Notes under the pieces: generated by a model | Database searches by the model: none | What the model saw: the letters and a program-made list of their open reading frames with translations, nothing else | Told to the model about the DNA's origin: nothing | Shown here: positions 1 through 64,000 of the stretch, piece by piece | How the letters are laid out: each line of letters begins with the position of its first letter | Position numbering within the stretch: the first letter of the stretch is position 1 | Translations under genes and position numbers: made by a program | Origin: Candidatus Manganitrophus noduliformans | GTDB taxonomy: Bacteria; Nitrospirota; Nitrospiria; SBBL01; Manganitrophaceae | Assembly (NCBI RefSeq): GCF_012184425.1 | Contig: NZ_VTOW01000001.1 | Coordinates: 248,001-312,000, forward strand | Length of the DNA stretch: 64,000 bases | Reading direction: 5' to 3'

Positions 1-1246
1 ACCACCAGACCTCCGGGCCGTACTTGTTTCTCTGGTTCCCGACGGTGGCCGCGCCGCCGGGGACTTCGCTCCCCGGCTCCCGCCCGTTCGGCTTGTTGTC
101 CATGAACCGGATCGTCGGGATAAAGAGATCGATCACATCGGCGACCCCCCCTTCGGCGGCGCTCTGGACGCTGGTGGTTACGGAGGATCGCAGATCCGGA
201 TCGGCCTGGTGGAGCGCGTCGGCCCGCCGCCGGATGGCGGCCCAGTCGGCCGCTTTCTTCGGCTCGTCAAAGGTGTACTGGAAGAGCCGGTCGAACCATC
301 CTTTCGATTTGAAGTGCTGCGCGTATTCCCGCAGAAAGGGGACATCTTCCCTATGATTAAAGTCGCGCGTCTGGATGGTCGTCTGCTTGGCGCCGGGAAG
401 TTTTCCGCCGGGGAGGGAGACGGTCCCGTCCAGGAAAGGACCGAACGCGGTATCGAACGGCGCCCAATTGATCTTCCCCCCGCTCATTCCCCCCATCGCT
501 TCGGGCGAGAGGAGATAGTTGTCCGAAATCCGGTGGAGGAGATTGGCTTTGGCATACATCTGGCTGAGCGCCACCGAGGCGCCGCCGGAGAGGCCGTGGC
601 CGGGCGCGAGGAGGCGGTGGTCGATCGAGTAGGCCGACTTCAGCGTGGAGACCGACGGCAGGGCGAAATCCCAGACGGTCAGCTCGATCGGGACAACCAG
701 GGGGGTCTGTCCGGTCGCCGTGACGGTGGCGGAGCCGCTGTAGACGCCGGCGGCGGCCGTGGGGGGAATATAAATTTCGATCCAGACCGGCTGGTTCCTT
801 CCGGCGGCCACGTTGAATGGGAAGGCGTTGCGCACCTCGCCGACGTATTCATCTTTTTTCGGAATCAGCGCATCGGGCCACTCTCCCGTTCCCCCCTGGA
901 GGGTCGAGGCGGTCTTTACATTGATGTAAGCCGCTTTGTAGATCATGACGCGATCGGTCGGGATCGTGTTGCCGCGGCCGTCGGCCAGATCGCTCACGGT
1001 TACATCGACACCCGAAAGAGGGCCGCTGCCCGCCGTCACCACCAGTTGGAACGATTCGAATTCATTTCGCGCCCCCTTCACGGTTGCGGAGAGCTGATCG
1101 GTTTTTGGGGGGGTATTGGGACGGATCTTCACGGTCGCATGATCGGTCCAGACGGTCATGGCGTTGGCCGCAGCGGACATCGCGAATAGAACAATAAAAA
1201 GGTGAAATACAATGCGGATGGGCGAAAAGCGCTTCTTTGTTTCCAT
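1..1246 (-). CDS. DUF4091 / GH123-like secreted protein (3' end off window)
   Basis: The frame reads from an ATG at 1246, preceded by GGAGG, without a stop to the window edge, giving about 415 residues. The N-terminus is basic then hydrophobic and ends in an Ala-rich stretch (SAAANA), a likely Sec signal peptide. Next come a beta-sandwich-like region and a segment with the motif YTFDEP. In the GH123/DUF4091 family the Asp-Glu of this FDEP motif lies at the active site, so a glycoside-hydrolase-like fold acting outside the cytoplasm is likely. The substrate cannot be told. The C-terminus is missing. A structured leader lies just upstream. The family call comes from the motif and overall reading, not from a search. 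Confidence 0.72.
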   Translation of the reverse strand, partial: METKKRFSPIRIVFHLFIVLFAMSAAANAMTVWTDHATVKIRPNTPPKTDQLSATVKGARNEFESFQLVVTAGSGPLSGVDVTVSDLADGRGNTIPTDRVMIYKAAYINVKTASTLQGGTGEWPDALIPKKDEYVGEVRNAFPFNVAAGRNQPVWIEIYIPPTAAAGVYSGSATVTATGQTPLVVPIELTVWDFALPSVSTLKSAYSIDHRLLAPGHGLSGGASVALSQMYAKANLLHRISDNYLLSPEAMGGMSGGKINWAPFDTAFGPFLDGTVSLPGGKLPGAKQTTIQTRDFNHREDVPFLREYAQHFKSKGWFDRLFQYTFDEPKKAADWAAIRRRADALHQADPDLRSSVTTSVQSAAEGGVADVIDLFIPTIRFMDNKPNGREPGSEVPGGAATVGNQRNKYGPEVWW

Positions 1247-1296
1247 ATTTCCTCCGGTCGATGGCAATCGATTTCAAGGCGATAATGCCTGAATTT

Positions 1297-1405
1297 AAAA
1301 ACAGGCGACCCTGGCGTGATCGAGGTGGCAGCCTCTCTCCCAGTTAGACAGAGAGGTCCGTTTTGAAGAGGCGTCCCTTCTCAGCGAGAAAGAACGCCTT
1401 TCACG
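1297..1405 (-). promoter_or_regulatory. Structured 5' leader resembling a c-di-GMP-I (GEMM) riboswitch
   Basis: On the minus strand this leader of the DUF4091 gene can fold as a three-way junction. The closing stem pairs 1401-1405 with 1315-1319. One arm pairs 1394-1398 with 1370-1374, with an inner stem of 1386-1390 and 1378-1382. The second arm pairs 1350-1356 with 1332-1338. The order of the short blocks AAGGC, GGGACGC, CGGACC and GGCTGCC resembles GEMM aptamers, but the usual GCAAAGCC block is altered. A weak 4-bp hairpin (1302-1313) followed by a U-run could be the expression platform. The pairings are visible in the sequence; the riboswitch identity is inferred. Confidence 0.45.
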
Positions 1406-1493
1406 GGGGTGGTTCGCTTTTTTTTGACGAGATATTGAGGGGGAAAAAATGAGTGGATCGATTGAAAGGTCCATTGAATCATCAATTGAATCG

Positions 1494-1883
1494 TCATGGG
1501 CTGCATTTCTCCATGGAGGACTCGATGAGGGCTCGGATGGTCGGCACCAGGGTGCGGACCATCTCCTCTTTGGCCAGAAAGGTCACGCCGAGCGTCTTCG
1601 CCTGCCGAACGAGTGTGGGATTCTCAGGGATCGTCAACGCCAGCAATCGGCTCTCCGGCGCCTGCGTTTTGAATTCTTTCCAGATCTTCGTCGCTTGTCT
1701 CCCTGAAGAGGCAAAATTAACGAGAATAATGTCGGGTTTGAACATCTCCAGGGCCATGATCGCCTCGGCTTCGCTTCTCGCCTCCCAGACAATTTCGATC
1801 TCCGGGGCGGTCCTCAGGAGACGCCGGAAGACCTGGATGATCCCTTCGTACTCCTCGACGATGAGCACTTTGATCTTTTTCAA
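1494..1883 (-). CDS. Degenerate response-regulator receiver domain
   Basis: This is a stand-alone receiver-like domain of 129 residues. The start chosen is a TTG at 1883 because GAGG lies 5 nt upstream; an upstream in-frame TTG at 1904 lacks a good ribosome site. The beta1 acidic pocket reads VEEYE. The strand that normally ends in the phosphorylated Asp reads ILVNF, with Asn at residue 56. The conserved Thr (LALT) and Lys (LAKEE, residue 105) remain. Known receivers without this Asp cannot be phosphorylated normally and act through constitutive or ligand-driven conformations. It lies between a REC-GGDEF-EAL gene and a GEMM-like leader, so a link to c-di-GMP signalling is possible but inferred. 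Confidence 0.75.
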   Translation of the reverse strand: MKKIKVLIVEEYEGIIQVFRRLLRTAPEIEIVWEARSEAEAIMALEMFKPDIILVNFASSGRQATKIWKEFKTQAPESRLLALTIPENPTLVRQAKTLGVTFLAKEEMVRTLVPTIRALIESSMEKCSP

Positions 1884-2113
1884 ACGAACCTCGTGACGTG
1901 GCAACCGCTTGCCCTAATCGGTTTGCAAGCCTACCAGATCTGGTTCAAATGACCATTGGGAAACGGCCCTAATTGACCTGAAAAAAGAGATGGATTGAGT
2001 GGCGGAGAAGGATGAAAAAGGATGGGGGAGTGACCCGAAAAATGCCGGGGAAATATGGAGGATAAATGGAAAGGGGGGAGCGGAAAGCCAGGCGCTTATC
2101 GATTCGCGCTCAA

Positions 2114-3853
2114 TTAAGTGATCCGCGATTCATCTTCTGAAGCGCTCTTCTTGTTTGCCCAGGGGGAGTCGGCGAGCCAGCCGAGGAGATCGGCCGGCGA
2201 GACCGGCCGGCTGATGTAGTAACCCTGCGCCGCATCGCACCCCCAGGCGACCAGCCGGTCGTAAATTTCCTGCGTCTCAATTCCCTCTGCGACGACCTTC
2301 AGACCGAGATTGTGGGCGAGATCGATCGTCGATCGGACGATCATCGCATCGTCTTTTTCGACCGCCATCTCTTTCACGAACGATTTATCGATCTTGATCT
2401 CATCGACCGGAAGTTTCTTGAGGTACCCCAAGGACGAGTAGCCGGTGCCGAAGTCGTCGATGGAAAGATGGACCTCCATCTTGCTCAGTTGATTCAAAAT
2501 TTCCATCGCGCGGGTCGGATCGGCCATGATGACGCTTTCGGTGATCTCAAGATGGAGCCATCCCGGTCCGAGGTCGTAGGCATGGAGCAGGCGCGCGACC
2601 TGATCGGGGAGCTGGGGGTCTTGCAGATTCCGGGCGGAAAGGTTGACCGCTACCGATAACTTCAATCCGGCTTGGTGCCAGGCATGGCACTGCGAGAGCG
2701 CCGCCTTGAGGACCCAGAGGGTCAGCGGTTTGATCAGCCCCCCCTGCTCCGAAAGGGGGATAAATTGATCGGGAGGGACGGTTCCGCGGGAGGGATGTTG
2801 CCATCGGACCAACGCCTCCACCCCGATGATCGACCGGCTCCGAAGATCAACCTTCGGCTGGTATTGCAGAAAAAGCTCGTTTCGATCGATGGCATGGCGC
2901 AGGTCCCCCATCAAGATCAGATGGCTTGAATTGTGCCGCTCGTGCTGCGGGGAGTAGACGGCATATCCCGTGCTCTGCTGCTTCGCTTCGTACATCGCCA
3001 TGTCGGCCCGGCGCAGGAGCGTATTGGCATCGTCTCCATGCTCCGGGAAGAGGGAAATTCCGATGCTCGTCCCCACCTCGAGCGACAGGCAGTCAACAAC
3101 GAACGGGGTTAAAAAATGTCTCAAAATCTTTTCCGCGGCCAGGATCGCCCCGTCGAGACCGATCGAGAGCAAAAGAACGGCAAATTCATCTCCTCCCAGC
3201 CGGGCGACCGTATCCGATTCACGAAGGACCTCCCGCAGGCGGGGCCCCACCTGCTGCAGCACCAGGTCGCCGTAGTGATGGCCCAGGATGTTATTGATCT
3301 CTTTAAACCGGTCGAGATCCATGACGAGAAGGGCGAGCGTTCTTTTGTCGCGCCGCGCCGCGAGGATCGCCTGCTGGAGGCGATCCTGAAGGAGGGTCCG
3401 GTTGGGCAGGTCGGTCAACGTATCGTAGTAGGCGAGATGCTGGATGGCCCGCTCGGTCCGTTTCTGTTCCTGCCGCAGCTCCGCCTCTTTCAGCTCCCGC
3501 GCCACCGCCGGAACCAGCCGCGATAAATTTCCCTTCAGGATAAAGTCATGGGCGCCCGCCTTCATCGTCGCCACGGCGGTCTCTTCCCCCTGGGAGCCGG
3601 TCACGATAATGCAAGGAAGATCGATTCCGCTCTCTCTCAAAACGGCCAGAACGACCGGCGCGCTGAAATCAGGCATATTGTAATCGGTGATGACAAGATC
3701 CCAGCTCTGTTTTCGAAGCGCGGCCCGCATGGCGGACTCCGTGTCGACCCGCTCGGAGTTTACCTGATAGCCGCCGCGTTCCAGCTCGCGGATCAGGAGC
3801 AATTTGTCTTCTTCCGAGTCTTCGATGAACAAGACCCGCAGGGGGCTTGGCAT
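2114..3853 (-). CDS. REC-GGDEF-EAL c-di-GMP signalling protein
   Basis: This 579-residue cytoplasmic protein has three domains. The N-terminal receiver keeps its phospho-acceptor (ITDYNMPD, Asp57). The central GGDEF domain (about 145-310) has an intact RLGGDEF site. The C-terminal EAL domain (about 325-570) has EALVRW, EITES, DDFGTGYSSL, KIDKSF and the GIET region. Both synthesis and hydrolysis of c-di-GMP are therefore chemically possible; in hybrids of this kind one activity usually dominates. The ATG at 3853 is preferred because GAGGT lies 7 nt upstream; a TTG 12 codons earlier has no such site. The degenerate receiver gene lies downstream on the same strand. Confidence 0.93.
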   Translation of the reverse strand: MPSPLRVLFIEDSEEDKLLLIRELERGGYQVNSERVDTESAMRAALRKQSWDLVITDYNMPDFSAPVVLAVLRESGIDLPCIIVTGSQGEETAVATMKAGAHDFILKGNLSRLVPAVARELKEAELRQEQKRTERAIQHLAYYDTLTDLPNRTLLQDRLQQAILAARRDKRTLALLVMDLDRFKEINNILGHHYGDLVLQQVGPRLREVLRESDTVARLGGDEFAVLLLSIGLDGAILAAEKILRHFLTPFVVDCLSLEVGTSIGISLFPEHGDDANTLLRRADMAMYEAKQQSTGYAVYSPQHERHNSSHLILMGDLRHAIDRNELFLQYQPKVDLRSRSIIGVEALVRWQHPSRGTVPPDQFIPLSEQGGLIKPLTLWVLKAALSQCHAWHQAGLKLSVAVNLSARNLQDPQLPDQVARLLHAYDLGPGWLHLEITESVIMADPTRAMEILNQLSKMEVHLSIDDFGTGYSSLGYLKKLPVDEIKIDKSFVKEMAVEKDDAMIVRSTIDLAHNLGLKVVAEGIETQEIYDRLVAWGCDAAQGYYISRPVSPADLLGWLADSPWANKKSASEDESRIT

Positions 3854-4193
3854 AATGGTGACCTCTTTATTCAGCGGCGCTTCATTCAAATAAAAGGAAG
3901 CCGACGGTCCTCATTGGCGCACCGCGCCAAAAGTGTCGCTCGACCAGATCCAGATTCTCCTTATGAAGGATCAGCAAATGATATCAGGAGGTATGTTGGA
4001 GCGGTTGAAGCGTGGCGTTTGCGGCCGGGAATTGAACTTTAGTATATCGTCCGGTTTTTCTACTGTCAATGAAGGGAAGCCTGGAGAGAACCCGTCGATA
4101 AAGGGATCAAGCGGGACGCGGCCGGGCAAGGGAGGGTTCAACATGTTGAACCCCACAGAAGATCTAACCGCCTGACTTGGCATCGAACCGGTA
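3854..4193. other. Intergenic region, no supported gene
   Basis: Short open frames on both strands here have no convincing ribosome site or recognisable protein. The region should contain the promoter of the REC-GGDEF-EAL gene on the minus strand. Its most distinct element is the 20-bp palindrome at 4134-4153. Confidence 0.6.
4134..4153. repeat. 20-bp perfect palindrome (GGGTTCAACATGTTGAACCC)
   Basis: The two halves are perfectly complementary with no spacer. It lies about 40 bp beyond the stop of the NmrA-like gene and about 280 bp upstream of the REC-GGDEF-EAL start. No U-run follows on either strand, so a standard terminator is unlikely. A dimeric regulator site or a palindromic repeat is possible. 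Confidence 0.5.
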
Positions 4194-5069
4194 TCAAGCC
4201 GCCTTGGGTTGAAGCCGCCGCTGATACGCTTCCGTCGTGACAAGCTCTCTGAACTTGGTCAGGGGGATCGCCCAGCGCTTCTCCAGCGCCGGGATGTCGA
4301 CGTTGTAGCCGACTTCGTTGAACCAGCGATACATCATCGCCGCATCTTGTCCGAGCTGCTGCTCCGCCTGATCGATCGGAAGTTGTTCATACCGAATCGG
4401 CGCGCCGATTTCCTTCCCCAAAAGTCCAAGCGCTTCGGGCATCGTCAGCGCGTCGCCCGCCAGATCGATCTCCTCCCTCAGGAACTCCTTCGGCCGGAGG
4501 AAGGCGGCCGCCGCGAAGGCGCCGAGATCGTCCAGCGCGATCATCTGGAGCGTTCGGTCGGGGGCGAGGGGAAGAACCACCTTTCTCTGTCGAATCGCAG
4601 GGAGCATCCAGGGGGCGGTGAAGTTCTCCATGAAGAAGACCGGCCGGAGGATCGTCGCCGGAAGACCGCTCTCCCGGAGATGCTGCTCGATCCGTCGCTT
4701 CGTATCGAAATGAGGAATCCCGGTTTTTTTATTCGCGCTTCCGACAGAGCTGAAGACCAGATGGGCGACCCCCGCCGCTTGAGCGGCATCCACCATCTCG
4801 ATCCCCTGCCGAACCTCCGCTTCCAGTCCCGCCTCAAAAGGGGTCGTGACGAGGAAGACCCTTCGCACCCCCCGCAAGGCCGGCTTGAGCGATGCCTTGT
4901 CGGTGAGATCGCCGGCCGCCACCTCGGCCCCCAACTTCTTCAATGCATCGGCTTTGGCAGGGTGCCGAGTCAGCGCGCGGACCCTTTCTCCCTGCTGCAA
5001 TAGATACCGCGCCACAATCCCTCCCTGCTGCCCCGTCGCCCCTGTGACAAGAATCGGTCCTTCCGCCAT
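4194..5069 (-). CDS. NmrA-family NAD(P)-binding protein
   Basis: This 291-residue protein opens with the Rossmann motif GATGQQGG close to the N-terminus, as in the NmrA/atypical SDR group. It continues with HLVFSSVGSANK and a C-terminal region typical of NAD(P)H-sensing or quinone/alcohol oxidoreductase-like members. Most members lack the classical YxxxK catalytic pair and none is evident here, so a redox-sensing role is as likely as catalysis. The ATG at 5069 has GGAGG at 5-nt spacing; the open frame extends further upstream without a ribosome site. It lies 50 bp downstream of the HtrA-like gene on the same strand. Confidence 0.82.
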   Translation of the reverse strand: MAEGPILVTGATGQQGGIVARYLLQQGERVRALTRHPAKADALKKLGAEVAAGDLTDKASLKPALRGVRRVFLVTTPFEAGLEAEVRQGIEMVDAAQAAGVAHLVFSSVGSANKKTGIPHFDTKRRIEQHLRESGLPATILRPVFFMENFTAPWMLPAIRQRKVVLPLAPDRTLQMIALDDLGAFAAAAFLRPKEFLREEIDLAGDALTMPEALGLLGKEIGAPIRYEQLPIDQAEQQLGQDAAMMYRWFNEVGYNVDIPALEKRWAIPLTKFRELVTTEAYQRRLQPKAA

Positions 5070-5119
5070 GGTTGCCTCCATGAATATTCGACTTATCTTT
5101 CGGACTTCGGATGAATGGC

Positions 5120-6175
5120 TTAAGGCGCTTCCGCCGGAACCACCTCCAGCCGCTGCCGCTCGATCCCGCGCAGAACCGCCAGGGTCGCCTTGTTGCCGAT
5201 CGGCCACTCCGCCAGAAATCGGTGGAGATCATCGACACTCATGACGATCCGCTCGTTGATCGAAAGAATCAGATCCCCTTCGCGAAGGCCGGCCCGCGCG
5301 CCCGGCCCGCTCGGTTCGACGGAGATCACCTCCACGGCATGGGACTGATTTAAGTGGAGGGCCCGTGTCAGCCGTCGGTCCAGCGGTCGTTGCTGGCCGC
5401 CGATCGCCAGGAGGCCGCGCCGGACGCGGCCGTGCCGGAGCAGCTGCGGGATGACCCACTTCGCGGTGTCGATCGGAACAGAAAAACTGATTCCCTGCGC
5501 CATCCGGATGATCGCCGTATTGACCCCGATCACACGGCCGCGCGAGTCGACCAGCGGCCCCCCGGAATTGCCCGGATTGAGCGGAACGTCGGTCTGGATG
5601 ATCTCTTCGATCAAACGTCCGCTCACGCCGCGCAGCGATCTTCCCAGGGCGCTCACGACCCCGGTCGAAACGGTCGATTGGAATCCCAACGGGTTTCCGA
5701 TGGCGATGACGAGCTGGCCGACCCGCAGCGAACGGGAGTCGCCGAAAGAAGCGTAGGGAAGGCCGAAGGCGTCGATCCGGATCACCGCCAGATCGGTCGA
5801 GGGGTCTTCACCGACGAGGGTCGCCCCGAATTTGCGGCCGTCGGTCATCATCACCTCCAACCGGCTTGCCTTGTGGACCACATGGCTGTTGGTCAAAATG
5901 TAACCGTCCGGCGTGAAGATCACCCCGGAGCCGGCCCCGGTCATCTCCAATTTCAGGCCTCGAGCCGATCCGCCGATCATCACGCTCACCACGGCGGGTC
6001 CGACCCCGTCGACGACGTTGATCACCGCCCGCGAATAGGCATCGAGCAGCTCCAGATCGGAGCGCTCCACCGGGTCGGCGGCGGAACTCTCGGCCCCGGC
6101 CACATCCTTCTCTCTCACCGTTCCATCCTCGGTTTTTTCATATTCGTCGGCGACAATTTCTTCTGTCTCAATCAT
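5120..6175 (-). CDS. HtrA/DegP-like trypsin-type serine protease with one PDZ domain
   Basis: The 351-residue protein has a complete trypsin-fold triad: His98 in TNSHVV, Asp128 in STDLAV and Ser204 in PGNSGGP. A single C-terminal PDZ domain follows (about 255-340). The first 40 residues are acidic, with no signal peptide or membrane segment. This differs from classical periplasmic DegP and points to a cytoplasmic location or an unrecognised export route. GGAGG lies 6 nt upstream of the ATG. The known role of the family is quality control or regulated proteolysis. It may be co-transcribed with the downstream NmrA-like gene; the pirin gene 54 bp upstream is on the same strand. Confidence 0.9.
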   Translation of the reverse strand: MIETEEIVADEYEKTEDGTVREKDVAGAESSAADPVERSDLELLDAYSRAVINVVDGVGPAVVSVMIGGSARGLKLEMTGAGSGVIFTPDGYILTNSHVVHKASRLEVMMTDGRKFGATLVGEDPSTDLAVIRIDAFGLPYASFGDSRSLRVGQLVIAIGNPLGFQSTVSTGVVSALGRSLRGVSGRLIEEIIQTDVPLNPGNSGGPLVDSRGRVIGVNTAIIRMAQGISFSVPIDTAKWVIPQLLRHGRVRRGLLAIGGQQRPLDRRLTRALHLNQSHAVEVISVEPSGPGARAGLREGDLILSINERIVMSVDDLHRFLAEWPIGNKATLAVLRGIERQRLEVVPAEAP

Positions 6176-6228
6176 CTTATCCTCCTTCTTCTGAAGGGGT
6201 CAATGTGAAGCGCTCTTAAATTTGGAAT

Positions 6229-6960
6229 TTACGGCGCGCTTTGCGGATTCATCTCCCAAATGAGGATCTCCGCGCCGGAGGCCAGATCGGCCGTGACGGC
6301 GGGTGTCCCGGCGGCGGTCAGCCGGACCGCATCCCCTTTTTCGAGCCTCCCCGCCCCTTCCAACGTCACCGCTCCCTTTGGAACAAAGAGGTGAAGATAG
6401 GGGGCCTCCGGAAGGCGGACCGACTCTCCCGGTTTGAGCCTCCCTCCCCAGAGGACCGCTCCCTTTTGACCGATCCGGATCGCCGCCTGGTGTCCCCGAC
6501 CCGATGCGATCGGGACCAGCCCGCCGCGATCGAGCTCGCGATTGATGTCGAGCTGTTCATACGACGGATCGATCGCCTCGGTGTCGGGAAGAACCCACAT
6601 CTGGACGAAATGAACTTCGCGATCGCCGCTCGGGTTCATTTCTGAATGCCAGATCCCCCGCCCCGCGCTCATCCGCTGCGCCAGCCCCGGATAGATGATC
6701 CCGGCATTCCCGAGGGTGTCTTTGTGCTCCAGCTCGCCGTCGAGCACCCAGGTGACGATCTCCATGTCTTGATGCGGATGGGTCTGAAAGCCGGTGCCGG
6801 GCCGGACGATGTCGTCGTTATTGACCAAGAGCAGCCCATGGTGGGTGTTCTTCGGATCGTAATGATGGCCGAAGCTGAAGCTGTGGCGAGACTCAAGCCA
6901 GGGGATCTCGGTCTGAAATCGCTCTTTGCTCCGTCGAATATCGATGTTTGTTCGAATCAT
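6229..6960 (-). CDS. Pirin family protein
   Basis: This 243-residue bicupin has the pirin N-terminal signature: SRHSFSFGHHYDPKN, then FQTHPHQDME, then HSEMNPS. These supply the His/His/His/Glu metal ligands of the N-terminal cupin. Bacterial pirins bind Fe or other divalent metals, and some have quercetinase activity or modulate redox enzymes and transcription. The ATG at 6960 is chosen because GGAGG lies close upstream and the protein then starts at the usual pirin position. The upstream MarR-type gene runs 68 bp into this one, implying translational coupling. Substrate unknown. Confidence 0.9.
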   Translation of the reverse strand: MIRTNIDIRRSKERFQTEIPWLESRHSFSFGHHYDPKNTHHGLLLVNNDDIVRPGTGFQTHPHQDMEIVTWVLDGELEHKDTLGNAGIIYPGLAQRMSAGRGIWHSEMNPSGDREVHFVQMWVLPDTEAIDPSYEQLDINRELDRGGLVPIASGRGHQAAIRIGQKGAVLWGGRLKPGESVRLPEAPYLHLFVPKGAVTLEGAGRLEKGDAVRLTAAGTPAVTADLASGAEILIWEMNPQSAP

Positions 6961-7468
6961 TTTTTCCCTCCTTGGGGGCGGGAGGCGTCGCATCCTTGCC
7001 TCCTGCTCCCGTTCGGATCTCTCCATCCGATCCCTTCCCCAATTTTTTGCAGAGCCGGCCGAGCGCCTTCTGTTCGCTTTCGGTCAACACTTGCATCTCC
7101 CGGACCAGGGCCTCCAGATGTTTCGGAAAGATCTTCTGAATCAGTTGTCGTCCCTCCTTGGTCAGGTGGAGGGTGATAAATCGGCGATCTTCTCCCCGCT
7201 CCCGCCGGACGAGCCCACTTCGCTCCAGATTATCGACGACCATGGTGATGTTGCCGCCGCTCCGGAGGAGTTTCCTCCCCAGCTCGCTCTGGCAGAGCGG
7301 CCCGAGATGAAGCAGCACCTCCAGGGCGCCGAACTGGCCGGAGGTCAGCCCGGTGGAAGCGAGGATCGGGCTCAAGCGGGAGCTGAGCGAATCGGCCGCC
7401 CGCATCAATTTGATAAAGGTGTCGAGGGCGGTGACTTCTTCCCGTGTTCCGCGATAGTGTGTTCCCAT
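6893..7468 (-). CDS. MarR family transcriptional regulator
   Basis: The 191-residue product carries a winged helix-turn-helix of the MarR type (LTSGQFGALEVLLHLGPL, SELGRKLLRSGGNITMVVDNLE, GEDRRFITLHLTKEGR). MarR proteins are dimers that repress nearby genes until a phenolic ligand or oxidant releases them. About 50 C-terminal residues form a polar tail beyond the usual MarR end, and this tail overlaps the pirin start by 68 bp. The tail may reflect loss of an earlier stop codon. An inverted repeat 40 bp upstream (7508-7521) is a likely autoregulatory operator. The pairing suggests the regulator controls the pirin gene. Confidence 0.9.
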   Translation of the reverse strand: MGTHYRGTREEVTALDTFIKLMRAADSLSSRLSPILASTGLTSGQFGALEVLLHLGPLCQSELGRKLLRSGGNITMVVDNLERSGLVRRERGEDRRFITLHLTKEGRQLIQKIFPKHLEALVREMQVLTESEQKALGRLCKKLGKGSDGEIRTGAGGKDATPPAPKEGKNDSNKHRYSTEQRAISDRDPLA

Positions 7469-7507
7469 GAACCGCCAGACCAGTGTTTTAAATTTGAATC
7501 ATTTAAT

Positions 7508-7521
7508 ATTGAAGTATCAAT
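7508..7521. promoter_or_regulatory. Probable MarR operator
   Basis: The inverted repeat ATTGA-AGTA-TCAAT lies in an AT-rich stretch starting 40 bp upstream of the MarR start codon, where the promoter should be. Size and symmetry fit a MarR dimer site. The regulator-site match is inferred from position. Confidence 0.5.
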
Positions 7522-7595
7522 GAATATAAATCGCCCCGTTCCGGTTGTCAAGGGGCGAGGCTGCTTCACGATATTTAGTGTTTAGAATGTATGAG

Positions 7596-7646
7596 GGGCG
7601 ACCCGATGGGTCGCCCGAGGCGGGAAGGGCAAGTCACCACTTGCCC
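7596..7646. repeat. Two tandem REP-like hairpins
   Basis: The first hairpin has a perfect 9-bp stem (GGGCGACCC, loop GAT, GGGTCGCCC) at 7596-7616. The second has an 8-bp stem (GGGCAAGT, loop CACC, ACTTGCCC) at 7627-7646. Neither is followed by a U-run on the plus strand. They lie between divergent transcription units, which fits an extragenic palindromic repeat family rather than a terminator. Confidence 0.65.
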
Positions 7647-7691
7647 CTACGGCAAACCGATTTTCCTTCGACATCTCGCAAAGAAAGGGGT

Positions 7692-7739
7692 TGACAGAAG
7701 AGGTCATTAGACGTATTATTCATTTATAATTGTACGTCA
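7692..7739 (+). promoter_or_regulatory. Toxin-antitoxin promoter and operator
   Basis: The -35 TTGACA (7692-7697) and -10 TATTAT (7715-7720) are separated by exactly 17 bp. An inverted repeat, GACGTA at 7711-7716 and TACGTC at 7734-7739, straddles the -10 and the start-site region. This is the usual arrangement for autorepression by a ribbon-helix-helix antitoxin or its complex. Confidence 0.75.
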
Positions 7740-7754
7740 GAAAGGAGACAGGCG

Positions 7755-8015
7755 TTGCAGACGAAATTGACGCTTCGTTTAGACAAAACACTCATCAGAA
7801 AAGCAAAAATCTGGGCGAAGAAGCGGGATATTTCGTTGTCGCAAGCGGTGGCCGAATTCTTCTCTCAGGTTGCGGAGGAAGAAAAGGGGAAAACCCCCGA
7901 ACTGAGTCCCTGGACCCGCCGGCTCTCGGGAGCGGCTTCCGGAAAGGGGAAGCCTCCTACAGACGAGGAAATCCGGCGGGAGCGGCTGGAGGCGCTTGAG
8001 GCCAAACACCGATGA
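7755..8015 (+). CDS. DUF6364-type ribbon-helix-helix antitoxin
   Basis: The 86-residue protein begins QTKLTLRLDKTLIRKAK, a beta strand followed by helix A, then ISLSQAVAEFF. This is the ribbon-helix-helix layout of DUF6364/CopG-like antitoxins. The C-terminal half is charged and probably disordered, as expected for the part that wraps the toxin. The TTG start is supported by AAAGGAG 7 nt upstream. The stop overlaps the PIN-domain toxin start by 4 bp (ATGA), giving coupled translation with antitoxin first. It probably represses its own promoter through the inverted repeat at 7711-7739. Confidence 0.85.
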   Translation: MQTKLTLRLDKTLIRKAKIWAKKRDISLSQAVAEFFSQVAEEEKGKTPELSPWTRRLSGAASGKGKPPTDEEIRRERLEALEAKHR

Positions 8016-8419
8016 GGCGCGTCCTCTACGATGTGAATGTCATCCTGGATGTTCTGTTGAATCGCGAGCCGCATTATGGCGCCTCGGCCGGCGCGCTGGA
8101 GGCCGTGGCGCGAGGGAAAGTGGAAGGCTACATCGCGGGCCACGCCATTACCACCATTGCTTATTTATTGCAGCGGCAGCTCGGTTCGTCCGGAAGCCTC
8201 GCGGTTCTCAATGAGCTTCTCTCAAAAATGAAGATCGCGCCTGTCACCGACTCCTCCATCCGGCGAGCCCTGATCAGCAAGATCAAAGACTTCGAAGACG
8301 CAGTCTCCCACGCGGCGGCCGAAGAGGCCGGCATGACGCTGATCGTGACCCGAAACGTGCGCGATTTCTCAAAGGGAACCATTCCGGCCGTGCTGCCGGA
8401 GACCTTCCATATCGAGTAG
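8012..8419 (+). CDS. PIN-domain toxin (VapC-like ribonuclease)
   Basis: The 135-residue protein is a full-length PIN domain. The first acidic residue is Asp7 (LYDVNVILD), later ones lie in IKDFEDAVSHAAA, and the C-terminal block reads VTRNVRDFSKG. PIN toxins use these acids to hold Mg/Mn and cleave RNA, often tRNA or rRNA. The start codon lies inside the antitoxin stop region. The target cannot be read from sequence. A type II toxin-antitoxin module is well supported by order, overlap and shared promoter. Confidence 0.88.
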   Translation: MRRVLYDVNVILDVLLNREPHYGASAGALEAVARGKVEGYIAGHAITTIAYLLQRQLGSSGSLAVLNELLSKMKIAPVTDSSIRRALISKIKDFEDAVSHAAAEEAGMTLIVTRNVRDFSKGTIPAVLPETFHIE

Positions 8420-8434
8420 CCCCTACGGCCTCAT

Positions 8435-10489
8435 TTAGATCCCCGCTTTGATTTCAGCAAAAAGCCGCTCCGCCCGCCTGAGATCGTCCGAGGAAAAGGC
8501 CTTTCCCCCAAACCGTACCTCGCAGTAAAGCGCGGTCAACTTTCGGACGGCGTCAATCGGCCATCCTTCTTTTCCTCTGACTGTCTCGACGAATTCCAGC
8601 GGCGTTTGATCTTCCCGTTTCCGAAGTCCCCGCTTCTCCAACAGCCGAAGCATCCGCCCGTAGATCACCGTCGCCCCGCGCTTCGGCGATTTTCTTCGGA
8701 TCGATCCGCCCCATCCCCATCCGCTTCGGTAAAGAAGCGCCATTAAGACGACCACGGCCCCTCCCAAGACGAGGCCGAGGACCGGAACTTTCTCGATCGA
8801 TTGCCGGGCGCGGAAGAGCCACACGCCGATCCCTTCCGAAAAACGGCCCACTTGACTGCGCGTCCCCTCCAGAAGGGCGAACTGATCGCGGAGAGAATAC
8901 CGGACGATATACCGCTCCCACTTCATCTGCATCCAATCGACATACGCCGCCATCGCCGTCCAGGGGCTCTCGACTTTTTGGCCGACCGACGGCGTCGGAT
9001 CGAAGGGGAGCCACCGTCCTCCCGGAAAATAAACCTCCACCCAGGCGTGGGCGTCGCTCTGGCGAATCAAGTAATACTTTCCGAATTCGTTCCACTCCCC
9101 CGGCAAAAATCCGGTGACCAAACGCGAAGCGATTCCGACGCTTCGCAGCATCATCACCATCGCCGAAGCGTAATATTCGCAGTAGCCTTTCTTTTGGAAA
9201 AAGAGAAAATCCTCGAGCGGGGGGCGATCCGAAGGGGCCACTTCCAATGTGTAGGTATACTCCGTCCGAAGATGACGCTCGATCGCCCGCACCTTCTCGA
9301 AAACCGTCGGAAAAGGATCGGCGATCTCGTGCGCCAACGCCACGATGCGCGGATCGATTCCGCCGGAGAGGTAATATTCCCGAACGTCGGAAGGGTAGTC
9401 GATCCGCGCGGCCGATTGGTCTCTCTCGGACGGAAACGCGTGGACCGCCGTGATCTCATATTCTATCCGCTGGCGGGGAACCGCTGGAAGGTAGAGGCTC
9501 CCCGGCTGATCCCGCAACAGGGAGGGGAAATTTCCCCGAACGGCCGTCGGCGATCCGACGGTAAAAAGAACGGTGGTGTCGATCGGCTCCAGGAGAATCG
9601 TCTCCTGAAAAGGATCGGAGGGGGAAGGCTCCGGACCGATTTCGAAGCCGCGATCGAAGCGTTTCGGAAGCGCGGCCTTCCGATTGAACGTGTTCTTCCA
9701 GGCCTTCCCGTCATAGGCGTCGAACGACATCCCGCGCAGATAGGGGGGCCGATCTTTCTCCCCGCCGGAAGGGATCACCCGCATCACCAGGGAGAGGTCC
9801 CGTATCACCGGGCCCATCGAGCCGAGATCGACCTTCTCGGAAAATCCCGAAATTTTCTGAGGGGAGGCCTGCCCCGTCTGAAAAAGGCCGATCCCGATCC
9901 GGGGGATGAGAAAGAAAATCAGCAGCGTCGGCAACAGCGCCCCGACCGAAAGGAGATGAATCGACATCATCAGAGGAAAAGGAACGACCGACCGGAAGGA
10001 GCGGGCCGGCATGGCCGGAAGGCGCGACTCCTCTTGCTTCTTCAAGTGTTGGACGACCAGTCCCCAGATCAAAAGGGCGGTCGAAACGACGAAAGAGAGG
10101 GCATATCCGAACCCACTCCCCGCGCCGGAGGCGGCGAGGAGCTGTAAAAAACAGATCAGATAAAGCTGGAGATGGTCTTTCGATTTTTCAAGATGGAAGA
10201 GGCGATAGGCCATCAGATAAACGAGGAAATGCATGCAGGCCGCGAGAAGCGCCCCGGAAAGCCAGAGGTCGACCAGAAAGATCAGGCAGAAGAGGACCGA
10301 GGCCCCCCACCAGAAAAAGGGAGAGAGCCTCACCGGACGGTCGGTCAGAATGAAATAGAGCGACGCCAGAATCAGCCCCACCCCCGTCGCGCTCCAGGCC
10401 CATCCAAATTGGTTGTTGATGATCAGCGCCGAGAAGCAGGCGAGCGCCGTCAAATGGCTCAGCAGCCGGGCCCCTTTATCAAACGGCAT
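8435..10489 (-). CDS. TgpA-like membrane transglutaminase (DUF3488-transglutaminase-DUF4129)
   Basis: The 684-residue protein has several N-terminal membrane segments (DUF3488-like). A periplasmic transglutaminase-like domain follows with the Cys-His-Asp triad in GYCEYYAS, DAHAWVEVYF and PFDPTP. Then come one more membrane segment (near LGLVLGGAVVVLMALLY) and a C-terminal cytoplasmic domain. The ATG at 10489 overlaps the DUF58 stop by 11 bp and has GGAGGAG upstream; an earlier in-frame start at 10531 lies deeper in the DUF58 gene. In the known MoxR-DUF58-TgpA gene order the protein is thought to act on envelope proteins or peptides; substrates are largely unknown. Confidence 0.9.
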   Translation of the reverse strand: MPFDKGARLLSHLTALACFSALIINNQFGWAWSATGVGLILASLYFILTDRPVRLSPFFWWGASVLFCLIFLVDLWLSGALLAACMHFLVYLMAYRLFHLEKSKDHLQLYLICFLQLLAASGAGSGFGYALSFVVSTALLIWGLVVQHLKKQEESRLPAMPARSFRSVVPFPLMMSIHLLSVGALLPTLLIFFLIPRIGIGLFQTGQASPQKISGFSEKVDLGSMGPVIRDLSLVMRVIPSGGEKDRPPYLRGMSFDAYDGKAWKNTFNRKAALPKRFDRGFEIGPEPSPSDPFQETILLEPIDTTVLFTVGSPTAVRGNFPSLLRDQPGSLYLPAVPRQRIEYEITAVHAFPSERDQSAARIDYPSDVREYYLSGGIDPRIVALAHEIADPFPTVFEKVRAIERHLRTEYTYTLEVAPSDRPPLEDFLFFQKKGYCEYYASAMVMMLRSVGIASRLVTGFLPGEWNEFGKYYLIRQSDAHAWVEVYFPGGRWLPFDPTPSVGQKVESPWTAMAAYVDWMQMKWERYIVRYSLRDQFALLEGTRSQVGRFSEGIGVWLFRARQSIEKVPVLGLVLGGAVVVLMALLYRSGWGWGGSIRRKSPKRGATVIYGRMLRLLEKRGLRKREDQTPLEFVETVRGKEGWPIDAVRKLTALYCEVRFGGKAFSSDDLRRAERLFAEIKAGI

Positions 10490-11585
10490 CAACCCGCTCC
10501 TCCCCGGAATCGATCTCGACAACCACCTCATCGGAGATCGCCGCCACCTCCCCCTCCTCCCATTCGATCCGGATCACGGCCCGCCCATCCGGGCTCGCGG
10601 TCGGCATCGGTGCCGGTGCCGGCGGGATCGCCTCGGTCAATGCGAGGAGCTTGAAGATCCGGTCGAGATGGGTCGGCCCCTCCCCCGGCGCGACGGTTTG
10701 ATCGGCCGTCTGAATGGAGACCTTCAATCCGGCCTGGATCATCGCCGAAGCGAGGGAGGCGGCCGTTTCGACCGCCTGCTCGAACCGCGCTTCCCATCCG
10801 TCGGTCCGCTCGGCGGGAATCCGATTGTTTAAGATCAAGAGGACCCCGCTCCCCTCTTCCCGCTCCCGCTCTTTGATGATCCATCGTCCTTGCCGGGCCG
10901 AGAGCTTCCAATGGATCAGCCGGCAGTCGTCCCCCCGCTGATACTCCCTAAATTGATGAAAGGCCGCCGCCTGTCCGTTCCGCTGCGAAGAAATGTCCAC
11001 CGCTCCGGAGGAAGCGGGAAGGATCGGCCGCTCCGCCGGCCGCGTCTTGGGGTAGACCCACAGCTCCACAGGCTCTCGTTTCGCCGCCGTCTTGACGAAG
11101 AACCCGAAGGGGAAGGTGGTCGAAAGGGTGATCCCCTCCAGCCGATAACATCCTCTTTTCGAAAAGGTCATCCGCAACGGCTGCGACCCGGTCGATTGGG
11201 GATCCAGGGAGATAAAGTGGGCCGCTTCGGAGGTATACCTCCCCTCCGGCAGGTCGGCGCCCGGCACCGGATCGACGCGGAGCGAGAAGGAAGGAAACCG
11301 GCTCTTCTCGTTTCGAAGCCGCACGAGGAGGGAGACCGGCTCGCCCGGATGGGCGGGGGGGGGCGGATCGGCGGAGAAGGTCAGCCAACGAAGCGATTGT
11401 TCGGAGAGAAGCCCGGAGACGATAATGATGCTGAGCATCAGCGCGACAAGAAGATAGAGGAGGTTGTTGCCGGTATTGATCGCGGCAAACCCGATGCCGA
11501 AGGTCAACGCGATAAAATACCACCCCTCTTTGGTCGGCCGGATGGTCCGCGGAAGGTATCTGAAAACGGCAAGGCGGGAAGACAT
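10479..11585 (-). CDS. DUF58 domain protein
   Basis: The 368-residue protein has two N-terminal membrane helices (YFIALTFGIGFAAINTGNN, LLYLLVALMLSIIIVSGLL). The DUF58 signature is REYQRGDDCRLIHWKLSAR, and the domain resembles a von Willebrand A fold. DUF58 proteins are nearly always encoded between a MoxR ATPase and a transglutaminase or VWA protein, as here, and probably receive remodelling by the ATPase. The gene starts 20 bp after the MoxR stop and overlaps the TgpA-like start by 11 bp, so the three form one operon. Confidence 0.9.
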   Translation of the reverse strand: MSSRLAVFRYLPRTIRPTKEGWYFIALTFGIGFAAINTGNNLLYLLVALMLSIIIVSGLLSEQSLRWLTFSADPPPPAHPGEPVSLLVRLRNEKSRFPSFSLRVDPVPGADLPEGRYTSEAAHFISLDPQSTGSQPLRMTFSKRGCYRLEGITLSTTFPFGFFVKTAAKREPVELWVYPKTRPAERPILPASSGAVDISSQRNGQAAAFHQFREYQRGDDCRLIHWKLSARQGRWIIKEREREEGSGVLLILNNRIPAERTDGWEARFEQAVETAASLASAMIQAGLKVSIQTADQTVAPGEGPTHLDRIFKLLALTEAIPPAPAPMPTASPDGRAVIRIEWEEGEVAAISDEVVVEIDSGEERVDAV

Positions 11586-11605
11586 CGGCGCGCTCCGGCC
11601 GCGAA

Positions 11606-12535
11606 TCAGAGCGGCACCGGAATCGCCCCGAGGATCTCCGTCATCACTGCATCGGCCCCGTGAAGGGCCTGTCCGGGAGAGAATCCTTTCAGGAGAATCC
11701 GATGGCTGAAAACCAGGGGGGCCAGCCGTTTGATGTCGTCGGGAAGGCAGTAGCCGCGCCCCTCGACAAAGGCAAGGGCCCGCGCCGCCCGTTGCAGAAA
11801 GAGGGCCCCCCGCGTGCTGATCCCCAGCGAGAGCCCGCGATGATGCCGCGTGGCATGGACAATCGCCAAGAGATAATCGACCAGGCTCTCTTCCAGGGTC
11901 ACCTGCTCCGCTTCTTTTTGGAGAGAGAGTAATTCGTCCCGCGTCAGCACCGGCTTCACGATCCCGGAGGAAGCGGCGGCTTGCAGCAGGATCGCTCTTT
12001 CATCCGATCCGTCCGGATAGCCGAGACGGATCCGCATCGTGAATCGGTCGAGCTGCGATTCCGGAAGGGGGTAGGTCCCTTGGTGATCGGCCGGGTTCTG
12101 CGTCGCGATGACCATGAACGGATCGGGGAGCGAATAGGTCTGGTTCTCCACCGTGACATGGCCGTCGTTCATCGCCTCCAGCAAAGCGCTTTGCGTCTTG
12201 GGGGTGGTCCGGTTGATCTCATCGGCCAGCAGGATGTGGGCAAAGATCGGGCCGGGACGGAACTCGAAGGTGTTCTTCTTCGAATCGAAGATCGGCACGC
12301 CGAGGATGTCGGAGGGAAGGAGATCGCTGGTGAACTGGACCCGCTTGAAGGTGCAGTCGATGGAGCGGGCCAGGCTCGCCGCCAGGGTGGTTTTGCCGAC
12401 GCCGGGGACATCTTCGATCAAAAGATGGCCCCGGCTGAGAAGGGTGACCACCGCCATCTTGACCGCCTCCGTCTTTCCCTTGATGGCCTGTTCGATATTC
12501 TGCCGGAGGGCGAGAACCTGTTCGCGCGATTCCAT
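11606..12535 (-). CDS. MoxR family AAA+ ATPase
   Basis: The 309-residue ATPase has Walker A VPGVGKTT, Walker B LLADEINR followed by TPKTQSALLEAM, and sensor region ATQNPADHQGTYPLPESQLDRF, all typical of the MoxR group. These hexameric chaperone-like ATPases are thought to activate partner proteins with VWA or DUF58 domains, matching the downstream gene. The start is uncertain: ATG at 12535 gives the usual family length but has no clear Shine-Dalgarno, while GTG at 12595 has AGGAG almost touching it. The operon diverges from coaE. Confidence 0.92.
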   Translation of the reverse strand: MESREQVLALRQNIEQAIKGKTEAVKMAVVTLLSRGHLLIEDVPGVGKTTLAASLARSIDCTFKRVQFTSDLLPSDILGVPIFDSKKNTFEFRPGPIFAHILLADEINRTTPKTQSALLEAMNDGHVTVENQTYSLPDPFMVIATQNPADHQGTYPLPESQLDRFTMRIRLGYPDGSDERAILLQAAASSGIVKPVLTRDELLSLQKEAEQVTLEESLVDYLLAIVHATRHHRGLSLGISTRGALFLQRAARALAFVEGRGYCLPDDIKRLAPLVFSHRILLKGFSPGQALHGADAVMTEILGAIPVPL

Positions 12536-12618
12536 GTCGAAGAGTGTAACAAAGGGGGTCCGGTGCGTCAATGAAGGGAAGAGGACATCGAACACCGCTC
12601 CTGGATCACGACAGGAAT

Positions 12619-12648
12619 CGTAAGACGATCACATTGCCCCCTCTTACG
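12619..12648. repeat. Inverted repeat between divergent MoxR and coaE genes
   Basis: CGTAAGA at 12619-12625 and TCTTACG at 12642-12648 are perfect complements separated by 16 nt. The position between two divergent transcription units suggests a regulator site or a transcript hairpin. No promoter could be fixed on either side. Confidence 0.35.
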
Positions 12649-12690
12649 TGAATATGCTAACATCCCCCTTTGTTATGTCTTGGAGCGGGG

Positions 12691-13311
12691 ATGATCTGGG
12701 TCGGGTTGACGGGGGGGATCGCCAGCGGAAAAAGCACTGTGTCGCGCCTTTTTCGAGAGACGGGGGCCTTTGTCATCGATGCGGATGAAATCGCCCACGC
12801 CGTTATCCGTAAGGGAGCGCCCGCTTACGCCGGCGTCGTCGAGGCCTTCGGCGCCGCCATTCTTGACAAAAAAGGGGAGATCGACCGGAAGCGCCTTGGA
12901 GAGATCGTCTTTAACGATGCGCGCCGGCGCGAGCGATTGAATCAACTCGTCCATCCACACGTCTACGCGCAGGCGGAGAAGGAGAAGAGGGCGATTGCCG
13001 CCGCCCATCCCGAAGCAGTCATCCTCTTCGATGTTCCCCTCTTGATCGAGACCGGGGCCCATCGGGAGATGGATCTGGTTATCGTCGTTTATGCCGACCG
13101 CGCAACCCAAATCGAACGGTTGATCGAACGTGACGGCCTTACCCGGGAGGAAGCCGAGCGTCGGATCGACGCCCAGATGCCGCTGGATGAAAAGCGCCGA
13201 TTTGCGGATGAGATCATCGATACCCGCGCGCCGTTGCCGGGGGTCGAAGGCGCGGTCCGATCGCTCTATCAACGGCTGCATGATCGGGCAATATCCAGGC
13301 GAATTTCTTGA
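12691..13311 (+). CDS. coaE: Dephospho-CoA kinase
   Basis: The 206-residue P-loop kinase catalyses the last step of coenzyme A synthesis, ATP-dependent phosphorylation of the dephospho-CoA ribose 3'-hydroxyl. The P-loop is GGIASGKST near the N-terminus, followed by FVIDADEIAH (the substrate acid), NQLVHPHVY and VPLLIE, all hallmark CoaE blocks. The ATG at 12691 has GGAG 5 nt upstream; the frame is open seven codons earlier without support. The galU promoter overlaps its last codons. Confidence 0.95.
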   Translation: MIWVGLTGGIASGKSTVSRLFRETGAFVIDADEIAHAVIRKGAPAYAGVVEAFGAAILDKKGEIDRKRLGEIVFNDARRRERLNQLVHPHVYAQAEKEKRAIAAAHPEAVILFDVPLLIETGAHREMDLVIVVYADRATQIERLIERDGLTREEAERRIDAQMPLDEKRRFADEIIDTRAPLPGVEGAVRSLYQRLHDRAISRRIS

Positions 13312-13336
13312 CTTCTTTATCTACCGCCGATAAAAT
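13308..13336 (+). promoter_or_regulatory. galU promoter
   Basis: TTGACT (13308-13313) and TAAAAT (13331-13336) are separated by 17 bp. This places transcription start near 13343, just upstream of AGGAGGG (13348-13354) and the TTG start at 13362. It argues against a longer galU N-terminus. Confidence 0.65.
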
Positions 13337-13361
13337 GTCGGCAGTTCAGGAGGGAAAAAGA

Positions 13362-14231
13362 TTGGGCCGACAGATCACGAAAGCCGTTATCCCCGCAGCG
13401 GGGCTGGGAACGCGATTCCTCCCTGCGACGAAGGCATCCCCCAAGGAGATGCTCCCCCTGGTCGACAAGCCGCTGATCCAATATGTTGTCGAAGAAGCGG
13501 TGGGGGCCGGCATCCGGGAGATCATCATCATTACCGGGCGCGGCAAACGGGCGATTGAAGATCACTTCGACATCTCGTTCGAGCTGGAGGAGACCCTGCG
13601 CCAGAACGGCAAGCTGGAGCTGATGGAAAGTCTGAGGAAAATCTCCGACATGGCCGACTTCTGCTACATCCGGCAGCGGCAGGCGCTCGGGCTCGGACAT
13701 GCCATTCTCAGCGCGAAGAATCTGATCGGCGACGAGCCCTTCGCCGTCCTGCTGGGAGACGACATCATCGATCATCCCACTTCCGCCCTGCAGCAGATGA
13801 TCGACCTCTATCAGAAAAATCAGGCGCCGTTGATCGGCATCCAAAAAGTTCCCAAGTCGGAGGTCCGCCAATACGGGGTGATCGACGCCGAAGCCGCCGT
13901 CGATGGGCTTTACAAAATTAACGATCTGGTCGAAAAGCCGTCTCCCAAGGAAGCCCCGTCCAACCTCGCCGTGATCGGACGCTACATTCTGACCCCCGAA
14001 ATCTTTGAGCTGCTGGAGAAAACAAAACCGGGGAAGAACAATGAGATCCAGTTGACCGACGCCCTCAAGGAACTGGCCCGGCTGCGGAATATGTATGGAT
14101 ATGTCATCCAGGGGAAACGCTTCGACGCCGGGGACAAACTTGGATTTCTCAAGGCGACGGTCGAAATGGGGCTGAAAAACCCCGAGCTGGGAAAAGAGTT
14201 TCGGAAATTCTTGAAAGATCTCCCCCTCTAA
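13362..14231 (+). CDS. galU: UTP-glucose-1-phosphate uridylyltransferase
   Basis: The 289-residue enzyme makes UDP-glucose from UTP and glucose-1-phosphate for surface glycans and galactose metabolism. The nucleotide-binding signature AVIPAAGLGTRFLPATK is at the N-terminus, followed by KEMLPLVDKPLIQYVVEE, GLGHAIL and LGDD. The TTG start at 13362 is chosen for AGGAGGG 7 nt upstream, the promoter position, and a resulting length that matches the family. The open frame extends 18 codons further but that part overlaps the promoter. Confidence 0.95.
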   Translation: MGRQITKAVIPAAGLGTRFLPATKASPKEMLPLVDKPLIQYVVEEAVGAGIREIIIITGRGKRAIEDHFDISFELEETLRQNGKLELMESLRKISDMADFCYIRQRQALGLGHAILSAKNLIGDEPFAVLLGDDIIDHPTSALQQMIDLYQKNQAPLIGIQKVPKSEVRQYGVIDAEAAVDGLYKINDLVEKPSPKEAPSNLAVIGRYILTPEIFELLEKTKPGKNNEIQLTDALKELARLRNMYGYVIQGKRFDAGDKLGFLKATVEMGLKNPELGKEFRKFLKDLPL

Positions 14232-14260
14232 AACCGGCCCGCTTCGCTCAAAGAGCCCGC

Positions 14261-14289
14261 TTGCAGAGTCCCGCCAACCTGTGTAAAAT
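14261..14289 (+). promoter_or_regulatory. Probable lon promoter
   Basis: TTGCAG (14261-14266) and TAAAAT (14284-14289) lie 17 bp apart, giving a leader of about 105 nt before the GTG start. It looks like a housekeeping-sigma promoter; no clear heat-shock promoter was seen. Confidence 0.5.
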
Positions 14290-14403
14290 GACCAGACGAT
14301 CCCGGTCTGCTTGATTCCAACTTAAGAGATCAAGGCGAGACCGATCTCTTTCGTTTTCCCGAGAGATCGACCCTGTCATCCGAATCAACGTTAGGAGCCC
14401 CCC

Positions 14404-16845
14404 GTGTCTTTGAAGGATCAAGAGAAACAGAAACTGGATATCCCCGAGAAGCTTCCCCTTCTCCCCGTCCGGGACATCGTCGTCTTCCCCCATATGGTTC
14501 TTCCCCTTTTCGTCGGGCGGGAGATCTCCATCAAAGCGATTGAAGAAGCGCTGGCCGGAAACCGGATGGTCTTTCTGGCGGCGCAGAGGTCGTCGGAAGT
14601 GGAATCCCCTGAGCCGGACGATATTTATACCATCGGCTCGGTCGGGACGATCATGCGGATGTTGAAGCTTCCCGACGGTCGGGTCAAGATTCTGGTCCAA
14701 GGGATCGCCAAGGGGCGGATTACTTCATTCCAGCAAACCGCCCCCTACCACACGGTCCGGATCGAGAAGGTGGCCGATCCGGCCCCGACCGAAAGCTCCC
14801 TAGAGGTCGAAGCGGCGGTCCGGACGGTCAAAGAGTTGATGGGGAAGGTCGTCGCCTTCGGCAAATTCACCGTTCCCGACATCATCTCCGTGATCGAAAA
14901 CCTCGACGACCCGGGGCGGCTGGCCGACATGATCGCTTCGAATCTCGGATTGAAGGTCGAAACCGCGCAGGAGGTGCTCGAGATCCTCAATCCATTGCAG
15001 CGCCTCGGGAAGATCAACGACCTTCTGACCAAAGAGGTCGATGTCCTGACGGTGCAGCAGAAGATCCAGTCCGAGGCCAAAGGGGAGATGGATAAAACGC
15101 AGCGCGAATACTTCTTGCGCGAGCAGCTGAAGGCGATCCAGAAGGAGCTGGGGGAATCGGATGAGCGGGCCGAAGAGGTCCAGGAATTTCGGAACAAAAT
15201 CGAAGAGGCGGCGATGCCGGAGAAAGTCGCCAAAGAGGCGGAACGGCAGTTGAAGCGGCTTGAAAAGATGCACCCCGACTCCGCCGAGGCCTCCACGGTT
15301 CGAACCTATCTCGAATGGCTTGTCGAGCTCCCGTGGAATGTGGCGACCAAAGACAAGCTCGATCTGATCGCGGCCAAGAAGGTCCTGGATGAAGATCATT
15401 ACGACCTAGAGCGGGTGAAGGATCGGATCCTGGAATATCTCGCCGTCCGCAAGATGAAGGAGAAGATGAAGGGGCCGATCCTCTGTTTCCTCGGCCCTCC
15501 GGGGGTCGGGAAGACCTCTCTCGGAAAATCGATCGCCCGCGCCCTGGGACGGGAGTTTGTCCGAATTTCGCTCGGCGGCATTCGGGACGAAGCGGAGATC
15601 CGCGGACATCGCCGAACCTATGTCGGCTCGCTCCCCGGCCGGATCATCCAGGGGATCAAACAGGCCGGGACGAACAATCCGGTCTTCATGATGGACGAAA
15701 TCGACAAGGTCGGCATGGACTTTCGGGGAGATCCCTCGGCCGCCCTGCTGGAGGTGTTGGACCCGGAGCAAAATCACAGCTTCTCCGATCACTACCTCGG
15801 CGTCCCGTTCGATCTCTCGAACGTCATGTTCATCATGACCGCCAACCAGATCGATCCGATTCCGGCGCCGCTGCGCGACCGGATGGAGATCATCGACATC
15901 TCCGGCTACACCACCGAGGAGAAGGTCGGCATCGCCCGGAATTACCTGATCCCGCGCCAGCTCTCGGAGCATGGGGTCAAGACAGGCAAAGTGGCCTTCA
16001 CCGACGCGGCGCTCGATCTGATGATCATGCAGTACACCCGCGAGGCGGGGGTTCGCAATCTGGAGCGGGAGATCGCCAACGTCCTTCGGAAAATCGCGCG
16101 CAAGCTGGCGGAGGGAAAAGAGAAGCGATTCAAGATCACCCCTTCCAACGTCAACCAATATCTCGGCATCCCCAAGTTTCTTCCCGAAGCGGAGCAGGAG
16201 CAGGATGAAGTCGGTGTCGCGACCGGGCTCGCCTGGACGCCGACCGGGGGAGATATCATTCGAATCGAGGCGACCCTGATGAAGGGGAAAGGGGCACTGA
16301 CCCTCACCGGGCATCTGGGAGATGTGATGAAAGAGTCGGCCCATGCGGCCCTCTCCTACATTCGATCGAAGGAGAAGGAGCTTGGGATCAAGAGCGACCT
16401 CTTCGCCAAGAGCGATATCCACATCCATGTCCCGGCCGGGGCGATTCCGAAAGACGGCCCCTCCGCCGGCATCACGATGGCGACGGCGCTCGCCTCGCTC
16501 CTTACCGGAAAAGCGGTCCGCCGGGATGTGGCGATGACCGGAGAGGTGACGCTGCGGGGCCGGGTCCTCCCGATCGGCGGCCTGAAAGAAAAGATCTTGG
16601 CCGCCAAACGGGCCGGCATGAAGACGGTGGTCCTTCCGAAGCGGAACGAAAAAGATCTGGAGGAGGTCCCCCGCCACGTGCAGCGAGGACTCGATCTGGT
16701 CTTCGCCGAGCACATGGATGCGGTTCTGTCGGCGGCCTTCAACATAAGGAAGACCCCCTCCGTCATGGCCAAAACGATTACAAAAACCCAACGGGAAAAA
16801 CAGCGAAAGCGGGCGCGAATCGCCTCCACGGTCGCGACGGTTTAA
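14404..16845 (+). CDS. lon: ATP-dependent Lon protease
   Basis: The 813-residue protein has the full LonA layout: N-terminal substrate-binding domain ([16 protein letters not shown]), coiled-coil linker, AAA+ module and protease domain. The AAA+ module shows Walker [10 protein letters not shown] and Walker B FMMDEIDK. The catalytic Ser lies in [14 protein letters not shown] and the catalytic Lys in the [14 protein letters not shown] block. Lon degrades misfolded proteins and short-lived regulators in the cytoplasm. The GTG start has AGGAG 7 nt upstream. The next gene, thiL, follows after 40 bp and may be co-transcribed. About 30 basic residues form the C-terminal tail. Confidence 0.97.
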
Positions 16846-16885
16846 AACATCGGCTCGGCGCCCCGCGTCCAGCCCGGAACAGGAC

Positions 16886-17896
16886 ATGGACCTCCGTCAA
16901 CTCGGTGAGTTCGGTCTCATCGACCGGATTCAAAAGCGCTTTCCCCCTCCCGCTTCAACCGTTCTCGGCATCGGCGACGATGCCGCGGCGATCCTCCCCT
17001 CCAAGAAACAGCACCTTCTTCTCACCACCGATACGCTGATCGAAGGGGTTCATTTCGACCCCGCCTTCTCGACCTTTCAAGAGGTCGGCTATAAATCGGT
17101 GATGGTCAATGTCAGCGACATTGCGGCGATGGGGGGAACCCCCCGTTATATACTGATTTCACTCGGCCTGACCGGCCGCCAGAGGGTCGAAGCGATCGAC
17201 CAACTCTACAAGGGGATCGAAAGAGCAAGCCGCGAAACGGGGCTCGATCTGATCGGCGGAAACATCGCCTTCTCCACCGGACCGTTTTTTATCTCCCCGA
17301 CCGTGGTGGGAGAGATTCCCAAAAAGGAGATGGTCACCCGGGCCGGCGCGGGAGAGGGAGATCACCTCTATGTCACCGGAACGCTGGGGGACGCCGCGGC
17401 GGGGTTGGCCTTATTGAAAAAAGGGATCGACACGAAGCTCTTCGGCCGGCTGACTCGGCGCTATCGCGCGCCGCAAGCCCGCTGGCGGGAGGGGCGTCTT
17501 TTGGCAAAGGCCCGGATTCCGTCGGCGATGATCGATCTGTCAGACGGGTTGAGCTCTGATCTGAGCCATCTGATGGAACGGAGCGGGCTTGGGGCGGAGA
17601 TCGACGCCGCTGAAATCCCCCTCTCGGCCCCCCTCCAACGTGCGGCTTTACAAATGGGGGTTGATTCGATAGAGTATGCTTTAAATGGGGGTGAAGATTA
17701 CGAGCTCCTTTTTTCGGTCCCGGAACGGAAACTCAAGAAGCTGGAGCTGATGATAAAAAACGGGTTGATCAAAGCATACCGAATCGGTAAAATGGCGCCA
17801 CGGCGGACCGGTTTAATGCTGATCAATCCGAGCGGACGCCGCCGGGCCCTCGCTCCAGGGGGGTGGGACCACTTAAAGAAAGGCGAAAAGGGATAA
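16886..17896 (+). CDS. thiL: Thiamine-monophosphate kinase
   Basis: The 336-residue protein belongs to the PurM/ThiL ATP-binding family and phosphorylates thiamine monophosphate to the pyrophosphate cofactor. Diagnostic blocks are GEFGLIDRI, LGIGDDAAAI, TTDTLIEGVHF, VNVSDIAAMGG, GGNIAFS, IDLSDGLSSDL and NGGEDYELLF. Length is normal. It lies 40 bp after lon and one base before the DUF2062 gene. No thiamine riboswitch is seen upstream. Confidence 0.96.
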   Translation: MDLRQLGEFGLIDRIQKRFPPPASTVLGIGDDAAAILPSKKQHLLLTTDTLIEGVHFDPAFSTFQEVGYKSVMVNVSDIAAMGGTPRYILISLGLTGRQRVEAIDQLYKGIERASRETGLDLIGGNIAFSTGPFFISPTVVGEIPKKEMVTRAGAGEGDHLYVTGTLGDAAAGLALLKKGIDTKLFGRLTRRYRAPQARWREGRLLAKARIPSAMIDLSDGLSSDLSHLMERSGLGAEIDAAEIPLSAPLQRAALQMGVDSIEYALNGGEDYELLFSVPERKLKKLELMIKNGLIKAYRIGKMAPRRTGLMLINPSGRRRALAPGGWDHLKKGEKG

Positions 17897-17897
17897 G

Positions 17898-18377
17898 ATG
17901 GGCTTGATGGCAAAGGGGAAGGAGCAGATGCGGCGGGTGTTGGGATTGAACGACACCCCGCATCGGACCGCGCTCGCCTTCGCGCTCGGCGTCTTCATCG
18001 CCTTTTCCCCCCTGCTCGGCCTTCACTTTCTCCTGGCGATCGTTTCGGCGTGGCTCTTCCGTCTCAATCGGGTCGCCATTCTCGTCGGCGCCTTCGTCAA
18101 CAATCCCTGGACCTTCACCCCGATCACCCTCTCCTCCACCTGGTTCGGGATCGAGCTTTGCTGTAAGACAGATGAAATTCCCCCGATCAGCTTCGAGAAT
18201 CTGACCTTCTCGACGATGGGGACGCAGCTTAAATCGTACTTTTTCCCGTTCGTGCTTGGATCGACCCTGTTGGGAGTGGCTTTTGGGGTGGTTTCTTATT
18301 TCGCGATGCTCTGGATGATCGCGCAATATCGAAAGGTGAAAAAACCCGAATCGATCGAGTCTTCCCCCTCTTTATAA
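17898..18377 (+). CDS. DUF2062 membrane protein
   Basis: The 159-residue protein has the DUF2062 pattern: a short amphipathic N-terminus, TPHRTALAFALGVFIAFSPLLGLH, and NNPWTFTPI, with three or four hydrophobic segments. Function is not established for the family, although some members are fused to or near envelope glycan genes. It begins one base after the thiL stop and runs almost directly into the zinc-ribbon gene, so lon-thiL-DUF2062 and the next gene probably form one unit. Confidence 0.85.
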   Translation: MGLMAKGKEQMRRVLGLNDTPHRTALAFALGVFIAFSPLLGLHFLLAIVSAWLFRLNRVAILVGAFVNNPWTFTPITLSSTWFGIELCCKTDEIPPISFENLTFSTMGTQLKSYFFPFVLGSTLLGVAFGVVSYFAMLWMIAQYRKVKKPESIESSPSL

Positions 18378-18378
18378 C

Positions 18379-18633
18379 ATGACGATGGACAAGCAATTCG
18401 ATCAGTTCCGCGCCTCCCTTCTCTATTGCAACAAATGCGGCCGCGCCATGCCGGTGCGCGAGCGGCTCCTGCTGGTCCTCCCCGACGGAGAGCTCTACGA
18501 TTACCTCTGCCAGGGATGCGGCAGCTCCCTCGGCTCCAAAACCGAGCGGGCCACCGGCCCGAAGGTTTCCCCCGCAAAGATGCAGGCCCCGCCCCCAGGT
18601 CAACAAAGAAGCGCTCCCAAGAGAAAGCGTTAA
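18379..18633 (+). CDS. Small zinc-ribbon-like protein
   Basis: The 84-residue protein contains CNKCG and, about 30 residues later, CQGCGS, a four-Cys arrangement that should bind one zinc ion. The rest is a basic, Pro-rich tail (about 25 residues) typical of nucleic-acid-associated or disordered ends. The start lies one base after the upstream stop, consistent with coupling; no independent ribosome site is visible. An alternative ATG two codons later is possible. I do not recognise a named family. Confidence 0.65.
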   Translation: MTMDKQFDQFRASLLYCNKCGRAMPVRERLLLVLPDGELYDYLCQGCGSSLGSKTERATGPKVSPAKMQAPPPGQQRSAPKRKR

Positions 18634-18666
18634 GCGCCGCGGCTCACAGCATGACAGGCGAGGGGC

Positions 18667-19065
18667 TCAGGATGGCAGAGAGGCTTTCTTCCGTCCTTGC
18701 AAACCTGAGAGGAGGAGCAGTCCTCCTATCACCAGGAAGGTCGCGGTCAGACGAAGGTGGGCCCTCGGATTGGGGTCGGTTTCCGGGTGGAGAATCAAAC
18801 CGGCCAATCGATACGTCCAAAACCCGATGGTAAAGAGGGCGGAGGAGATGAGGAGGTTGTAGTCTCTGCGGGCGGCTTTGCTTCCCTTGATCCCCATCCA
18901 GATGAGAAACCCCCCGATCAAGATCGAGACGATGCAGGTGAACAGGGTGATGAACCGGTTGGGATCGGTCTCCCACTTCAGAGAAAGAATATAAAGCCGG
19001 AATCCCCACGAAGGAAGGATCAGTATCCCCGACACAATTAACAAGGCGCGAACTTTCTTTGACAT
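18667..19065 (-). CDS. Four-helix membrane protein of unknown function
   Basis: The 132-residue protein has four hydrophobic segments: ALLIVSGILILPSWGF, ITLFTCIVSILIGGFLIW, LISSALFTIGFWTYRLAGLIL and LTATFLVIGGLLLLSG. N- and C-termini are basic. The ATG at 19065 has GGAG 10 nt upstream; an earlier in-frame start at 19086 is less well supported. It converges with the lon-thiL unit. No family was recognised. Confidence 0.6.
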   Translation of the reverse strand: MSKKVRALLIVSGILILPSWGFRLYILSLKWETDPNRFITLFTCIVSILIGGFLIWMGIKGSKAARRDYNLLISSALFTIGFWTYRLAGLILHPETDPNPRAHLRLTATFLVIGGLLLLSGLQGRKKASLPS

Positions 19066-19137
19066 CTTACTGGTTCTCCAAATCAACTATAAGTGCGTGA
19101 TTGATCACGCCAAAAACATCATGGTCTCTCTCCCACG

Positions 19138-19518
19138 TTACCAACGGACAATCTCTCCGCCGTCAAACACCTGGCCGCTCCGGGCCTGCCGCACGTTGAT
19201 GAAGATGTTGTTCTCCGGAATCCCCACCCGCTGGGCGATGCTGGCGGCGACACACTTCAACATCTTCTCGATTGTCTCGGGCGGGTTGAAATCAGGGACC
19301 AGGAGATCGACGAGAAGGGGATGGGACTCTTTCGGCTGATTCGGTGCGGTCAGGCCGCCCGCCGCGTAGTGCCACGACTCAAGATATTCCCATGTGACCG
19401 TGACATGCGCGATCTCGATCCCCGCCTGTTCTGAAAAATCCCGGCTCACCGCCGCCAGGATGGAGGACATCTCCAGGTCTTCTTCGAAGGGAAGCGATTT
19501 GATGTGAATGAACGGCAT
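19138..19518 (-). CDS. Tautomerase-superfamily-like protein
   Basis: The 126-residue protein starts MPFIHI. A Pro directly after the initiator Met, followed by a beta strand, is the hallmark of the 4-oxalocrotonate tautomerase/MIF superfamily, where Pro1 of the mature protein is the catalytic base. Further blocks resembling the fold are IEIAHVTVTWEYLESWHY and VGIPENNIFINVRQARSGQVFDGG. Length fits a two-unit monomer. The substrate is unknown, and the call rests on the N-terminal motif and general pattern. Confidence 0.6.
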   Translation of the reverse strand: MPFIHIKSLPFEEDLEMSSILAAVSRDFSEQAGIEIAHVTVTWEYLESWHYAAGGLTAPNQPKESHPLLVDLLVPDFNPPETIEKMLKCVAASIAQRVGIPENNIFINVRQARSGQVFDGGEIVRW

Positions 19519-19558
19519 GGTCGTTTCCAGTGGGACAATCCGGACCGGATCTCGCTTA

Positions 19559-20011
19559 TTAGGAATTCTCTAAATTCAAATTGCCGTCGATGTATTTGAG
19601 ATTAAACTTGATCAGGTCGATCTGCCAGCGGGCGCCTCTTTTTTCCAGATGGAAATCATAACTGCCGACGAACGTCCGGGTGTTCCGGCCGGTTTTGTTC
19701 GGGAGATAGTGCATCGCAATTCCATAACAGAAGGCGGTCGCTTCTTTATCGGTGACCCTGACGATGAAATTCCCCGATTGATGATGAATCGCCTTGAGCG
19801 GCTTCAGGCCTTTTTTCCAAATGTCGGCAATCTCCTTCGGCGTCATCATCGCCGGCTCTCCCCCGGTCAATGAGGTCATATCAAAATGGACCCGCGGCGC
19901 AAAACATTTTTTCACCCAAACCCAATCCCGCTGATCAGTCCCAATGAAGAGGCCATTGATGGTTTCGATGATTTTTCTTTTTCAAGAAGGGTCTGTAGGT
20001 CGGTCCTGCAT
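19559..20011 (-). pseudogene. SnoaL/NTF2-like protein with in-frame TGA at codon 10
   Basis: From GTG at 19915 a 118-residue SnoaL-like fold fragment is read (FAPRVHFDMTSLTGG, IWKKGLKPLKAIHHQSGNF, TFVGSYDFHLEKRG). The same frame continues upstream with the expected first helix (KIIETINGLFIGTDQRDWVWVKK), reaching ATG at 20011 with GGGAG 7 nt before it. That ATG starts 4 bp after the previous gene's stop. A TGA at 19984-19982, codon 10, interrupts it. The alternative frame over codons 5-13 reads LQTLLEKEK, so two small compensating indels could also explain it. The gene is either disrupted, truncated to the GTG start, or affected by a sequence error. Confidence 0.6.
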
Positions 20012-20014
20012 GAT

Positions 20015-20290
20015 CTAACTCCCAAGCATAATGGATGAGATCTCCCAACCGTCTTGAATATCGCTTCCCATGCTTCGGAGCAGCGTCCTCCGGGCCACCT
20101 CTTCACGAATCTGCTCCTCCGTCCATTCAGGATGTGCAGAAGCGGCTTGAGCCCACATCATTTTTCGGGCCAGACGGGCGAGATAGAAAGCCGTCTCCAA
20201 TCGCTTGGTAGGGGTCATAGCCCGCAGCACGCTGATCATTTTCTCGTCGGGAAGCTCAATTTGGTCAATAAAGGTAGGGTTTCTGTTCAT
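20015..20290 (-). CDS. Small hypothetical protein (HPEWTEEQIREEVARR motif)
   Basis: The 91-residue, mostly helical protein has the segment TPTKRLETAFYLARLARKMM followed by HPEWTEEQIREEVARRTL. Similar short proteins with a His-Pro-Asp/Glu-Trp block occur widely beside nucleotidyltransferase or toxin-antitoxin genes, but no function is assigned. The ATG at 20290 has GGAG at a rather long 14 nt; a GTG 13 codons earlier is an alternative. The SnoaL-like gene starts 4 bp after its stop, indicating an operon. Confidence 0.55.
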   Translation of the reverse strand: MNRNPTFIDQIELPDEKMISVLRAMTPTKRLETAFYLARLARKMMWAQAASAHPEWTEEQIREEVARRTLLRSMGSDIQDGWEISSIMLGS

Positions 20291-20487
20291 TTCAAGATGA
20301 TCCGCTCCTTTTCTTTGTGTCCCGTTCACCGCCCCTTGGCAGACCCTGAATGAGATGATCTAGGTATTATGCCTTGAGTTTCTCTGGGGCGTCTGATTTG
20401 AAGAAGATGCCGCCGATTCCGATGACTCGATTCGTAATCGTTGTCCGTTAATTTGCTGCACCAGTTTCTACAGATAAAGTGAAATTA

Positions 20488-21357
20488 TTAATTTCGGTCA
20501 AGCCATCGTACGTTTGCTGTACTATTTTTTGCGATAGCCAATACCTTTTCTCTATCAAAGAAGAACTCTGGATCAAACACAATATGAAAATGAGCCTCAC
20601 TAGGGCGCACTCGCTGTGGTCCGTTAAGAACCTTCACACCTTCAATCAAGCTAACCTCATCTAAGACCTTTTTACTCACTTCTTTAGAAGTTTCTCTCAT
20701 ACAGAGCATCAGCTTAGAACGGAGCAATGCTTTTGGGCTAACTATTCCTTGATCAGTCGCCCTAAGTATTAGATTGCGAAGGCTTTTGATTTCTTCCAAT
20801 ACATAATCTTCTTTGGAAATTACTTCTGTTTCAATCTTAGGTATTTTAAATGTGCCAAAATGTTTTAAGAAAGTTGTATAATTTTCATCTGATGTAGATT
20901 TTTGGTATGTACCTTTAATTTTCTCTACTAGCTCTTCCTTAAATTCGACAATTTTTGTAAAGCGTAAATCACGTGGATACTCGAGATGCTCGATTGGCGC
21001 AGTATCGAAGGCATACGATGTCTTATCATCCTTAACAATAATTGTTGGCTTATCAAACGCAAGGCGCATTCCTAATTCAAACATTACATTTGGGTTTTTA
21101 CCACTTACATCACACACGACAACCGGATTCTCATAAAGGTTCTGAATAATACGTTTCTGAATAATACCTACGTCATCTGCATGGCTCACAAGATTAGGAG
21201 AGAATCCTGCCAAGTCAATTGCATCAGAGAGGATTGAAAGAACATCGCTCCAGTGAACTTCGCTACAACCATCCAGATTAGAAATTGGCATAATAATGCC
21301 GCACGTCGGCTGTTGAGAATCAGCCTTGACCTTTTCTAGCTGAGTATCCTTTTTCAT
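20488..21357 (-). CDS. NDT/TIR-like nucleotide-hydrolase-fold protein, AT-rich
   Basis: The 289-residue protein has an N-terminal Rossmann-like domain with CGIIMPIS, then VVVCDVSGKNPNVMFELGMRLAFDKPTIIV. This block is shared by nucleoside deoxyribosyltransferase-like and TIR-like domains, where the Glu of FELG is the likely catalytic residue. A linker and a basic C-terminal domain of unknown type follow. The gene is clearly richer in A and T than its neighbours and uses codons such as AAT, ATA and TTA freely, pointing to recent transfer. Related domains occur in antiviral NAD-consuming systems, so a solitary defence role is possible but inferred. GTG at 21372 is an alternative start. Confidence 0.65.
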   Translation of the reverse strand: MKKDTQLEKVKADSQQPTCGIIMPISNLDGCSEVHWSDVLSILSDAIDLAGFSPNLVSHADDVGIIQKRIIQNLYENPVVVCDVSGKNPNVMFELGMRLAFDKPTIIVKDDKTSYAFDTAPIEHLEYPRDLRFTKIVEFKEELVEKIKGTYQKSTSDENYTTFLKHFGTFKIPKIETEVISKEDYVLEEIKSLRNLILRATDQGIVSPKALLRSKLMLCMRETSKEVSKKVLDEVSLIEGVKVLNGPQRVRPSEAHFHIVFDPEFFFDREKVLAIAKNSTANVRWLDRN

Positions 21358-21470
21358 ATGTTTTTTTCCCACATGTTTGATTCTTTTGAATTTTTATTTC
21401 CAACTAGATGTCAAAGACTGTAATTGCAATCCGAACAAGGTTATGTTAAGAGGTTTTGACCAATTTTGCT

Positions 21471-24113
21471 TCAATGCGCCCCCGCCCAATTCGCCGCCAC
21501 GCCGATATCCACTGTCAACGGCGCCTTCAGCTGAATCACCCCTTCCATCTTCTCTTTCACCTTCTCTTTCATCAGCGGGATTTCGCTTTCGGGCACCTCG
21601 AAGATCAATTCATCATGCACCTGCAAGATCATCCGGCTCTTCACCTGAGCTTCCTGCATCCAGCGATGAATATCGATCATCGCTTTTTTGATGATGTCGG
21701 CGGCGGTCCCTTGGAGCGGGGTGTTGACGGCGAGGCGCTCCCCCAAGCCGCGGGTTTGGGTGTTGCGGCTGGAGAGCTCGGCGATGTGGCGGCGGCGGCC
21801 GAAGAGGGTGGTGACGTAGCCCTGCTGGGTGGCGGTCTCCAGCATCTGGTCGATGAAGCGCTGGACCCCTTGGTAGTTTTCAAAGTAGCGGTCGATGTAG
21901 CGCTTCGCCTCGGTCTGCGAGACGCCGAGGTTCGAGGCTAGCCCGAACGGGCTGATCCCGTAAATAATTCCGAAGTTGACCGTCTTCGCGACCCGCCGCA
22001 TCTCGGAGCTGATCTCTTGTTTCGGAAGACCGAAAAGCTGGATCGCCGTCCGGGTGTGGACATCTTCGCCGGTCCGGAACGACTCGATCAACACCGGGTC
22101 CTCCGACATATGGGCCAAGAGGCGCAGCTCGATCTGGTTGTAGTCGGCGGAGAGGAGCTGATGCCCCGACTCGGCGATGAAGGCCTGCCGGATGCGGCGG
22201 CCAAGCTCTCCTTTGATCGGGATGTTCTGGAGGTTCGGGTCTTTGGAGGAGAGCCGCCCCGTGGCGGCGATCGTCTGGTTGAGCTGCGTGTGGACCCGCC
22301 CGGTCTCGGGGTGGATCAATTTGGGAAGGGCGTCGACGTATGTCGATTTGAGTTTCATGAGCTGCCGGCTGTTTAAGATCTCCGCCGGCAGTTCGTGACG
22401 GACCGCGAGCTGAGTGAGAACTTCTTCATCGGTCGAATAGCCGGTCTTGGTCTTTCGGATCGGCGGGAGGCCCAGCTTCACAAAGAGGATCTCGGCCAGC
22501 TGTTTGGGAGAGCCGATGTTGAACTCCTCTCCGGCCAGCCGATGGATCCGCTCGGTCAGCTCAACGAGCTTCGCGTCGAGCTCCTTGGAGATCTCCGAAA
22601 GAAGATCGCCATCAATCTTCACCCCGTTGCGCTCGATCTCGGCCAGCACCGGGACCAGTGGCATCTCCAGATCGTTGAAAAGCGGTGTGAGCCCCTGCCC
22701 ATCCAAAAGAGACGGAAGCAGGTCGGCCAGCTTGAGAACGGCATCGGCCCGTTGGCAAAGATAGGGGGCGATCCGCGAAGGCGCCGCTTCGATAAGAGGA
22801 TGCGCTTTCGCCTCCTTGTCCCCGCCGGCCGCCTCGGTGGCGGTGGTGAGCCGCTCCTTGAGGTATTCGAAGGCGACCGTCTCCAGCGTGTGATCGCGGC
22901 GTCCGGGGTTCAAAAGGTATGAGGCGATCATCGTATCGAAGGAAGCATTTCGAAGGACGATCCCGCGCCGGCCCAAGACAATCTCGGCCAACTTCAGATC
23001 ATGCCCGACCTTGGTGATCGACTCCGACTCCAAAATCGTTTTGATCTCCGGCGGAAGCTGCTTTCGATCCTCCAGCGGAATGTAAAAGGCCTTCCCTTTT
23101 TCCGGGCAGAAAGCGATTCCGACCCACTCGGCCCGCATCGGCTCCTCGGAGGTAAGGAGCATGTCGACGGCGACCCGCGCTTTCTTTTGAACGGCGTCGA
23201 TCTCTTTTCCCGCCTCGGTGGGAAGAAGAATCCGGTAACCGTCGGCCATCGTCGGCGGCGGGAGGGTCAGCCCCTTGAGGATATTGGAAAACTCCATCTC
23301 ATTGCAGAGGGGAATCAAGCGCTCAAAGTCGGGCGATTGCATTTGAAACCGCTCCGGATCGAACTCGATCGGGCAATCGGTGTCGATCAGGGCAAGCGAG
23401 CGGGAAAGGCGCGCCGTCTCCGCCTCCGCCTCCAGCGTCTGGCGAAGTTTCGGCTTCTTCACCTGATCGAGGTTTGCAAGAAGATGTTCGATCGTTCCGA
23501 ACTGCTGGACCAGCTGGACCGCCGTCTTCTCGCCGATCCCGTTGACGCCGGGAATGTTGTCGACCGAATCGCCCATCAACCCCATGATCTCGACGACCTG
23601 GGCCGGCGTCGTTCCGAATTTCTCCAAAATCTCCTTCTCGGTGTAGTGCTTCTCCTTCATCGTGTCGTAGACGGAAACACCGGGGGAGATCAGCTGGAAC
23701 ATATCTTTATCGCCGGTCACCACGACCACCCGATATCCCTGGGCCTCCCCCTTTTTCGCCAGGGTGCCGATGAGATCATCGGCCTCGAAACCGTCCCCCA
23801 TGATCACCGGAATGCGGAACGCCTCGACCATCCTGTGGATGTAGGGGATCTGAAGCGCGAGCGGATCGGGCATCTCCGGACGATGGATTTTATAGTCCTG
23901 GTAGGCGGTGTGGCGGAAGGTGGGACCCTTCGTATCGAAGGCGATGGCAAGGTAGTCGGGCTTTTTGTCTTTGATGATCTTGAGCAACATTTGGGTGAAG
24001 CCATACACTGCATTCGTCGGAAGTCCGGTTGAGGTTGAGAGCTCCCGGATCGCAAAATAGGCTCGGTAAATATAGGAACTTCCGTCGATGATATAGAATG
24101 TTTTCTTTGCCAT
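21471..24113 (-). CDS. polA: DNA polymerase I
   Basis: The 880-residue protein has an N-terminal 5'-nuclease domain (FYIIDGSSYIYRAYFAI, GDKDMFQL, GVNGIGEKTA), a central exonuclease-like domain and a complete polymerase domain. Polymerase motifs are DYNQIELRLLAHMS (A), RRVAKTVNFGIIYGIS (B) and QVHDELIFEV (C). The central domain lacks the proofreading acids: the DxE motif reads VDMLL, the second reads GHDLKLAE and the third reads YLCQRAD. Proofreading is therefore probably absent, as in some thermophile PolI enzymes. The ATG at 24113 gives the normal N-terminus. It repairs and fills gaps during replication. Confidence 0.96.
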   Translation of the reverse strand: MAKKTFYIIDGSSYIYRAYFAIRELSTSTGLPTNAVYGFTQMLLKIIKDKKPDYLAIAFDTKGPTFRHTAYQDYKIHRPEMPDPLALQIPYIHRMVEAFRIPVIMGDGFEADDLIGTLAKKGEAQGYRVVVVTGDKDMFQLISPGVSVYDTMKEKHYTEKEILEKFGTTPAQVVEIMGLMGDSVDNIPGVNGIGEKTAVQLVQQFGTIEHLLANLDQVKKPKLRQTLEAEAETARLSRSLALIDTDCPIEFDPERFQMQSPDFERLIPLCNEMEFSNILKGLTLPPPTMADGYRILLPTEAGKEIDAVQKKARVAVDMLLTSEEPMRAEWVGIAFCPEKGKAFYIPLEDRKQLPPEIKTILESESITKVGHDLKLAEIVLGRRGIVLRNASFDTMIASYLLNPGRRDHTLETVAFEYLKERLTTATEAAGGDKEAKAHPLIEAAPSRIAPYLCQRADAVLKLADLLPSLLDGQGLTPLFNDLEMPLVPVLAEIERNGVKIDGDLLSEISKELDAKLVELTERIHRLAGEEFNIGSPKQLAEILFVKLGLPPIRKTKTGYSTDEEVLTQLAVRHELPAEILNSRQLMKLKSTYVDALPKLIHPETGRVHTQLNQTIAATGRLSSKDPNLQNIPIKGELGRRIRQAFIAESGHQLLSADYNQIELRLLAHMSEDPVLIESFRTGEDVHTRTAIQLFGLPKQEISSEMRRVAKTVNFGIIYGISPFGLASNLGVSQTEAKRYIDRYFENYQGVQRFIDQMLETATQQGYVTTLFGRRRHIAELSSRNTQTRGLGERLAVNTPLQGTAADIIKKAMIDIHRWMQEAQVKSRMILQVHDELIFEVPESEIPLMKEKVKEKMEGVIQLKAPLTVDIGVAANWAGAH

Positions 24114-24450
24114 GGAATTCCTTCGGGAAAAAGTTCCACCCATCTTACAACGGCGGTGTGGAGGTGTCAATTTAAGCCCTGTTCCTTTATGAGCCTCGAC
24201 ATAACCCGATCGGCGTAGGCACGCTCCTCCATTGGTAGCATTGACGCTTCCTCACTTAATTCCTTAATCTAAATATAAAGAGTGTTTTTTGAGTTTCGGA
24301 CCACTGAATCAGCGAAGGGCCTCTCGACGCGGTGAAGGACTGAACCTAACGCGATGAGGAGGTTGTTCTACCGACGTTTTGGGGTCCTTCGTTCCTCCGT
24401 TGTGAATCGATTCGGGCCATCCATTCACTTGAAGCCAAGGAGACCCCCCC
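24114..24450. other. polA upstream intergenic region
   Basis: Divergent promoters of polA and the membrane protein at 24451 should lie here, but no strong pair of boxes was found. It is partly AT-rich (24260-24300). A short frame on the minus strand (24167-24241) resembles the end of an antitoxin; no other coding signal was seen. Confidence 0.5.
24167..24241 (-). pseudogene. Possible addiction-module antitoxin remnant
   Basis: The 24-residue frame reads MLPMEERAYADRVMSRLIKEQ then GLN and stop. The LPxEERAxxADRxxxSL pattern is the core of TIGR02574-type antitoxin subunits. In the same frame IKELSEEAS precedes it, after which a TAG closes the frame. No toxin gene is adjacent. A relic of a lost toxin-antitoxin module is the simplest reading; chance similarity cannot be excluded. 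Confidence 0.35.
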
Positions 24451-24966
24451 ATGAATCCAACCAGGGTGACGATTCCAAATGAGCCGATCTCCCTTCGGGA
24501 AGCGGCGCCGCCCGGAGTCCGTTGCGGCTTGATCGGGGCCGCTTCAATGGCCGCCGTGGCAATTCTGTTTGCTCTTTTTTTTCAAGGGGATCTCTGGCGC
24601 CCGATGAAGCTGGCGGCGGCAACATTCCTCGGCGAGGGGGCGATCGGCCCCGGTTTTCAATTCGGACCGGTCTTCCTCGGTCTGGCGCTTCATCTGACCC
24701 TGTCGGTGGCGCTGGGAGTCTTTTTCGTCTGGCTGGGAGGTTACCTGAGCGTCGGGGGGGCGATCGCCTGGGGGGTGATCTTCTCCCTTTCCATCTGGGT
24801 CATCATGCAATTCGGACTGCTTCCTGTGATGAATCCCTGGCTGGCCGCCGCGCCGCCGATCCCGTTTGCGTTGGCCCATATCGCCTTTGGAATCAGCTTG
24901 GGAATCTATCCTCGTTTTCTGAAAGCGGCGGCCGAAGCCCCGGCGGTTCGGCGCAAGGCGGCATGA
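24451..24966 (+). CDS. Four-helix membrane protein of unknown function
   Basis: The 171-residue protein has a polar N-terminus of about 25 residues and four hydrophobic segments (LIGAASMAAVAILFALFF, FLGLALHLTLSVALGVFFVWLG, GGAIAWGVIFSLSIWVIMQF, IPFALAHIAFGISLGIY). The second and fourth helices carry His residues, a pattern seen in small conserved membrane proteins near respiratory genes, but no family is claimed. AAGGAG lies 8 nt before the ATG. The HAD gene follows 31 bp later and may share its transcript. Confidence 0.6.
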   Translation: MNPTRVTIPNEPISLREAAPPGVRCGLIGAASMAAVAILFALFFQGDLWRPMKLAAATFLGEGAIGPGFQFGPVFLGLALHLTLSVALGVFFVWLGGYLSVGGAIAWGVIFSLSIWVIMQFGLLPVMNPWLAAAPPIPFALAHIAFGISLGIYPRFLKAAAEAPAVRRKAA

Positions 24967-24997
24967 TTTTCGGTTTTATGGAAGGGTGGCGGTAGAA

Positions 24998-25678
24998 ATG
25001 ATCAAAGGGGTGATTGCAGATGTAGATGGAACGCTGGTCGACAGCAACGACGCCCATGCGAGCGCCTGGCAGGAGGCGTTTCAGGAATTCGGAATTCAAA
25101 TTAAATGGGAAGAGATCCGTTGCGAAATCGGGAAAGGGGCCGATCAGCTCCTTCCCCGCTTTCTCACCCCGGAGCAGATCTCCGAGCTTGGAACCCAGAT
25201 CCATAAGCGGAAGAAAGAGATCTTCAAGAATAAGTATTTCGACCAGATCCGGCCCCTCCCCGGCGTGATCCCCCTCTTCGAGCGGCTTCATCAAGACAAG
25301 AAAACCATTGTCCTCGCCACTTCCAGCGGGGGGAGCGAGGTCCAGCACTATATCCGTCTTCTTGGAATCGACCGCTGGGTGCGGGATGTCCTCTCAGGCG
25401 ATGATGTCGCCCGATCCAAACCGCATCCCGACCTGTTTCATCTCGCCCTCGATCGTTTTCATTGGAAACCCTCCGACGCGGTGGTCCTCGGCGACACACC
25501 GTATGATGTGGCGGCCGCCAAAGAGATCGGTCTCCAGACGATTGCGGTTTTGACGGGGGGATTTTCGGAGGAGACGCTTCGGAAAGCGGGGGCGGACGAA
25601 ATCTATCCCGATCTCCCCGCTCTGTTAAAAAATTATGAATCGTCGATATTGGGTGTAAAAAATCGTTCAGCAGCGTAG
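24998..25678 (+). CDS. HAD family hydrolase (phosphatase/beta-phosphoglucomutase-like)
   Basis: The 226-residue protein has all four HAD motifs: DVDGTLVDS (nucleophile Asp and acid Asp), TSSGG, K in ARSKPHPD, and LGDTPYDVAAA. The helical cap between motifs I and II is of the C1 type seen in phosphoglycolate phosphatase and beta-phosphoglucomutase subfamilies. The substrate cannot be assigned. The ATG at 24998 is preferred over the GTG four codons upstream, which sits on its own GGAAGG. It precedes the BON gene by 20 bp. Confidence 0.88.
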   Translation: MIKGVIADVDGTLVDSNDAHASAWQEAFQEFGIQIKWEEIRCEIGKGADQLLPRFLTPEQISELGTQIHKRKKEIFKNKYFDQIRPLPGVIPLFERLHQDKKTIVLATSSGGSEVQHYIRLLGIDRWVRDVLSGDDVARSKPHPDLFHLALDRFHWKPSDAVVLGDTPYDVAAAKEIGLQTIAVLTGGFSEETLRKAGADEIYPDLPALLKNYESSILGVKNRSAA

Positions 25679-25698
25679 TTCTTAAGGAGGTATTTTCG

Positions 25699-26166
25699 AT
25701 GGCGCGCGCATTTGGAAGAAGGTCGATTATCCCGTCGGTGTTGCCTTCCCGCACCACCATGTTGTTAGCCGGTCTCACCCTCGGCATCCTATTCGCACCG
25801 CGAAACGGCCGGAGCACCCGGACCCTGATCGCTCAGAGATATCATGACTGGATGGATCGAATCAGTGTGTGGCTTGAGAGTCTTGCCAAGAAGACGCGAC
25901 AGCAGAGCACCCGCGTTCAGGGGGTGGTCTACCAGATGCGGGAGCGGGCGATTCCCGAGGAGATGATCGTCAGCGATGAAATCCTGGCGCAGCGGGTCCG
26001 AAGCGAGCTGGGGCGCTTTTTTAATACGGCGATCATCGACATCGCCACACAGGAGGGGACGGTGACCCTTCGGGGGAGCATTCCCAGCGATCAGGAAAAA
26101 CAAGATATCATCGATATGGCCCGAAGGGTCCGCGGGGTCCGCGATGTGATCAACCTCTTTTCATAA
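25699..26166 (+). CDS. BON domain protein with N-terminal membrane segment
   Basis: The 155-residue protein has a short hydrophobic stretch (TMLLAGLTLGILFAP) after a basic N-terminus, a helical middle, and a C-terminal BON domain (IVSDEILAQRVRSELGRFF, GTVTLRGSIPSDQEK, VRGVRDVINLFS). BON domains bind phospholipid surfaces and occur in osmotic- and envelope-stress proteins. The AFGRR-LAGLTLGILFAPRNG pattern resembles YtxH-like stress proteins. AAGGAGGT lies 7 nt upstream of the ATG, a near-ideal ribosome site suggesting high expression. Confidence 0.85.
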   Translation: MARAFGRRSIIPSVLPSRTTMLLAGLTLGILFAPRNGRSTRTLIAQRYHDWMDRISVWLESLAKKTRQQSTRVQGVVYQMRERAIPEEMIVSDEILAQRVRSELGRFFNTAIIDIATQEGTVTLRGSIPSDQEKQDIIDMARRVRGVRDVINLFS

Positions 26167-26236
26167 GACCGGCCGCTGCCTCCTCCGCCGCTTTGGAAGG
26201 ACCGATTCTCCTCTCTCCAATCGCGCTATTTGCGCA

Positions 26237-26265
26237 TTGCACTTCAACCCCGGGTCTGCTAAAAT
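26237..26265 (+). promoter_or_regulatory. tRNA-Cys promoter
   Basis: TTGCAC (26237-26242) and TAAAAT (26260-26265) are 17 bp apart and end 12 bp before the tRNA, matching a stable-RNA promoter with a short 5' leader. Confidence 0.65.
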
Positions 26266-26277
26266 GGCTTCCTTCAA

Positions 26278-26353
26278 GGCGGCGTACCCAAGTGGTTAAG
26301 GGAGCAGTCTGCAAAACTGCGATTCAGCGGTTCAAATCCGCTCGCCGCCTCCA
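26278..26353 (+). tRNA. tRNA-Cys (GCA)
   Basis: The 76-nt gene has acceptor stem GGCGGCG (26278-26284) pairing with CGCCGCC (26343-26349), discriminator T, and an encoded CCA. The anticodon stem-loop GCAGT-CTGCAAA-ACTGC gives anticodon GCA at 26311-26313. The T-arm contains GGTTCAAATCC. All cloverleaf elements are intact. Confidence 0.97.
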
Positions 26354-26490
26354 CTTTATCCCTCAGCCATTTTGGCTATTCAACGCTTCCTTCCTCTCCT
26401 CCTACAAACCGTTTCCTAATCGCGCCACGGTTCCAAAAGGCCGACCTCTCCGATCATCCGCCGTGATCGCCTTGGGAGGCGTTCCCTTAG

Positions 26491-26518
26491 TTGACAGCCC
26501 CCCTTTTTATGCTACGAT
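26491..26518 (+). promoter_or_regulatory. Promoter immediately upstream of diguanylate cyclase; probably leaderless
   Basis: TTGACA (26491-26496) and TACGAT (26513-26518) are 16 bp apart. Transcription would begin about 6-7 bp later, at or next to the ATG at 26525. No Shine-Dalgarno sequence is present between them. Confidence 0.55.
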
Positions 26519-26524
26519 TTCACA

Positions 26525-27535
26525 ATGAAGAAGAAGCGGAAGAAAGCGCCGAGCGTTCTGATCGCCGATGACAGCGCCTTCGAAGTTGATCAGATCAAAA
26601 TCATGTTTGAGAAGATGGGCTTCGAGGTCTCCTGGACCTATACCGGCGCCGATGCGATCAAGCAGGCCCGGCGAAACCCTCCCGATCTGATTCTTCTCGA
26701 CGTGGTTCTCCCCGATATCACCGGACACGATGTCTGCCGGCTGCTGCGCGCCAGCCCCGAGACGATGAACATTCCCCTCATCATGATCACCGTCCGGGAT
26801 AAAACGGAGGATCTGGTCCTCGGTTTCGAGCAAGGGGCGAACGATTACATCACCAAGCCGTTCGATGCGCGCGAGCTCAAAGCGCGCGTCAACGCCTGCC
26901 TCCGGATGAAACAGCTTCAGGACGACCTGACACAGAAGAACGAGGAATATAAGATCCTTCTCAAGAACGTTCAGGAGCTCGCGATGACCGATCCGGTCAC
27001 CGGCCTCTTCAACCGCCGTTATTTCAGAGAGGTCTTACAGCAGGAGTTCTCCCGCGCGCAACGATACGGCACCCTCTTTTCCTGCTTCATGATCGACGTC
27101 GATCACTTTAAACCGATCAATGACACCTATGGTCATGAGTCGGGAGATCGGGTCTTGAGCGAGGTGGCGCGCCTGCTTCAGGTGCAGCTGCGCGATGTCG
27201 ATCTGATCGCCCGTTACGGCGGCGACGAATTTGCCGTTCTCCTTCCCGAGTCGGCCCGGGAGAAGTCCCGGCAGATCGCGGAGCGGATCCGCGAAGCCGC
27301 TTACAGTCAAATCCACTCCTTTCTTCCCAAGCGGCATTCGGTGACCCTCAGCATCGGCATCTCCGGACTGCCCGATCCCGGCCTCCAACACCCCTCTCAG
27401 GTCATCGCGACCGCCGATTTTGCCCTCTACCGCGCGAAGCGCAATGGAAAGAATCGAGTCGATATCGCCACCTTTCAGGAGATGGGGAGCCAACCTTCTC
27501 CCGAAGAGGAAGAAAAGCTGGACCAGCTCCACTAA
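26525..27535 (+). CDS. Response-regulator diguanylate cyclase (REC-GGDEF)
   Basis: The 336-residue protein has an N-terminal receiver with acidic pocket ADDS and phospho-acceptor in LILLDVVLPD, the Thr in MITVRD and the Lys in ITKPFD. A coiled linker and a GGDEF domain with ARYGGDEF follow. The inhibitory-site motif RxxD (RDVD) lies five residues before the catalytic loop, predicting product feedback. Phosphorylation should drive dimerisation and c-di-GMP synthesis, as in PleD/WspR-type proteins. No partner kinase is adjacent. The promoter lies directly before the ATG. Confidence 0.94.
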   Translation: MKKKRKKAPSVLIADDSAFEVDQIKIMFEKMGFEVSWTYTGADAIKQARRNPPDLILLDVVLPDITGHDVCRLLRASPETMNIPLIMITVRDKTEDLVLGFEQGANDYITKPFDARELKARVNACLRMKQLQDDLTQKNEEYKILLKNVQELAMTDPVTGLFNRRYFREVLQQEFSRAQRYGTLFSCFMIDVDHFKPINDTYGHESGDRVLSEVARLLQVQLRDVDLIARYGGDEFAVLLPESAREKSRQIAERIREAAYSQIHSFLPKRHSVTLSIGISGLPDPGLQHPSQVIATADFALYRAKRNGKNRVDIATFQEMGSQPSPEEEEKLDQLH

Positions 27536-27628
27536 AGATCCCCCTTTATTGACTTCACTCCCCTCTTCCGGTTATTTTCTTAACTCAAATGCACAAAGAA
27601 TGTCGATCCGTTCAGCCATTCGGGCAGG

Positions 27629-27657
27629 TTGCAAAAAGAGATCGGTTATGCTATAAA
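27629..27657 (+). promoter_or_regulatory. def promoter
   Basis: TTGCAA (27629-27634) and TATAAA (27652-27657) are 17 bp apart and lie 24 bp before the deformylase ATG. A weaker upstream pair, TTGACT (27549-27554) and TTATTT (27572-27577), is also correctly spaced. Confidence 0.55.
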
Positions 27658-27680
27658 TTACGGAAACTACGGGAAAAAAT

Positions 27681-28235
27681 ATGTCTATTTTAAAAGTCGC
27701 CAAACTGGGAAACCCCATCCTTCGCAAGGTCGCAGCGCCCGTAACCCCGGCCGATTGTCAAGATCCGAACTTTCAAAATTTTCTTGAGGATATGGTCGAA
27801 ACGATGCGGAAACTCGACGGCGTCGGACTGGCCGCGCCGCAGGTCTTCGAATCGAAACAGATTGTCGTCATCGAAGCCAATGCCAACCCTCGTTATCCGG
27901 CTGCCCCCGATCTTTCACTTTTGATCCTTCTCAACCCGACCTTTACGTATCTGTCCGAAGAAAAGGTTGAAGGATGGGAGGGCTGCTTGAGCGTGGAAAA
28001 CCTTCGGGGCAAAGTGATTCGCTCGGCGCGGGTCGGCTTGAAGGCATTCAATCGCGACATGCAGCCGGTCGAAATGGAAGCCGAGGGCTTCCTCGCCATT
28101 GTCCTCCAGCATGAAATCGACCACTTAAACGGAAAGGTTTATCTCGACCGGATGAAAGATTTCTCCACATTGACCCATCTGGCTGAATTTGAGCGTTACT
28201 GGGTGAGAGATCCGGCGGAAGTCGGATCACCATAA
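27681..28235 (+). CDS. def: Peptide deformylase
   Basis: The 184-residue metalloenzyme removes the formyl group from nascent proteins. All three signatures are present: GVGLAAPQV, EGCLSV (metal Cys) and QHEIDHLNG (two metal His and the catalytic Glu). Length and order are typical of bacterial deformylases. No methionyl-tRNA formyltransferase gene is adjacent, unlike the frequent def-fmt pairing. It is preceded by its own promoter and appears to be monocistronic. Confidence 0.96.
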   Translation: MSILKVAKLGNPILRKVAAPVTPADCQDPNFQNFLEDMVETMRKLDGVGLAAPQVFESKQIVVIEANANPRYPAAPDLSLLILLNPTFTYLSEEKVEGWEGCLSVENLRGKVIRSARVGLKAFNRDMQPVEMEAEGFLAIVLQHEIDHLNGKVYLDRMKDFSTLTHLAEFERYWVRDPAEVGSP

Positions 28236-28314
28236 TCATTTTCTCCCCTTTGTTTTCATCTCCTGTCTCACCGATTCACCGGCAATCACGCAATCATTGA
28301 TATCATCGAGTCGA

Positions 28315-29256
28315 ATGCGCGTTAAACTGACGGTCCAAAAATTTAACCCCGATGTCGATCCGAAGCCTTACAAAAAGGACTACTTTGTCGAGGCCAGCCG
28401 GGGGATGACCCTGCTGACCGCGCTGTTGAAAATCAAGGCCGAGATCGACGGCACCCTCACCTTCCGCGCCTCCTGCCGGGCGGCGATCTGCGGCTCCTGC
28501 CTGATGCAGGTGAATGGAAGCCAGAAACTCGCCTGCAAGCTCCCCCTCAAGGAAGAGCTGGAACACCACGGGAAAATCGAGGTCGGACCGATGGCGAACA
28601 TGCCGGTGATCAAAGACATGGTCGTTCAGATGGCCCCCTTCTGGGAGAAGATCAAGGCGGTCGATCCCTTTCTGATGACGAAGAACGGGGTGGAGGTTCC
28701 GACCGAAGCGCTGAAGGATCTTCACGAGAAACTGCACAATGCCGACGGCTGCATTATGTGCGGGGCGTGCGTTTCGGCCTGCACCAGCTTTGAAGTCTCC
28801 CGCGGATTTCTCGGTCCGGCCGCATTGGCCAAAGCCTACCGCTTTCAGGCCGATCCGAGAGACCAAGCACACGTTCCTCGTCTGGAGGCGCTTCAGGGAC
28901 CCGACGGAATTTGGGACTGTGTCCGGTGCAACTTCTGCGTGCAGGTCTGCCCGAAAGATGTCCGGCCGATGGAGCAGATCGTGCGCCTTCGGCGATTGTC
29001 GATCGGCGCCGGATTCTCCGAATCGGTGGAGGCGAGACACATTACCGAGTTTACGAAAGTGGTGGGTGATGAGGGTCGGCTGAATGAGACACTCCTGCCG
29101 ATCTTAATGACGTGGGGAAATCTCAAAAAGATGCTTCGGATCATCCCGCTCGGGATCAAGATGTTCTTGCACGGGAAGACGCCGTTCCCCTTCAAGCGCG
29201 TCCCGGGACGTGATGAAGTCCGGGCCATCTTCAAACGTTGGGAGAAAACGAAATGA
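28315..29256 (+). CDS. sdhB: Succinate dehydrogenase/fumarate reductase iron-sulfur subunit
   Basis: The 313-residue protein has the SdhB layout: a plant-ferredoxin-like domain with [2Fe-2S] cysteines in CRAAICGSC and a later Cys, then two bacterial-ferredoxin cluster motifs, [11 protein letters not shown] and [14 protein letters not shown]. It passes electrons from a flavoprotein subunit towards quinone. A C-terminal extension of about 60 residues follows the clusters. The flavoprotein gene is not in this window. The ATG at 28315 lacks a Shine-Dalgarno sequence. The CCG-domain gene overlaps by 4 bp, so the two are translated together. Confidence 0.9.
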
Positions 29257-30143
29257 AGTACGCCCTCTTCCCAGGATGCGCCTCCAAGGGAGCCACCCCC
29301 GAGCTCTACACCTCCACCATGAAAGTGGTCGGACGCCTCGGTCTCGACATCGTTGAACTGGAAGCATTTAACTGCTGCGGGGCCGGCGTGATCAGCGAGG
29401 CCGACCCGGATCTCGCCTACACCCTCAATGCCCGGACCCTCGCCACCGCCGAGAAGATGGGGATCAACAATGTCATGACGATCTGCGGGACCTGCCAGGG
29501 GATCCTGGGCGGGGCCAACAAGAATCTTCAAGAGGATGACGCCTTGCGCGATCGGATCAACCGGGCCCTCAAGGACGCCACCGGCCTGGAATACCACGGG
29601 ACGGTCGAGGTGAAACATCTTCAGTGGATTTTGGTCAAAGATTTCGGCTTGGACGAGCTGAGCAAGTTTATTACCCATCCTTTGAACGTATCGATCGCGC
29701 CGTTCTACGGTTGCTATATTTTACGCCCTTCTCGCGCCACCGGCTTTGACGATTGGGAAAATCCGACCTCGCTCGAGAAATTGATCCGCGCCGTCGGTGC
29801 CTATCCGGTCGAATACGACGGCCGAACCAAGTGCTGCGGCTTCCCCGTCCTCCTGGAGAAAGATCAGATTGCGCTGAGCATGGTCGCGAAGAACGTCGGC
29901 GAGGCGAAGGAAAAAGGAAGCGACGCGATGGTCACCCCCTGCCCCCTCTGCCACATGAGTCTCGATATCTATCAGGACCGCGCCGAAGACCGGCTTCAGC
30001 AAACCCGTCCGGATGAGACGCTCGGTGTTCCGATCCTCCACCTTCCTCAACTCCTTGGCCTGGCGATGGGCTTCTCACCCAAAGAGCTCGGGATGAAGCG
30101 ACATCTCGTCTCCACCGCACCTCTGATCGAAAAAATTCAATAA
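29253..30143 (+). CDS. CCG-domain (HdrB/SdhE-like) subunit
   Basis: The 296-residue protein has two cysteine-rich CCG domains: FNCCGAGV with CGTCQG in the first half, and KCCGFPVL with CPLCHMSL in the second. An early GCAS motif completes the pattern. Such domains form the membrane-associated subunit of type E succinate:quinone reductases and subunit B of heterodisulfide reductase, where they hold a non-cubane [4Fe-4S] centre. The ATGA overlap with the iron-sulfur gene supports one complex replacing the usual heme-b anchor. The ATG at 29253 is preferred over the open extension from 29238. Confidence 0.88.
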
Positions 30144-30156
30144 TTCAAGGACACTC

Positions 30157-30801
30157 ATGGCGAGAACACAAATTCCGGAGTGGGTTCCCCTTTTTCCCCT
30201 CCCGAATGTGGTCTTCTTTCCGAAGACCTATCTTCCCCTCCATATTTTCGAACCGCGTTACCGCGAGATGGTCGAAGATGCCTTGGGCGGGGATCGGATG
30301 ATCGGGATGGTCCTCTTGAAAGAGGGCTGGGAAATCAATTATGATGGGAACCCGCCGATCCATGAGATCGGCTCGGTCGGGCGGATCATTCGATCCCAAC
30401 GGCTCGATGACGGACGATACAACATCATTCTCTACGGCCTGAAGAAATGTCTGATTCGGGGCGAGCGTCACGACCGGAGTTACCGGCAGGGGCGAATCGA
30501 GACCGTTGAGGAGCCTCAGACCGAGTTACTCCTCGCGCCGCTCAAAGAAAAGTTGGTCGATCTGACGATGCGCTACCGCCAGAAAATGCCGGGGGCCGAG
30601 GCGTTGGAGTCGATTTTGGAAATCGGGCTTGAAGATGATGTCTTGGTGGCGACCCTCTCGGCGGGGCTTCCGCTGACGGTCTTGGAAAAACAGTTTTTGC
30701 TGGAAGCCGGAGACCTCTCACAACGGGCAAAACGCTTGGCGGAATTGATGGAGATGGGTCTTCATACCATCGGACAGACGGATGGACAAACGGAGGGATA
30801 G
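30157..30801 (+). CDS. LON peptidase substrate-binding domain protein
   Basis: The 214-residue protein matches only the N-terminal domain of Lon (WVPLFPLPNVVFFPKTYLPLHIFEPRYREMV, IGSVGRI, YNIILYGLKK). It lacks ATPase and protease parts. Stand-alone members are widespread; their role is unproven, though binding of partly folded proteins is assumed. It follows the CCG gene by 13 bp and directly abuts the peroxiredoxin start, so it may be part of a longer transcript. A ribosome site AAGGA precedes the ATG. Confidence 0.9.
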   Translation: MARTQIPEWVPLFPLPNVVFFPKTYLPLHIFEPRYREMVEDALGGDRMIGMVLLKEGWEINYDGNPPIHEIGSVGRIIRSQRLDDGRYNIILYGLKKCLIRGERHDRSYRQGRIETVEEPQTELLLAPLKEKLVDLTMRYRQKMPGAEALESILEIGLEDDVLVATLSAGLPLTVLEKQFLLEAGDLSQRAKRLAELMEMGLHTIGQTDGQTEG

Positions 30802-31284
30802 GTGACTTCAGAGCTGAAACCGGGAGATGATGCTCCCCTTTTTATTCTCCCCTCCTCGGACGGGAAGAAGGTCGATCTGACCTCGTACCGGGGAAAGCGC
30901 CATGTCATTCTCTACTTTTATCCGAAGGATGATACCCCCGGCTGCACCAAGGAGGCGTGTGCTTTCCGAGATTCTTTCGCCGAACTGAAGAAGGCGAAGG
31001 CCGTGATCTTGGGGGTCAGTCTCGATTCCCTCGCCTCGCATCAAAAATTCGTCGAGAAGTATACCCTCCCTTTTTTGCTCTTGAGCGATACGGATGCCGC
31101 CGTTTCGAAAGCCTACGGCGTTTACAAGCTGAAGAATATGTACGGCCGGAAATTCTGGGGAATCGAGCGATCGACCTTTCTGATCGACCCGAAGGGGAAG
31201 GTCACCCATCTCTTCCGCCGTGTGAAAGTAGACGCCCATCTGGACGAAGTCCTCTCGGCGCTGAAGGAGCTAAAAAGGGTTTGA
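30802..31284 (+). CDS. bcp: Thioredoxin-dependent peroxiredoxin (Bcp/PrxQ type)
   Basis: The 160-residue peroxidase reduces H2O2 and alkyl hydroperoxides. The active site reads YFYPKDDTPGCTKEACAFRD; the first Cys is peroxidatic and the second, five residues later, is the resolving Cys of PrxQ enzymes. The GTG start directly follows the previous stop codon, so translation is probably coupled. The ferredoxin promoter overlaps its stop codon. Confidence 0.93.
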   Translation: MTSELKPGDDAPLFILPSSDGKKVDLTSYRGKRHVILYFYPKDDTPGCTKEACAFRDSFAELKKAKAVILGVSLDSLASHQKFVEKYTLPFLLLSDTDAAVSKAYGVYKLKNMYGRKFWGIERSTFLIDPKGKVTHLFRRVKVDAHLDEVLSALKELKRV

Positions 31285-31310
31285 CATGCCGCAAAGACGC
31301 ATGATATAGT
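31281..31310 (+). promoter_or_regulatory. Ferredoxin gene promoter
   Basis: TTGACA (31281-31286) overlaps the peroxiredoxin stop codon, and TATAGT (31305-31310) follows after 18 bp. It gives a leader of about 37 nt containing AAGGAGGT. Confidence 0.65.
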
Positions 31311-31354
31311 TCGAAAATCATTTTCTTTCAACGCAACAAGGAGGTAGCCCTACC

Positions 31355-31723
31355 ATGGCACTTTTGATCACCAGTGAATGCATCGCCTGCGCAGCCTGTC
31401 TGCCTGAGTGTCCGAACGAAGCGATCTTCGAGAACCGAAGCGACTGCGAATCAAAGGGATATAAATTGACCGGGGAAGATGGCGGCGGCCAGCTCGCCCA
31501 CGCCACCAGCGACAACATCTACGTCATCACCTACGAACGCTGCACCGAATGTGTGGGCCACTTTGATGAGCCCCAGTGCGCGGCGGTTTGTCCGGTGTCC
31601 GACTGCTGCATCTCCGATCCGACCTATCCCGAAAAGGCCGATGTCCTTCTGGAAAAAGCCAAGTCACTGAATCCGGACAAGGAAATCGATCCGGCGCGTG
31701 TCTGGAGCGGGGTTCGGAACTAA
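31355..31723 (+). CDS. 2[4Fe-4S] ferredoxin (YfhL-like)
   Basis: The 122-residue protein has two cluster motifs: CIACAACLPECP near the N-terminus and CTECVGHFDEPQCAAVCP further on. The longer insert within the second motif marks the Alvin/YfhL-type ferredoxins, whose two clusters have very low and unequal potentials. About 25 residues with an acidic patch separate the motifs, and a helical tail follows. It has its own promoter, a strong AAGGAGGT ribosome site and a strong terminator, so it is an independently expressed electron carrier. Confidence 0.9.
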   Translation: MALLITSECIACAACLPECPNEAIFENRSDCESKGYKLTGEDGGGQLAHATSDNIYVITYERCTECVGHFDEPQCAAVCPVSDCCISDPTYPEKADVLLEKAKSLNPDKEIDPARVWSGVRN

Positions 31724-31760
31724 CGCACCGACGTTCGAGCGCAGCCTCTTAACTGAAAAA

Positions 31761-31795
31761 GGGAAGGCCGATTAAAACCGGCCTTCCCTTTTTTT
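31761..31795. terminator. Bidirectional Rho-independent terminator
   Basis: A perfect 10-bp GC-rich stem (31761-31770 with 31779-31788) is followed by a T7 run on the plus strand and preceded by A5 on the other side. It can end both the ferredoxin transcript and the convergent CBS-domain transcript. Confidence 0.92.
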
Positions 31796-31819
31796 AGGCT
31801 CCATTCCCGCCGGGACGAT

Positions 31820-32200
31820 TTACAATCGATTCTTAAAGCAGATCACCAAATCGCGCACCGAGATGATCCCGACAATTTTCCCCTTGTCGGTCACGGCCAG
31901 GTGCCGCACCCCCTTCGTCGCCATCAGGTCGTTCGCCTCTTTGGCGGTTTTGTCGATATCGATCCCGATGACCGGCTGACTCATGATTCTTTCCACGGGA
32001 GTGGTGTCGGGATTGAGGCCGTCGGCGAGTGCCTTTCGGACAAAATCGGTCTCGCTCACAATCCCGATCCGCTCCATTCCCTCGCTGACCAGGAGGGAGC
32101 CGATTCGTTTATCCCGCATCTGTTTTGCCGCATCCCGTACCGTGGTCTTTGGGGAAATTTCCTGAAGATCCCGATGCATCAAAAGGGCCAATGGTGTCAT
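31820..32200 (-). CDS. Tandem CBS domain protein
   Basis: The 126-residue protein consists of two CBS motifs (a Bateman module): TTVRDAAKQMRDKRIGSLLVSE with GIVSETDF, and KTAKEANDLMATKGVRHLAVTD with GIISVRDL. Such modules bind adenosine nucleotides and sense energy or redox state. No enzymatic domain is attached. GGAGG lies close before the ATG. It lies 29 bp downstream of the sirtuin gene on the same strand, so co-expression is likely. Confidence 0.92.
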   Translation of the reverse strand: MTPLALLMHRDLQEISPKTTVRDAAKQMRDKRIGSLLVSEGMERIGIVSETDFVRKALADGLNPDTTPVERIMSQPVIGIDIDKTAKEANDLMATKGVRHLAVTDKGKIVGIISVRDLVICFKNRL

Positions 32201-32229
32201 CTTCTCCTCCCTAACGAATCGAAATGATT

Positions 32230-32964
32230 CTAATGGTTGGCATGAATCAATTGGGGAACAACCTCCGAGGCGCGCCCGATCAGAAGCAGATCCCGGTCTG
32301 CAATCTCCGAATCCACCCTATTGATCTCGATCGTGAACGCCCCATGCTCCTTGGCGATCGATGCGAATGAAGCGGCGGGCTGAACGATTCCGGATGTTCC
32401 GATCACCAAGAAAACCCCTCCTCCTTGGCATGCCTCCAGACTCTTTTTCAGATGGAGCGGGTTAATCGCCTCTCCAAACCAGACCACATCGGGACGGAGC
32501 AATGAACGACAAAGATCGCAATGGGGAAGCCGGGGAAGCTCGAGGGAGCGCTTTTCCGTGATCCGACCGCAGCGCATACAACGCATCCTCCAAAGGCTTC
32601 CATGCAACTCGATGATCTTCCGGCTCCCGGCCAGTGGATGAAGCCCGTCGACATTTTGAGTGATCAACGTGAAACTCGGACAGGCGTTCTCAAGTGAGAC
32701 CAACGCTTCGTGCGCCGGGTTGGGACGTTTTTCCGAGATGATTTGACGCCGCCAGTGATACCACTCCCAGACAATCTCAGGATGTGATTCAAACGCCTCG
32801 GGCGTGGCGAGCTCTTCCGCCCGAAACTGCTTCCAGAGCCCCCCCTCTCCCCTGAACGTGGGAACCCCGCTGTCGGCTGAAATCCCGGCCCCGGTTAAAA
32901 CGGTGATCGAATGGGCGGAGGCGATCCGGTCCCGTGCTGTTTTGATCAGGTTTTCGGTGAGGAT
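32230..32964 (-). CDS. cobB: Class III-like sirtuin (NAD-dependent protein deacylase), likely ATC start
   Basis: The 244-residue reading has GAGISADSGVPTFRG, TQNVDGLH, the catalytic His in ELHGSL, and zinc ligands CxxC plus CxxC (MRCMRCG, HCDLCR). A Tyr-x-x-Arg motif (WYHWRR) is the signature of class III sirtuins that remove succinyl or malonyl groups. The frame has no ATG, GTG or TTG before the middle of the catalytic domain. It opens after a TAA that overlaps a strong AAGGAGG (32969-32975). The first suitable codon is ATC at 32964, 4 nt after the ribosome site, giving ILTENLIKTARDR, a normal CobB-like start. Confidence 0.82.
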   Translation of the reverse strand: MLTENLIKTARDRIASAHSITVLTGAGISADSGVPTFRGEGGLWKQFRAEELATPEAFESHPEIVWEWYHWRRQIISEKRPNPAHEALVSLENACPSFTLITQNVDGLHPLAGSRKIIELHGSLWRMRCMRCGRITEKRSLELPRLPHCDLCRSLLRPDVVWFGEAINPLHLKKSLEACQGGGVFLVIGTSGIVQPAASFASIAKEHGAFTIEINRVDSEIADRDLLLIGRASEVVPQLIHANH

Positions 32965-33033
32965 AGATCCTCCTTAATGAATGGGTTGAGTATACCGAAT
33001 CGTCTCCATGAAAACAATAAAATCAGATTTCTA

Positions 33034-33063
33034 TTGACATCAATGAGAATTCCTAAGTATTCT
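33034..33063 (+). promoter_or_regulatory. Promoter of the second diguanylate cyclase gene
   Basis: TTGACA (33034-33039) and TATTCT (33058-33063) are 18 bp apart in an AT-rich stretch, followed by a leader of about 30 nt with GGGGAGG before the ATG at 33102. Confidence 0.65.
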
Positions 33064-33101
33064 AAGCCCTTTGAGTGCCAAAGAAAATATGGGGAGGAAA
33101 A

Positions 33102-34064
33102 ATGAAACGAGGCCTGCTTCTGGTCAAGAAGGAGAGAGGACAACGGCGAAAAATGAGGGAAGCCCTTAAAGAGGGCCCGACCGCCTACCGGATCTATGAA
33201 GCGGAGACCCTCCGGCAGGGGCTTCGCATTCTCTCCAAGGAGAAGGTCGATCTGATCATCTACGATGATCCGGCCTCCGCCCATCCCCCCGAAATGGATC
33301 TCTCCCCTCTCTCCTCTTTTGTCGATCAAAGAGTTGCCCAAGAGATTCCCCTTTTGCTGATCGGATCTCCCCACGATGCGCCTCAAAAACAGAAAGCGCT
33401 CGACAACGGCGCGTGGGATTACATCACCCGCCCCTACCGGATTCAAGATCTGGTCCTACGCGCCGAAGTCCTCTTGCGGATCAAAGCGACACAGGATAAA
33501 CTCAAGCAGCGTATCCGGAAATTGGAACGTCAGTCGATCATCGATCCTTTAACCGGGCTTTACAATCGTAAATATCTGAAAGAATTTCTGCAGCGGGAGA
33601 TTCGGCGGGCGGAACGGCAAAAAGGACAGATCTTCTGCATGATGATGGATGTCGATCATTTTAAGCGAATCAACGACGACTTAGGCCATCTCAACGGAGA
33701 TCGGGTTTTGCAGGAGATCGGGACGATTCTCCGAGACCTTCTTCGGGGATACGATTTCGCCGCGCGATACGGCGGAGACGAATTCACGATTGTACTTCCT
33801 CAACGGATGGAAGAGAAGGCGGCGATGGAGGTGGCCGAACGAATCCGCCGAACGATTGCAGATCATGTTTTCGGTTTACGAAAAGGAAAGAAGGGAGGGA
33901 CCCGATTTACCGTGAGCATCGGCCTGGCGACCTTCCCTTCCCCCGGTATCGATACCGAAGAGACCCTCATTGCGGCCGCAGACGATGCCCTCTACGGCGC
34001 CAAGCGTTCCGGGAAGAACTGCGCCCTCATTCATCAACCAAATGAGCCGAATGAACTCGCCTGA
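33102..34064 (+). CDS. Receiver-GGDEF diguanylate cyclase
   Basis: The 320-residue protein has an N-terminal receiver-like domain in which LIIYDD provides the probable phospho-acceptor, but the acidic pocket near the N-terminus is basic (LLVKKER). Activation may therefore not follow the standard phosphorylation route. The GGDEF domain is intact (ARYGGDEF), with an RxxD inhibitory site (RGYD) five residues before. It should make c-di-GMP. The ATG at 33102 has GGGGAGG 5 nt upstream. Its stop lies inside the following SirB1-like gene. Confidence 0.9.
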   Translation: MKRGLLLVKKERGQRRKMREALKEGPTAYRIYEAETLRQGLRILSKEKVDLIIYDDPASAHPPEMDLSPLSSFVDQRVAQEIPLLLIGSPHDAPQKQKALDNGAWDYITRPYRIQDLVLRAEVLLRIKATQDKLKQRIRKLERQSIIDPLTGLYNRKYLKEFLQREIRRAERQKGQIFCMMMDVDHFKRINDDLGHLNGDRVLQEIGTILRDLLRGYDFAARYGGDEFTIVLPQRMEEKAAMEVAERIRRTIADHVFGLRKGKKGGTRFTVSIGLATFPSPGIDTEETLIAAADDALYGAKRSGKNCALIHQPNEPNELA

Positions 34065-34893
34065 AAATGACCGCACCCTTGACGCATTGATCCGACTGTT
34101 GGGAGAGGAAGGTGCCCACTTCGAGATCATCCGCCGACGATTGGTCGAGATCGGCTCCCCCGCCCTCCCCGCGCTGGAGCGGTGCGTGAGGGAGGGCGCT
34201 TCATTGATATCGGAGCGGGCCGGCCAGATTATCGAGTCGATCCGGCTTGAAGCGTTGGATGAGGAGTGGCAACGTTATGCCGAGAAAGAACCCTGCTCCC
34301 TGGAAGAGGGGGTCTTTCTCCTCGCTCGATTCGCCTACCCGGAGATGAATTCGGAAATTTATCGGACAAAGATCGATCGGATGGCCGAGGTCCTCCGGAG
34401 GAGGATTCAACCTGATTCGTCTCCCCCCGCGGTGATCCGGACCCTGAATCGGTATCTCTTCGAAGAGCTTCTCTTCTCAGGAAATCGCGAGAACTACTAC
34501 CTCCCGGAAAACAGCTATATCAATACCGTCCTCGACACAAAGAAGGGGATTCCGATCAGCTTATCGGTGGTGATGCTCCTTCTTGCAGAGCGGCTGAATC
34601 TCCCTCTCCACGGAATCGGGATGCCGGGTCACTTCCTGGTTTCCTGGTCGGATGAACGAGACGAAATTTACATCGATCCCTTCCATGAAGGCCGGATGCT
34701 GACTCGCGGGGAGATTGAATCGCAACTCCCAGGAGACGAAAAAGGGCTCATCGCTCAATATCTCCGAAAGGTTTCCACGCGCCAGATCATTACAAGGATG
34801 ATCCGCAACCTCATTCACATTTATACTGAAGGGGGAGAAACGGAAAAAGGTTCCTGGTTGGAGCGGTTCCACAAACGGGTTCATTCGACTTAG
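34051..34893 (+). CDS. SirB1-like transglutaminase-fold protein
   Basis: The 280-residue protein matches the SirB1/Transglut_core2 family: SYINTVLDTKKGIPISLSVVMLLLAERLNLPLHGIGMPGHFLV. These proteins keep a transglutaminase-like fold, but the usual Cys appears replaced (GIPISLS), so they are probably not enzymes; their role is unknown. The start overlaps the diguanylate cyclase stop by 14 bp; an ATG three codons earlier is also possible. No separate ribosome site is evident, so coupling to the cyclase gene is likely. Confidence 0.85.
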   Translation: MNSPENDRTLDALIRLLGEEGAHFEIIRRRLVEIGSPALPALERCVREGASLISERAGQIIESIRLEALDEEWQRYAEKEPCSLEEGVFLLARFAYPEMNSEIYRTKIDRMAEVLRRRIQPDSSPPAVIRTLNRYLFEELLFSGNRENYYLPENSYINTVLDTKKGIPISLSVVMLLLAERLNLPLHGIGMPGHFLVSWSDERDEIYIDPFHEGRMLTRGEIESQLPGDEKGLIAQYLRKVSTRQIITRMIRNLIHIYTEGGETEKGSWLERFHKRVHST

Positions 34894-34938
34894 TGGACGG
34901 CGGGAGGGAAAGAATCTTGCGCTAAAACGGCGGAAATC

Positions 34939-35493
34939 TTAGGAAGGTTCTTCGTCGGGAAGATCTTCTTCCAAGGAGAGGTTCCAGTAAAGATAATCAC
35001 GCCAGCTTTCCGGCGTCTTTTTAATCCCGATGGTGATCGTTAAGGAAGGGCTCCAGCTCGGCTTCTCCGGCTTCTTGATCAGCCGCATGTTCGCCTCATC
35101 GGGGGTGCGTCCGCTTTTCCGATTGTTACACCGGATACAGGCGGTCACGATGTTGGTCCAGGTTTTCTTCCCTCCCTTGGCGATCGGGACGACATGATCA
35201 AAGGTCAGCTCATCGGCCCGGAAGCGCTGGCCGCAATATTGGCAAGAATGTTTGTCCCTCGCGAAGATATTCCCCCGGGAAAACTTGACCACCCGCTGAT
35301 TTTTCTTGATTTTGACGAGTTCGAGAAGGCGCAGCACGGAAGGGAGTCGGAAGGAAATAGAAACGCCTCGGATCTCCCGATCGTAAACCTCCAAAACCTC
35401 CACTTTCCCCTGGCACAAGAGAAGAATCGCCTTTTTCCAAGGGATGACCCGCAAAGGCTCGTAGGTTGCGTTTAATAGAAGGGTCATTTCCAT
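34939..35493 (-). CDS. HNH endonuclease family protein
   Basis: The 184-residue protein has an N-terminal beta-rich part (TLLLNATYEPLRVIPWKKAILLL) and an HNH domain: CQYCG, LTFDHVVPIAKGGKKTWTNIVTAC and CNNRKSGRTP. The His pair, Asn and four zinc cysteines are intact. Members with the LLNATYEPL N-terminus are common chromosomal genes in many phyla and usually not linked to mobile elements; their biological target is unclear. It is convergent with the SirB1-like gene. GAGG lies 4 nt before the ATG. Confidence 0.9.
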   Translation of the reverse strand: MEMTLLLNATYEPLRVIPWKKAILLLCQGKVEVLEVYDREIRGVSISFRLPSVLRLLELVKIKKNQRVVKFSRGNIFARDKHSCQYCGQRFRADELTFDHVVPIAKGGKKTWTNIVTACIRCNNRKSGRTPDEANMRLIKKPEKPSWSPSLTITIGIKKTPESWRDYLYWNLSLEEDLPDEEPS

Positions 35494-35665
35494 ACTGCCT
35501 CTTTAGAGATTATACCATCTTTACCCCGATGCACTCAGGGCAGCGCTCTTTAAGGAGGAAATGCGGATAACGGGCTGAGGCTTGGAAAGCGAGCGGTGGG
35601 CTGAGGTCTTCCGAACGGTACACAAGGAGGTCATCCGAGCGAAGGTGAACCATCAATTGGAGTGT

Positions 35666-35750
35666 TGGTGCCGAAGGGGGGATTTGAACCCCCACGGGTT
35701 GCCCCACACGCCCCTCAAACGTGCGTGTCTACCAGTTCCACCACTTCGGC
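35666..35750 (-). tRNA. tRNA-Leu (GAG)
   Basis: The 85-nt gene starts GCCGAAG at 35750, pairs with CTTCGGC, and ends with an encoded CCA (35666-35668). The anticodon stem CACGT and GCGTG encloses TTGAGGG, giving anticodon GAG at 35714-35716. The long variable arm of class II tRNAs is present, and the T-arm has GGTTCAAATCC. Confidence 0.96.
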
Positions 35751-35761
35751 AAATTTCGGCC

Positions 35762-35790
35762 ATTATAATGACTCCGCATTATCCTGTCAA
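35762..35790 (-). promoter_or_regulatory. tRNA-Leu promoter (consensus)
   Basis: On the minus strand TTGACA (35790-35785) and TATAAT (35767-35762) are separated by 17 bp, an exact match to the housekeeping-sigma consensus. It ends 11 bp before the tRNA. Confidence 0.85.
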
Positions 35791-35870
35791 GCAATCCGCG
35801 ATGAAAACATCCGTCATCAGGTAATGAAAAAGTAATGAAAAAACGATGCGTCCTTTGATCGATCATAGCG

Positions 35871-35899
35871 TTGACTTGGGAAATGCTTTCTGATACCCT
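35871..35899 (+). promoter_or_regulatory. Transketolase promoter, near-leaderless
   Basis: TTGACT (35871-35876) and TACCCT (35894-35899) are 17 bp apart. Transcription would start near 35906, only about 5 nt before the ATG at 35911. No Shine-Dalgarno sequence is present. Confidence 0.5.
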
Positions 35900-35910
35900 A
35901 AGCCCCGCTT

Positions 35911-36732
35911 ATGGAAAACGGAACGATCGAACAGCTTCAAAAGAAAGCCACGCTCCTTCGGCGAGACATCGTGGAGATGATCACTGCCGCCGCCTCCGGA
36001 CACCCCGGAGGGTCCCTCTCGGCGGTCGATCTGATCACCGCCCTCTATTTTAAGCTCCTCCGCCACAAGCCGTCCGATCCGGAATGGGCAGACCGAGATC
36101 GATTCATTCTGAGCAAGGGGCACGGCGCCCCCGCCCTTTATGCAGCGTTGGCGCGGACCGGTTATTTCCCGGTCGAGGCGCTGAAAACCCTCCGGAAGCT
36201 CGGCAGTCCCCTTCAGGGCCACCCCGAAAAAGGAAAGCTCGCCGGCGTCGAAGCCTCCACCGGATCGCTGGGCCAGGGGGTCTCGATCGGGGCGGGAATG
36301 GCGCTGGCGGGACGGCTCGACCGGAAAGACTATCGCGTTTATGTCTTGATGGGGGACGGCGAAGCGAACGAGGGACAGGTCTGGGAGGCCGCCATGTTCG
36401 CCGCCCATTACAAGATCGATCATCTGACCGTGATCCTCGATTGCAATCGCCAGCAGTTGGACGGTTGGACCACCGAGATCCTCGACATCGAGCCGCTCGC
36501 GGACAAATGGCGGGCCTTCGGATGGCATGTGATCGATTTCGACGGACATGACTTCGGCCAAATCTTAAACGCTTTCGACGAGGCTCAACGCACCGTCGGA
36601 AAACCGACGCTTCTCCTTGCCCGCACCACCAAAGGGAAGGGGGTCTCCTTCATGGAGAACAATCTCGAATTCCACGGCGTGGCGCCGACCACAGATCAGC
36701 TTCAGGCCTCCCTCAAGGAGCTCGACCGATGA
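35911..36732 (+). CDS. Transketolase, N-terminal subunit
   Basis: The 273-residue protein is the thiamine-pyrophosphate-binding half of a split transketolase. It has SGHPGGSLSAVDL, LSKGHGAPALYAAL, and the cofactor motif GDGEANEGQVWEAAMFAAHYK ending in a Cys-Asn pair. Together with the next gene it moves two-carbon units between sugar phosphates in the pentose phosphate pathway. Split forms are known in archaea and several bacterial phyla. The stop overlaps the start of the C-terminal gene by 4 bp. Confidence 0.94.
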   Translation: MENGTIEQLQKKATLLRRDIVEMITAAASGHPGGSLSAVDLITALYFKLLRHKPSDPEWADRDRFILSKGHGAPALYAALARTGYFPVEALKTLRKLGSPLQGHPEKGKLAGVEASTGSLGQGVSIGAGMALAGRLDRKDYRVYVLMGDGEANEGQVWEAAMFAAHYKIDHLTVILDCNRQQLDGWTTEILDIEPLADKWRAFGWHVIDFDGHDFGQILNAFDEAQRTVGKPTLLLARTTKGKGVSFMENNLEFHGVAPTTDQLQASLKELDR

Positions 36733-37715
36733 ATGCCAATCCTTCCGAAATGAAATCAGCCGTCCAGCGCGAGAAAAAGCTCGGCCTCGCAACGCGCGAC
36801 GCCTACGGTCAGGTGTTGGTGGAGCTCGGCAAGGCCGATCCCCGGATCGTGGCGGTCGATGCCGACCTTTCAAAATCAACCAAGAGCGGTCTCTTCGGGA
36901 AAGCTTTTCCCGACCGCTTCTTCAACTGCGGCATCGCCGAAGCGAACATGGTCTCCGTGGCGGCGGGACTCGCCTCCTGCGGGAAAATCCCCTTCGCTTC
37001 CAGCTTCGCTTCCTTCCTTCTTTGTAAGTCGTTCGATCAACTCCGGATGTCGGTCGCGAATCCCTCGTTGAATGTGAAAATCGTCGGCTCCCACGGCGGG
37101 ATCAGCTTGGGAGAAGACGGCGCATCGCAGCAGAGCGTCGAAGATTTCGCCCTTGCCTGCGCCCTGCCGAAATTCACCGTCCTCTCGCCGGCGGATGAGA
37201 TCTCCTGCAGAGCGCTCGTCCGGCTGGCGGCGGAACATGTCGGCCCGGTCTACATCCGGACCGGACGGCCGAAGGCGCCGATCATCTACACCGGGTCAGA
37301 ACATTTTCAGTTGGGACGCGCGAACAAGATTGCCGCGGGAGAGGATGTGACGATTATCGCCAATGGGCTTCTGGTGTGGGAGGCGTTGGTCGCTTCCGAC
37401 ATCTGCCGGGAGCGTGGGATCTCCGTCGCCGTGCTCGACCTGCATACTCTCAAGCCGATCGATGAGGCCGCCGTTATCGCCGCCGCCGAGGAGACCGGCG
37501 CGATCGTCACGGCGGAGGAGCATCTTCTCTCGGGAGGGGTCGCAAGCCGAGTCGCTCAGGTGGTCGCGGAGCACCATCCGGTGCCGATGGCCTCGATCGG
37601 AATCGCCGATACCTACGCCGAGTCGGGCACCCCGACGGAGCTGATGGAGAAATACGGCTTGACCGCGAAGCAGATCGTCCAAGCGGTCGAGTCGGTCCTG
37701 AAGCGGAAGAAATAA
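36729..37715 (+). CDS. Transketolase, C-terminal subunit
   Basis: The 328-residue protein holds the pyrimidine-binding and C-terminal domains (ATRDAYGQVLVELGKADPRIVAVDADLSKST, FNCGIAEANMVSVAAGLA, VGSHGGISLGEDGASQQS). The conserved Glu of GIAEANM activates thiamine pyrophosphate. It also resembles 1-deoxyxylulose-5-phosphate synthase in this half, but the partner gene and order point to transketolase. The ATGA overlap ensures equal translation of the two subunits. Confidence 0.94.
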   Translation: MNANPSEMKSAVQREKKLGLATRDAYGQVLVELGKADPRIVAVDADLSKSTKSGLFGKAFPDRFFNCGIAEANMVSVAAGLASCGKIPFASSFASFLLCKSFDQLRMSVANPSLNVKIVGSHGGISLGEDGASQQSVEDFALACALPKFTVLSPADEISCRALVRLAAEHVGPVYIRTGRPKAPIIYTGSEHFQLGRANKIAAGEDVTIIANGLLVWEALVASDICRERGISVAVLDLHTLKPIDEAAVIAAAEETGAIVTAEEHLLSGGVASRVAQVVAEHHPVPMASIGIADTYAESGTPTELMEKYGLTAKQIVQAVESVLKRKK

Positions 37716-37757
37716 ACCGTCTCGTCTTTCCCCAAATCCTCACACAAACCGGTCCGA

Positions 37758-39158
37758 TTAATAAACCACTTCATAGATTTGAACCGGATGGCTCTTCCCT
37801 TTGAGCATGACCGGCTCAAGCGGGATCGTTTTTATCTCCCCTTGGACCGCTTTGAACGTTTCCGGACAGATGAGGATCTTTTGCTTTCCGCTCTTCGATT
37901 GGATTCGGGCGGCGAGATTGACCTCATCCCCGATGACCGAATACTCCATCCGCTTCTCGGAGCCGATGTTTCCCGCGACCACATCTCCCGTCGCGATCCC
38001 GATGCCGATATAAATCGCCTCCGCCCCCCGCCGATCCCGCTCTTCATTCAACTCCAGCAGGGCCCGCTGCATATCGACGGCGGTCCGCACCGCCCGGAGC
38101 GGATCATCCGGGTGACGCAGCGGCGCGCCGAAAACCGCCATCATCGCATCCCCGATAAACTTGTCGAGATTCCCTTCATGGGTAATGATGATGTCGACCA
38201 TCACCGTGAAATACTCATTGAGCATGCTGACGATCTCTTCCGGCGCCAGCCGTTCCGACATCGAGGTAAAGCCCCGAATATCGGCGAAGAGAATGCTGGC
38301 GCGCCGGCGCTCCCCGGTCAGGACGATATCCTTGGCCCCCAGCACCTTTTCCGCAACCTGGGAAGAAACAAACCGCTGAAAGGTCCCTTTAATTCTGTCC
38401 CGCTCCCGCAGTCCGGCGATCATGAAATTAAAGGAGTTGGCCAACGCGCCGATCTCATCTTTATTCGGGATTTCAACATCCGCCGCGAGGTTCCCCTTGC
38501 GAACTTCCTCCATCCCGCGAACCAGCACCTGGATCGGCTGTGTAATCGACGCGGCGACCGCCACCGCCACCACTACCCCCAACACGACGAAACCGAGGGT
38601 CAGGCCGAGCGCCGTCCGCCTCGAAGAAGAGACCTCCCGCTCCATTTCTTCGAGGGAAAAACCGACGACAACCTTTCCCCGCCCGTCGGGCTGAAGCCCA
38701 ACCTCCACCGGAAGAAGGGATCCCCATCGGGAAGGGCCCGAACGCTCCTCCCTGATCCCCCGCGCGTTGGTCACTTCCGTGATTAACTCTTTTTCAGCAG
38801 ACGCAATCTCTTCTTGTTTTAATAATTCTTTCAGAAGGGACTGATTGATCGAAGCGGCCTGCACCTTCCCAAGCTCGTCGAAGACAACGATGTAAAGCAC
38901 ATTCGGGTCGAGTTGGGGAACGAGCGGGACAAAACTTTTAGAGAGCGTCCAAGCGGGAACCCCGGGAAGGGGAATCAGGCTCATTGTTCCGGCCGTCTGC
39001 GCGACCCTCACCGCCCGCCTTTTCATCTCGCTTCTCAAGGTTTGCTCATGGCGCAGGCCGAAGAGAAAAGAGATCGAAAACATAATGACCAGAATGAGAA
39101 AGACAACCGGAAGGGTGAGTTTCAGCCGAAGACCGATCTGGAGAGGAAAAAGCTTCAT
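37758..39158 (-). CDS. Class III adenylate/guanylate cyclase with periplasmic sensor and HAMP
   Basis: The 466-residue inner-membrane protein has an N-terminal helix (LPVVFLILVIMFSISFLFG), a periplasmic sensor region of about 130 residues, a second helix (ALGLTLGFVVLGVVVAVAVAA), a HAMP linker and a C-terminal cyclase domain. The metal-binding Asp residues lie in LFADIRGFTS and FIGDAMMAVFG, and the transition-state Asn/Arg pair in GDEVNLAARI, so it should be active. Class III domains of this type usually make cAMP. A ligand for the periplasmic region is unknown. It is convergent with the transketolase genes. Confidence 0.93.
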   Translation of the reverse strand: MKLFPLQIGLRLKLTLPVVFLILVIMFSISFLFGLRHEQTLRSEMKRRAVRVAQTAGTMSLIPLPGVPAWTLSKSFVPLVPQLDPNVLYIVVFDELGKVQAASINQSLLKELLKQEEIASAEKELITEVTNARGIREERSGPSRWGSLLPVEVGLQPDGRGKVVVGFSLEEMEREVSSSRRTALGLTLGFVVLGVVVAVAVAASITQPIQVLVRGMEEVRKGNLAADVEIPNKDEIGALANSFNFMIAGLRERDRIKGTFQRFVSSQVAEKVLGAKDIVLTGERRRASILFADIRGFTSMSERLAPEEIVSMLNEYFTVMVDIIITHEGNLDKFIGDAMMAVFGAPLRHPDDPLRAVRTAVDMQRALLELNEERDRRGAEAIYIGIGIATGDVVAGNIGSEKRMEYSVIGDEVNLAARIQSKSGKQKILICPETFKAVQGEIKTIPLEPVMLKGKSHPVQIYEVVY

Positions 39159-39263
39159 CCGAACCTATCTGGTAAAAAGAAGGCGGTGAGAAACCGTATT
39201 TCCGGGAGCGCGCCGGACGAGGAGACCGCAGCGTCTATCCACTGTCCCTTTCCGCAAAGACGC

Positions 39264-40190
39264 TTAAAACAGATAACTCAGGAGGATTAAATAAGAGTAA
39301 TCATAACCCAGCGTGAAATCGTTGATCAGAGCGATCCGAGCCGCGGTGGAGAAGAGGAACTTCTCTTGAAACTCCACTTTGAATCCGGGAATGACATCGA
39401 CGCTCTTCTGTGTAGGGGTGTCGTTTTCGGAATCAAAAGAGCCTCCCCCCTGCCGATAGGTCAGCTCCGTAAAAAAGGTGAAGTTCTCACCGAAGGAGCG
39501 GGCCAAGGCGGTATTCACGACGAGAAGGTCAGTCGGATCGACGTCAAACCTGTCCTTGAAGGTATATTGATAACCTGCCTGAACATGGAGATCTGTCATT
39601 CCCCAAAGAGAGACGGAATAGGCAAAGTCAAGCGCCACAACGGGACTCTCAGACCCTGCCTCATAACCCGATGGAAGACCCAGAGTACCGCGGACGGAAA
39701 TGTTGGGATTACGAATCAGCGTGTACTTCGCTGAGAAGGAAGGGTTCGCAAGGCCCCCGGTCTCTTTTTTGTCCGGAAAAAGATCGCTATCCAGACCGAT
39801 ATGGAATCGATTGGTATCTTGGGAAAAAACGGCCGCCACCGAAAATCGATCGGTTACGCCGTAACCGACCAGGAAAACCTTTGAGACCAATTCGGCTGCG
39901 AAGTTGGGGCCGAATTCGTCTTCAATTTTATCTCCCTCGAACCGTGTGATCCGGGTGTTCTGATAAGCGAAGCTGAGGTTTCCTTCCCCCTCGTTGAAGC
40001 TGGGACTCCCGGTCATCGTAAAGAGCGGGGAAGCCTCATTGGTCTCCCCGCCCGAGATCCCCCCGATCCCGCCGATCGCCCCGAGCTGCGCAAGCGCTTG
40101 CCGCGATGATCCGAACGTGAGCATGCCAACCCAGATGATCAGGACGAGATAAGCAAATAACCGGTTTCGGATCTCTCTCCGTCGCGCCAT
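39264..40190 (-). CDS. Putative outer-membrane beta-barrel protein
   Basis: The 308-residue protein has a basic N-terminus and hydrophobic core ending in AALA-like residues (SSRQALAQ), a signal peptide. It then shows alternating polar and aromatic strands throughout (NLSFAYQNTRITRF, FSVAAVFSQDTNRFHI, VGYGVTDRFS), ending with LLSYLF. A terminal Phe after a final amphipathic strand is the signal recognised by the BAM complex. The overall look is that of the MetA/phenol-degradation transporter-like barrels. Cargo unknown. GGAGG precedes the ATG at 40190. Confidence 0.75.
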   Translation of the reverse strand: MARRREIRNRLFAYLVLIIWVGMLTFGSSRQALAQLGAIGGIGGISGGETNEASPLFTMTGSPSFNEGEGNLSFAYQNTRITRFEGDKIEDEFGPNFAAELVSKVFLVGYGVTDRFSVAAVFSQDTNRFHIGLDSDLFPDKKETGGLANPSFSAKYTLIRNPNISVRGTLGLPSGYEAGSESPVVALDFAYSVSLWGMTDLHVQAGYQYTFKDRFDVDPTDLLVVNTALARSFGENFTFFTELTYRQGGGSFDSENDTPTQKSVDVIPGFKVEFQEKFLFSTAARIALINDFTLGYDYSYLILLSYLF

Positions 40191-40352
40191 GTCTTCCTCC
40201 AAAGAAGATTGATTACAGGAATGGATCGAAAGGACTCGCTTCCCATCCCATCAAGGAATGGTCAACATGGCACTCAAGTATAGCAAAAGATTCCTGATTG
40301 GCAATTTTGGGCAATTCGAGAGGACAAACCTGGAATGACAAAAGGGGGGCGT

Positions 40353-40934
40353 TTACAAGGATTCTTCCGGAGCGATGCTTTCGGGGGAAAAAGGCTGAAA
40401 GGACGCCTTCTCGCTGCTTCGGATCTGAATGGAGAGGCGGTTGGTGATAATCTCACCGGTCCAGATGTCTTTCCCCTTCTTCTCGACCCCCGTCGGTTTC
40501 TCTTTGTTGGCATAGGTGAGGCGAAGCCCGTATAACCCTTTCTTCAGCGGATGGGGGGTCAGCTCGGAGAGGGGCGGAAGTTTCTTTCGAATCTCCTCCT
40601 CCGGTTTCAATTCGATAAAGTCGTCGGCGGTCAATGGCTTCGGCGGATTGGTTTTGGTCTGCAGGAACCCGTCCGGCTCGGCAAAAAGCTCCCACTGAAG
40701 ATCGCTGAACGGATCAAGCCGCCGGTTGACGACCAGGGGACGGGTCGTGTTGTTCTTGAGCCGAACCGTCAGGCGAATCGGCTCGCCGAATTTGTAGGTC
40801 GGCTTATCGGCATGAATATAAATCTCCAAATTTCCGTCCCGCCCGAATTCGTCCCCCGTCGCCGTCTGGCCGGCGAAGAAAACACTCAACCCGACGAGTA
40901 AGCATTGAACCCACCGAACTTGAAACAACGACAT
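40353..40934 (-). CDS. Secreted Ig-fold protein of unknown function
   Basis: The 193-residue protein has an N-terminal signal peptide (CLLVGLSVFFAGQTATG). One immunoglobulin-like domain follows, with strands YIHADKPTYKFGEPIRLTVRLKNNT and YGLRLTYANKEK. This pattern resembles macroglobulin-like or BsuPI-type periplasmic domains. No catalytic motif is visible. AGGAGGT lies before the ATG. It lies 58 bp downstream of the nitrilase-family gene on the same strand. Confidence 0.6.
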   Translation of the reverse strand: MSLFQVRWVQCLLVGLSVFFAGQTATGDEFGRDGNLEIYIHADKPTYKFGEPIRLTVRLKNNTTRPLVVNRRLDPFSDLQWELFAEPDGFLQTKTNPPKPLTADDFIELKPEEEIRKKLPPLSELTPHPLKKGLYGLRLTYANKEKPTGVEKKGKDIWTGEIITNRLSIQIRSSEKASFQPFSPESIAPEESL

Positions 40935-40992
40935 GGATGTACCTCCTGATCATTCGGTCGCTGAGCGGAAATCGCCTACAGGCGCCGCCTTC

Positions 40993-41949
40993 TTACGGCG
41001 AGGGTTGCATTCCTCTCCAGGTCTCTTCGCCCTTGGAGCGGTTCAACACCCGATAGACGCGGCAGGGGATCGTCAGAAACACCCGATCAAGCCGGGCCAT
41101 CATCCGCACCGCCGCATCGACGGCGTACCGCTTCTCCGCCGACAGCGGCTCGGTGACAACCCCGCCGATCGCCATCCCTTCTTCTTCTTTGAGGATCGAC
41201 AGCGGAATTCCTCCTCGATCATAGACCGCCGAATGCCCGACGAACCGGCTGCGAACCGCATAGGGATAGAGAAAGGGAAGGGGTGAATCAAACGGCCCGC
41301 AGAGGCCGGCGTAGGCCACCGGCACCCCAAACGATTCCGACAGCCGCTTCGGAAGGAGTTCCGGCATCCGGCTGATGCTTCTGTTCACCGCCGTCTTGGC
41401 AAAGAGAAAACCGCCGGCGGTGAAGTCCGGCCAGGCCGAAGAAACAATCAGAAGGTTCACCTTGTTCCGAAACCGCTCCCAGATCTTCTGATCGAGCAGA
41501 TCGGCGCAGATCCCAAAGCCGATCCGGCCGAGGGGGGTCTCGACCAGCAGCGGTTCGTCCCCCTTTGTAAAATAGCATTTCTCCTGAAGGGGAAGACAGC
41601 GCTTCCGATAAGAGGCAAGCCGGCCCTGCGGGCTGCTCAAAAGAAGCGTGTTGTAATGATTCCCCCCGTCCCGCTCGATCATTCCTCCGATCAGGTAGAT
41701 CCCCAATCCCTTTGCAAGATTTCGAAACCATCGGGCGGTCCGTCCGGAGAGATCTTCGGCCACCGTCAGATTCCTCCAGTCGTAGCAATATCCGGTATTG
41801 AATAGTTCCGGAAGAACGACGATGCGGGCGCCGCGCGAGGCCGCCTCCCGAACCATCCGATCGGCTTTCTCAAGGTTCTCCTCAACGCGATACGGAATCG
41901 AGGTCATCTGAATGGCGGCAATCGTTAAACGTTTGGGACCATTTTCCAT
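40993..41949 (-). CDS. Carbon-nitrogen hydrolase (nitrilase superfamily)
   Basis: The 318-residue enzyme has the Glu-Lys-Cys triad of the superfamily: Glu in VVLPELFNTGYCY, Lys in SYRKRCLP and Cys in GICADLLDQKIW. It probably hydrolyses an amide bond. The superfamily includes carbamoylputrescine amidase, omega-amidase and NAD synthetase partners, and the substrate is not deducible here. Residues after the Cys (SSAWPDF) support a soluble cytoplasmic amidase. AGGAG lies 6 nt before the ATG. It is 32 bp downstream of cbiE. Confidence 0.88.
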   Translation of the reverse strand: MENGPKRLTIAAIQMTSIPYRVEENLEKADRMVREAASRGARIVVLPELFNTGYCYDWRNLTVAEDLSGRTARWFRNLAKGLGIYLIGGMIERDGGNHYNTLLLSSPQGRLASYRKRCLPLQEKCYFTKGDEPLLVETPLGRIGFGICADLLDQKIWERFRNKVNLLIVSSAWPDFTAGGFLFAKTAVNRSISRMPELLPKRLSESFGVPVAYAGLCGPFDSPLPFLYPYAVRSRFVGHSAVYDRGGIPLSILKEEEGMAIGGVVTEPLSAEKRYAVDAAVRMMARLDRVFLTIPCRVYRVLNRSKGEETWRGMQPSP

Positions 41950-41981
41950 CGAGGGCTCCTTTTGACGGAAAGCGCCGTCTT

Positions 41982-42707
41982 TCAGATTCTCCCCTCTTCG
42001 TCATGCTTTGAAGAGGAAAGCGCGTCTTTGCCGGTGTTCGACTGAATCGGTTTCTGCGACGGTTGTTTTAAGCGGTCCAAAAGGATCAGAACCGTGCGCG
42101 GGGAGGAGCTCCTTCCGGGGAGTTGCTTCAGATCCAATTCCGTGACGCGCTCGTCCCCCTCTCCCAGGTTTTCGCAAAGATACGCCGTCCGGTTCTCGAC
42201 TCCCCGCGCCAGGAGCGCCTTGGCCAGCGCGGCGGGGGTATTTTCCGCGTCGGTCAAAATGGCCGCCTTGACGGCATGCCGGATCGGTTCGATGACCCCT
42301 TCGATCGGCCGGTTCCGGACCGAGCCGAAATAGGCCTCCTCCCAGCTCTCTTTGATCCGGGCGAAGGCAAGCTGCATGGCGCTGACATTGGGGAGGATCT
42401 CCACCGCCTCTTTCCCGAGCTGCGCTACCAACCCTTGTGCGATCCCGTAAAAATTAGGATCTCCGGAGGCAAGGACCGCCATTTGGCGCCGGCCGAGATT
42501 CGATTGAATCATCTCGGTGATTTTTTCGAGATCGGATTGAATCGGAATTTTCTTGGCGTCGTGATTGGGGAAAAAGGCCAATAGCCGCTCGGGGCCGAAG
42601 ATCCACTCGGCATCCTGAAGCAGCCGCATCGCTTTGAGATTCATCGAGAGAACGCCGTCCTCTCCCACGCCGAAAACATGGACCTTCTCTTTTAGCGGAT
42701 CACCCAT
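41982..42707 (-). CDS. cbiE: Precorrin-6Y C5,15-methyltransferase, CbiE domain
   Basis: The 241-residue protein belongs to the tetrapyrrole methylase family: VHVFGVGEDGVLS at the start, AEWIFGPERLL, and VLASGDPNFYGIAQGLV binding S-adenosylmethionine. It corresponds to CbiE/the N-terminal part of CobL, which methylates C5 during cobalamin ring synthesis. The decarboxylating CbiT part is absent, so a separate CbiT must be encoded elsewhere. No other cobalamin gene and no cobalamin riboswitch were seen in the window. The polar C-terminal tail of about 30 residues looks disordered. Confidence 0.85.
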   Translation of the reverse strand: MGDPLKEKVHVFGVGEDGVLSMNLKAMRLLQDAEWIFGPERLLAFFPNHDAKKIPIQSDLEKITEMIQSNLGRRQMAVLASGDPNFYGIAQGLVAQLGKEAVEILPNVSAMQLAFARIKESWEEAYFGSVRNRPIEGVIEPIRHAVKAAILTDAENTPAALAKALLARGVENRTAYLCENLGEGDERVTELDLKQLPGRSSSPRTVLILLDRLKQPSQKPIQSNTGKDALSSSKHDEEGRI

Positions 42708-42821
42708 GTGTAAGACAAATCCCCTCGGTGCAGAGTAGTCTATGCCTCACCGGCGATAAAAGTCAAGCGCAGGGGGCGGGGTCGCCCTCGACCTCGTCCT
42801 CGACACAACCTCTTCCTTGCC

Positions 42822-42850
42822 TTGAAAAGGGGAAAAGTTTGTGCTAACTT
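42822..42850 (+). promoter_or_regulatory. Promoter of DUF1844-TamB unit
   Basis: TTGAAA (42822-42827) and TAACTT (42845-42850) are separated by 17 bp and lie 20 bp before the DUF1844 start. Confidence 0.55.
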
Positions 42851-42870
42851 ATCGTGCGAGGGAGGAACCG

Positions 42871-43305
42871 ATGGAAGAGGAAGAAAAAGGGTTTCAAGTC
42901 AGAGACCGCCGCGCTTACCTGAAGGAGACGGACCCGGAGAAGCGATCGGAAAAAGAGCGTACGGAGAAACCGGCCTCCGCTTCGAACAAGGAAACCCAAG
43001 CCGCGTCTCCGGGCCGAGAGGAACAGGCTCATCCCTCGGCGGAGGACTCTTTTCCGGTTCACTTTTCCTCCTTCATTCTTTCTCTCGCGACCTCTGCGCT
43101 GATCCACCTGGGGCAGGAGGCCAATCCCGCGACCGGGGAGAGGTCGGTGGCGCTGCCGGCGGCCCGCCAGGTGATTGATCTGATCACCCTTCTCGAAGAG
43201 AAGACCAAAGGGAACCTGACCCCGGATGAGGAAACGCTCCTTCAACAGGTCCTCTTCACCCTGCGATTGAAGTTCGTCGAGGTAGAAAAGAAACGCCACC
43301 CCTGA
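42871..43305 (+). CDS. DUF1844 domain protein
   Basis: The 144-residue protein has a charged, probably disordered N-terminal half and a C-terminal DUF1844 domain (FSSFILSLATSALIHLGQ, AARQVIDLITLLEEKTKGNLT, ETLLQQVLFTLRLKFVEVEKK). The function of the family is unknown, but it is widespread in Nitrospirota, Deltaproteobacteria and related groups, often beside envelope or translation genes. The ATG at 42871 has GGGAGG; the frame is open ten codons earlier. It precedes the TamB gene by 81 bp and may start its transcript. Confidence 0.85.
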   Translation: MEEEEKGFQVRDRRAYLKETDPEKRSEKERTEKPASASNKETQAASPGREEQAHPSAEDSFPVHFSSFILSLATSALIHLGQEANPATGERSVALPAARQVIDLITLLEEKTKGNLTPDEETLLQQVLFTLRLKFVEVEKKRHP

Positions 43306-43386
43306 TCCGCCCTCCTTGTGAAGAGGTCAGGCAGGTCTCCCCCCCTTTCGGTCGCCTCGGATTCGCTTCAATGTAAGGAGCCCCGT

Positions 43387-46300
43387 TTGTCAAAAAAGTG
43401 GATCCTCTTTATTTTTGCCGCCCTTTTCCTTTTGTTGCTTGCCGTTCAGCTTGTCCTCCAAAGCGGTCTCTTCTCGGAGAAGGCAAAGGAATATGCCGAA
43501 AAGGGGTTGGAGCGGTTGCTGGGACGGCCGATCCAAATCGGGGAGGTCGAACTTCGCTCTCTCTCCGCCTCGGTGGTGCTGAAGGGGGTCTCCGCCCGAC
43601 CGACTGGCGATGTCTCCCCCTTTTCGGCCCAAGAGATTCGGGTTTATTTCAGTCCTTGGTCTCTGCTGACCCAATCTTTTTTTATCCGGCAGATCGTGAT
43701 CGAGTCTCCCGCGATCATGCTGACACCCGCATTCCTCCCTCAGACTCCCCCCCCCTCGCCGGAGCAACGGGAGGGGAGCCCTCCGGCGGTCGTCGTTCGG
43801 ACCGTTCGAATCAAGAACGGATCGCTTTCTTATCAGGGAGCCGGCCTGCTCCGCTCCCTTTCGCTCCAGGAGATCGAGGCGGAGATCCGGCCCGATCTGG
43901 GAATGACCCGATTCGAGATCGACCTCGCGGCGGCAAAGGGACGGATTTCAACCGAGAAGGAGGAGAGAACGATCGACCGGTTGGAGACGAAAGTCGCCTT
44001 GATTCCCGGAGAAGTCGAGATCCGGCAGGGCTCGCTTACCTCCGGACGAGCGCACCTCTTGACGGAAGGGAAGGTCCACACGGGAGAAGACAACCGGCTC
44101 GACCTGCAGATCGACCTCCGTTTTCCCCTGGAGGAGGCGCCCGTTGCTCTCATCACCGAAAGAAAACTCTCCGGCGAGGCGATCGTGCAGGGGCAACTCA
44201 CCGGCGCCTATCCCAACCTTGCCGCCGCAGGAAAGATCACCCTGCCGCAGCTTTCCTCGGAAGGGGCCGAGATCGGCTCTCTCCTCTCGGAAATCTCCTA
44301 CCGGGATCGAAAGGTCGTGGTCTCTTCCTTCTCCGGCGAGCTCTTCAAAGGGACCTTCAGCGGGGAGGCGGAGGGCGATTTCATGGAGGAGACGCCGACC
44401 TACCGCGCCTCGCTTCAATACGGACGTCTTCCTTTGGAGAAGACGCGAAAGCTCCTTTCGAATCTCCCGTCGGAAATGGACCGGGCGCTGGAAGGAATTT
44501 TTCTCGACGGCGATTTCTCCATTTCCGGAAAAGGGGCGGCCCCGGCCGATTGGGCGGGAGGAGGCCGTCTGGAAGCAAAACGGCTTCCCCTCTTTTCCCC
44601 TCCGTTTCGCGCCGACGCGGGACGCACCCAGAAGTTGATCGCCCTGCTTCAAGGGGGAGTCCTCCAATGGAGATGGTCGGAGAGCCGGCTGTCGATCGAC
44701 CAGGGAAGGCTCGCTTTCCCGAATGCAGAAGCGACTTTTCACGGAAATTGGAGCCGACAGCAAGGCCTCTCCATCGAAGCGGCCGCCCTCTCCGAGGAGG
44801 TCCGGGGATTGACCCGGGCGCTCGACTTTCCCTTCACCGGAGCGCTGCAGGTTGAAGGAACCCTCTCCGGAGAGATCGATCATCCCCGCGTCGAAGGGCA
44901 CGCTCTGCTCGACCGATGGACCTTCCAGGGCAAAGCGATGGGAACCCTTTCCTCCCAATTCCTTCTCCAGGACCGGCGCCTCTTATTAAAGGAGGGGTCT
45001 CTGGAATCTCCCCCCACCGGGAAGAAATCCGCATCGGCGCCCTATCGTTTCGACGGGAGCATTCAGTGGGCCCACCCTGAAGCGCCGATGTTCGACCTTC
45101 AAGCCAAGATCGCCTCCGCCGATCCCCAGGCGGTCTTCGACTTCTTCAAACTCTCCATTCCGCTTCGGACCGCGGCGACCGGAACGCTGACCATCAAAGG
45201 ATCGCCCCGGGCCTTCGCGGTCAAGGGGCCGCTGCGCTTGACGCGGGGCTCTCTCTACGGTGAGCGTTTCGACCGGGGAAGAGTCGATCTGACGGTCACG
45301 AACGAAGAGGTCCAGCTTCGCAAGGTCTCCCTGGAGCGGGGGACGGTTCGCATCGCGGGAGAAGGAGAGATCCGGTTCAACGGGACCTATCGGATCGCGG
45401 CGAAAGGGGCGCATCTCCCCATTCACGAGATCGAGATAATCCAGCTCCGGGCGCCGCTTCTCTCCGGAAAGATGGGGTTGGAGGTGACGGGCGAGGGAAG
45501 TTTTAAGAAACCGAACCTGTTGATCGTCGCTTCCGTCCAGGATCTTCGATATGCCGACACGGAGGGGGATTCCGGAACGGTCAAAGTCGACTGGAGCCAG
45601 GGGGCCGTCCGCCTGGAGGGAGCTTTTCCCAAGAAAAACTTTTCCGCGAAGGGAGAGATCCAGCTGACCCCTTCGTACCCCTTTTCTTTCCAGGGCCGCT
45701 TTGCGCAGCTTCGGATCGATCCTTTCATCCGACAGTTTTTCTCGACCCCTCTCGCCGGGATCACCCTTCAGATGACGGGGGAGTTGGAAGGAGGCGGACA
45801 GCTCACCAAGATGGACCAGGTCAATCTGACCGGATCGCTGACGGAGATTGCGGCCGACTTCGGCGGATACGCCGTCGGGAACGACGGCCCGATCGCCGTC
45901 CGATCGGAGGGAGGGGCCTTTGCCTTCGAGAACGCCCGATTGAAGGGAGAGAACACCGCCTTAGAGTTCAACGGAGGGTTGATCCCCCTCCAATCATGGG
46001 ATCTGTTCGTAAAGGGAGAGGCCGATCTGAATCTTCTCACTTTTTTTTCAAGGACGATTACTTCCGGAAAAGGGAAGGCGACCCTCGACGTGCGGATCTC
46101 CGATCAGTGGAAATCACCCCGTATTCTCGGCCAACTCGCCCTTCAAGACGGCACGGTGCGAACGGTCATCTTCCCCCAGTCGGTTCATGTCTCCTCTCTC
46201 TCGGTCGTCTTCAACGAACGGGTCCTTCTCCTGGAAACGTTCGAGGGGGAGATGGGACGGGGACGGTTCCAGGCAAACGGGAAGGCCGATCTGGCCGGTT

Positions 46301-47298
46301 TCGGCGTCGGCCCGTTCGGGTTTCTTCTGGAGGTCGCCGACACGCGAATCAACCTTGCGAGAGACCTGACGGCGACGGTCGACGGCGAGCTCCTCTTCCA
46401 GCGGGAGGGATCGGCTCAGACCCTCAAAGGAGAGCTGATCGTGAAGCGGGCGATCTACGACAAGCGGGTCGATCTCAAATCGGTGGCGGTCGAGTGGGCG
46501 CAGAAAACGGAGGAGACCTTCAGCAAAGAGACTCCTTTCATCGGCGCGACGAAAATGAACATCCACCTCTCCGGAGAGGAGAATCTCTGGATCGACAACA
46601 ACCTCGCGAAAATCCCGCTTGAAGCCGATCTCTTTCTGAAGGGGACGCTCGACCGGCCGCTCCTGATCGGCCGGATCGTGGTCCCGCGCGGTTTGATCTA
46701 TTTCCGGAATAATGAATTCGAGGTGACCTCCGGCTCGGTCGAATTCCTCGACCCCCAGAAGATCAACCCGCGATTTAATTTGAAAGCCAAAACGGTGGTG
46801 GAAACAAGGAACAGCAAAGAGAGCCTCGATAAGGATTACGAAATCGATCTCGGTCTCACCGGAACCCTCTCCCAGTTCACGCTGGCGCTCTCTTCCTCTC
46901 CCCCGCTCCCGGAGACCGATATTCTCGCCCTTCTCACCTTCGGGGTGACGACGGAGGAGTTCGCCCAGAGGCAAGGAGGGGTGGCCAGCAGCGAGGCGAC
47001 CAGCCTGATTCTGGCGGAGTTCTTAGAGGGAACGGTTCCGAAAACAGGGTTTGTCGATCGGATCCAGGTCGATCCTTTTGCCGGGGGATCGAAGTCGTCG
47101 AGCGGCCCTCGACTCACGGCTGAAAAACGGCTCCTGGAAGACCGGCTCCTGGTGACATATGAGGCCAACCTCGATCCTTCCCAAGAACAGCTGATCCGAA
47201 TGATTTACGAGCTTGGCAAAAATGTGTCTCTGGTGGGAGAACGAGATCAAGACGGGCAGATGGGAGGGGATGTTCGATTCAGATTCGAGTTCCGATAA
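43387..47298 (+). CDS. tamB: TamB-like translocation and assembly module protein
   Basis: The 1303-residue protein has an N-terminal signal anchor (WILFIFAALFLLLLAVQLVL) and a long series of beta-rich repeats typical of AsmA-like bridge proteins. It ends in the TamB C-terminal domain (VPRGLIYFRNNEFEVTSGSVEF, LPETDILALLTFG, YELGKNVSLVGERDQDG). Such proteins form a periplasmic groove carrying lipids or barrel proteins to the outer membrane. The TTG start at 43387 has AAGGAG 6 nt upstream; the open frame from 43318 lacks support. The Omp85 gene begins inside its last 22 bp, a classical TamA-TamB pairing in reversed order. Confidence 0.92.
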   Translation: MSKKWILFIFAALFLLLLAVQLVLQSGLFSEKAKEYAEKGLERLLGRPIQIGEVELRSLSASVVLKGVSARPTGDVSPFSAQEIRVYFSPWSLLTQSFFIRQIVIESPAIMLTPAFLPQTPPPSPEQREGSPPAVVVRTVRIKNGSLSYQGAGLLRSLSLQEIEAEIRPDLGMTRFEIDLAAAKGRISTEKEERTIDRLETKVALIPGEVEIRQGSLTSGRAHLLTEGKVHTGEDNRLDLQIDLRFPLEEAPVALITERKLSGEAIVQGQLTGAYPNLAAAGKITLPQLSSEGAEIGSLLSEISYRDRKVVVSSFSGELFKGTFSGEAEGDFMEETPTYRASLQYGRLPLEKTRKLLSNLPSEMDRALEGIFLDGDFSISGKGAAPADWAGGGRLEAKRLPLFSPPFRADAGRTQKLIALLQGGVLQWRWSESRLSIDQGRLAFPNAEATFHGNWSRQQGLSIEAAALSEEVRGLTRALDFPFTGALQVEGTLSGEIDHPRVEGHALLDRWTFQGKAMGTLSSQFLLQDRRLLLKEGSLESPPTGKKSASAPYRFDGSIQWAHPEAPMFDLQAKIASADPQAVFDFFKLSIPLRTAATGTLTIKGSPRAFAVKGPLRLTRGSLYGERFDRGRVDLTVTNEEVQLRKVSLERGTVRIAGEGEIRFNGTYRIAAKGAHLPIHEIEIIQLRAPLLSGKMGLEVTGEGSFKKPNLLIVASVQDLRYADTEGDSGTVKVDWSQGAVRLEGAFPKKNFSAKGEIQLTPSYPFSFQGRFAQLRIDPFIRQFFSTPLAGITLQMTGELEGGGQLTKMDQVNLTGSLTEIAADFGGYAVGNDGPIAVRSEGGAFAFENARLKGENTALEFNGGLIPLQSWDLFVKGEADLNLLTFFSRTITSGKGKATLDVRISDQWKSPRILGQLALQDGTVRTVIFPQSVHVSSLSVVFNERVLLLETFEGEMGRGRFQANGKADLAGFGVGPFGFLLEVADTRINLARDLTATVDGELLFQREGSAQTLKGELIVKRAIYDKRVDLKSVAVEWAQKTEETFSKETPFIGATKMNIHLSGEENLWIDNNLAKIPLEADLFLKGTLDRPLLIGRIVVPRGLIYFRNNEFEVTSGSVEFLDPQKINPRFNLKAKTVVETRNSKESLDKDYEIDLGLTGTLSQFTLALSSSPPLPETDILALLTFGVTTEEFAQRQGGVASSEATSLILAEFLEGTVPKTGFVDRIQVDPFAGGSKSSSGPRLTAEKRLLEDRLLVTYEANLDPSQEQLIRMIYELGKNVSLVGERDQDGQMGGDVRFRFEFR

Positions 47299-50018
47299 TC
47301 GCGACAATCTGTCTTCTCATCGCCCCTCTTTTTGCTCATGCCCATTCTTGGGAAGGGAAGGTCATTCACCAGGTCGGCATCGATTTATCCGAGCGCTCTT
47401 CCGAGCCGGAGGTCTTCGAACAGATCGAACTGCGACCGGGGCAGCGCTACCAGACCCGCCTCATTCGGCAAGCCATCGAACGCCTCTACGCAACCGGCCG
47501 CTACCGCGACATCTGGGTGGAGGTCGAACCGGCGGGAGAGGAGGTCACCGTCAAATTCGTCCTCATCGAGCGGCGGCTTCTCTCCTCGATCGACCTCTCC
47601 GGAAATTACTTCGTTTCCGAGGAGGAGATTCTCGGTGCGATCGGGATGAAGCCGGGGGACGAGTTTACGGAGGCCCGCTGGGAAAAAGCGCTCTCCGACG
47701 TAAGCTCGCTCTATCGAAGAAAGGGATACTTTCAAACCCGCTTCTCGACCGACTTGAAACGGCCCCCCGGCGACCGGAGAGGCGTCGATCTCTCCCTGAA
47801 GATTCGTGAAGGGGATCCGGCCAAAATCAGAAACCTCCGTTTAACCGGACAGAAAGTATTTTCAGACACGACGATCAAGCTTCGGATGATGACCTCCTGG
47901 CCGAAGGAGTATTATCGCTTCGACAAACTTGAAGAAAATATAAGAGCGGTCGAAGCGTTCTATTACAGCGAGGGCTACTTGAAGGCCGTCGTCGGTCCGC
48001 CGATCCTCGATTTTATCGAGCGGACCAATGAGGTCGACATCACCCTTCCGATCGCCGCCTCCAACAAGATCGACCTTCACTTCGACGGGCGGGGTCCCAT
48101 GTCGGTGAAACAACTGGAGCCGCTGGTCCTCATCAAAGAAGAGGGGAGCGACGATTCGAGCACGCTCGAGCAGAGCGCCCAGGAGATTGAAGAATTCTAC
48201 CGCAGAGCGGGTTATCCCTTCGTCCAGGTGACCGTCTCCGCCCTTCCCTTTCCGGAGGAAAACCGGACGGAGGTTCGCTTCAAGATCGAAAGCGGTTCCC
48301 GAACCCGCATTCGACAGATCAAATTCTCCGGCAACCACTCCTTTTCATCGGAGCGCCTGCGGGAGATCGTCCGCCTCCAAAAAGAGGGTCGCTTCTCGTC
48401 GAGTCTTTACACCCGCGAGCAGCTCGACGAGGATGCCTCCGCCCTGGTTCTCTTTTATAAGAGGGAGGGGTTCCGAAACCCGCGCGTCGCCCCCGAGATC
48501 GATTATGACGACACCCGAACCGACGCCACGGTCACTTACAAAATAGACGAGGGAATTCGAACCAGGATCGGCCGGATCACTCTTCAGGGGAACCAACGCC
48601 TGCCGGAAACGACACTGAAAGAGGCGCTCCGGATCGCGCCGGAAGATCCTTATTATGAAGCGATCGTGAGGGAGGGGGCGCGCCAGCTCCTCTCCGCCTA
48701 TGAAAAGGAGGGCTATCTTTACGCCGCCGTTCAGTCGCTCACCGATTTCTCCGAGGATCAGACGACCGCCGACATCACCTATGATCTCTCCGAGGGAGAG
48801 CAGGTCCGCGTCGGCCGAATCGTTCTCGATGGAAACCTGAAAACACGCGACCACGTTCTCCTCCGTGAGCTCGTCATTCGCGAGGGAGATCCTTATAGCT
48901 TCGATCAGATCCTCACGAGCCAGCAGCGCCTCTATCGGACCGGCCTCTTCTCGGGGGTCCGGTTCGAGCCGATTCGCTTTGAAGACAAACCGACGGTTCA
49001 TGACCTCCAACTCTCGGTGACGGAGCGCCCCAGCATCGGCGTGGAGTTCGGCTTCGGTTATGCCGACTTCGAAGGGGTCCGCGGATTTTTCGAGCTCTCC
49101 CATCGGAACCTCTTCGGAACCGGCCGGAGCCTCAGCGCCCGGGCGCAGGGAAGCCGCGTTCAGGAGCTCTATACCCTGAGCTACCGGGAGCCGTGGTTCT
49201 TCTTCCGCGACACCGACGCCCATGTGGTGGCGGCCTACGAAGATCGGGAAGAGCGCACCTACGATTTGGAAAGAGCCAGCGGCACCGTCGGCGTCGACAA
49301 AAGTTTCTCGAAAACCGTCAAGGGATCGCTCGTCTATCAATACGAACGGAACCGGCTCTCGAATGTCGACCCGGACGCGCAATTGACACAAGAAGATATC
49401 GGGCGGGTCACGATCGGGAGCATCACCCCCTCGTTGATCCGAGACACGCGGGACGACCCTTTCAATCCCCGCTCCGGAAGCTTGAACGGAATCACCGTCC
49501 AGGACGCCGCGCAAATCTTCGGCTCCGAGGCGCAGTTCGTCAAAACAACGGTTCAGAGCAGCTGGTATCAGGCCCTCTCCGAAAAGCTCGTCTTCGCCTT
49601 CTCGGCGCGGGCCGGCGTGGCGCAGCGATTCGGCGAGACCGAGGTGATTCCCCTCACGGAACGGTTTCTCGCGGGAGGGCGCAGCACGGTCCGCGGCTAC
49701 GGTCAAGACAAGCTCGGGGTGGAGAGGGTCACCATCATCAACGGAGATCCCATCGGCGGAAACGCCATGTTGATCTTCAACGAGGAGCTTCGGATCGCCC
49801 TTCCCCGGTCGTTCGGCCTCGTTCTCTTTTTCGATCATGGGAACGTCTGGCTGGACCACCGGGACGTCCGCTTCTCCGACATCAAATCCACCACCGGGAT
49901 CGGGGTACGGTATAATACTCCTGTGGGGCCGTTCCGGCTCGACTGGGGATACAAGCTCAACCGCGAGGCCGACGAAGATCCCTGGACGGTCCATTTCACC
50001 CTCGGACACGCTTTCTAG
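47277..50018 (+). CDS. Omp85 family outer-membrane assembly protein (BamA/TamA-like), likely ATT start
   Basis: The reading of 913 residues has a signal peptide (IRVPIIATICLLIAPLFAHA), several POTRA domains with repeated YxxxGY, VxIxEG and GN patterns, and a C-terminal barrel. The barrel includes the Omp85 loop motif RGYGQDK and ends HFTLGHAF. It inserts or assembles outer-membrane proteins. The frame has no ATG, GTG or TTG before codon 81, which would remove the signal peptide and the first POTRA. GGGAGGGG (47262-47269) lies 7 nt before ATT at 47277, which starts IQIRVPI. The start overlaps the tamB end by 22 bp. Confidence 0.9.
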   Translation: MQIRVPIIATICLLIAPLFAHAHSWEGKVIHQVGIDLSERSSEPEVFEQIELRPGQRYQTRLIRQAIERLYATGRYRDIWVEVEPAGEEVTVKFVLIERRLLSSIDLSGNYFVSEEEILGAIGMKPGDEFTEARWEKALSDVSSLYRRKGYFQTRFSTDLKRPPGDRRGVDLSLKIREGDPAKIRNLRLTGQKVFSDTTIKLRMMTSWPKEYYRFDKLEENIRAVEAFYYSEGYLKAVVGPPILDFIERTNEVDITLPIAASNKIDLHFDGRGPMSVKQLEPLVLIKEEGSDDSSTLEQSAQEIEEFYRRAGYPFVQVTVSALPFPEENRTEVRFKIESGSRTRIRQIKFSGNHSFSSERLREIVRLQKEGRFSSSLYTREQLDEDASALVLFYKREGFRNPRVAPEIDYDDTRTDATVTYKIDEGIRTRIGRITLQGNQRLPETTLKEALRIAPEDPYYEAIVREGARQLLSAYEKEGYLYAAVQSLTDFSEDQTTADITYDLSEGEQVRVGRIVLDGNLKTRDHVLLRELVIREGDPYSFDQILTSQQRLYRTGLFSGVRFEPIRFEDKPTVHDLQLSVTERPSIGVEFGFGYADFEGVRGFFELSHRNLFGTGRSLSARAQGSRVQELYTLSYREPWFFFRDTDAHVVAAYEDREERTYDLERASGTVGVDKSFSKTVKGSLVYQYERNRLSNVDPDAQLTQEDIGRVTIGSITPSLIRDTRDDPFNPRSGSLNGITVQDAAQIFGSEAQFVKTTVQSSWYQALSEKLVFAFSARAGVAQRFGETEVIPLTERFLAGGRSTVRGYGQDKLGVERVTIINGDPIGGNAMLIFNEELRIALPRSFGLVLFFDHGNVWLDHRDVRFSDIKSTTGIGVRYNTPVGPFRLDWGYKLNREADEDPWTVHFTLGHAF

Positions 50019-50047
50019 AAAATCGGGGTGACTTCTTTAGGAGACGA

Positions 50048-51397
50048 ATGCGGTTCTCTTCCAAAGAACGATGGCTCCTCCTCGGAATCGGGCTCCTCCT
50101 TCTTTTCTATCTCATCGCCCCCTCCAAAAAAGAGATCCCCCTCCGGAAAGAAGGCGCCACCGATTCGTTGCTCCCTTCGATTGATATCGAGGTCTCCCGG
50201 CCCTCTCCTCCCGGCTCCGTTTCCCCCCCCTCCTCGGATCAAGAGGCTCCCCCCTGGGCGACGTTCAACGAAAAAGGGGTGGCCCTCTTCAACAAAGGGC
50301 GCTATCAAGAAGCGCTCGATCTTTTTCAACAGGCCTTCGCCCTCCGGCCGGAAGAGATCACCCTCCGCAAAAATGTCGCCCAGGCGCATGCGCAGCTCGG
50401 ATGGGAGGCGATCCGGCAAAACGCCTTCGCCGACGCGGAGCCCCACTTTGCCGCCTCGATCGAGCAATTCGACAAAGAGGCCGCTTTCTATTTTGGGGCG
50501 GCGATTGCTTTCCATCGCCGGCAGAAGGAGCGGGACGCTTTTCGAATGCTGGAGATCGGGATCTCCCTTGATCCGGAGCAGGCGATCGCCTACAAGTTGC
50601 TCGGAGAGATTTATGAAAGCCGAAACGAATTCAAAAAGGCGATTGAAGCGTGGGAGAAGGCCTCTCGGCTCGATCCGAGAGACGCCGCGCTCTCGGCGAG
50701 AATGGAGAAGATGCGGCGGGAGCACCGGCTCTTCTCCCAATTCCAGCAGGCGCAGACGCTCCACTTCAACCTTCTTTTCGAGGGACGGGAGGAAAAAGAT
50801 CGGGCCCGCAGGGTCATTCAACTCCTCGAGCAAGCTTATCAAGAAATCGGGAGGACCTTTTCTTATTATCCCGACCGGACCATCCTGGCCGTTCTCTACA
50901 CCGATCAACAATTTCGGGACGTGACCCAAAGTCCGGCTTGGACAAAGGCCCTCTTTGATGGTAAAATCCACCTTCCGATCGGGGGCCCGATCGAAAATGA
51001 AGCCTTGCTGAAAAAGGTGGTCTACCACGAATACACCCATGCGCTCGTTCACCAACTCTCGCGCGGCAAAACACCGACCTGGCTGAACGAAGGGTTGGCC
51101 CTCTACTTCGAAGAAGGGGGACGGCTCGACCGGGATCGACTGACCCCTCCCCTTCTCCCGCTCGACAGGCTCCACGGCACGTTCATGGCGTATGATGAGC
51201 CGACCGCCCGGCGGGCTTACGCACAGAGCCGCTCCGCGACCGCTTATCTGATCGATCGGTACGGCTTTTTTCGAATCAAGCTCCTTTTGGAGGGATTGGC
51301 CGACAACACGCCGTTTCCGAAAGCGTTTGAGCAGATCTTTCTTATCCCCTACGCCGATTTCCAATTGGAGTGGCAGAAAAGGATGGGATCCGGATAG
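50048..51397 (+). CDS. Membrane-anchored TPR protein with gluzincin-type metalloprotease domain
   Basis: The 449-residue protein has an N-terminal anchor (WLLLGIGLLLLFYLIAP), a Pro/Ser-rich linker, three or four tetratricopeptide repeats (about 75-215) and a C-terminal peptidase MA-like domain. This domain has HEYTH (zinc ligands and catalytic Glu) and downstream WLNEGLALYFE, where the Glu is the third ligand. It should be a periplasmic protease or a scaffold. It follows the Omp85 gene by 29 bp and precedes DUF4390 by 4 bp, suggesting a role in quality control of outer-membrane proteins, by analogy with BepA (inferred). Confidence 0.85.
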   Translation: MRFSSKERWLLLGIGLLLLFYLIAPSKKEIPLRKEGATDSLLPSIDIEVSRPSPPGSVSPPSSDQEAPPWATFNEKGVALFNKGRYQEALDLFQQAFALRPEEITLRKNVAQAHAQLGWEAIRQNAFADAEPHFAASIEQFDKEAAFYFGAAIAFHRRQKERDAFRMLEIGISLDPEQAIAYKLLGEIYESRNEFKKAIEAWEKASRLDPRDAALSARMEKMRREHRLFSQFQQAQTLHFNLLFEGREEKDRARRVIQLLEQAYQEIGRTFSYYPDRTILAVLYTDQQFRDVTQSPAWTKALFDGKIHLPIGGPIENEALLKKVVYHEYTHALVHQLSRGKTPTWLNEGLALYFEEGGRLDRDRLTPPLLPLDRLHGTFMAYDEPTARRAYAQSRSATAYLIDRYGFFRIKLLLEGLADNTPFPKAFEQIFLIPYADFQLEWQKRMGSG

Positions 51398-51401
51398 AAG
51401 T

Positions 51402-51977
51402 ATGACGAAAAAAATGTGGTTCATCTCTTTTTTCCTGATCCTCCTCGTTGTCCCGGAAGGGCTCTTTGCCGCAGGCTCGGAGCGGATCAGGAATGTGGTC
51501 ACCGAGGTCAAAAATCAGGAGATCGTCGTCACGGCGGAGCTGGTGGATGGATTCAACCGGGAGATCATCAGAGACATCCACGACGGCATTCCGAAAGATT
51601 TTTACTACTATCTTCTCTTGAAGCGAAAGCAGAAGAACTGGTTTGATGAAGAGATCCTGGCCAAAACGATCCGTTACACGGTGAAGTACGACACGCTGAA
51701 GAAAAAGTACGCCGTTGTCCAGCGGGAGGGAGAACGGACGGTGGAAAACACGGTGGACGACCTCGAGACGATGAAACGGATTGTCTCCAAGATCGACCAG
51801 GTGAAGCTCGCCCCCGTCAGCGTTCTCAAATCGCGCAATCGCTATTATGTCAGCGTCAAATCGCAGATGAAGGCGGCCAAGCTCCCCTTCTATGTCGATT
51901 ATTTTCTCTTCTTCATCCCCTTTCTCGAAATCGACACCCCCTGGGCCGATTCCGACTCGCTCTCAGTGATCCGGTGA
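51402..51977 (+). CDS. DUF4390 periplasmic protein
   Basis: The 191-residue protein has a signal peptide (MWFISFFLILLVVPEGLFA) and a beta-rich mature domain with the DUF4390 pattern: VVTAELVDGFNREIIRDIHDGIPKDFYYYLLL, IRYTVKYDTLKKKYAV and FFIPFLEIDTPW. The function is unknown. DUF4390 genes are repeatedly found directly before an NtrY-type histidine kinase, as here, so it may be the periplasmic partner or sensor of that kinase (inferred from neighbourhood). The start at 51402 lies 4 bp after the TPR-protease stop and has only a weak ribosome site. Confidence 0.85.
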   Translation: MTKKMWFISFFLILLVVPEGLFAAGSERIRNVVTEVKNQEIVVTAELVDGFNREIIRDIHDGIPKDFYYYLLLKRKQKNWFDEEILAKTIRYTVKYDTLKKKYAVVQREGERTVENTVDDLETMKRIVSKIDQVKLAPVSVLKSRNRYYVSVKSQMKAAKLPFYVDYFLFFIPFLEIDTPWADSDSLSVIR

Positions 51978-52056
51978 GGGGAAGTGATCAAGAGAGGCCG
52001 AATTCGCCTGAAGGGAACGTTCGGACCGCAGAGGAGACGGGGCACGGCCTGATTCG

Positions 52057-54267
52057 ATGAATCGATCCGATCTTGAAAAAACAGCGCCGCCGAAATCAAA
52101 GGGGGGGTTGCGTCCCGTTCTGATCACCGCCCTCTTTCTGGCCCTTTCGGTCTCCCTGACCGTCCTCTTTTTCAGAGGGGTCGAAGGACCCGCGCTCTTT
52201 TCGACCAATATCCTAGTCCTCACCCTCGTCAACGTCAACATCACCCTTGCCATCCTCCTCATTCTCCTTCTCTCCCGCAACCTGATCAAACTTTATTTCG
52301 AGCGCCGGCAGCAGCCGAGACGGTCGAGTTTCAAGAGCAAGCTGGTCGCCGCCTTTATCGGCCTCTCGATGATCCCGTCGATTCTCCTCTTCATCGTCGC
52401 CAGCGGTCTTTTGACGAGCAGCATCGAGAACTGGTTTTCGATCCAGGTGGAGAAGTCGCTCGGCCACTCGCTGGAGGTGGCGCAGGGGTATTATCAAAAG
52501 AGCGAAGAACATGTCTCCACGCTGGCCCAACAAACGGGGCGAACGATCCAGGAACGGAACCTGTTGGAAGGGCCTTATGAAGAATTGGTCCGGACCTTGG
52601 AGGCGCGTCAGAAGGAGTATGACGTCGAAGCGATTCATCTCTTTACCCCCGCATTCCATCGCTTCGCCTCGACCGCAAAAGGGATCCCCGACCTGCCCAA
52701 CGCTCCCTTTCCCGCCACCGAGCTCCTCCAACGGGCGCTGCGGGCGGGCGAGCCGATCACGACGGTTCAATCGACCCACCGGGGAGACCTGATCCGGGGG
52801 ATCCTTCCCCTCAAGTCAAATGAACGGGTGATCGCCCTTCTCGTCGTCGACTCCCGCATTCCCTCCTCCTTCGTCGGCAAGATGGAGGAGATTAAAAAGG
52901 CGCTGGAAGACTACAAACAGCTCAAGGCGTTTAAGAACCCGATCAAGGGAAGCTATATCCTCTCCTTCTTCATCATCGTTCTCCTGATCATCTTCTCGGC
53001 GACCTGGTTCGGTCTCTACCTCGCCCGCGGAATCACCGTCCCGCTTCAGAAGCTGGCGGAGGGAACCGAAGCGGTGGCGCAGGGGAACCTGGCGGTTCAA
53101 ATCGATGTTCAAGCCAACGACGAGCTGGGGGTCCTGGTCGACTCCTTCAACAAGATGACGGCCGATCTCAAACAGACCCAAGAAAAGGTCAAGGAAGCGA
53201 ATCGCTCGCTGACCGAGTCGAATCTGGAACTCGAGAGCCGGCGGGCATATATGGAAGGCATCCTTCAAAACATCGCCGCCGGGGTCATCTCGGTCAACGA
53301 GAAGGGGATCATCACCACCTTCAACCCCTCGGCGGAGCGGATCCTGAACATCTGCGCCGCCGAGGCGGTCGGAGAAGCGTACATTCCGTTTTTCTCCGGC
53401 CGAAAGATGGAGCCGATGGCCGATCTTCTCGATAAGATTCAGCAGCTCAAGAAAACCGCCCTGGAGGAGCAGGTTCATCTCGAAGTTCGGAAGAAATCGT
53501 TGACCCTCCGGACCGCCGTCTCCCTGCTGCAAGGGGAAGACCAACGGTTTCTCGGAGGGGTGATCGTTTTCGACGATCTGTCCGAATTGATCCGGGCGCA
53601 GAAGCTCGCCACCTGGCAGGAGGTGGCCCAGCGGATCGCGCACGAGATCAAAAACCCGCTGACGCCGATTCAGCTCTCGGCGGAACGGCTGAGAAAAAAA
53701 TACTATGAGCATTCGAGCGATTTTGATAAGATATTCGATGAATCGACCCGGATCGTCATCAACGAGGTTCACGATCTGAAGAATCTGGTCGACGAATTCT
53801 CCAACTTCGCCCGAATGCCGGCCCCCCGGCCGACGCTTCAGAAGATCGAACCGATCTTGAAAGAGGTCATCGTCCTTTATCAATCGGCCCACAAAGATAT
53901 CACGATCACCGCTCAATTCGATGAGACGGCGCCTCCCCTCAACCTCGATCGCGAGCAGATCAAGCGGCTCTTCGTGAACCTTCTCGACAACGCCGTTGAT
54001 GCGATGAACCGCGAAGGGGGCCTGAGCCTTCAGAGCAGCTACGACCAAGCGCAGCAGAAGGTCCGGATCGAGGTCGCCGACGAGGGATCGGGGATCTCTC
54101 CGGAGGATCTCGATAAGCTCTTCCTCCCCTACTTTTCCAGAAAGAAGACCGGAACGGGGCTAGGGCTGGCGATCGTCCATCGGATCGTCATCGATCACAA
54201 CGGCCAGATCCGCGCCGTCCCGAGACAGCCGAAGGGGACGACGTTTGTGGTGGAGTTTCCTGTTTAA
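52057..54267 (+). CDS. NtrY-like membrane sensor histidine kinase
   Basis: The 736-residue kinase has four hydrophobic segments: three near the N-terminus (about 20-130) and one at about 300-325, after an extracytoplasmic loop. Then come HAMP (LARGITVPLQKLAEG), PAS (ILQNIAAGVISVNEKG), the phospho-accepting His in QRIAHEIKNPLTPIQLSAERL, and an ATPase domain with NLLDNAVDAM, DEGSGIS and TGTGLGLAI. This layout matches NtrY. It should phosphorylate the sigma-54-type regulator encoded 13 bp downstream. The signal is unknown; the DUF4390 and outer-membrane genes upstream suggest envelope state. Confidence 0.95.
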   Translation: MNRSDLEKTAPPKSKGGLRPVLITALFLALSVSLTVLFFRGVEGPALFSTNILVLTLVNVNITLAILLILLLSRNLIKLYFERRQQPRRSSFKSKLVAAFIGLSMIPSILLFIVASGLLTSSIENWFSIQVEKSLGHSLEVAQGYYQKSEEHVSTLAQQTGRTIQERNLLEGPYEELVRTLEARQKEYDVEAIHLFTPAFHRFASTAKGIPDLPNAPFPATELLQRALRAGEPITTVQSTHRGDLIRGILPLKSNERVIALLVVDSRIPSSFVGKMEEIKKALEDYKQLKAFKNPIKGSYILSFFIIVLLIIFSATWFGLYLARGITVPLQKLAEGTEAVAQGNLAVQIDVQANDELGVLVDSFNKMTADLKQTQEKVKEANRSLTESNLELESRRAYMEGILQNIAAGVISVNEKGIITTFNPSAERILNICAAEAVGEAYIPFFSGRKMEPMADLLDKIQQLKKTALEEQVHLEVRKKSLTLRTAVSLLQGEDQRFLGGVIVFDDLSELIRAQKLATWQEVAQRIAHEIKNPLTPIQLSAERLRKKYYEHSSDFDKIFDESTRIVINEVHDLKNLVDEFSNFARMPAPRPTLQKIEPILKEVIVLYQSAHKDITITAQFDETAPPLNLDREQIKRLFVNLLDNAVDAMNREGGLSLQSSYDQAQQKVRIEVADEGSGISPEDLDKLFLPYFSRKKTGTGLGLAIVHRIVIDHNGQIRAVPRQPKGTTFVVEFPV

Positions 54268-54280
54268 TGAGAGCGTTGCT

Positions 54281-55660
54281 ATGTCGGAAACAATTCTGAT
54301 CGTCGACGACGAGCCTTCGATCCTCTCGACCCTCTCGGGGGTCTTGATGGATGAGGGGTATACCGTCGTCACCGCGGAGCATGGCGCGGCGGCGATTCGC
54401 CAGGTTCAATCTCAGCCGCCGGCGCTGGTTTTGCTCGATATCTGGATGCCGGAGCCGGACGGCATCGAAACGCTCAAGCGGCTGAAAGTTCTCTTCCCCG
54501 AGCTGGTTGTCGTGATGATGTCGGGTCACGGCTCGATCGAGACCGCCGTCAAGGCGATCAAGCTCGGCGCCTACGACTACATCGAGAAGCCGATCTCCCT
54601 TCAAAAAGTCATTTTGATGGTCAAGCACGCCCTCACCGAATTTCGGCTCCGGCAGGAGAACCGCACCCTCAAGCGGCTGGTGGAGAAAAAAAATGAAATG
54701 ATCGGAGGGAGCCCGGCGATTCTCCGGCTGCGGGACCAGATCCAGATGGCCGGACCCGCTCCAAGCCGCGTCTTGATCTCGGGGGAGAACGGCACCGGGA
54801 AAGAGCTTGTCGCCCGCGCGATCCACAGCCACAGCCCGCGCCGCGCGCAGCCGTTTCTGGAGATCAACTGCGCCGCCATTCCCGAAAATCTCATCGAGAG
54901 CGAGCTCTTCGGCTATGAGCGGGGGGCGTTCACCGGGGCGAATCACCAGAAGAAGGGGCAGTTCGAGCTGGCCGACGGCGGGACCCTCTTTCTGGATGAA
55001 ATCGCCGATATGGCGCTGGCGACCCAATCGAAGGTCCTCCGCGTCCTACAGGAGCAGGAATATTACCGGGTCGGCGGGAGCGAACGGGTGAAGGTCGACG
55101 TCCGGGTCATCGCCGCCTCGAACAAAAACCTCGCCGAGGAGATTAAAAAGGGAACCTTCCGGGAAGACCTCTATTATCGATTGAACGTGATCCCGCTTCA
55201 TGTCCCCCCGTTGCGCGAACGGGCCGAAGATATCCCGGTGCTGTTGGAGTATTTTACAAAAGAGCTTTCGCAGGAACAGGGGATCAAGCCGAAGCGTTTC
55301 TCTCCCGAGGCGATTGCCGTGTTGAAGCGGTATCACTGGCCCGGTAATGTCCGCGAGCTGAAGAATATCGTCGAGCGCTTGATGATTATGGTCGCCTCGC
55401 CGGTGATCCTCCCGCAGGATCTCCCCGAATTCGTGACCGAAGGGCTCCCTCCCGAAGACAACTCTTTCCCCCCTGTGGAAGGGGGCGCGCCCGGCTCGCT
55501 GAAAGAGGCGCGCAACGTTTTCGAGAAGAAATACATTCTCGCCAAGCTCCAGGAGAACAACTGGAACGTCAACCAGACGGCGGAGGCCCTCCAGATCGAG
55601 CGCACCTACCTTTATCGCAAGATGAAGTTCCTCGGCATCGAGGCGCCGGGGGGGGAGTAA
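54281..55660 (+). CDS. NtrX-like sigma-54-dependent response regulator
   Basis: The 459-residue protein has a receiver (VDDEP, phospho-acceptor in LVLLDIWMPEPDG, Lys in IEKP), a AAA+ central domain and a C-terminal Fis-type helix-turn-helix (NWNVNQTAEALQIERTYLYRKMK). The Walker A is GENGTGKE and Walker B LFLDEIAD. The sigma-54 contact loop ERGAFTGA is intact, so it can activate sigma-54 promoters. The ATG at 54281 follows the kinase stop by 13 bp; the open frame starting inside the kinase gene is ignored. Target genes are unknown, but the operon itself is a candidate. Confidence 0.95.
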   Translation: MSETILIVDDEPSILSTLSGVLMDEGYTVVTAEHGAAAIRQVQSQPPALVLLDIWMPEPDGIETLKRLKVLFPELVVVMMSGHGSIETAVKAIKLGAYDYIEKPISLQKVILMVKHALTEFRLRQENRTLKRLVEKKNEMIGGSPAILRLRDQIQMAGPAPSRVLISGENGTGKELVARAIHSHSPRRAQPFLEINCAAIPENLIESELFGYERGAFTGANHQKKGQFELADGGTLFLDEIADMALATQSKVLRVLQEQEYYRVGGSERVKVDVRVIAASNKNLAEEIKKGTFREDLYYRLNVIPLHVPPLRERAEDIPVLLEYFTKELSQEQGIKPKRFSPEAIAVLKRYHWPGNVRELKNIVERLMIMVASPVILPQDLPEFVTEGLPPEDNSFPPVEGGAPGSLKEARNVFEKKYILAKLQENNWNVNQTAEALQIERTYLYRKMKFLGIEAPGGE

Positions 55661-55670
55661 AGACCCGGCT

Positions 55671-56936
55671 TTGCCGAATCGTATTCTTTCCCTTCAAATC
55701 GAAAAGATCGTCCAAGGCGGCGACAGCTTGGCTCGCCATGAGGGCCGGGTGATTTTCGTCCCCTTCGCCATTCCGGGGGAGACGGTCGAAGCGGAATTCG
55801 TCCGAGAAAAGAAAGAATACGCCGAGGCGGAGATCGTCCGGATCATCACCCCCTCCCCCGAGCGGAGAGAAGCCCCCTGTCCGGTCTTCACGATCTGCGG
55901 CGGCTGCCAGCTCCAGCACCTCCCGGAAGAAGGGCAGCTTCGCTACAAAGTCGAGGCGATGCGGGAGGTCCTGGCGCGAATCGGAAAAATCGCATCGTAC
56001 GATCTCCTCCCGCCGGTTCCCTCTCCCCTCCCTTTTCACTACCGGACAAGGACGCAGTTGAAGGTCGCGCGAGGCGAGCTCGGCTACTACCGGCAGAAGA
56101 GCCATGAAATCGTTTCGATCGACCGCTGCCCGCTTCTCATCGCCCCCCTGAATGCAGCGATCGAAGCGATCCTCCGCTCTCTCCAGCGCGACCGGCTCGA
56201 AGAGATCGAACTGCAGGCGGTCTCCTCCGGCGACTTTCTCATTGTCCTGCGCGGCGATCAGTTTCCGCATGATCGCGCGGAACACTTCTACGAAACCGCG
56301 CGGCAAGCGCTTCCGTTAAAGGGGGTCGTCGTCGGCAACCGACGGGGTTGGCATGTTTTCGGAGAGAATTTCCTGATCGAGACCGTCCGCGAGAAGCGCT
56401 TCCGGATCAGCGAGCGCGCCTTCTCGCAGGTGAACCCCGCCGTCAACCGGCTTCTAATCGAAACGGTCCTCGATTGGTCCGCGCCGACCGAGAACGATCG
56501 CATCTTGGAACTCTACAGCGGGATCGGCAATTTCACCCTCTTCCTTGCTGAACGCGCGGGGACGGTGACGGCCGTCGAAGGAAACCGCGCCGCCGTGGAG
56601 GACGCCCGACGGAATCTTCAGACCGCCGGCCTCACCAATGTCACCCTTCAAGTCTCTGCCGCCGAAGAGGGCGTCCGGCGCGCTGTCAGAGAGAAGAAGC
56701 CGTTCTCTCAAATTTTTCTCGACCCGCCGCGCGAAGGGGCCGGCAAAGCGGTCATGCAAGGGATTGCTTCCCTCGCGCCGCGGAAAATCTTCTATCTCTC
56801 CTGCGATCCGGCCACCTTCGCACGCGACGCGCGCATTCTTCTCGACCGAGGATATGTCCTCAAAAGACTCCAGCCGTTTGATATGTTCCCGCAGACGGGA
56901 CATTTGGAATTGCTCGCCGAGATGGTTTGCGTCTGA
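55671..56936 (+). CDS. rlmD: 23S rRNA (uracil-C5)-methyltransferase, RlmD/RumA type
   Basis: The 421-residue enzyme has an N-terminal TRAM domain (IVQGGDSLARHEGRVIFVPFAIPGE), an iron-sulfur site (CPVFTICGGCQLQH plus a later Cys), and a Rossmann methyltransferase domain. The latter has ELYSGIGNF, the catalytic DPPREG and SCDPATFARD (nucleophile Cys). It methylates a uridine in 23S rRNA; whether the site is U1939 or U747 cannot be told. The TTG start lies 10 bp after the regulator stop. It is convergent with the AsmA-like gene, sharing no intergenic space. Confidence 0.93.
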   Translation: MPNRILSLQIEKIVQGGDSLARHEGRVIFVPFAIPGETVEAEFVREKKEYAEAEIVRIITPSPERREAPCPVFTICGGCQLQHLPEEGQLRYKVEAMREVLARIGKIASYDLLPPVPSPLPFHYRTRTQLKVARGELGYYRQKSHEIVSIDRCPLLIAPLNAAIEAILRSLQRDRLEEIELQAVSSGDFLIVLRGDQFPHDRAEHFYETARQALPLKGVVVGNRRGWHVFGENFLIETVREKRFRISERAFSQVNPAVNRLLIETVLDWSAPTENDRILELYSGIGNFTLFLAERAGTVTAVEGNRAAVEDARRNLQTAGLTNVTLQVSAAEEGVRRAVREKKPFSQIFLDPPREGAGKAVMQGIASLAPRKIFYLSCDPATFARDARILLDRGYVLKRLQPFDMFPQTGHLELLAEMVCV

Positions 56937-59315
56937 TCATCCACTGAACTCCTCCGGCCGGACCGGGAAGGTGAGCGCCCGGCGCAGCACCGCCAGGGTC
57001 GATTCTTTGATGCTCTTAAACGGCCGGAATCGAACCCTCGGGTCGGTGAGCTTCCCCTCGACTTCAAAATAGGAAGCGATGAACATCTGGTCTTTGCCGA
57101 GCAAGATCGGTCCGGCGACGGGAAGCTGCTTGAGAATATCATCCACCAGCCGAAAGACCTGAACCCCCATCAAGAAATCGAACTCGTTCTTTACAAGATC
57201 GATCTTCCCGTTGGCGATGACACGGACATCCTTACCGAAGAGAACGGTGTCGTGCAGCGCGACTTTCCCCCGCTCGATGCTCAAGCTGCCGGAGAGGACA
57301 TCGTACTTGATCCCCTTCACATCGGGATCGGGAAGGGAGCGAAGATTCATCAACGCGAAAATCCGGGCCAGCGCCCTGAATCGATAGATCGTTCCCTTCT
57401 CCAGGTAGACGATCAGATTTCCCTCCAGGTTCTTTTTAAACTCCTGGAGATGATTCCCCTCCGTATTCAGGCCTCCCGCCACGAGTCCCCGTCCCGACAT
57501 GATCGGCCGCTCTCCGTCTCCGCGAAAATCGCTCAGAAACGCGGCCACGCTGATCTGCTCCAGCTTGGGGGTCAGCGCCAGCGCCATCGATCCGTCCGGC
57601 CGAAAATGGACCTGGGCGAAATCGGCCCTGAAGACCCCCCCCGCGAAATCGGCTTCGGTCTCCCGAAATTGCAGCGTCTTCTCCCGATAGATCATCGCGC
57701 TCTGCCAATTTAAGAAATCATACTCATTTATCTTAAGGCGATCGATCCGAAGCAGCCCGACTGCATAGCCGCTCTCCTCATGATCATCCTGATCGGGCTC
57801 CGGGGAGGTCGGCCTCGGCTCCTTCGGTCGCTCCTCACCCGTGCGCGTAGCTTCCACCGCGTCGGGGGGAAGGCGGAGCACATCCCAATCGAGGGTTGTG
57901 GCGTGAAGATCGAATTCGATCCCTTCCTCATAGAGGTCGGGCATCTTTCCGGTCGCCGCCAGGCGGCCGGTCCCCCATTCCCCTTCGGCCGATTCGATCA
58001 GGAGTCGTTTTCCCTCCACCCGGACGGTCCCTTTAATTTTTTGGATCGGCCGAAAAGAGGGAAAGGGGGTCAGCGCCCCTTCGCGAACCAGAAGACGGCC
58101 GTGGAACTCTGTCTGAGAGGGGGCCTTCAGAGGAATTTTTATCTTGAGATCGGTCTCAACGGAACCGCCGGTTTTGAGCCGCTTGAGCCGCTCGTTCCCG
58201 AAGCGTTTGAAAGCAACCTCCGCGGCATCCGAGAGGGAGACTTGTCCGGAGGTTTGAATCTCCAGCGGACCCTCTGTGAACGGTTTCAATCGTCCGGTGG
58301 TCTCCGTGAGAGTGGAGTCCAAGAGATGTGTGTGGTAAAGGGTGATGTGCCCCTCTCGGCGATCATAACGCCACAAGGCTTGATCGACCGCGACCGGCGG
58401 AAGGTCTTTGGCGAGGGTGACGGAAATCTGTTTCGACTCTCCCGCCAGATGCGTTTCCGGCGAGCGAAACAGACGGTGGAGCCGGAACAGGTCGGCACTC
58501 GGCGCATCAATGGTCACCCAGCCCCACTCGAACAAAAAAGGGGGAACCGCTTCGGAAAGATAGGGCTGAATCAGATTGGAGTCGAAACGAATGAGCGTCA
58601 CGATGAAATGGGCTGTCTCTCGCGTGAAGCCGAAGAACCCCCCTTCCTCCTCCACTCTCCCATCCACCTGCAGATGGGTCGCCTTGTCGACCAAGATTCC
58701 TTGCCAGACGGAGGGGATATCAATCTTTACGCCCACCTCTCTATCCCAAAAAGGACGACGGATCCGGACTTCTATCCGTTGAGCCGTCCATTCCACAGGG
58801 CCGCCGGAGAGAGCATGATCGAGGAGGGAAAGCCTCCCCTGCCGTAGAGTAACGATCCTCGATCGGTTCGCCACCTTCCATCCTTCGCCCGCTTCCCTTT
58901 CCCTCTTCGGAAGGAGATCCTTGAAGTTCCACTCCCCGTTCCGATCTCGAATCAGAGAGACGGTCGGCTCGATCAAATGAATCTCCACAATCTCCATCCG
59001 CTTCCAGAGGAGAGGAAGAAGCCGAAATCCGATTCGAATCTCTTGGACTTCTGCAATCGGCCGCGCTTCTTCCCCCGCCCCGATCACGACGCTCCGGAGC
59101 CGAATTTCAGAGCCTGTCAGGAACGAGACGCGAATCTCGTCGACGGAGAAAGGTCGGCCGATCGCTTGTTGTAATCGCTCGGAGAAAAAAGGGATGAGGC
59201 GATTGAGGGTAATCCATTCCGGGAGGACAAACAGAACAAAGGCGAGCAGTAACAAAAAGAGGGCGGCCCAAGCCGGCCGCCGCGTCTCTCCCCTAAACCA
59301 TGATTTATTTTTAAT
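56937..59315 (-). CDS. AsmA-like membrane protein, likely ATT start
   Basis: The 792-residue reading begins IKNKSWFRGETRRPAW and continues into a membrane anchor (AALFLLLLAFVLFVLPEW). Beta-rich repeats and a C-terminal AsmA/YhdP-like segment follow (GRGLVAGGLNTEGNHLQEF, LEGNLIVYLEKGTI, KYDVLSGSLSIERGKVAL). It probably spans the periplasm as a lipid-conducting bridge. The only conventional start in frame, TTG at 59255, cuts into the anchor. ATT at 59315 has GGAGGAGAGG ending 5 nt upstream. A long imperfect hairpin lies upstream (arms 59379-59387 and 59413-59421). It ends directly against rlmD. Confidence 0.8.
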   Translation of the reverse strand: MKNKSWFRGETRRPAWAALFLLLLAFVLFVLPEWITLNRLIPFFSERLQQAIGRPFSVDEIRVSFLTGSEIRLRSVVIGAGEEARPIAEVQEIRIGFRLLPLLWKRMEIVEIHLIEPTVSLIRDRNGEWNFKDLLPKREREAGEGWKVANRSRIVTLRQGRLSLLDHALSGGPVEWTAQRIEVRIRRPFWDREVGVKIDIPSVWQGILVDKATHLQVDGRVEEEGGFFGFTRETAHFIVTLIRFDSNLIQPYLSEAVPPFLFEWGWVTIDAPSADLFRLHRLFRSPETHLAGESKQISVTLAKDLPPVAVDQALWRYDRREGHITLYHTHLLDSTLTETTGRLKPFTEGPLEIQTSGQVSLSDAAEVAFKRFGNERLKRLKTGGSVETDLKIKIPLKAPSQTEFHGRLLVREGALTPFPSFRPIQKIKGTVRVEGKRLLIESAEGEWGTGRLAATGKMPDLYEEGIEFDLHATTLDWDVLRLPPDAVEATRTGEERPKEPRPTSPEPDQDDHEESGYAVGLLRIDRLKINEYDFLNWQSAMIYREKTLQFRETEADFAGGVFRADFAQVHFRPDGSMALALTPKLEQISVAAFLSDFRGDGERPIMSGRGLVAGGLNTEGNHLQEFKKNLEGNLIVYLEKGTIYRFRALARIFALMNLRSLPDPDVKGIKYDVLSGSLSIERGKVALHDTVLFGKDVRVIANGKIDLVKNEFDFLMGVQVFRLVDDILKQLPVAGPILLGKDQMFIASYFEVEGKLTDPRVRFRPFKSIKESTLAVLRRALTFPVRPEEFSG

Positions 59316-59453
59316 GGGGACCTCTCCTCCGTATGACAGCCACTTCGGCGGACTTCTCTTTTGCTGCTCTTGGAAGCGCCCCCGTCCCGTCCGATCAAAA
59401 AACGGGCAGACAGGACGGGGGGCAGTAGACCAAAAAACGGATGGGGCGTTGCG

Positions 59454-59612
59454 TTATGGAGGGGGACCGACGGTCCTTCTCCCGGTCAGAAGCTGAACAA
59501 CGAGCAACACGGCGGCGATCACCAGCAGGGCATGGATCACTCCCCCCGCCAGGTTCAAGCTGAAGCCGAGCGCCCAGAGAATAAGCAGGATTACAAAAAT
59601 GGTCCAAAGCAT
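59454..59612 (-). CDS. Small lmo0937-family-type membrane protein
   Basis: This 52-residue protein starts MLWTIFVILLILWALGF, then SLNLAGGVIHALLVIAAVLLVVQLL, and ends in a short basic tail. Two hydrophobic helices joined by the Gly-rich turn LAGG are typical of the lmo0937 family of tiny membrane proteins, whose function is unknown but which are often stress-induced. AAGGAGG lies 5 nt before the ATG. It is 138 bp upstream of the AsmA-like start on the same strand. Confidence 0.85.
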   Translation of the reverse strand: MLWTIFVILLILWALGFSLNLAGGVIHALLVIAAVLLVVQLLTGRRTVGPPP

Positions 59613-60081
59613 CGTGCCTCCTTTCGGTAAATCATGAGCAATAGAAATTTAATTTGCAAAGGAAGTGCCAGCCCATCCGTACGGAAGATTTGCTTTTCGC
59701 CATCGCAAGGCAAAGAACCGTCATGAACATGCACCGATCACCCACGCGTGTCTTGTAACCTTGGGCAAGAAATGCGCGGCGCCAGCTCAGCAGATTGGGT
59801 CAACGGCCTGACTGGGTCCAAATGAGCTGAGTACGCTCCATCTATTGAGAAGGAATCCGATGCATTTTTACACAGAATACCGCTGGTTTTCAAAAACGGC
59901 AGGCATTACGGCAGAGGTTGAGAAGACCGGAGTGCGCATCGTCTCAGCGATGCGCATCACGGCGGGGAGGTCTATGTGAACGACCAAATAGGCGATCGTG
60001 GAATGACCGGTCCGGCATCAAAAAAGTAGAGACGTCCCGCCGGGACGTCTCTACGAGGGTAAACAGATCGACCTATCTATC
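59613..60081. other. Intergenic region with isolated hairpin
   Basis: No convincing gene was found. A perfect 8-bp stem (59934-59941 with 59948-59955, loop TCTCAG) lies in the middle and a terminator lies at the right end. A 39-codon frame (59860-59979, plus strand) has a fair ribosome site but no recognisable protein. The promoter for the small membrane protein should lie at the left end. Confidence 0.5.
60020..60054 (-). terminator. Rho-independent terminator with 13-bp perfect stem
   Basis: The arms 60042-60054 and 60026-60038 form a perfect 13-bp stem with a 3-nt loop. On the minus strand it is followed by six T residues (60025-60020). It lies 27 bp beyond the DUF420 stop and should end the pseudokinase-methyltransferase-DUF420 region transcripts. 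Confidence 0.9.
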
Positions 60082-60789
60082 TTAATGTTCTTTCACCGGG
60101 TAGATGTAGTAAAGCATCACGTAGGTGACTGTGCTTGTGACCAAGGCGATCACGTAGAGGACCATCGTGAACGCCCCCATTTTTCGATGCCGGGTGGCGG
60201 CATCCGGAATCCACCGCTCGATTCCCCGTTCCATAAAGAGAACGCCGGCCACCAGACCGAAGCCGGAAATATAGACGACCAGCCGCCCCATCGATCCGGT
60301 CCAGCGTATGAGCGCAAAGAGGCCGAAGAGGGCCGCCGCTCCCGCGAGCGTATAGTTGAAGCCTTTGCTCCCCATCTTCAACGGCTCCACTTTCAGGTAG
60401 CGCTCATTCCCCTTCTTAAAAGACGACCGAAATCCAAGAACAATCATATAAACCGCCAGGACCAGACCGACCGAGATGACCAAGATGTGGATCGTCAGCA
60501 TCGGCGAGAAGATATAATTGTAAACCCAATCAGGCCCTCCGAAGCCTTCCTTCCCCTCCAGCGAAAGCGCCCCCAATCCGCGGGCCAGATAGTAAAGGGT
60601 GAAGTAGCCGAGCATCGCGACCATCCCCCAAAGGGTCACCAGATGGTGGCGCTGTCCCTGATGTTTTCTGCCGGCATACCAGCCGTAGATAAAAAGCAGG
60701 GTGAAAACCCACGCCATGACCGACGAGATATCCGCCCCCCACGTTCCGTACGGCGAAAGAAATCCGGGCGCGGTTAACATTTCCTTCAT
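60082..60789 (-). CDS. DUF420-like membrane protein
   Basis: The 235-residue protein has six or seven hydrophobic segments (VMAWVFTLLFIYGWYAG, HHLVTLWGMVAMLGYFTLYYLARG, MLTIHILVISVGLVLAVYMIVLGF, TLAGAAALFGLFALIRWTG, LVVYISGFGLVAGVLF, MVLYVIALVTSTVTYVMLYYI). Several membrane-embedded His residues fit DUF420 proteins, which are related to cytochrome oxidase assembly factors and often occur in respiratory clusters. No heme-binding motif is certain. GGAGG precedes the ATG. The methyltransferase gene ends 13 bp upstream, indicating an operon ended by the 13-bp stem terminator. Confidence 0.7.
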   Translation of the reverse strand: MKEMLTAPGFLSPYGTWGADISSVMAWVFTLLFIYGWYAGRKHQGQRHHLVTLWGMVAMLGYFTLYYLARGLGALSLEGKEGFGGPDWVYNYIFSPMLTIHILVISVGLVLAVYMIVLGFRSSFKKGNERYLKVEPLKMGSKGFNYTLAGAAALFGLFALIRWTGSMGRLVVYISGFGLVAGVLFMERGIERWIPDAATRHRKMGAFTMVLYVIALVTSTVTYVMLYYIYPVKEH

Positions 60790-60802
60790 GGTCTCCTCCT
60801 TG

Positions 60803-61780
60803 TTACTTGATTGCCGTTAAAACGGTGTTCCGCTCCATCTCCGTCACCCAGTGGAATCCGGCCTTTTCCAACCATCCGCGGATTTCCGATCCCGAGAAGC
60901 AGCGCCCCTTCTCGGAATAGACCATCATATGGATGGAGAAAATCGCATTCCAGCCGGGGTTGGATGCATCTTCGTTCAGAAACATATCCTTGACGATGAT
61001 CAGCCCGCCCGGATTCGCGGCGCGGGAGAGTTTCCGGAAGAGGGCTGCATTCTCCTCTGAAGTTTGATAGTGGAGGATGTCGGAGAGGAAGACGACGTCG
61101 AACGTCCCGGGGAGCTCGTCCAGGTTGAAGTTGCCGCCGACCAACCTGATCCGACCGGTCATCTTCTCTTTGTCGATATTCTTCTGTGTCGTCGCGAGGG
61201 TCTCTGGAAGGTCAAAAAGGGTTCCCTGCAGATGAGGATAACGCTTGCAGAAAGCCATTGAAAAGGTCCCGGCGCCTCCGCCGACATCGAGGAAGGTCTT
61301 GTAGCCGGAGAGATCGATCCGCTCCGCCAGGCTCGGGGCGACCCGTTTCGCCATGCGATCGAGGACCCGCAAAATCTTCTCCCCGACCTCCGGGCGGTTC
61401 ATGAAAATATTCCCCTTCACCGGCGGCTTTCCGGTTCGAACCACCTCTTCCAGCTTCCCCCAGGCCTCCCACTCTTCATCCTGAAGCAGCATCAGCTCCC
61501 CCATATAGAAGGGGCTGGTCTTCACGAGAAACTCCGCCACCACCGGCGTATTGGCGTAGCGTATCCCTTCGCGGTGGATGAGACCGATCGCCACCAGGGA
61601 ATCGAGAAGGCGTTCGAGGTTTTCAGGATCGGCCCCGACGGCCGACGCGATCTCCGCCGCCGTCTTCGGTCCGCTCCCCATCGGGGTATAGAGATCGAGC
61701 TTCACCGAGGTCAAAAATATTTTCGCCTCCCAATAATATCCCAACTGGAAAAGCGAAGGCGCCGAAATTTCCCGACCCAT
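60803..61780 (-). CDS. O-methyltransferase family protein (dimerisation domain plus SAM domain)
   Basis: The 325-residue protein has an N-terminal winged-helix dimerisation domain (TAAEIASAVGADPENLERLLDSLVAIGLI). A class I S-adenosylmethionine domain follows: FLDVGGGAGTFSMAFCKRYP, LPETL, and LSDILHYQTSEENAALFRKL, with NPGGLIIVKDMF. This layout is shared by plant-type O-methyltransferases, polyketide/antibiotic O-methyltransferases and the bacteriochlorophyll enzyme BchU. The substrate is unknown. The ATG at 61780 is preferred to the adjoining TTG. It is co-directional with DUF420 at 13-bp spacing, which may hint at a small-molecule or quinone-like substrate (speculative). Confidence 0.85.
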   Translation of the reverse strand: MGREISAPSLFQLGYYWEAKIFLTSVKLDLYTPMGSGPKTAAEIASAVGADPENLERLLDSLVAIGLIHREGIRYANTPVVAEFLVKTSPFYMGELMLLQDEEWEAWGKLEEVVRTGKPPVKGNIFMNRPEVGEKILRVLDRMAKRVAPSLAERIDLSGYKTFLDVGGGAGTFSMAFCKRYPHLQGTLFDLPETLATTQKNIDKEKMTGRIRLVGGNFNLDELPGTFDVVFLSDILHYQTSEENAALFRKLSRAANPGGLIIVKDMFLNEDASNPGWNAIFSIHMMVYSEKGRCFSGSEIRGWLEKAGFHWVTEMERNTVLTAIK

Positions 61781-61867
61781 CAAAAACCCCCAAATTTGAA
61801 TAGGGGGAGTATATCGGGGTGGAAATCAAAGGTCAAGAGAGGAGGGAATGGGCGGGTGCCCCGCGAC

Positions 61868-63868
61868 TTATCCGACTTCAATCGGCGGGTACTTCTCGAT
61901 GACATTGAATTTCTCGATCTTCCACCGCTCCTTTTCTTTCTTCAATTTCCAGAAAAGAAGCGCCTTCTGAAGCGACACCCCCTTCCCCTTCCGAAGGCGG
62001 GCGGTCTGCATCAGCGAAAGATCGGCCTCGTCCCCCCGGACTTTCAATCCGAAAATCTGGAATTCGACACGGATCGGTTCGGCCCCTCCGAAGAGCTCGG
62101 CGATTTGCCCCTCAAAGGCGCTTCCGTCGGCGACATCCTGCCGCGAGAGGGCCCAATCCTGGCTCTGATAGGCGCGCCGCTGTCGTTCGATCAACTCGTG
62201 CAACATCTCTTCATTGGTCTTCTTGCCGGCGGGAACCTCCTCCACCTTCGGTTGCGGAGGCGATCCTTCCCTCAACTTCGGGGAGATTTTTGCCGCGGCC
62301 GGGGACGCATCGCGGGGAGCCACCGGCGGAGGCGACACCGGGGCTGAAGAAGAATCGTTCTTGAAGGCCGATAAAACAGTCGTCTTGTTGATCTGATCCT
62401 GCTCCGGTCTTCCGCCGGAAGGAGGGGGCGCCGGAGCCGGAGGCTCGGGTGAAACCGGCTGCGCTGCGGGAGAAAGGGGGAGGGCGATTTCTTGCTCGGG
62501 AGAAAGCGCGCCCTCTTTGGCTTCGATGTTCTCTTCCACCGCAGAAGCGGGGGGATCGATCGGATCGGGCCGCGACGCGATGACGGGAGACGGCGCCGCC
62601 GGAGCGGAAGCGACCTGAGCGGGTGAAGAGCGGTAGAGCGAAAAAAAGAGGACCCCTACAAAACCGGTCATCAGCAATCCAAAGAGGCCCCACCAGATCG
62701 GCTGCCAAGAAACGGTTTTTTTCTCCGGATGGACTTCTTGGGAGGGGGCGGCCGTTTCCCCTGCAGACGAATCCGAGATTACAGGGAGGGGGACGACCGT
62801 CTCTACAACGGCCAAGGCGGGTGCAGCCGCTTCTTGGGGAAGCCCGGGATCGATCGCCGGCGCCGGCGATGGAGCGTGCGGGACCAAGACCGCCGGAAGC
62901 TCCATCCGTTCGAAAAGCAGCGGCTCGCCGGAGGCGGACCCTCCCCCTTCGGTCGGCGCGAACCGTGCGAAGGCCCGCCGTTCCGCTTCGATCTCTTTTC
63001 CGAAAAAAGCCTGGATATAGTTCGTTAAATTGAGCCGCGGATACTCGCCTTGCAGAATCGATTCAATCGGCGCGATCATTTCGCCCGCCGTTTGAAAGCG
63101 CGCCGCCGGGTCGACGGCGAGGCCCCGGACCAGAATCGAGCGAATGGACGCCGGAAGATACCCCCACGGTTGCATGTCGGCCTTGACCGGTTCCGGAAAC
63201 TCGCCGAGCAGCTCGCAGAGAATGGCCGAAGCGGCGAAGAGATCTTCTCCGGGCGTCCCGCTCGGAATCTCCCCCCCCTTTCTTTCGGAGATCGACTCCG
63301 GCGCGCGATAACGCGAGCGGATGGCCGAACGGGGATCCTCCAGCCAGCCCAGGCCAAAATCGCCGACCCCCACCACGCCGTCGTAGCCGATAAAGATCCG
63401 CTCCGGATGGAGCCCGCCGTGCGCGATCGGCCTCCCGGAGCGTCCGGTCAGAGCGTGGGAAAATTGGAGCGCGTCAAGAAGCTGCCGAATGAGAAGCAGC
63501 GCCATTCCGGTCGGAATCGGGAGAGAGCGGCTTCGCGCCAGAAGGGTCTGCAGTTTTTTGCCGAAGAGATACGGTTGGACGAAATAAGGGATGCCGTCGA
63601 TTTCGCCGAGGTCATAAATCCGGAGGATGTTCGGATGCCAGAGGGTGGCCGCTTGTTTCGCCTCGTCTAAAAAAAGGGAAACCCAATCGGTCCGGTGGAT
63701 CACCAGCGGATGGAGCCGCTTCAAAACAACCATCGTGTGCGGAGGGGACTCCCCCTGCGCCAGATAATTTTCAAGAAACGGGCTTCGCTTCAGCGGCCGG
63801 AGAAGCCGGTACCTTCCAAAAAGAGCGGCCGCCTTGCGCGGCTGTTTTTCACCCAGGAGTTTTTCCAT
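61868..63868 (-). CDS. Membrane-anchored Ser/Thr pseudokinase with NTF2-like C-terminal domain
   Basis: The 666-residue protein has an N-terminal kinase fold (about 18-270). Lys50 (VVLK), the helix-C acid (DEA) and DFG at 170-172 remain. The catalytic HRD reads HGG (150-152) and the loop Asn is Arg157, so phosphotransfer is unlikely. A long Pro/Ala-rich linker contains one membrane helix (IWWGLFGLLMTGFVGVLFFSLY). The C-terminal 130 residues (RRAYQSQDWALSRQDVADGSAFEGQIAELF to the end) resemble an NTF2-like or nuclear-transport-type fold, probably extracytoplasmic. It may be a signalling scaffold. The ribosome site is weak. Confidence 0.8.
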   Translation of the reverse strand: MEKLLGEKQPRKAAALFGRYRLLRPLKRSPFLENYLAQGESPPHTMVVLKRLHPLVIHRTDWVSLFLDEAKQAATLWHPNILRIYDLGEIDGIPYFVQPYLFGKKLQTLLARSRSLPIPTGMALLLIRQLLDALQFSHALTGRSGRPIAHGGLHPERIFIGYDGVVGVGDFGLGWLEDPRSAIRSRYRAPESISERKGGEIPSGTPGEDLFAASAILCELLGEFPEPVKADMQPWGYLPASIRSILVRGLAVDPAARFQTAGEMIAPIESILQGEYPRLNLTNYIQAFFGKEIEAERRAFARFAPTEGGGSASGEPLLFERMELPAVLVPHAPSPAPAIDPGLPQEAAAPALAVVETVVPLPVISDSSAGETAAPSQEVHPEKKTVSWQPIWWGLFGLLMTGFVGVLFFSLYRSSPAQVASAPAAPSPVIASRPDPIDPPASAVEENIEAKEGALSPEQEIALPLSPAAQPVSPEPPAPAPPPSGGRPEQDQINKTTVLSAFKNDSSSAPVSPPPVAPRDASPAAAKISPKLREGSPPQPKVEEVPAGKKTNEEMLHELIERQRRAYQSQDWALSRQDVADGSAFEGQIAELFGGAEPIRVEFQIFGLKVRGDEADLSLMQTARLRKGKGVSLQKALLFWKLKKEKERWKIEKFNVIEKYPPIEVG

Positions 63869-63892
63869 TTCAAAAACCCAAATAACGCCCCA

Positions 63893-64000
63893 CTATATCC
63901 CAAACTGGTCTGAATTTTCAACCTTTTTCTTCCGGGAGGTCCCCTGCCGTTTTTCCTGGATCAAACGGACTAAACGGTCGGGATGATTCCACGCTCAAGC
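63893..64000 (-). CDS. Possible C-terminal end of an upstream gene
   Basis: A minus-strand frame open from the window edge encodes NHPDRLVRLIQEKRQGTSRK and further basic residues before a TAG at 63893-63895. The composition is compatible with the end of a real protein, and the pseudokinase begins 24 bp later, as in an operon. Two other frames also remain open for part of this stretch, so the choice is tentative. Confidence 0.3.

Follow-up and report, generated by a model that had tools for sequence, protein, structure and literature searches.

A conserved AUU codon at the end of tamB as the probable start of a tamB-linked Omp85 gene in Nitrospirota

Initiation factor 3 (IF3) discriminates against the start codon of infC, which is AUU in Escherichia coli and ATC in Streptomyces (PMC5472188); in Staphylococcus aureus the infC start is AUA (PMC13009471). 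Like infC, the Omp85 gene analyzed here appears to have an AUU-type start behind a strong Shine-Dalgarno (SD) sequence, but it encodes an outer-membrane assembly protein and its start lies within another coding sequence. A second AUU gene of E. coli, pcnB, is cited in PMC13009471. For S. aureus, AUU and AUA reporters (cvfC1 with AUU, ccpN with AUA) gave about 10% of the AUG output, and ccpN in rich medium reached as much as 30% (PMC13009471). Conserved near-cognate starts with an extended SD sequence are common to pcnB, cvfC1, ccpN and the Omp85 gene. For the former three, experiments have proven the start, and no embedding in an upstream gene is described, whereas the Omp85 start is inferred from the sequence.

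In Borrelia burgdorferi the AUU start of pncA (BBE22) had been missed, and the N-terminus was long misannotated (PMC13398362). This is a single, proven plasmid gene, while the likewise sequence-inferred ATT of the Omp85 gene is conserved across an order. Streptomyces sigR has a conserved near-cognate GTC start with AGGAGGTG, and IF3 represses sigR (PMC5472188); both genes share a conserved near-cognate start, but sigR uses GTC and encodes a sigma factor. In gene layout, tamB and the Omp85 gene resemble ATGA overlapping pairs, since they lie on the same strand, overlap, and have the SD sequence inside the upstream gene. They differ in that the start is not ATG and lies 19 nt before the stop, giving an overlap of 22 nt instead of the 4 or 1 nt of ATGA or TGATG pairs. 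AUU starts are already known from infC, pcnB, Borrelia pncA and Staphylococcus cvfC1, and it is well supported by comparison of relatives that the Omp85 gene would add a further case.

The tamB-Omp85 junction

The window, i.e. the whole stretch of 64,000 nt that was analyzed (G000:C1:248001-312000), comes from a Manganitrophus genome (Nitrospirota), the nearest named relative being the chromosome of Candidatus Manganitrophus GAC4 (L033). The tamB gene extends from 43318 to 47298 (+) with 1326 codons from GTG and a TAA stop at 47296-47298 (Pfam TamB PF04357, E=7e-55). Omp85 occupies the -1 frame with respect to that of tamB, and this frame runs uninterrupted from 47163 to a stop at 50018. Read from an ATT codon at 47277-47279 (+), it encodes a protein of 913 aa (47277-50018, +) with a signal peptide, POTRA domains (Pfam POTRA in 6 stretches) and an Omp85 barrel (Pfam Omp85). 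With this start, the gene overlaps the tamB end by 22 nt, in a different frame; an overlap had been proposed in the original prediction.

The Omp85 protein scored 560 bits against the BamA-type NCBIfam model TIGR03303, above the cut-off of 297, and only 180 bits against the NCBIfam TamA model, whose cut-off is 625. A second BamA (667 bits) is encoded on contig C2 within a bamA-ompH-lpxD-fabZ-lpxA cluster; the tamB-linked protein is thus neither the only BamA of the genome nor part of that cluster, and its gene is most aptly described as a BamA paralogue linked to tamB. The translocation and assembly module (TAM) has been proposed to come from BamA plus TamB with a later BamA duplication, and it was non-essential where tested (PMC4494059). 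Because of this and of the standard BamA located elsewhere, the earlier description of the Omp85 gene as essential is unsupported.

No ATG, GTG or TTG was present in the Omp85 frame upstream of a GTG at 47517-47519 (+) in the in-frame codon list from 47163. This first conventional start cuts through the first POTRA domain (about 47388-47564, +; Pfam POTRA E=5e-5 on a fragment) and was rejected; none of the conventional start codons gives the full N-terminus. Between 47346 and 47514, dN/dS was 0.09-0.18 in most genus pairs, resembling the remainder of the gene, which indicates that codons ahead of GTG 47517 are translated and under constraint. When 1113 genes (1.65 Mb) were scanned for codon usage, the Omp85 gene ranked first for coding signal ahead of the first canonical start, with 15.8 nats compared with 5.8 for the fourth-ranked gene. 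As the frame stands, the Omp85 N-terminus is readable only from a near-cognate codon. Across most of the order, gene callers limited to ATG, GTG and TTG cut this protein short by its signal peptide and some of its first POTRA domain.

The last tamB codons also contain the putative ribosome site and start of the Omp85 gene. The SD sequence GGGAGGGG occupies 47262-47269 (+), and ATT 47277 begins 7 nt past it and 9 nt past the end of GGAGG. Translation from this codon would produce (M)QIRVPIIATICLLIAPLFAHA|HSWEGK, i.e. a signal peptide encoded at 47277-47342 (+) that is plausible as judged by eye and contains an arginine, Arg-4, that is invariant in an alignment of relatives (A1). The original prediction had placed the start at this codon because the frame holds no conventional start further upstream, because both signal peptide and first POTRA domain need one, and because ATT follows the ribosome site at a suitable distance and opens a normal signal peptide; all of this was borne out.

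Conservation of ATT 47277 and of silent bases in tamB

A homologue of the Omp85 gene was found in 18 of 18 genomes of the order. The tamB overlap is kept in 13 of them, from families f1, f2 and f5 (L005, L006, L011, L012, L030, L007, L042, L041, L043, L044, L045, L048 and L049; some of those genomes are represented a second time by the genome_contigs loci L031-L035 and L038), and all 13 have ATT at the position of 47277, retained down to about 45% protein identity. These relatives are separate assemblies, but kin and not independent samples. A usable canonical start is absent in 11 of the 13. L045 has TTG and L049 CTG over the tamB stop, and in these two a start other than ATT is possible. In L042, L044 and L048, whatever canonical codons occur near the N-terminus fall within the hydrophobic core of the signal peptide or past it. 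L041 and L042 carry TGA in frame two codons upstream of ATT, which implies that translation starts at ATT or later, with no longer N-terminus.

The exceptions within the order use ATG. In L047 it lies 12 nt past the stop in a different frame, with ATT still present at its place; in L051 it overlaps the tamB stop (TAATG); in L046 and L052 (family f3) the gene begins at ATG and is not preceded by a tamB match. Each of tamB, queA and the tamB-linked Omp85 gene is interrupted by frameshifts in the GAC4 chromosome (G005; L011/L010, L127/L121); that assembly alone shows these frameshifts, which are probably sequencing errors.

Among 12 class outgroups that make no use of it, 9 also have ATT at this place, because tamB encodes Arg/Lys-Phe there. 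Plain conservation of ATT is therefore weak evidence, and silent bases of tamB were used instead. The last ~340 tamB codons of 12 relatives contained 100 columns with nearly invariant amino acids, and the third base was invariant in just two of these, codon -7 and codon -4. The former base is the A of ATT 47277 and is kept even in L007, where the tamB residue has changed from Arg to Gln; the latter is the C that creates Arg-4 of the Omp85 signal peptide. The chance that both named columns are invariant is 0.0002 if columns are exchangeable, with the Arg-4 column recognised after the test. The third base varies at codon -5, which underlies a second ATT at 47283, and likewise behind the -1 codon. 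In alignment A1 (12 sequences), I1 and R4 are the sole invariant residues among the first 16 of the Omp85 protein, and Arg-4 calls for a start no later than 47283. The TGA of L041 and L042 calls for a start downstream of it, and within these limits ATT 47277 is the one codon that all sequences compared have retained. In this rare case of a probable near-cognate start, conservation can be gauged with a second coding frame as reference.

A standard anti-SD sequence was assumed for the ribosome site, as no 16S 3' end was found in G000; the single match to it in G003 (L094) was rejected as coding sequence. Under this assumption the predicted duplex for 47277 ranged from -8.6 to -17.1 kcal/mol across all relatives. 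The window's value of -12.3 kcal/mol was equalled or bettered in 2.8% of 433 ATG genes of the genome. The spacing between GGAGG and ATG in this genome is usually 4-8 nt; 9 nt, as at 47277, is seen but less common. The wobble base of tamB codon -11 was a purine in 12 of 12 ATT-using relatives compared with 7 of 14 others. A hairpin burying the SD sequence is strongly predicted in the window; it was inconsistent or unseen in most relatives, and a conserved hairpin of this kind was rejected.

An in-frame AUU at SD spacing is thus kept in the relatives, and the codon comparison, with ATT in all 13 genomes sharing the arrangement, strongly supports the AUU start that had been predicted. Contrary evidence named at the outset, namely ATG or GTG at this position in relatives or an indel, was looked for and did not occur. 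We estimate a probability of roughly 0.86 that translation of the Omp85 gene initiates at AUU 47277.

Alternative readings and probable origin of the start

The GTG at 47517 is the first conventional start and would be the choice of an automatic gene caller. Initiation there, or a gene that is a decaying remnant, can be practically dismissed, as the protein would lack the signal peptide and have its first POTRA domain split, the upstream stretch is under purifying selection in a frame that is intact in nearly all relatives, and the position of the first canonical start differs among relatives. An ATG at 47270, out of frame, could suggest that a proper ATG is hidden by a sequencing or assembly error. 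This ATG is missing from most relatives, the bases are identical in independent assemblies (L006, L011/L033) and ATT occurs in all relatives, leaving such an error a negligible chance; sequencing error was ruled out on the agreement of single-contig assemblies of relatives with many independent MAGs. Because a run of at least 7 G occurs near the tamB end in some relatives, with Omp85 in the -1 frame, a -1 frameshift yielding a TamB-Omp85 fusion was considered as well. The in-frame TGA past the G-run in L041 and L042 excludes a -1 shift at the run, no slippery heptamer is found downstream, the signal peptide would fall within the fusion, and the genes of L046, L047, L051 and L052 are separate, with ATG. 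A fusion is accordingly most improbable.

Two nearby codons are less remote as starts. The second ATT, at 47283, is present in most relatives too and is directly followed by Arg, but it is replaced by CTT, TTT or GTT in L045, L048 and L049 and lies 15 nt from GGAGG, beyond nearly all spacings in the genome, which makes its use very unlikely. The least unlikely competitor, though still improbable, is the ATA over the tamB stop (ATAA; 47295-47297, +), at which ribosomes terminating on tamB could reinitiate. Reinitiation is frequent in overlapping pairs (PMC6728339). Class outgroups L065, L069 and L071 have ATG at exactly this site, over the tamB stop (ATGA), and queA of the same genome displays a parallel ATGA to ATAA change, with an SD-like GAGGA before ATA. 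Against this, the codon is CTA or TTA, with two mismatches to AUG, in L030, L042, L043, L041, L044 and L048; no SD sequence precedes it (about -0.5 to -2.9 kcal/mol in relatives, standard anti-SD assumed); the signal peptide would be ~16 residues without Arg, and the invariant base of Arg-4 would be unexplained. ATA 47295 is probably a relic and not a start.

For the AUU at 47277, an origin from an ATGA overlap can be suggested. Within the order, the site of the outgroup ATGA reads ATAA, CTAA, TTAA, TTGA or CTGA, the codon over the tamB stop being ATA, CTA or TTA in most relatives. An earlier ATG on the tamB stop was probably lost to ATA, CTA or TTA, and initiation would have shifted 18 nt upstream to an existing AUU, supplied beforehand by the Arg/Lys-Phe codons of tamB and adjoining a purine-rich, SD-like GGR-GGN stretch already in that gene. 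The ATGA to ATAA change thus probably displaced the start upstream. In the present arrangement, the 30S subunit would bind GGGAGGGG within tamB and initiate with fMet-tRNA at AUU 47277, leading to a normal signal peptide. Low output of the Omp85 gene, coupled to tamB and sensitive to IF3, would be the expected outcome and is plausible by analogy with the known cases.

Other near-cognate starts in the lineage

In the scan of 1113 genes, rsmG (CTG) and queA (ATA/ATC) came next after the Omp85 gene. The rsmG gene (L095, G000:C1:421375-422025, +; relatives L096-L100) has no canonical start for its N-terminus; its CTG overlaps the TGA of the previous gene (CTGA) behind GGAGAG and is kept in 6 of 6 Manganitrophus genomes. 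For queA (L110, G000:C1:222030-223094, -; relatives L111-L114, L116, L122, L127 and L129), the apparent ATA/ATC start lies over the TAA of a spoIID-like gene. L129 has ATG at this site. In L122 the ATC is apparently obligatory, as it immediately follows a TAA and is the first codon of the open frame; AAGGAG lies upstream. In addition, infC (L059, G000:C1 about 1497480-1496940, -) has an ATC start behind AAGGAGG and no ATG, GTG or TTG among its first 25 or so codons, which indicates that near-cognate starts work in this organism. Together, infC, rsmG and queA point to the use of near-cognate starts in the lineage and so support the reading of ATT as a start.

Taken with the Omp85 gene, these genes are candidate targets of IF3 in a lineage of manganese oxidisers. 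It is a tentative and rather doubtful extension that in Manganitrophus ATG starts over upstream stops gave way more than once to near-cognate codons, leaving a small group of IF3-sensitive genes (the tamB-Omp85 ATT, queA ATA/ATC and rsmG CTG, besides infC ATC), in which the dual-coded ATT and Arg-4 would tie outer-membrane assembly output to IF3 and tamB translation. A control of 400 kb from the same class (G051, 241 genes) contained no comparably large outlier, though its size does not allow rates to be compared.

Some minor observations were made in these scans. Another CTGA overlap is located at G000:C1:917627 (-), with coding signal from the CTG and the first canonical start 78 nt further on. 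In G051 (L193-L212), no canonical start is apparent near the N-terminus of an apt-like gene, which has an Ile codon where Met is expected. UGA reassignment was rejected, TGA being a common stop. No special initiator tRNA was seen in the 1.65 Mb, which contained two CAT tRNAs of the usual type. The initiator-like tRNA-Met (G000:C1, scan offset 1386041-1386117, -) starts with T, where that of E. coli has C, and its position 1 could pair with A72.
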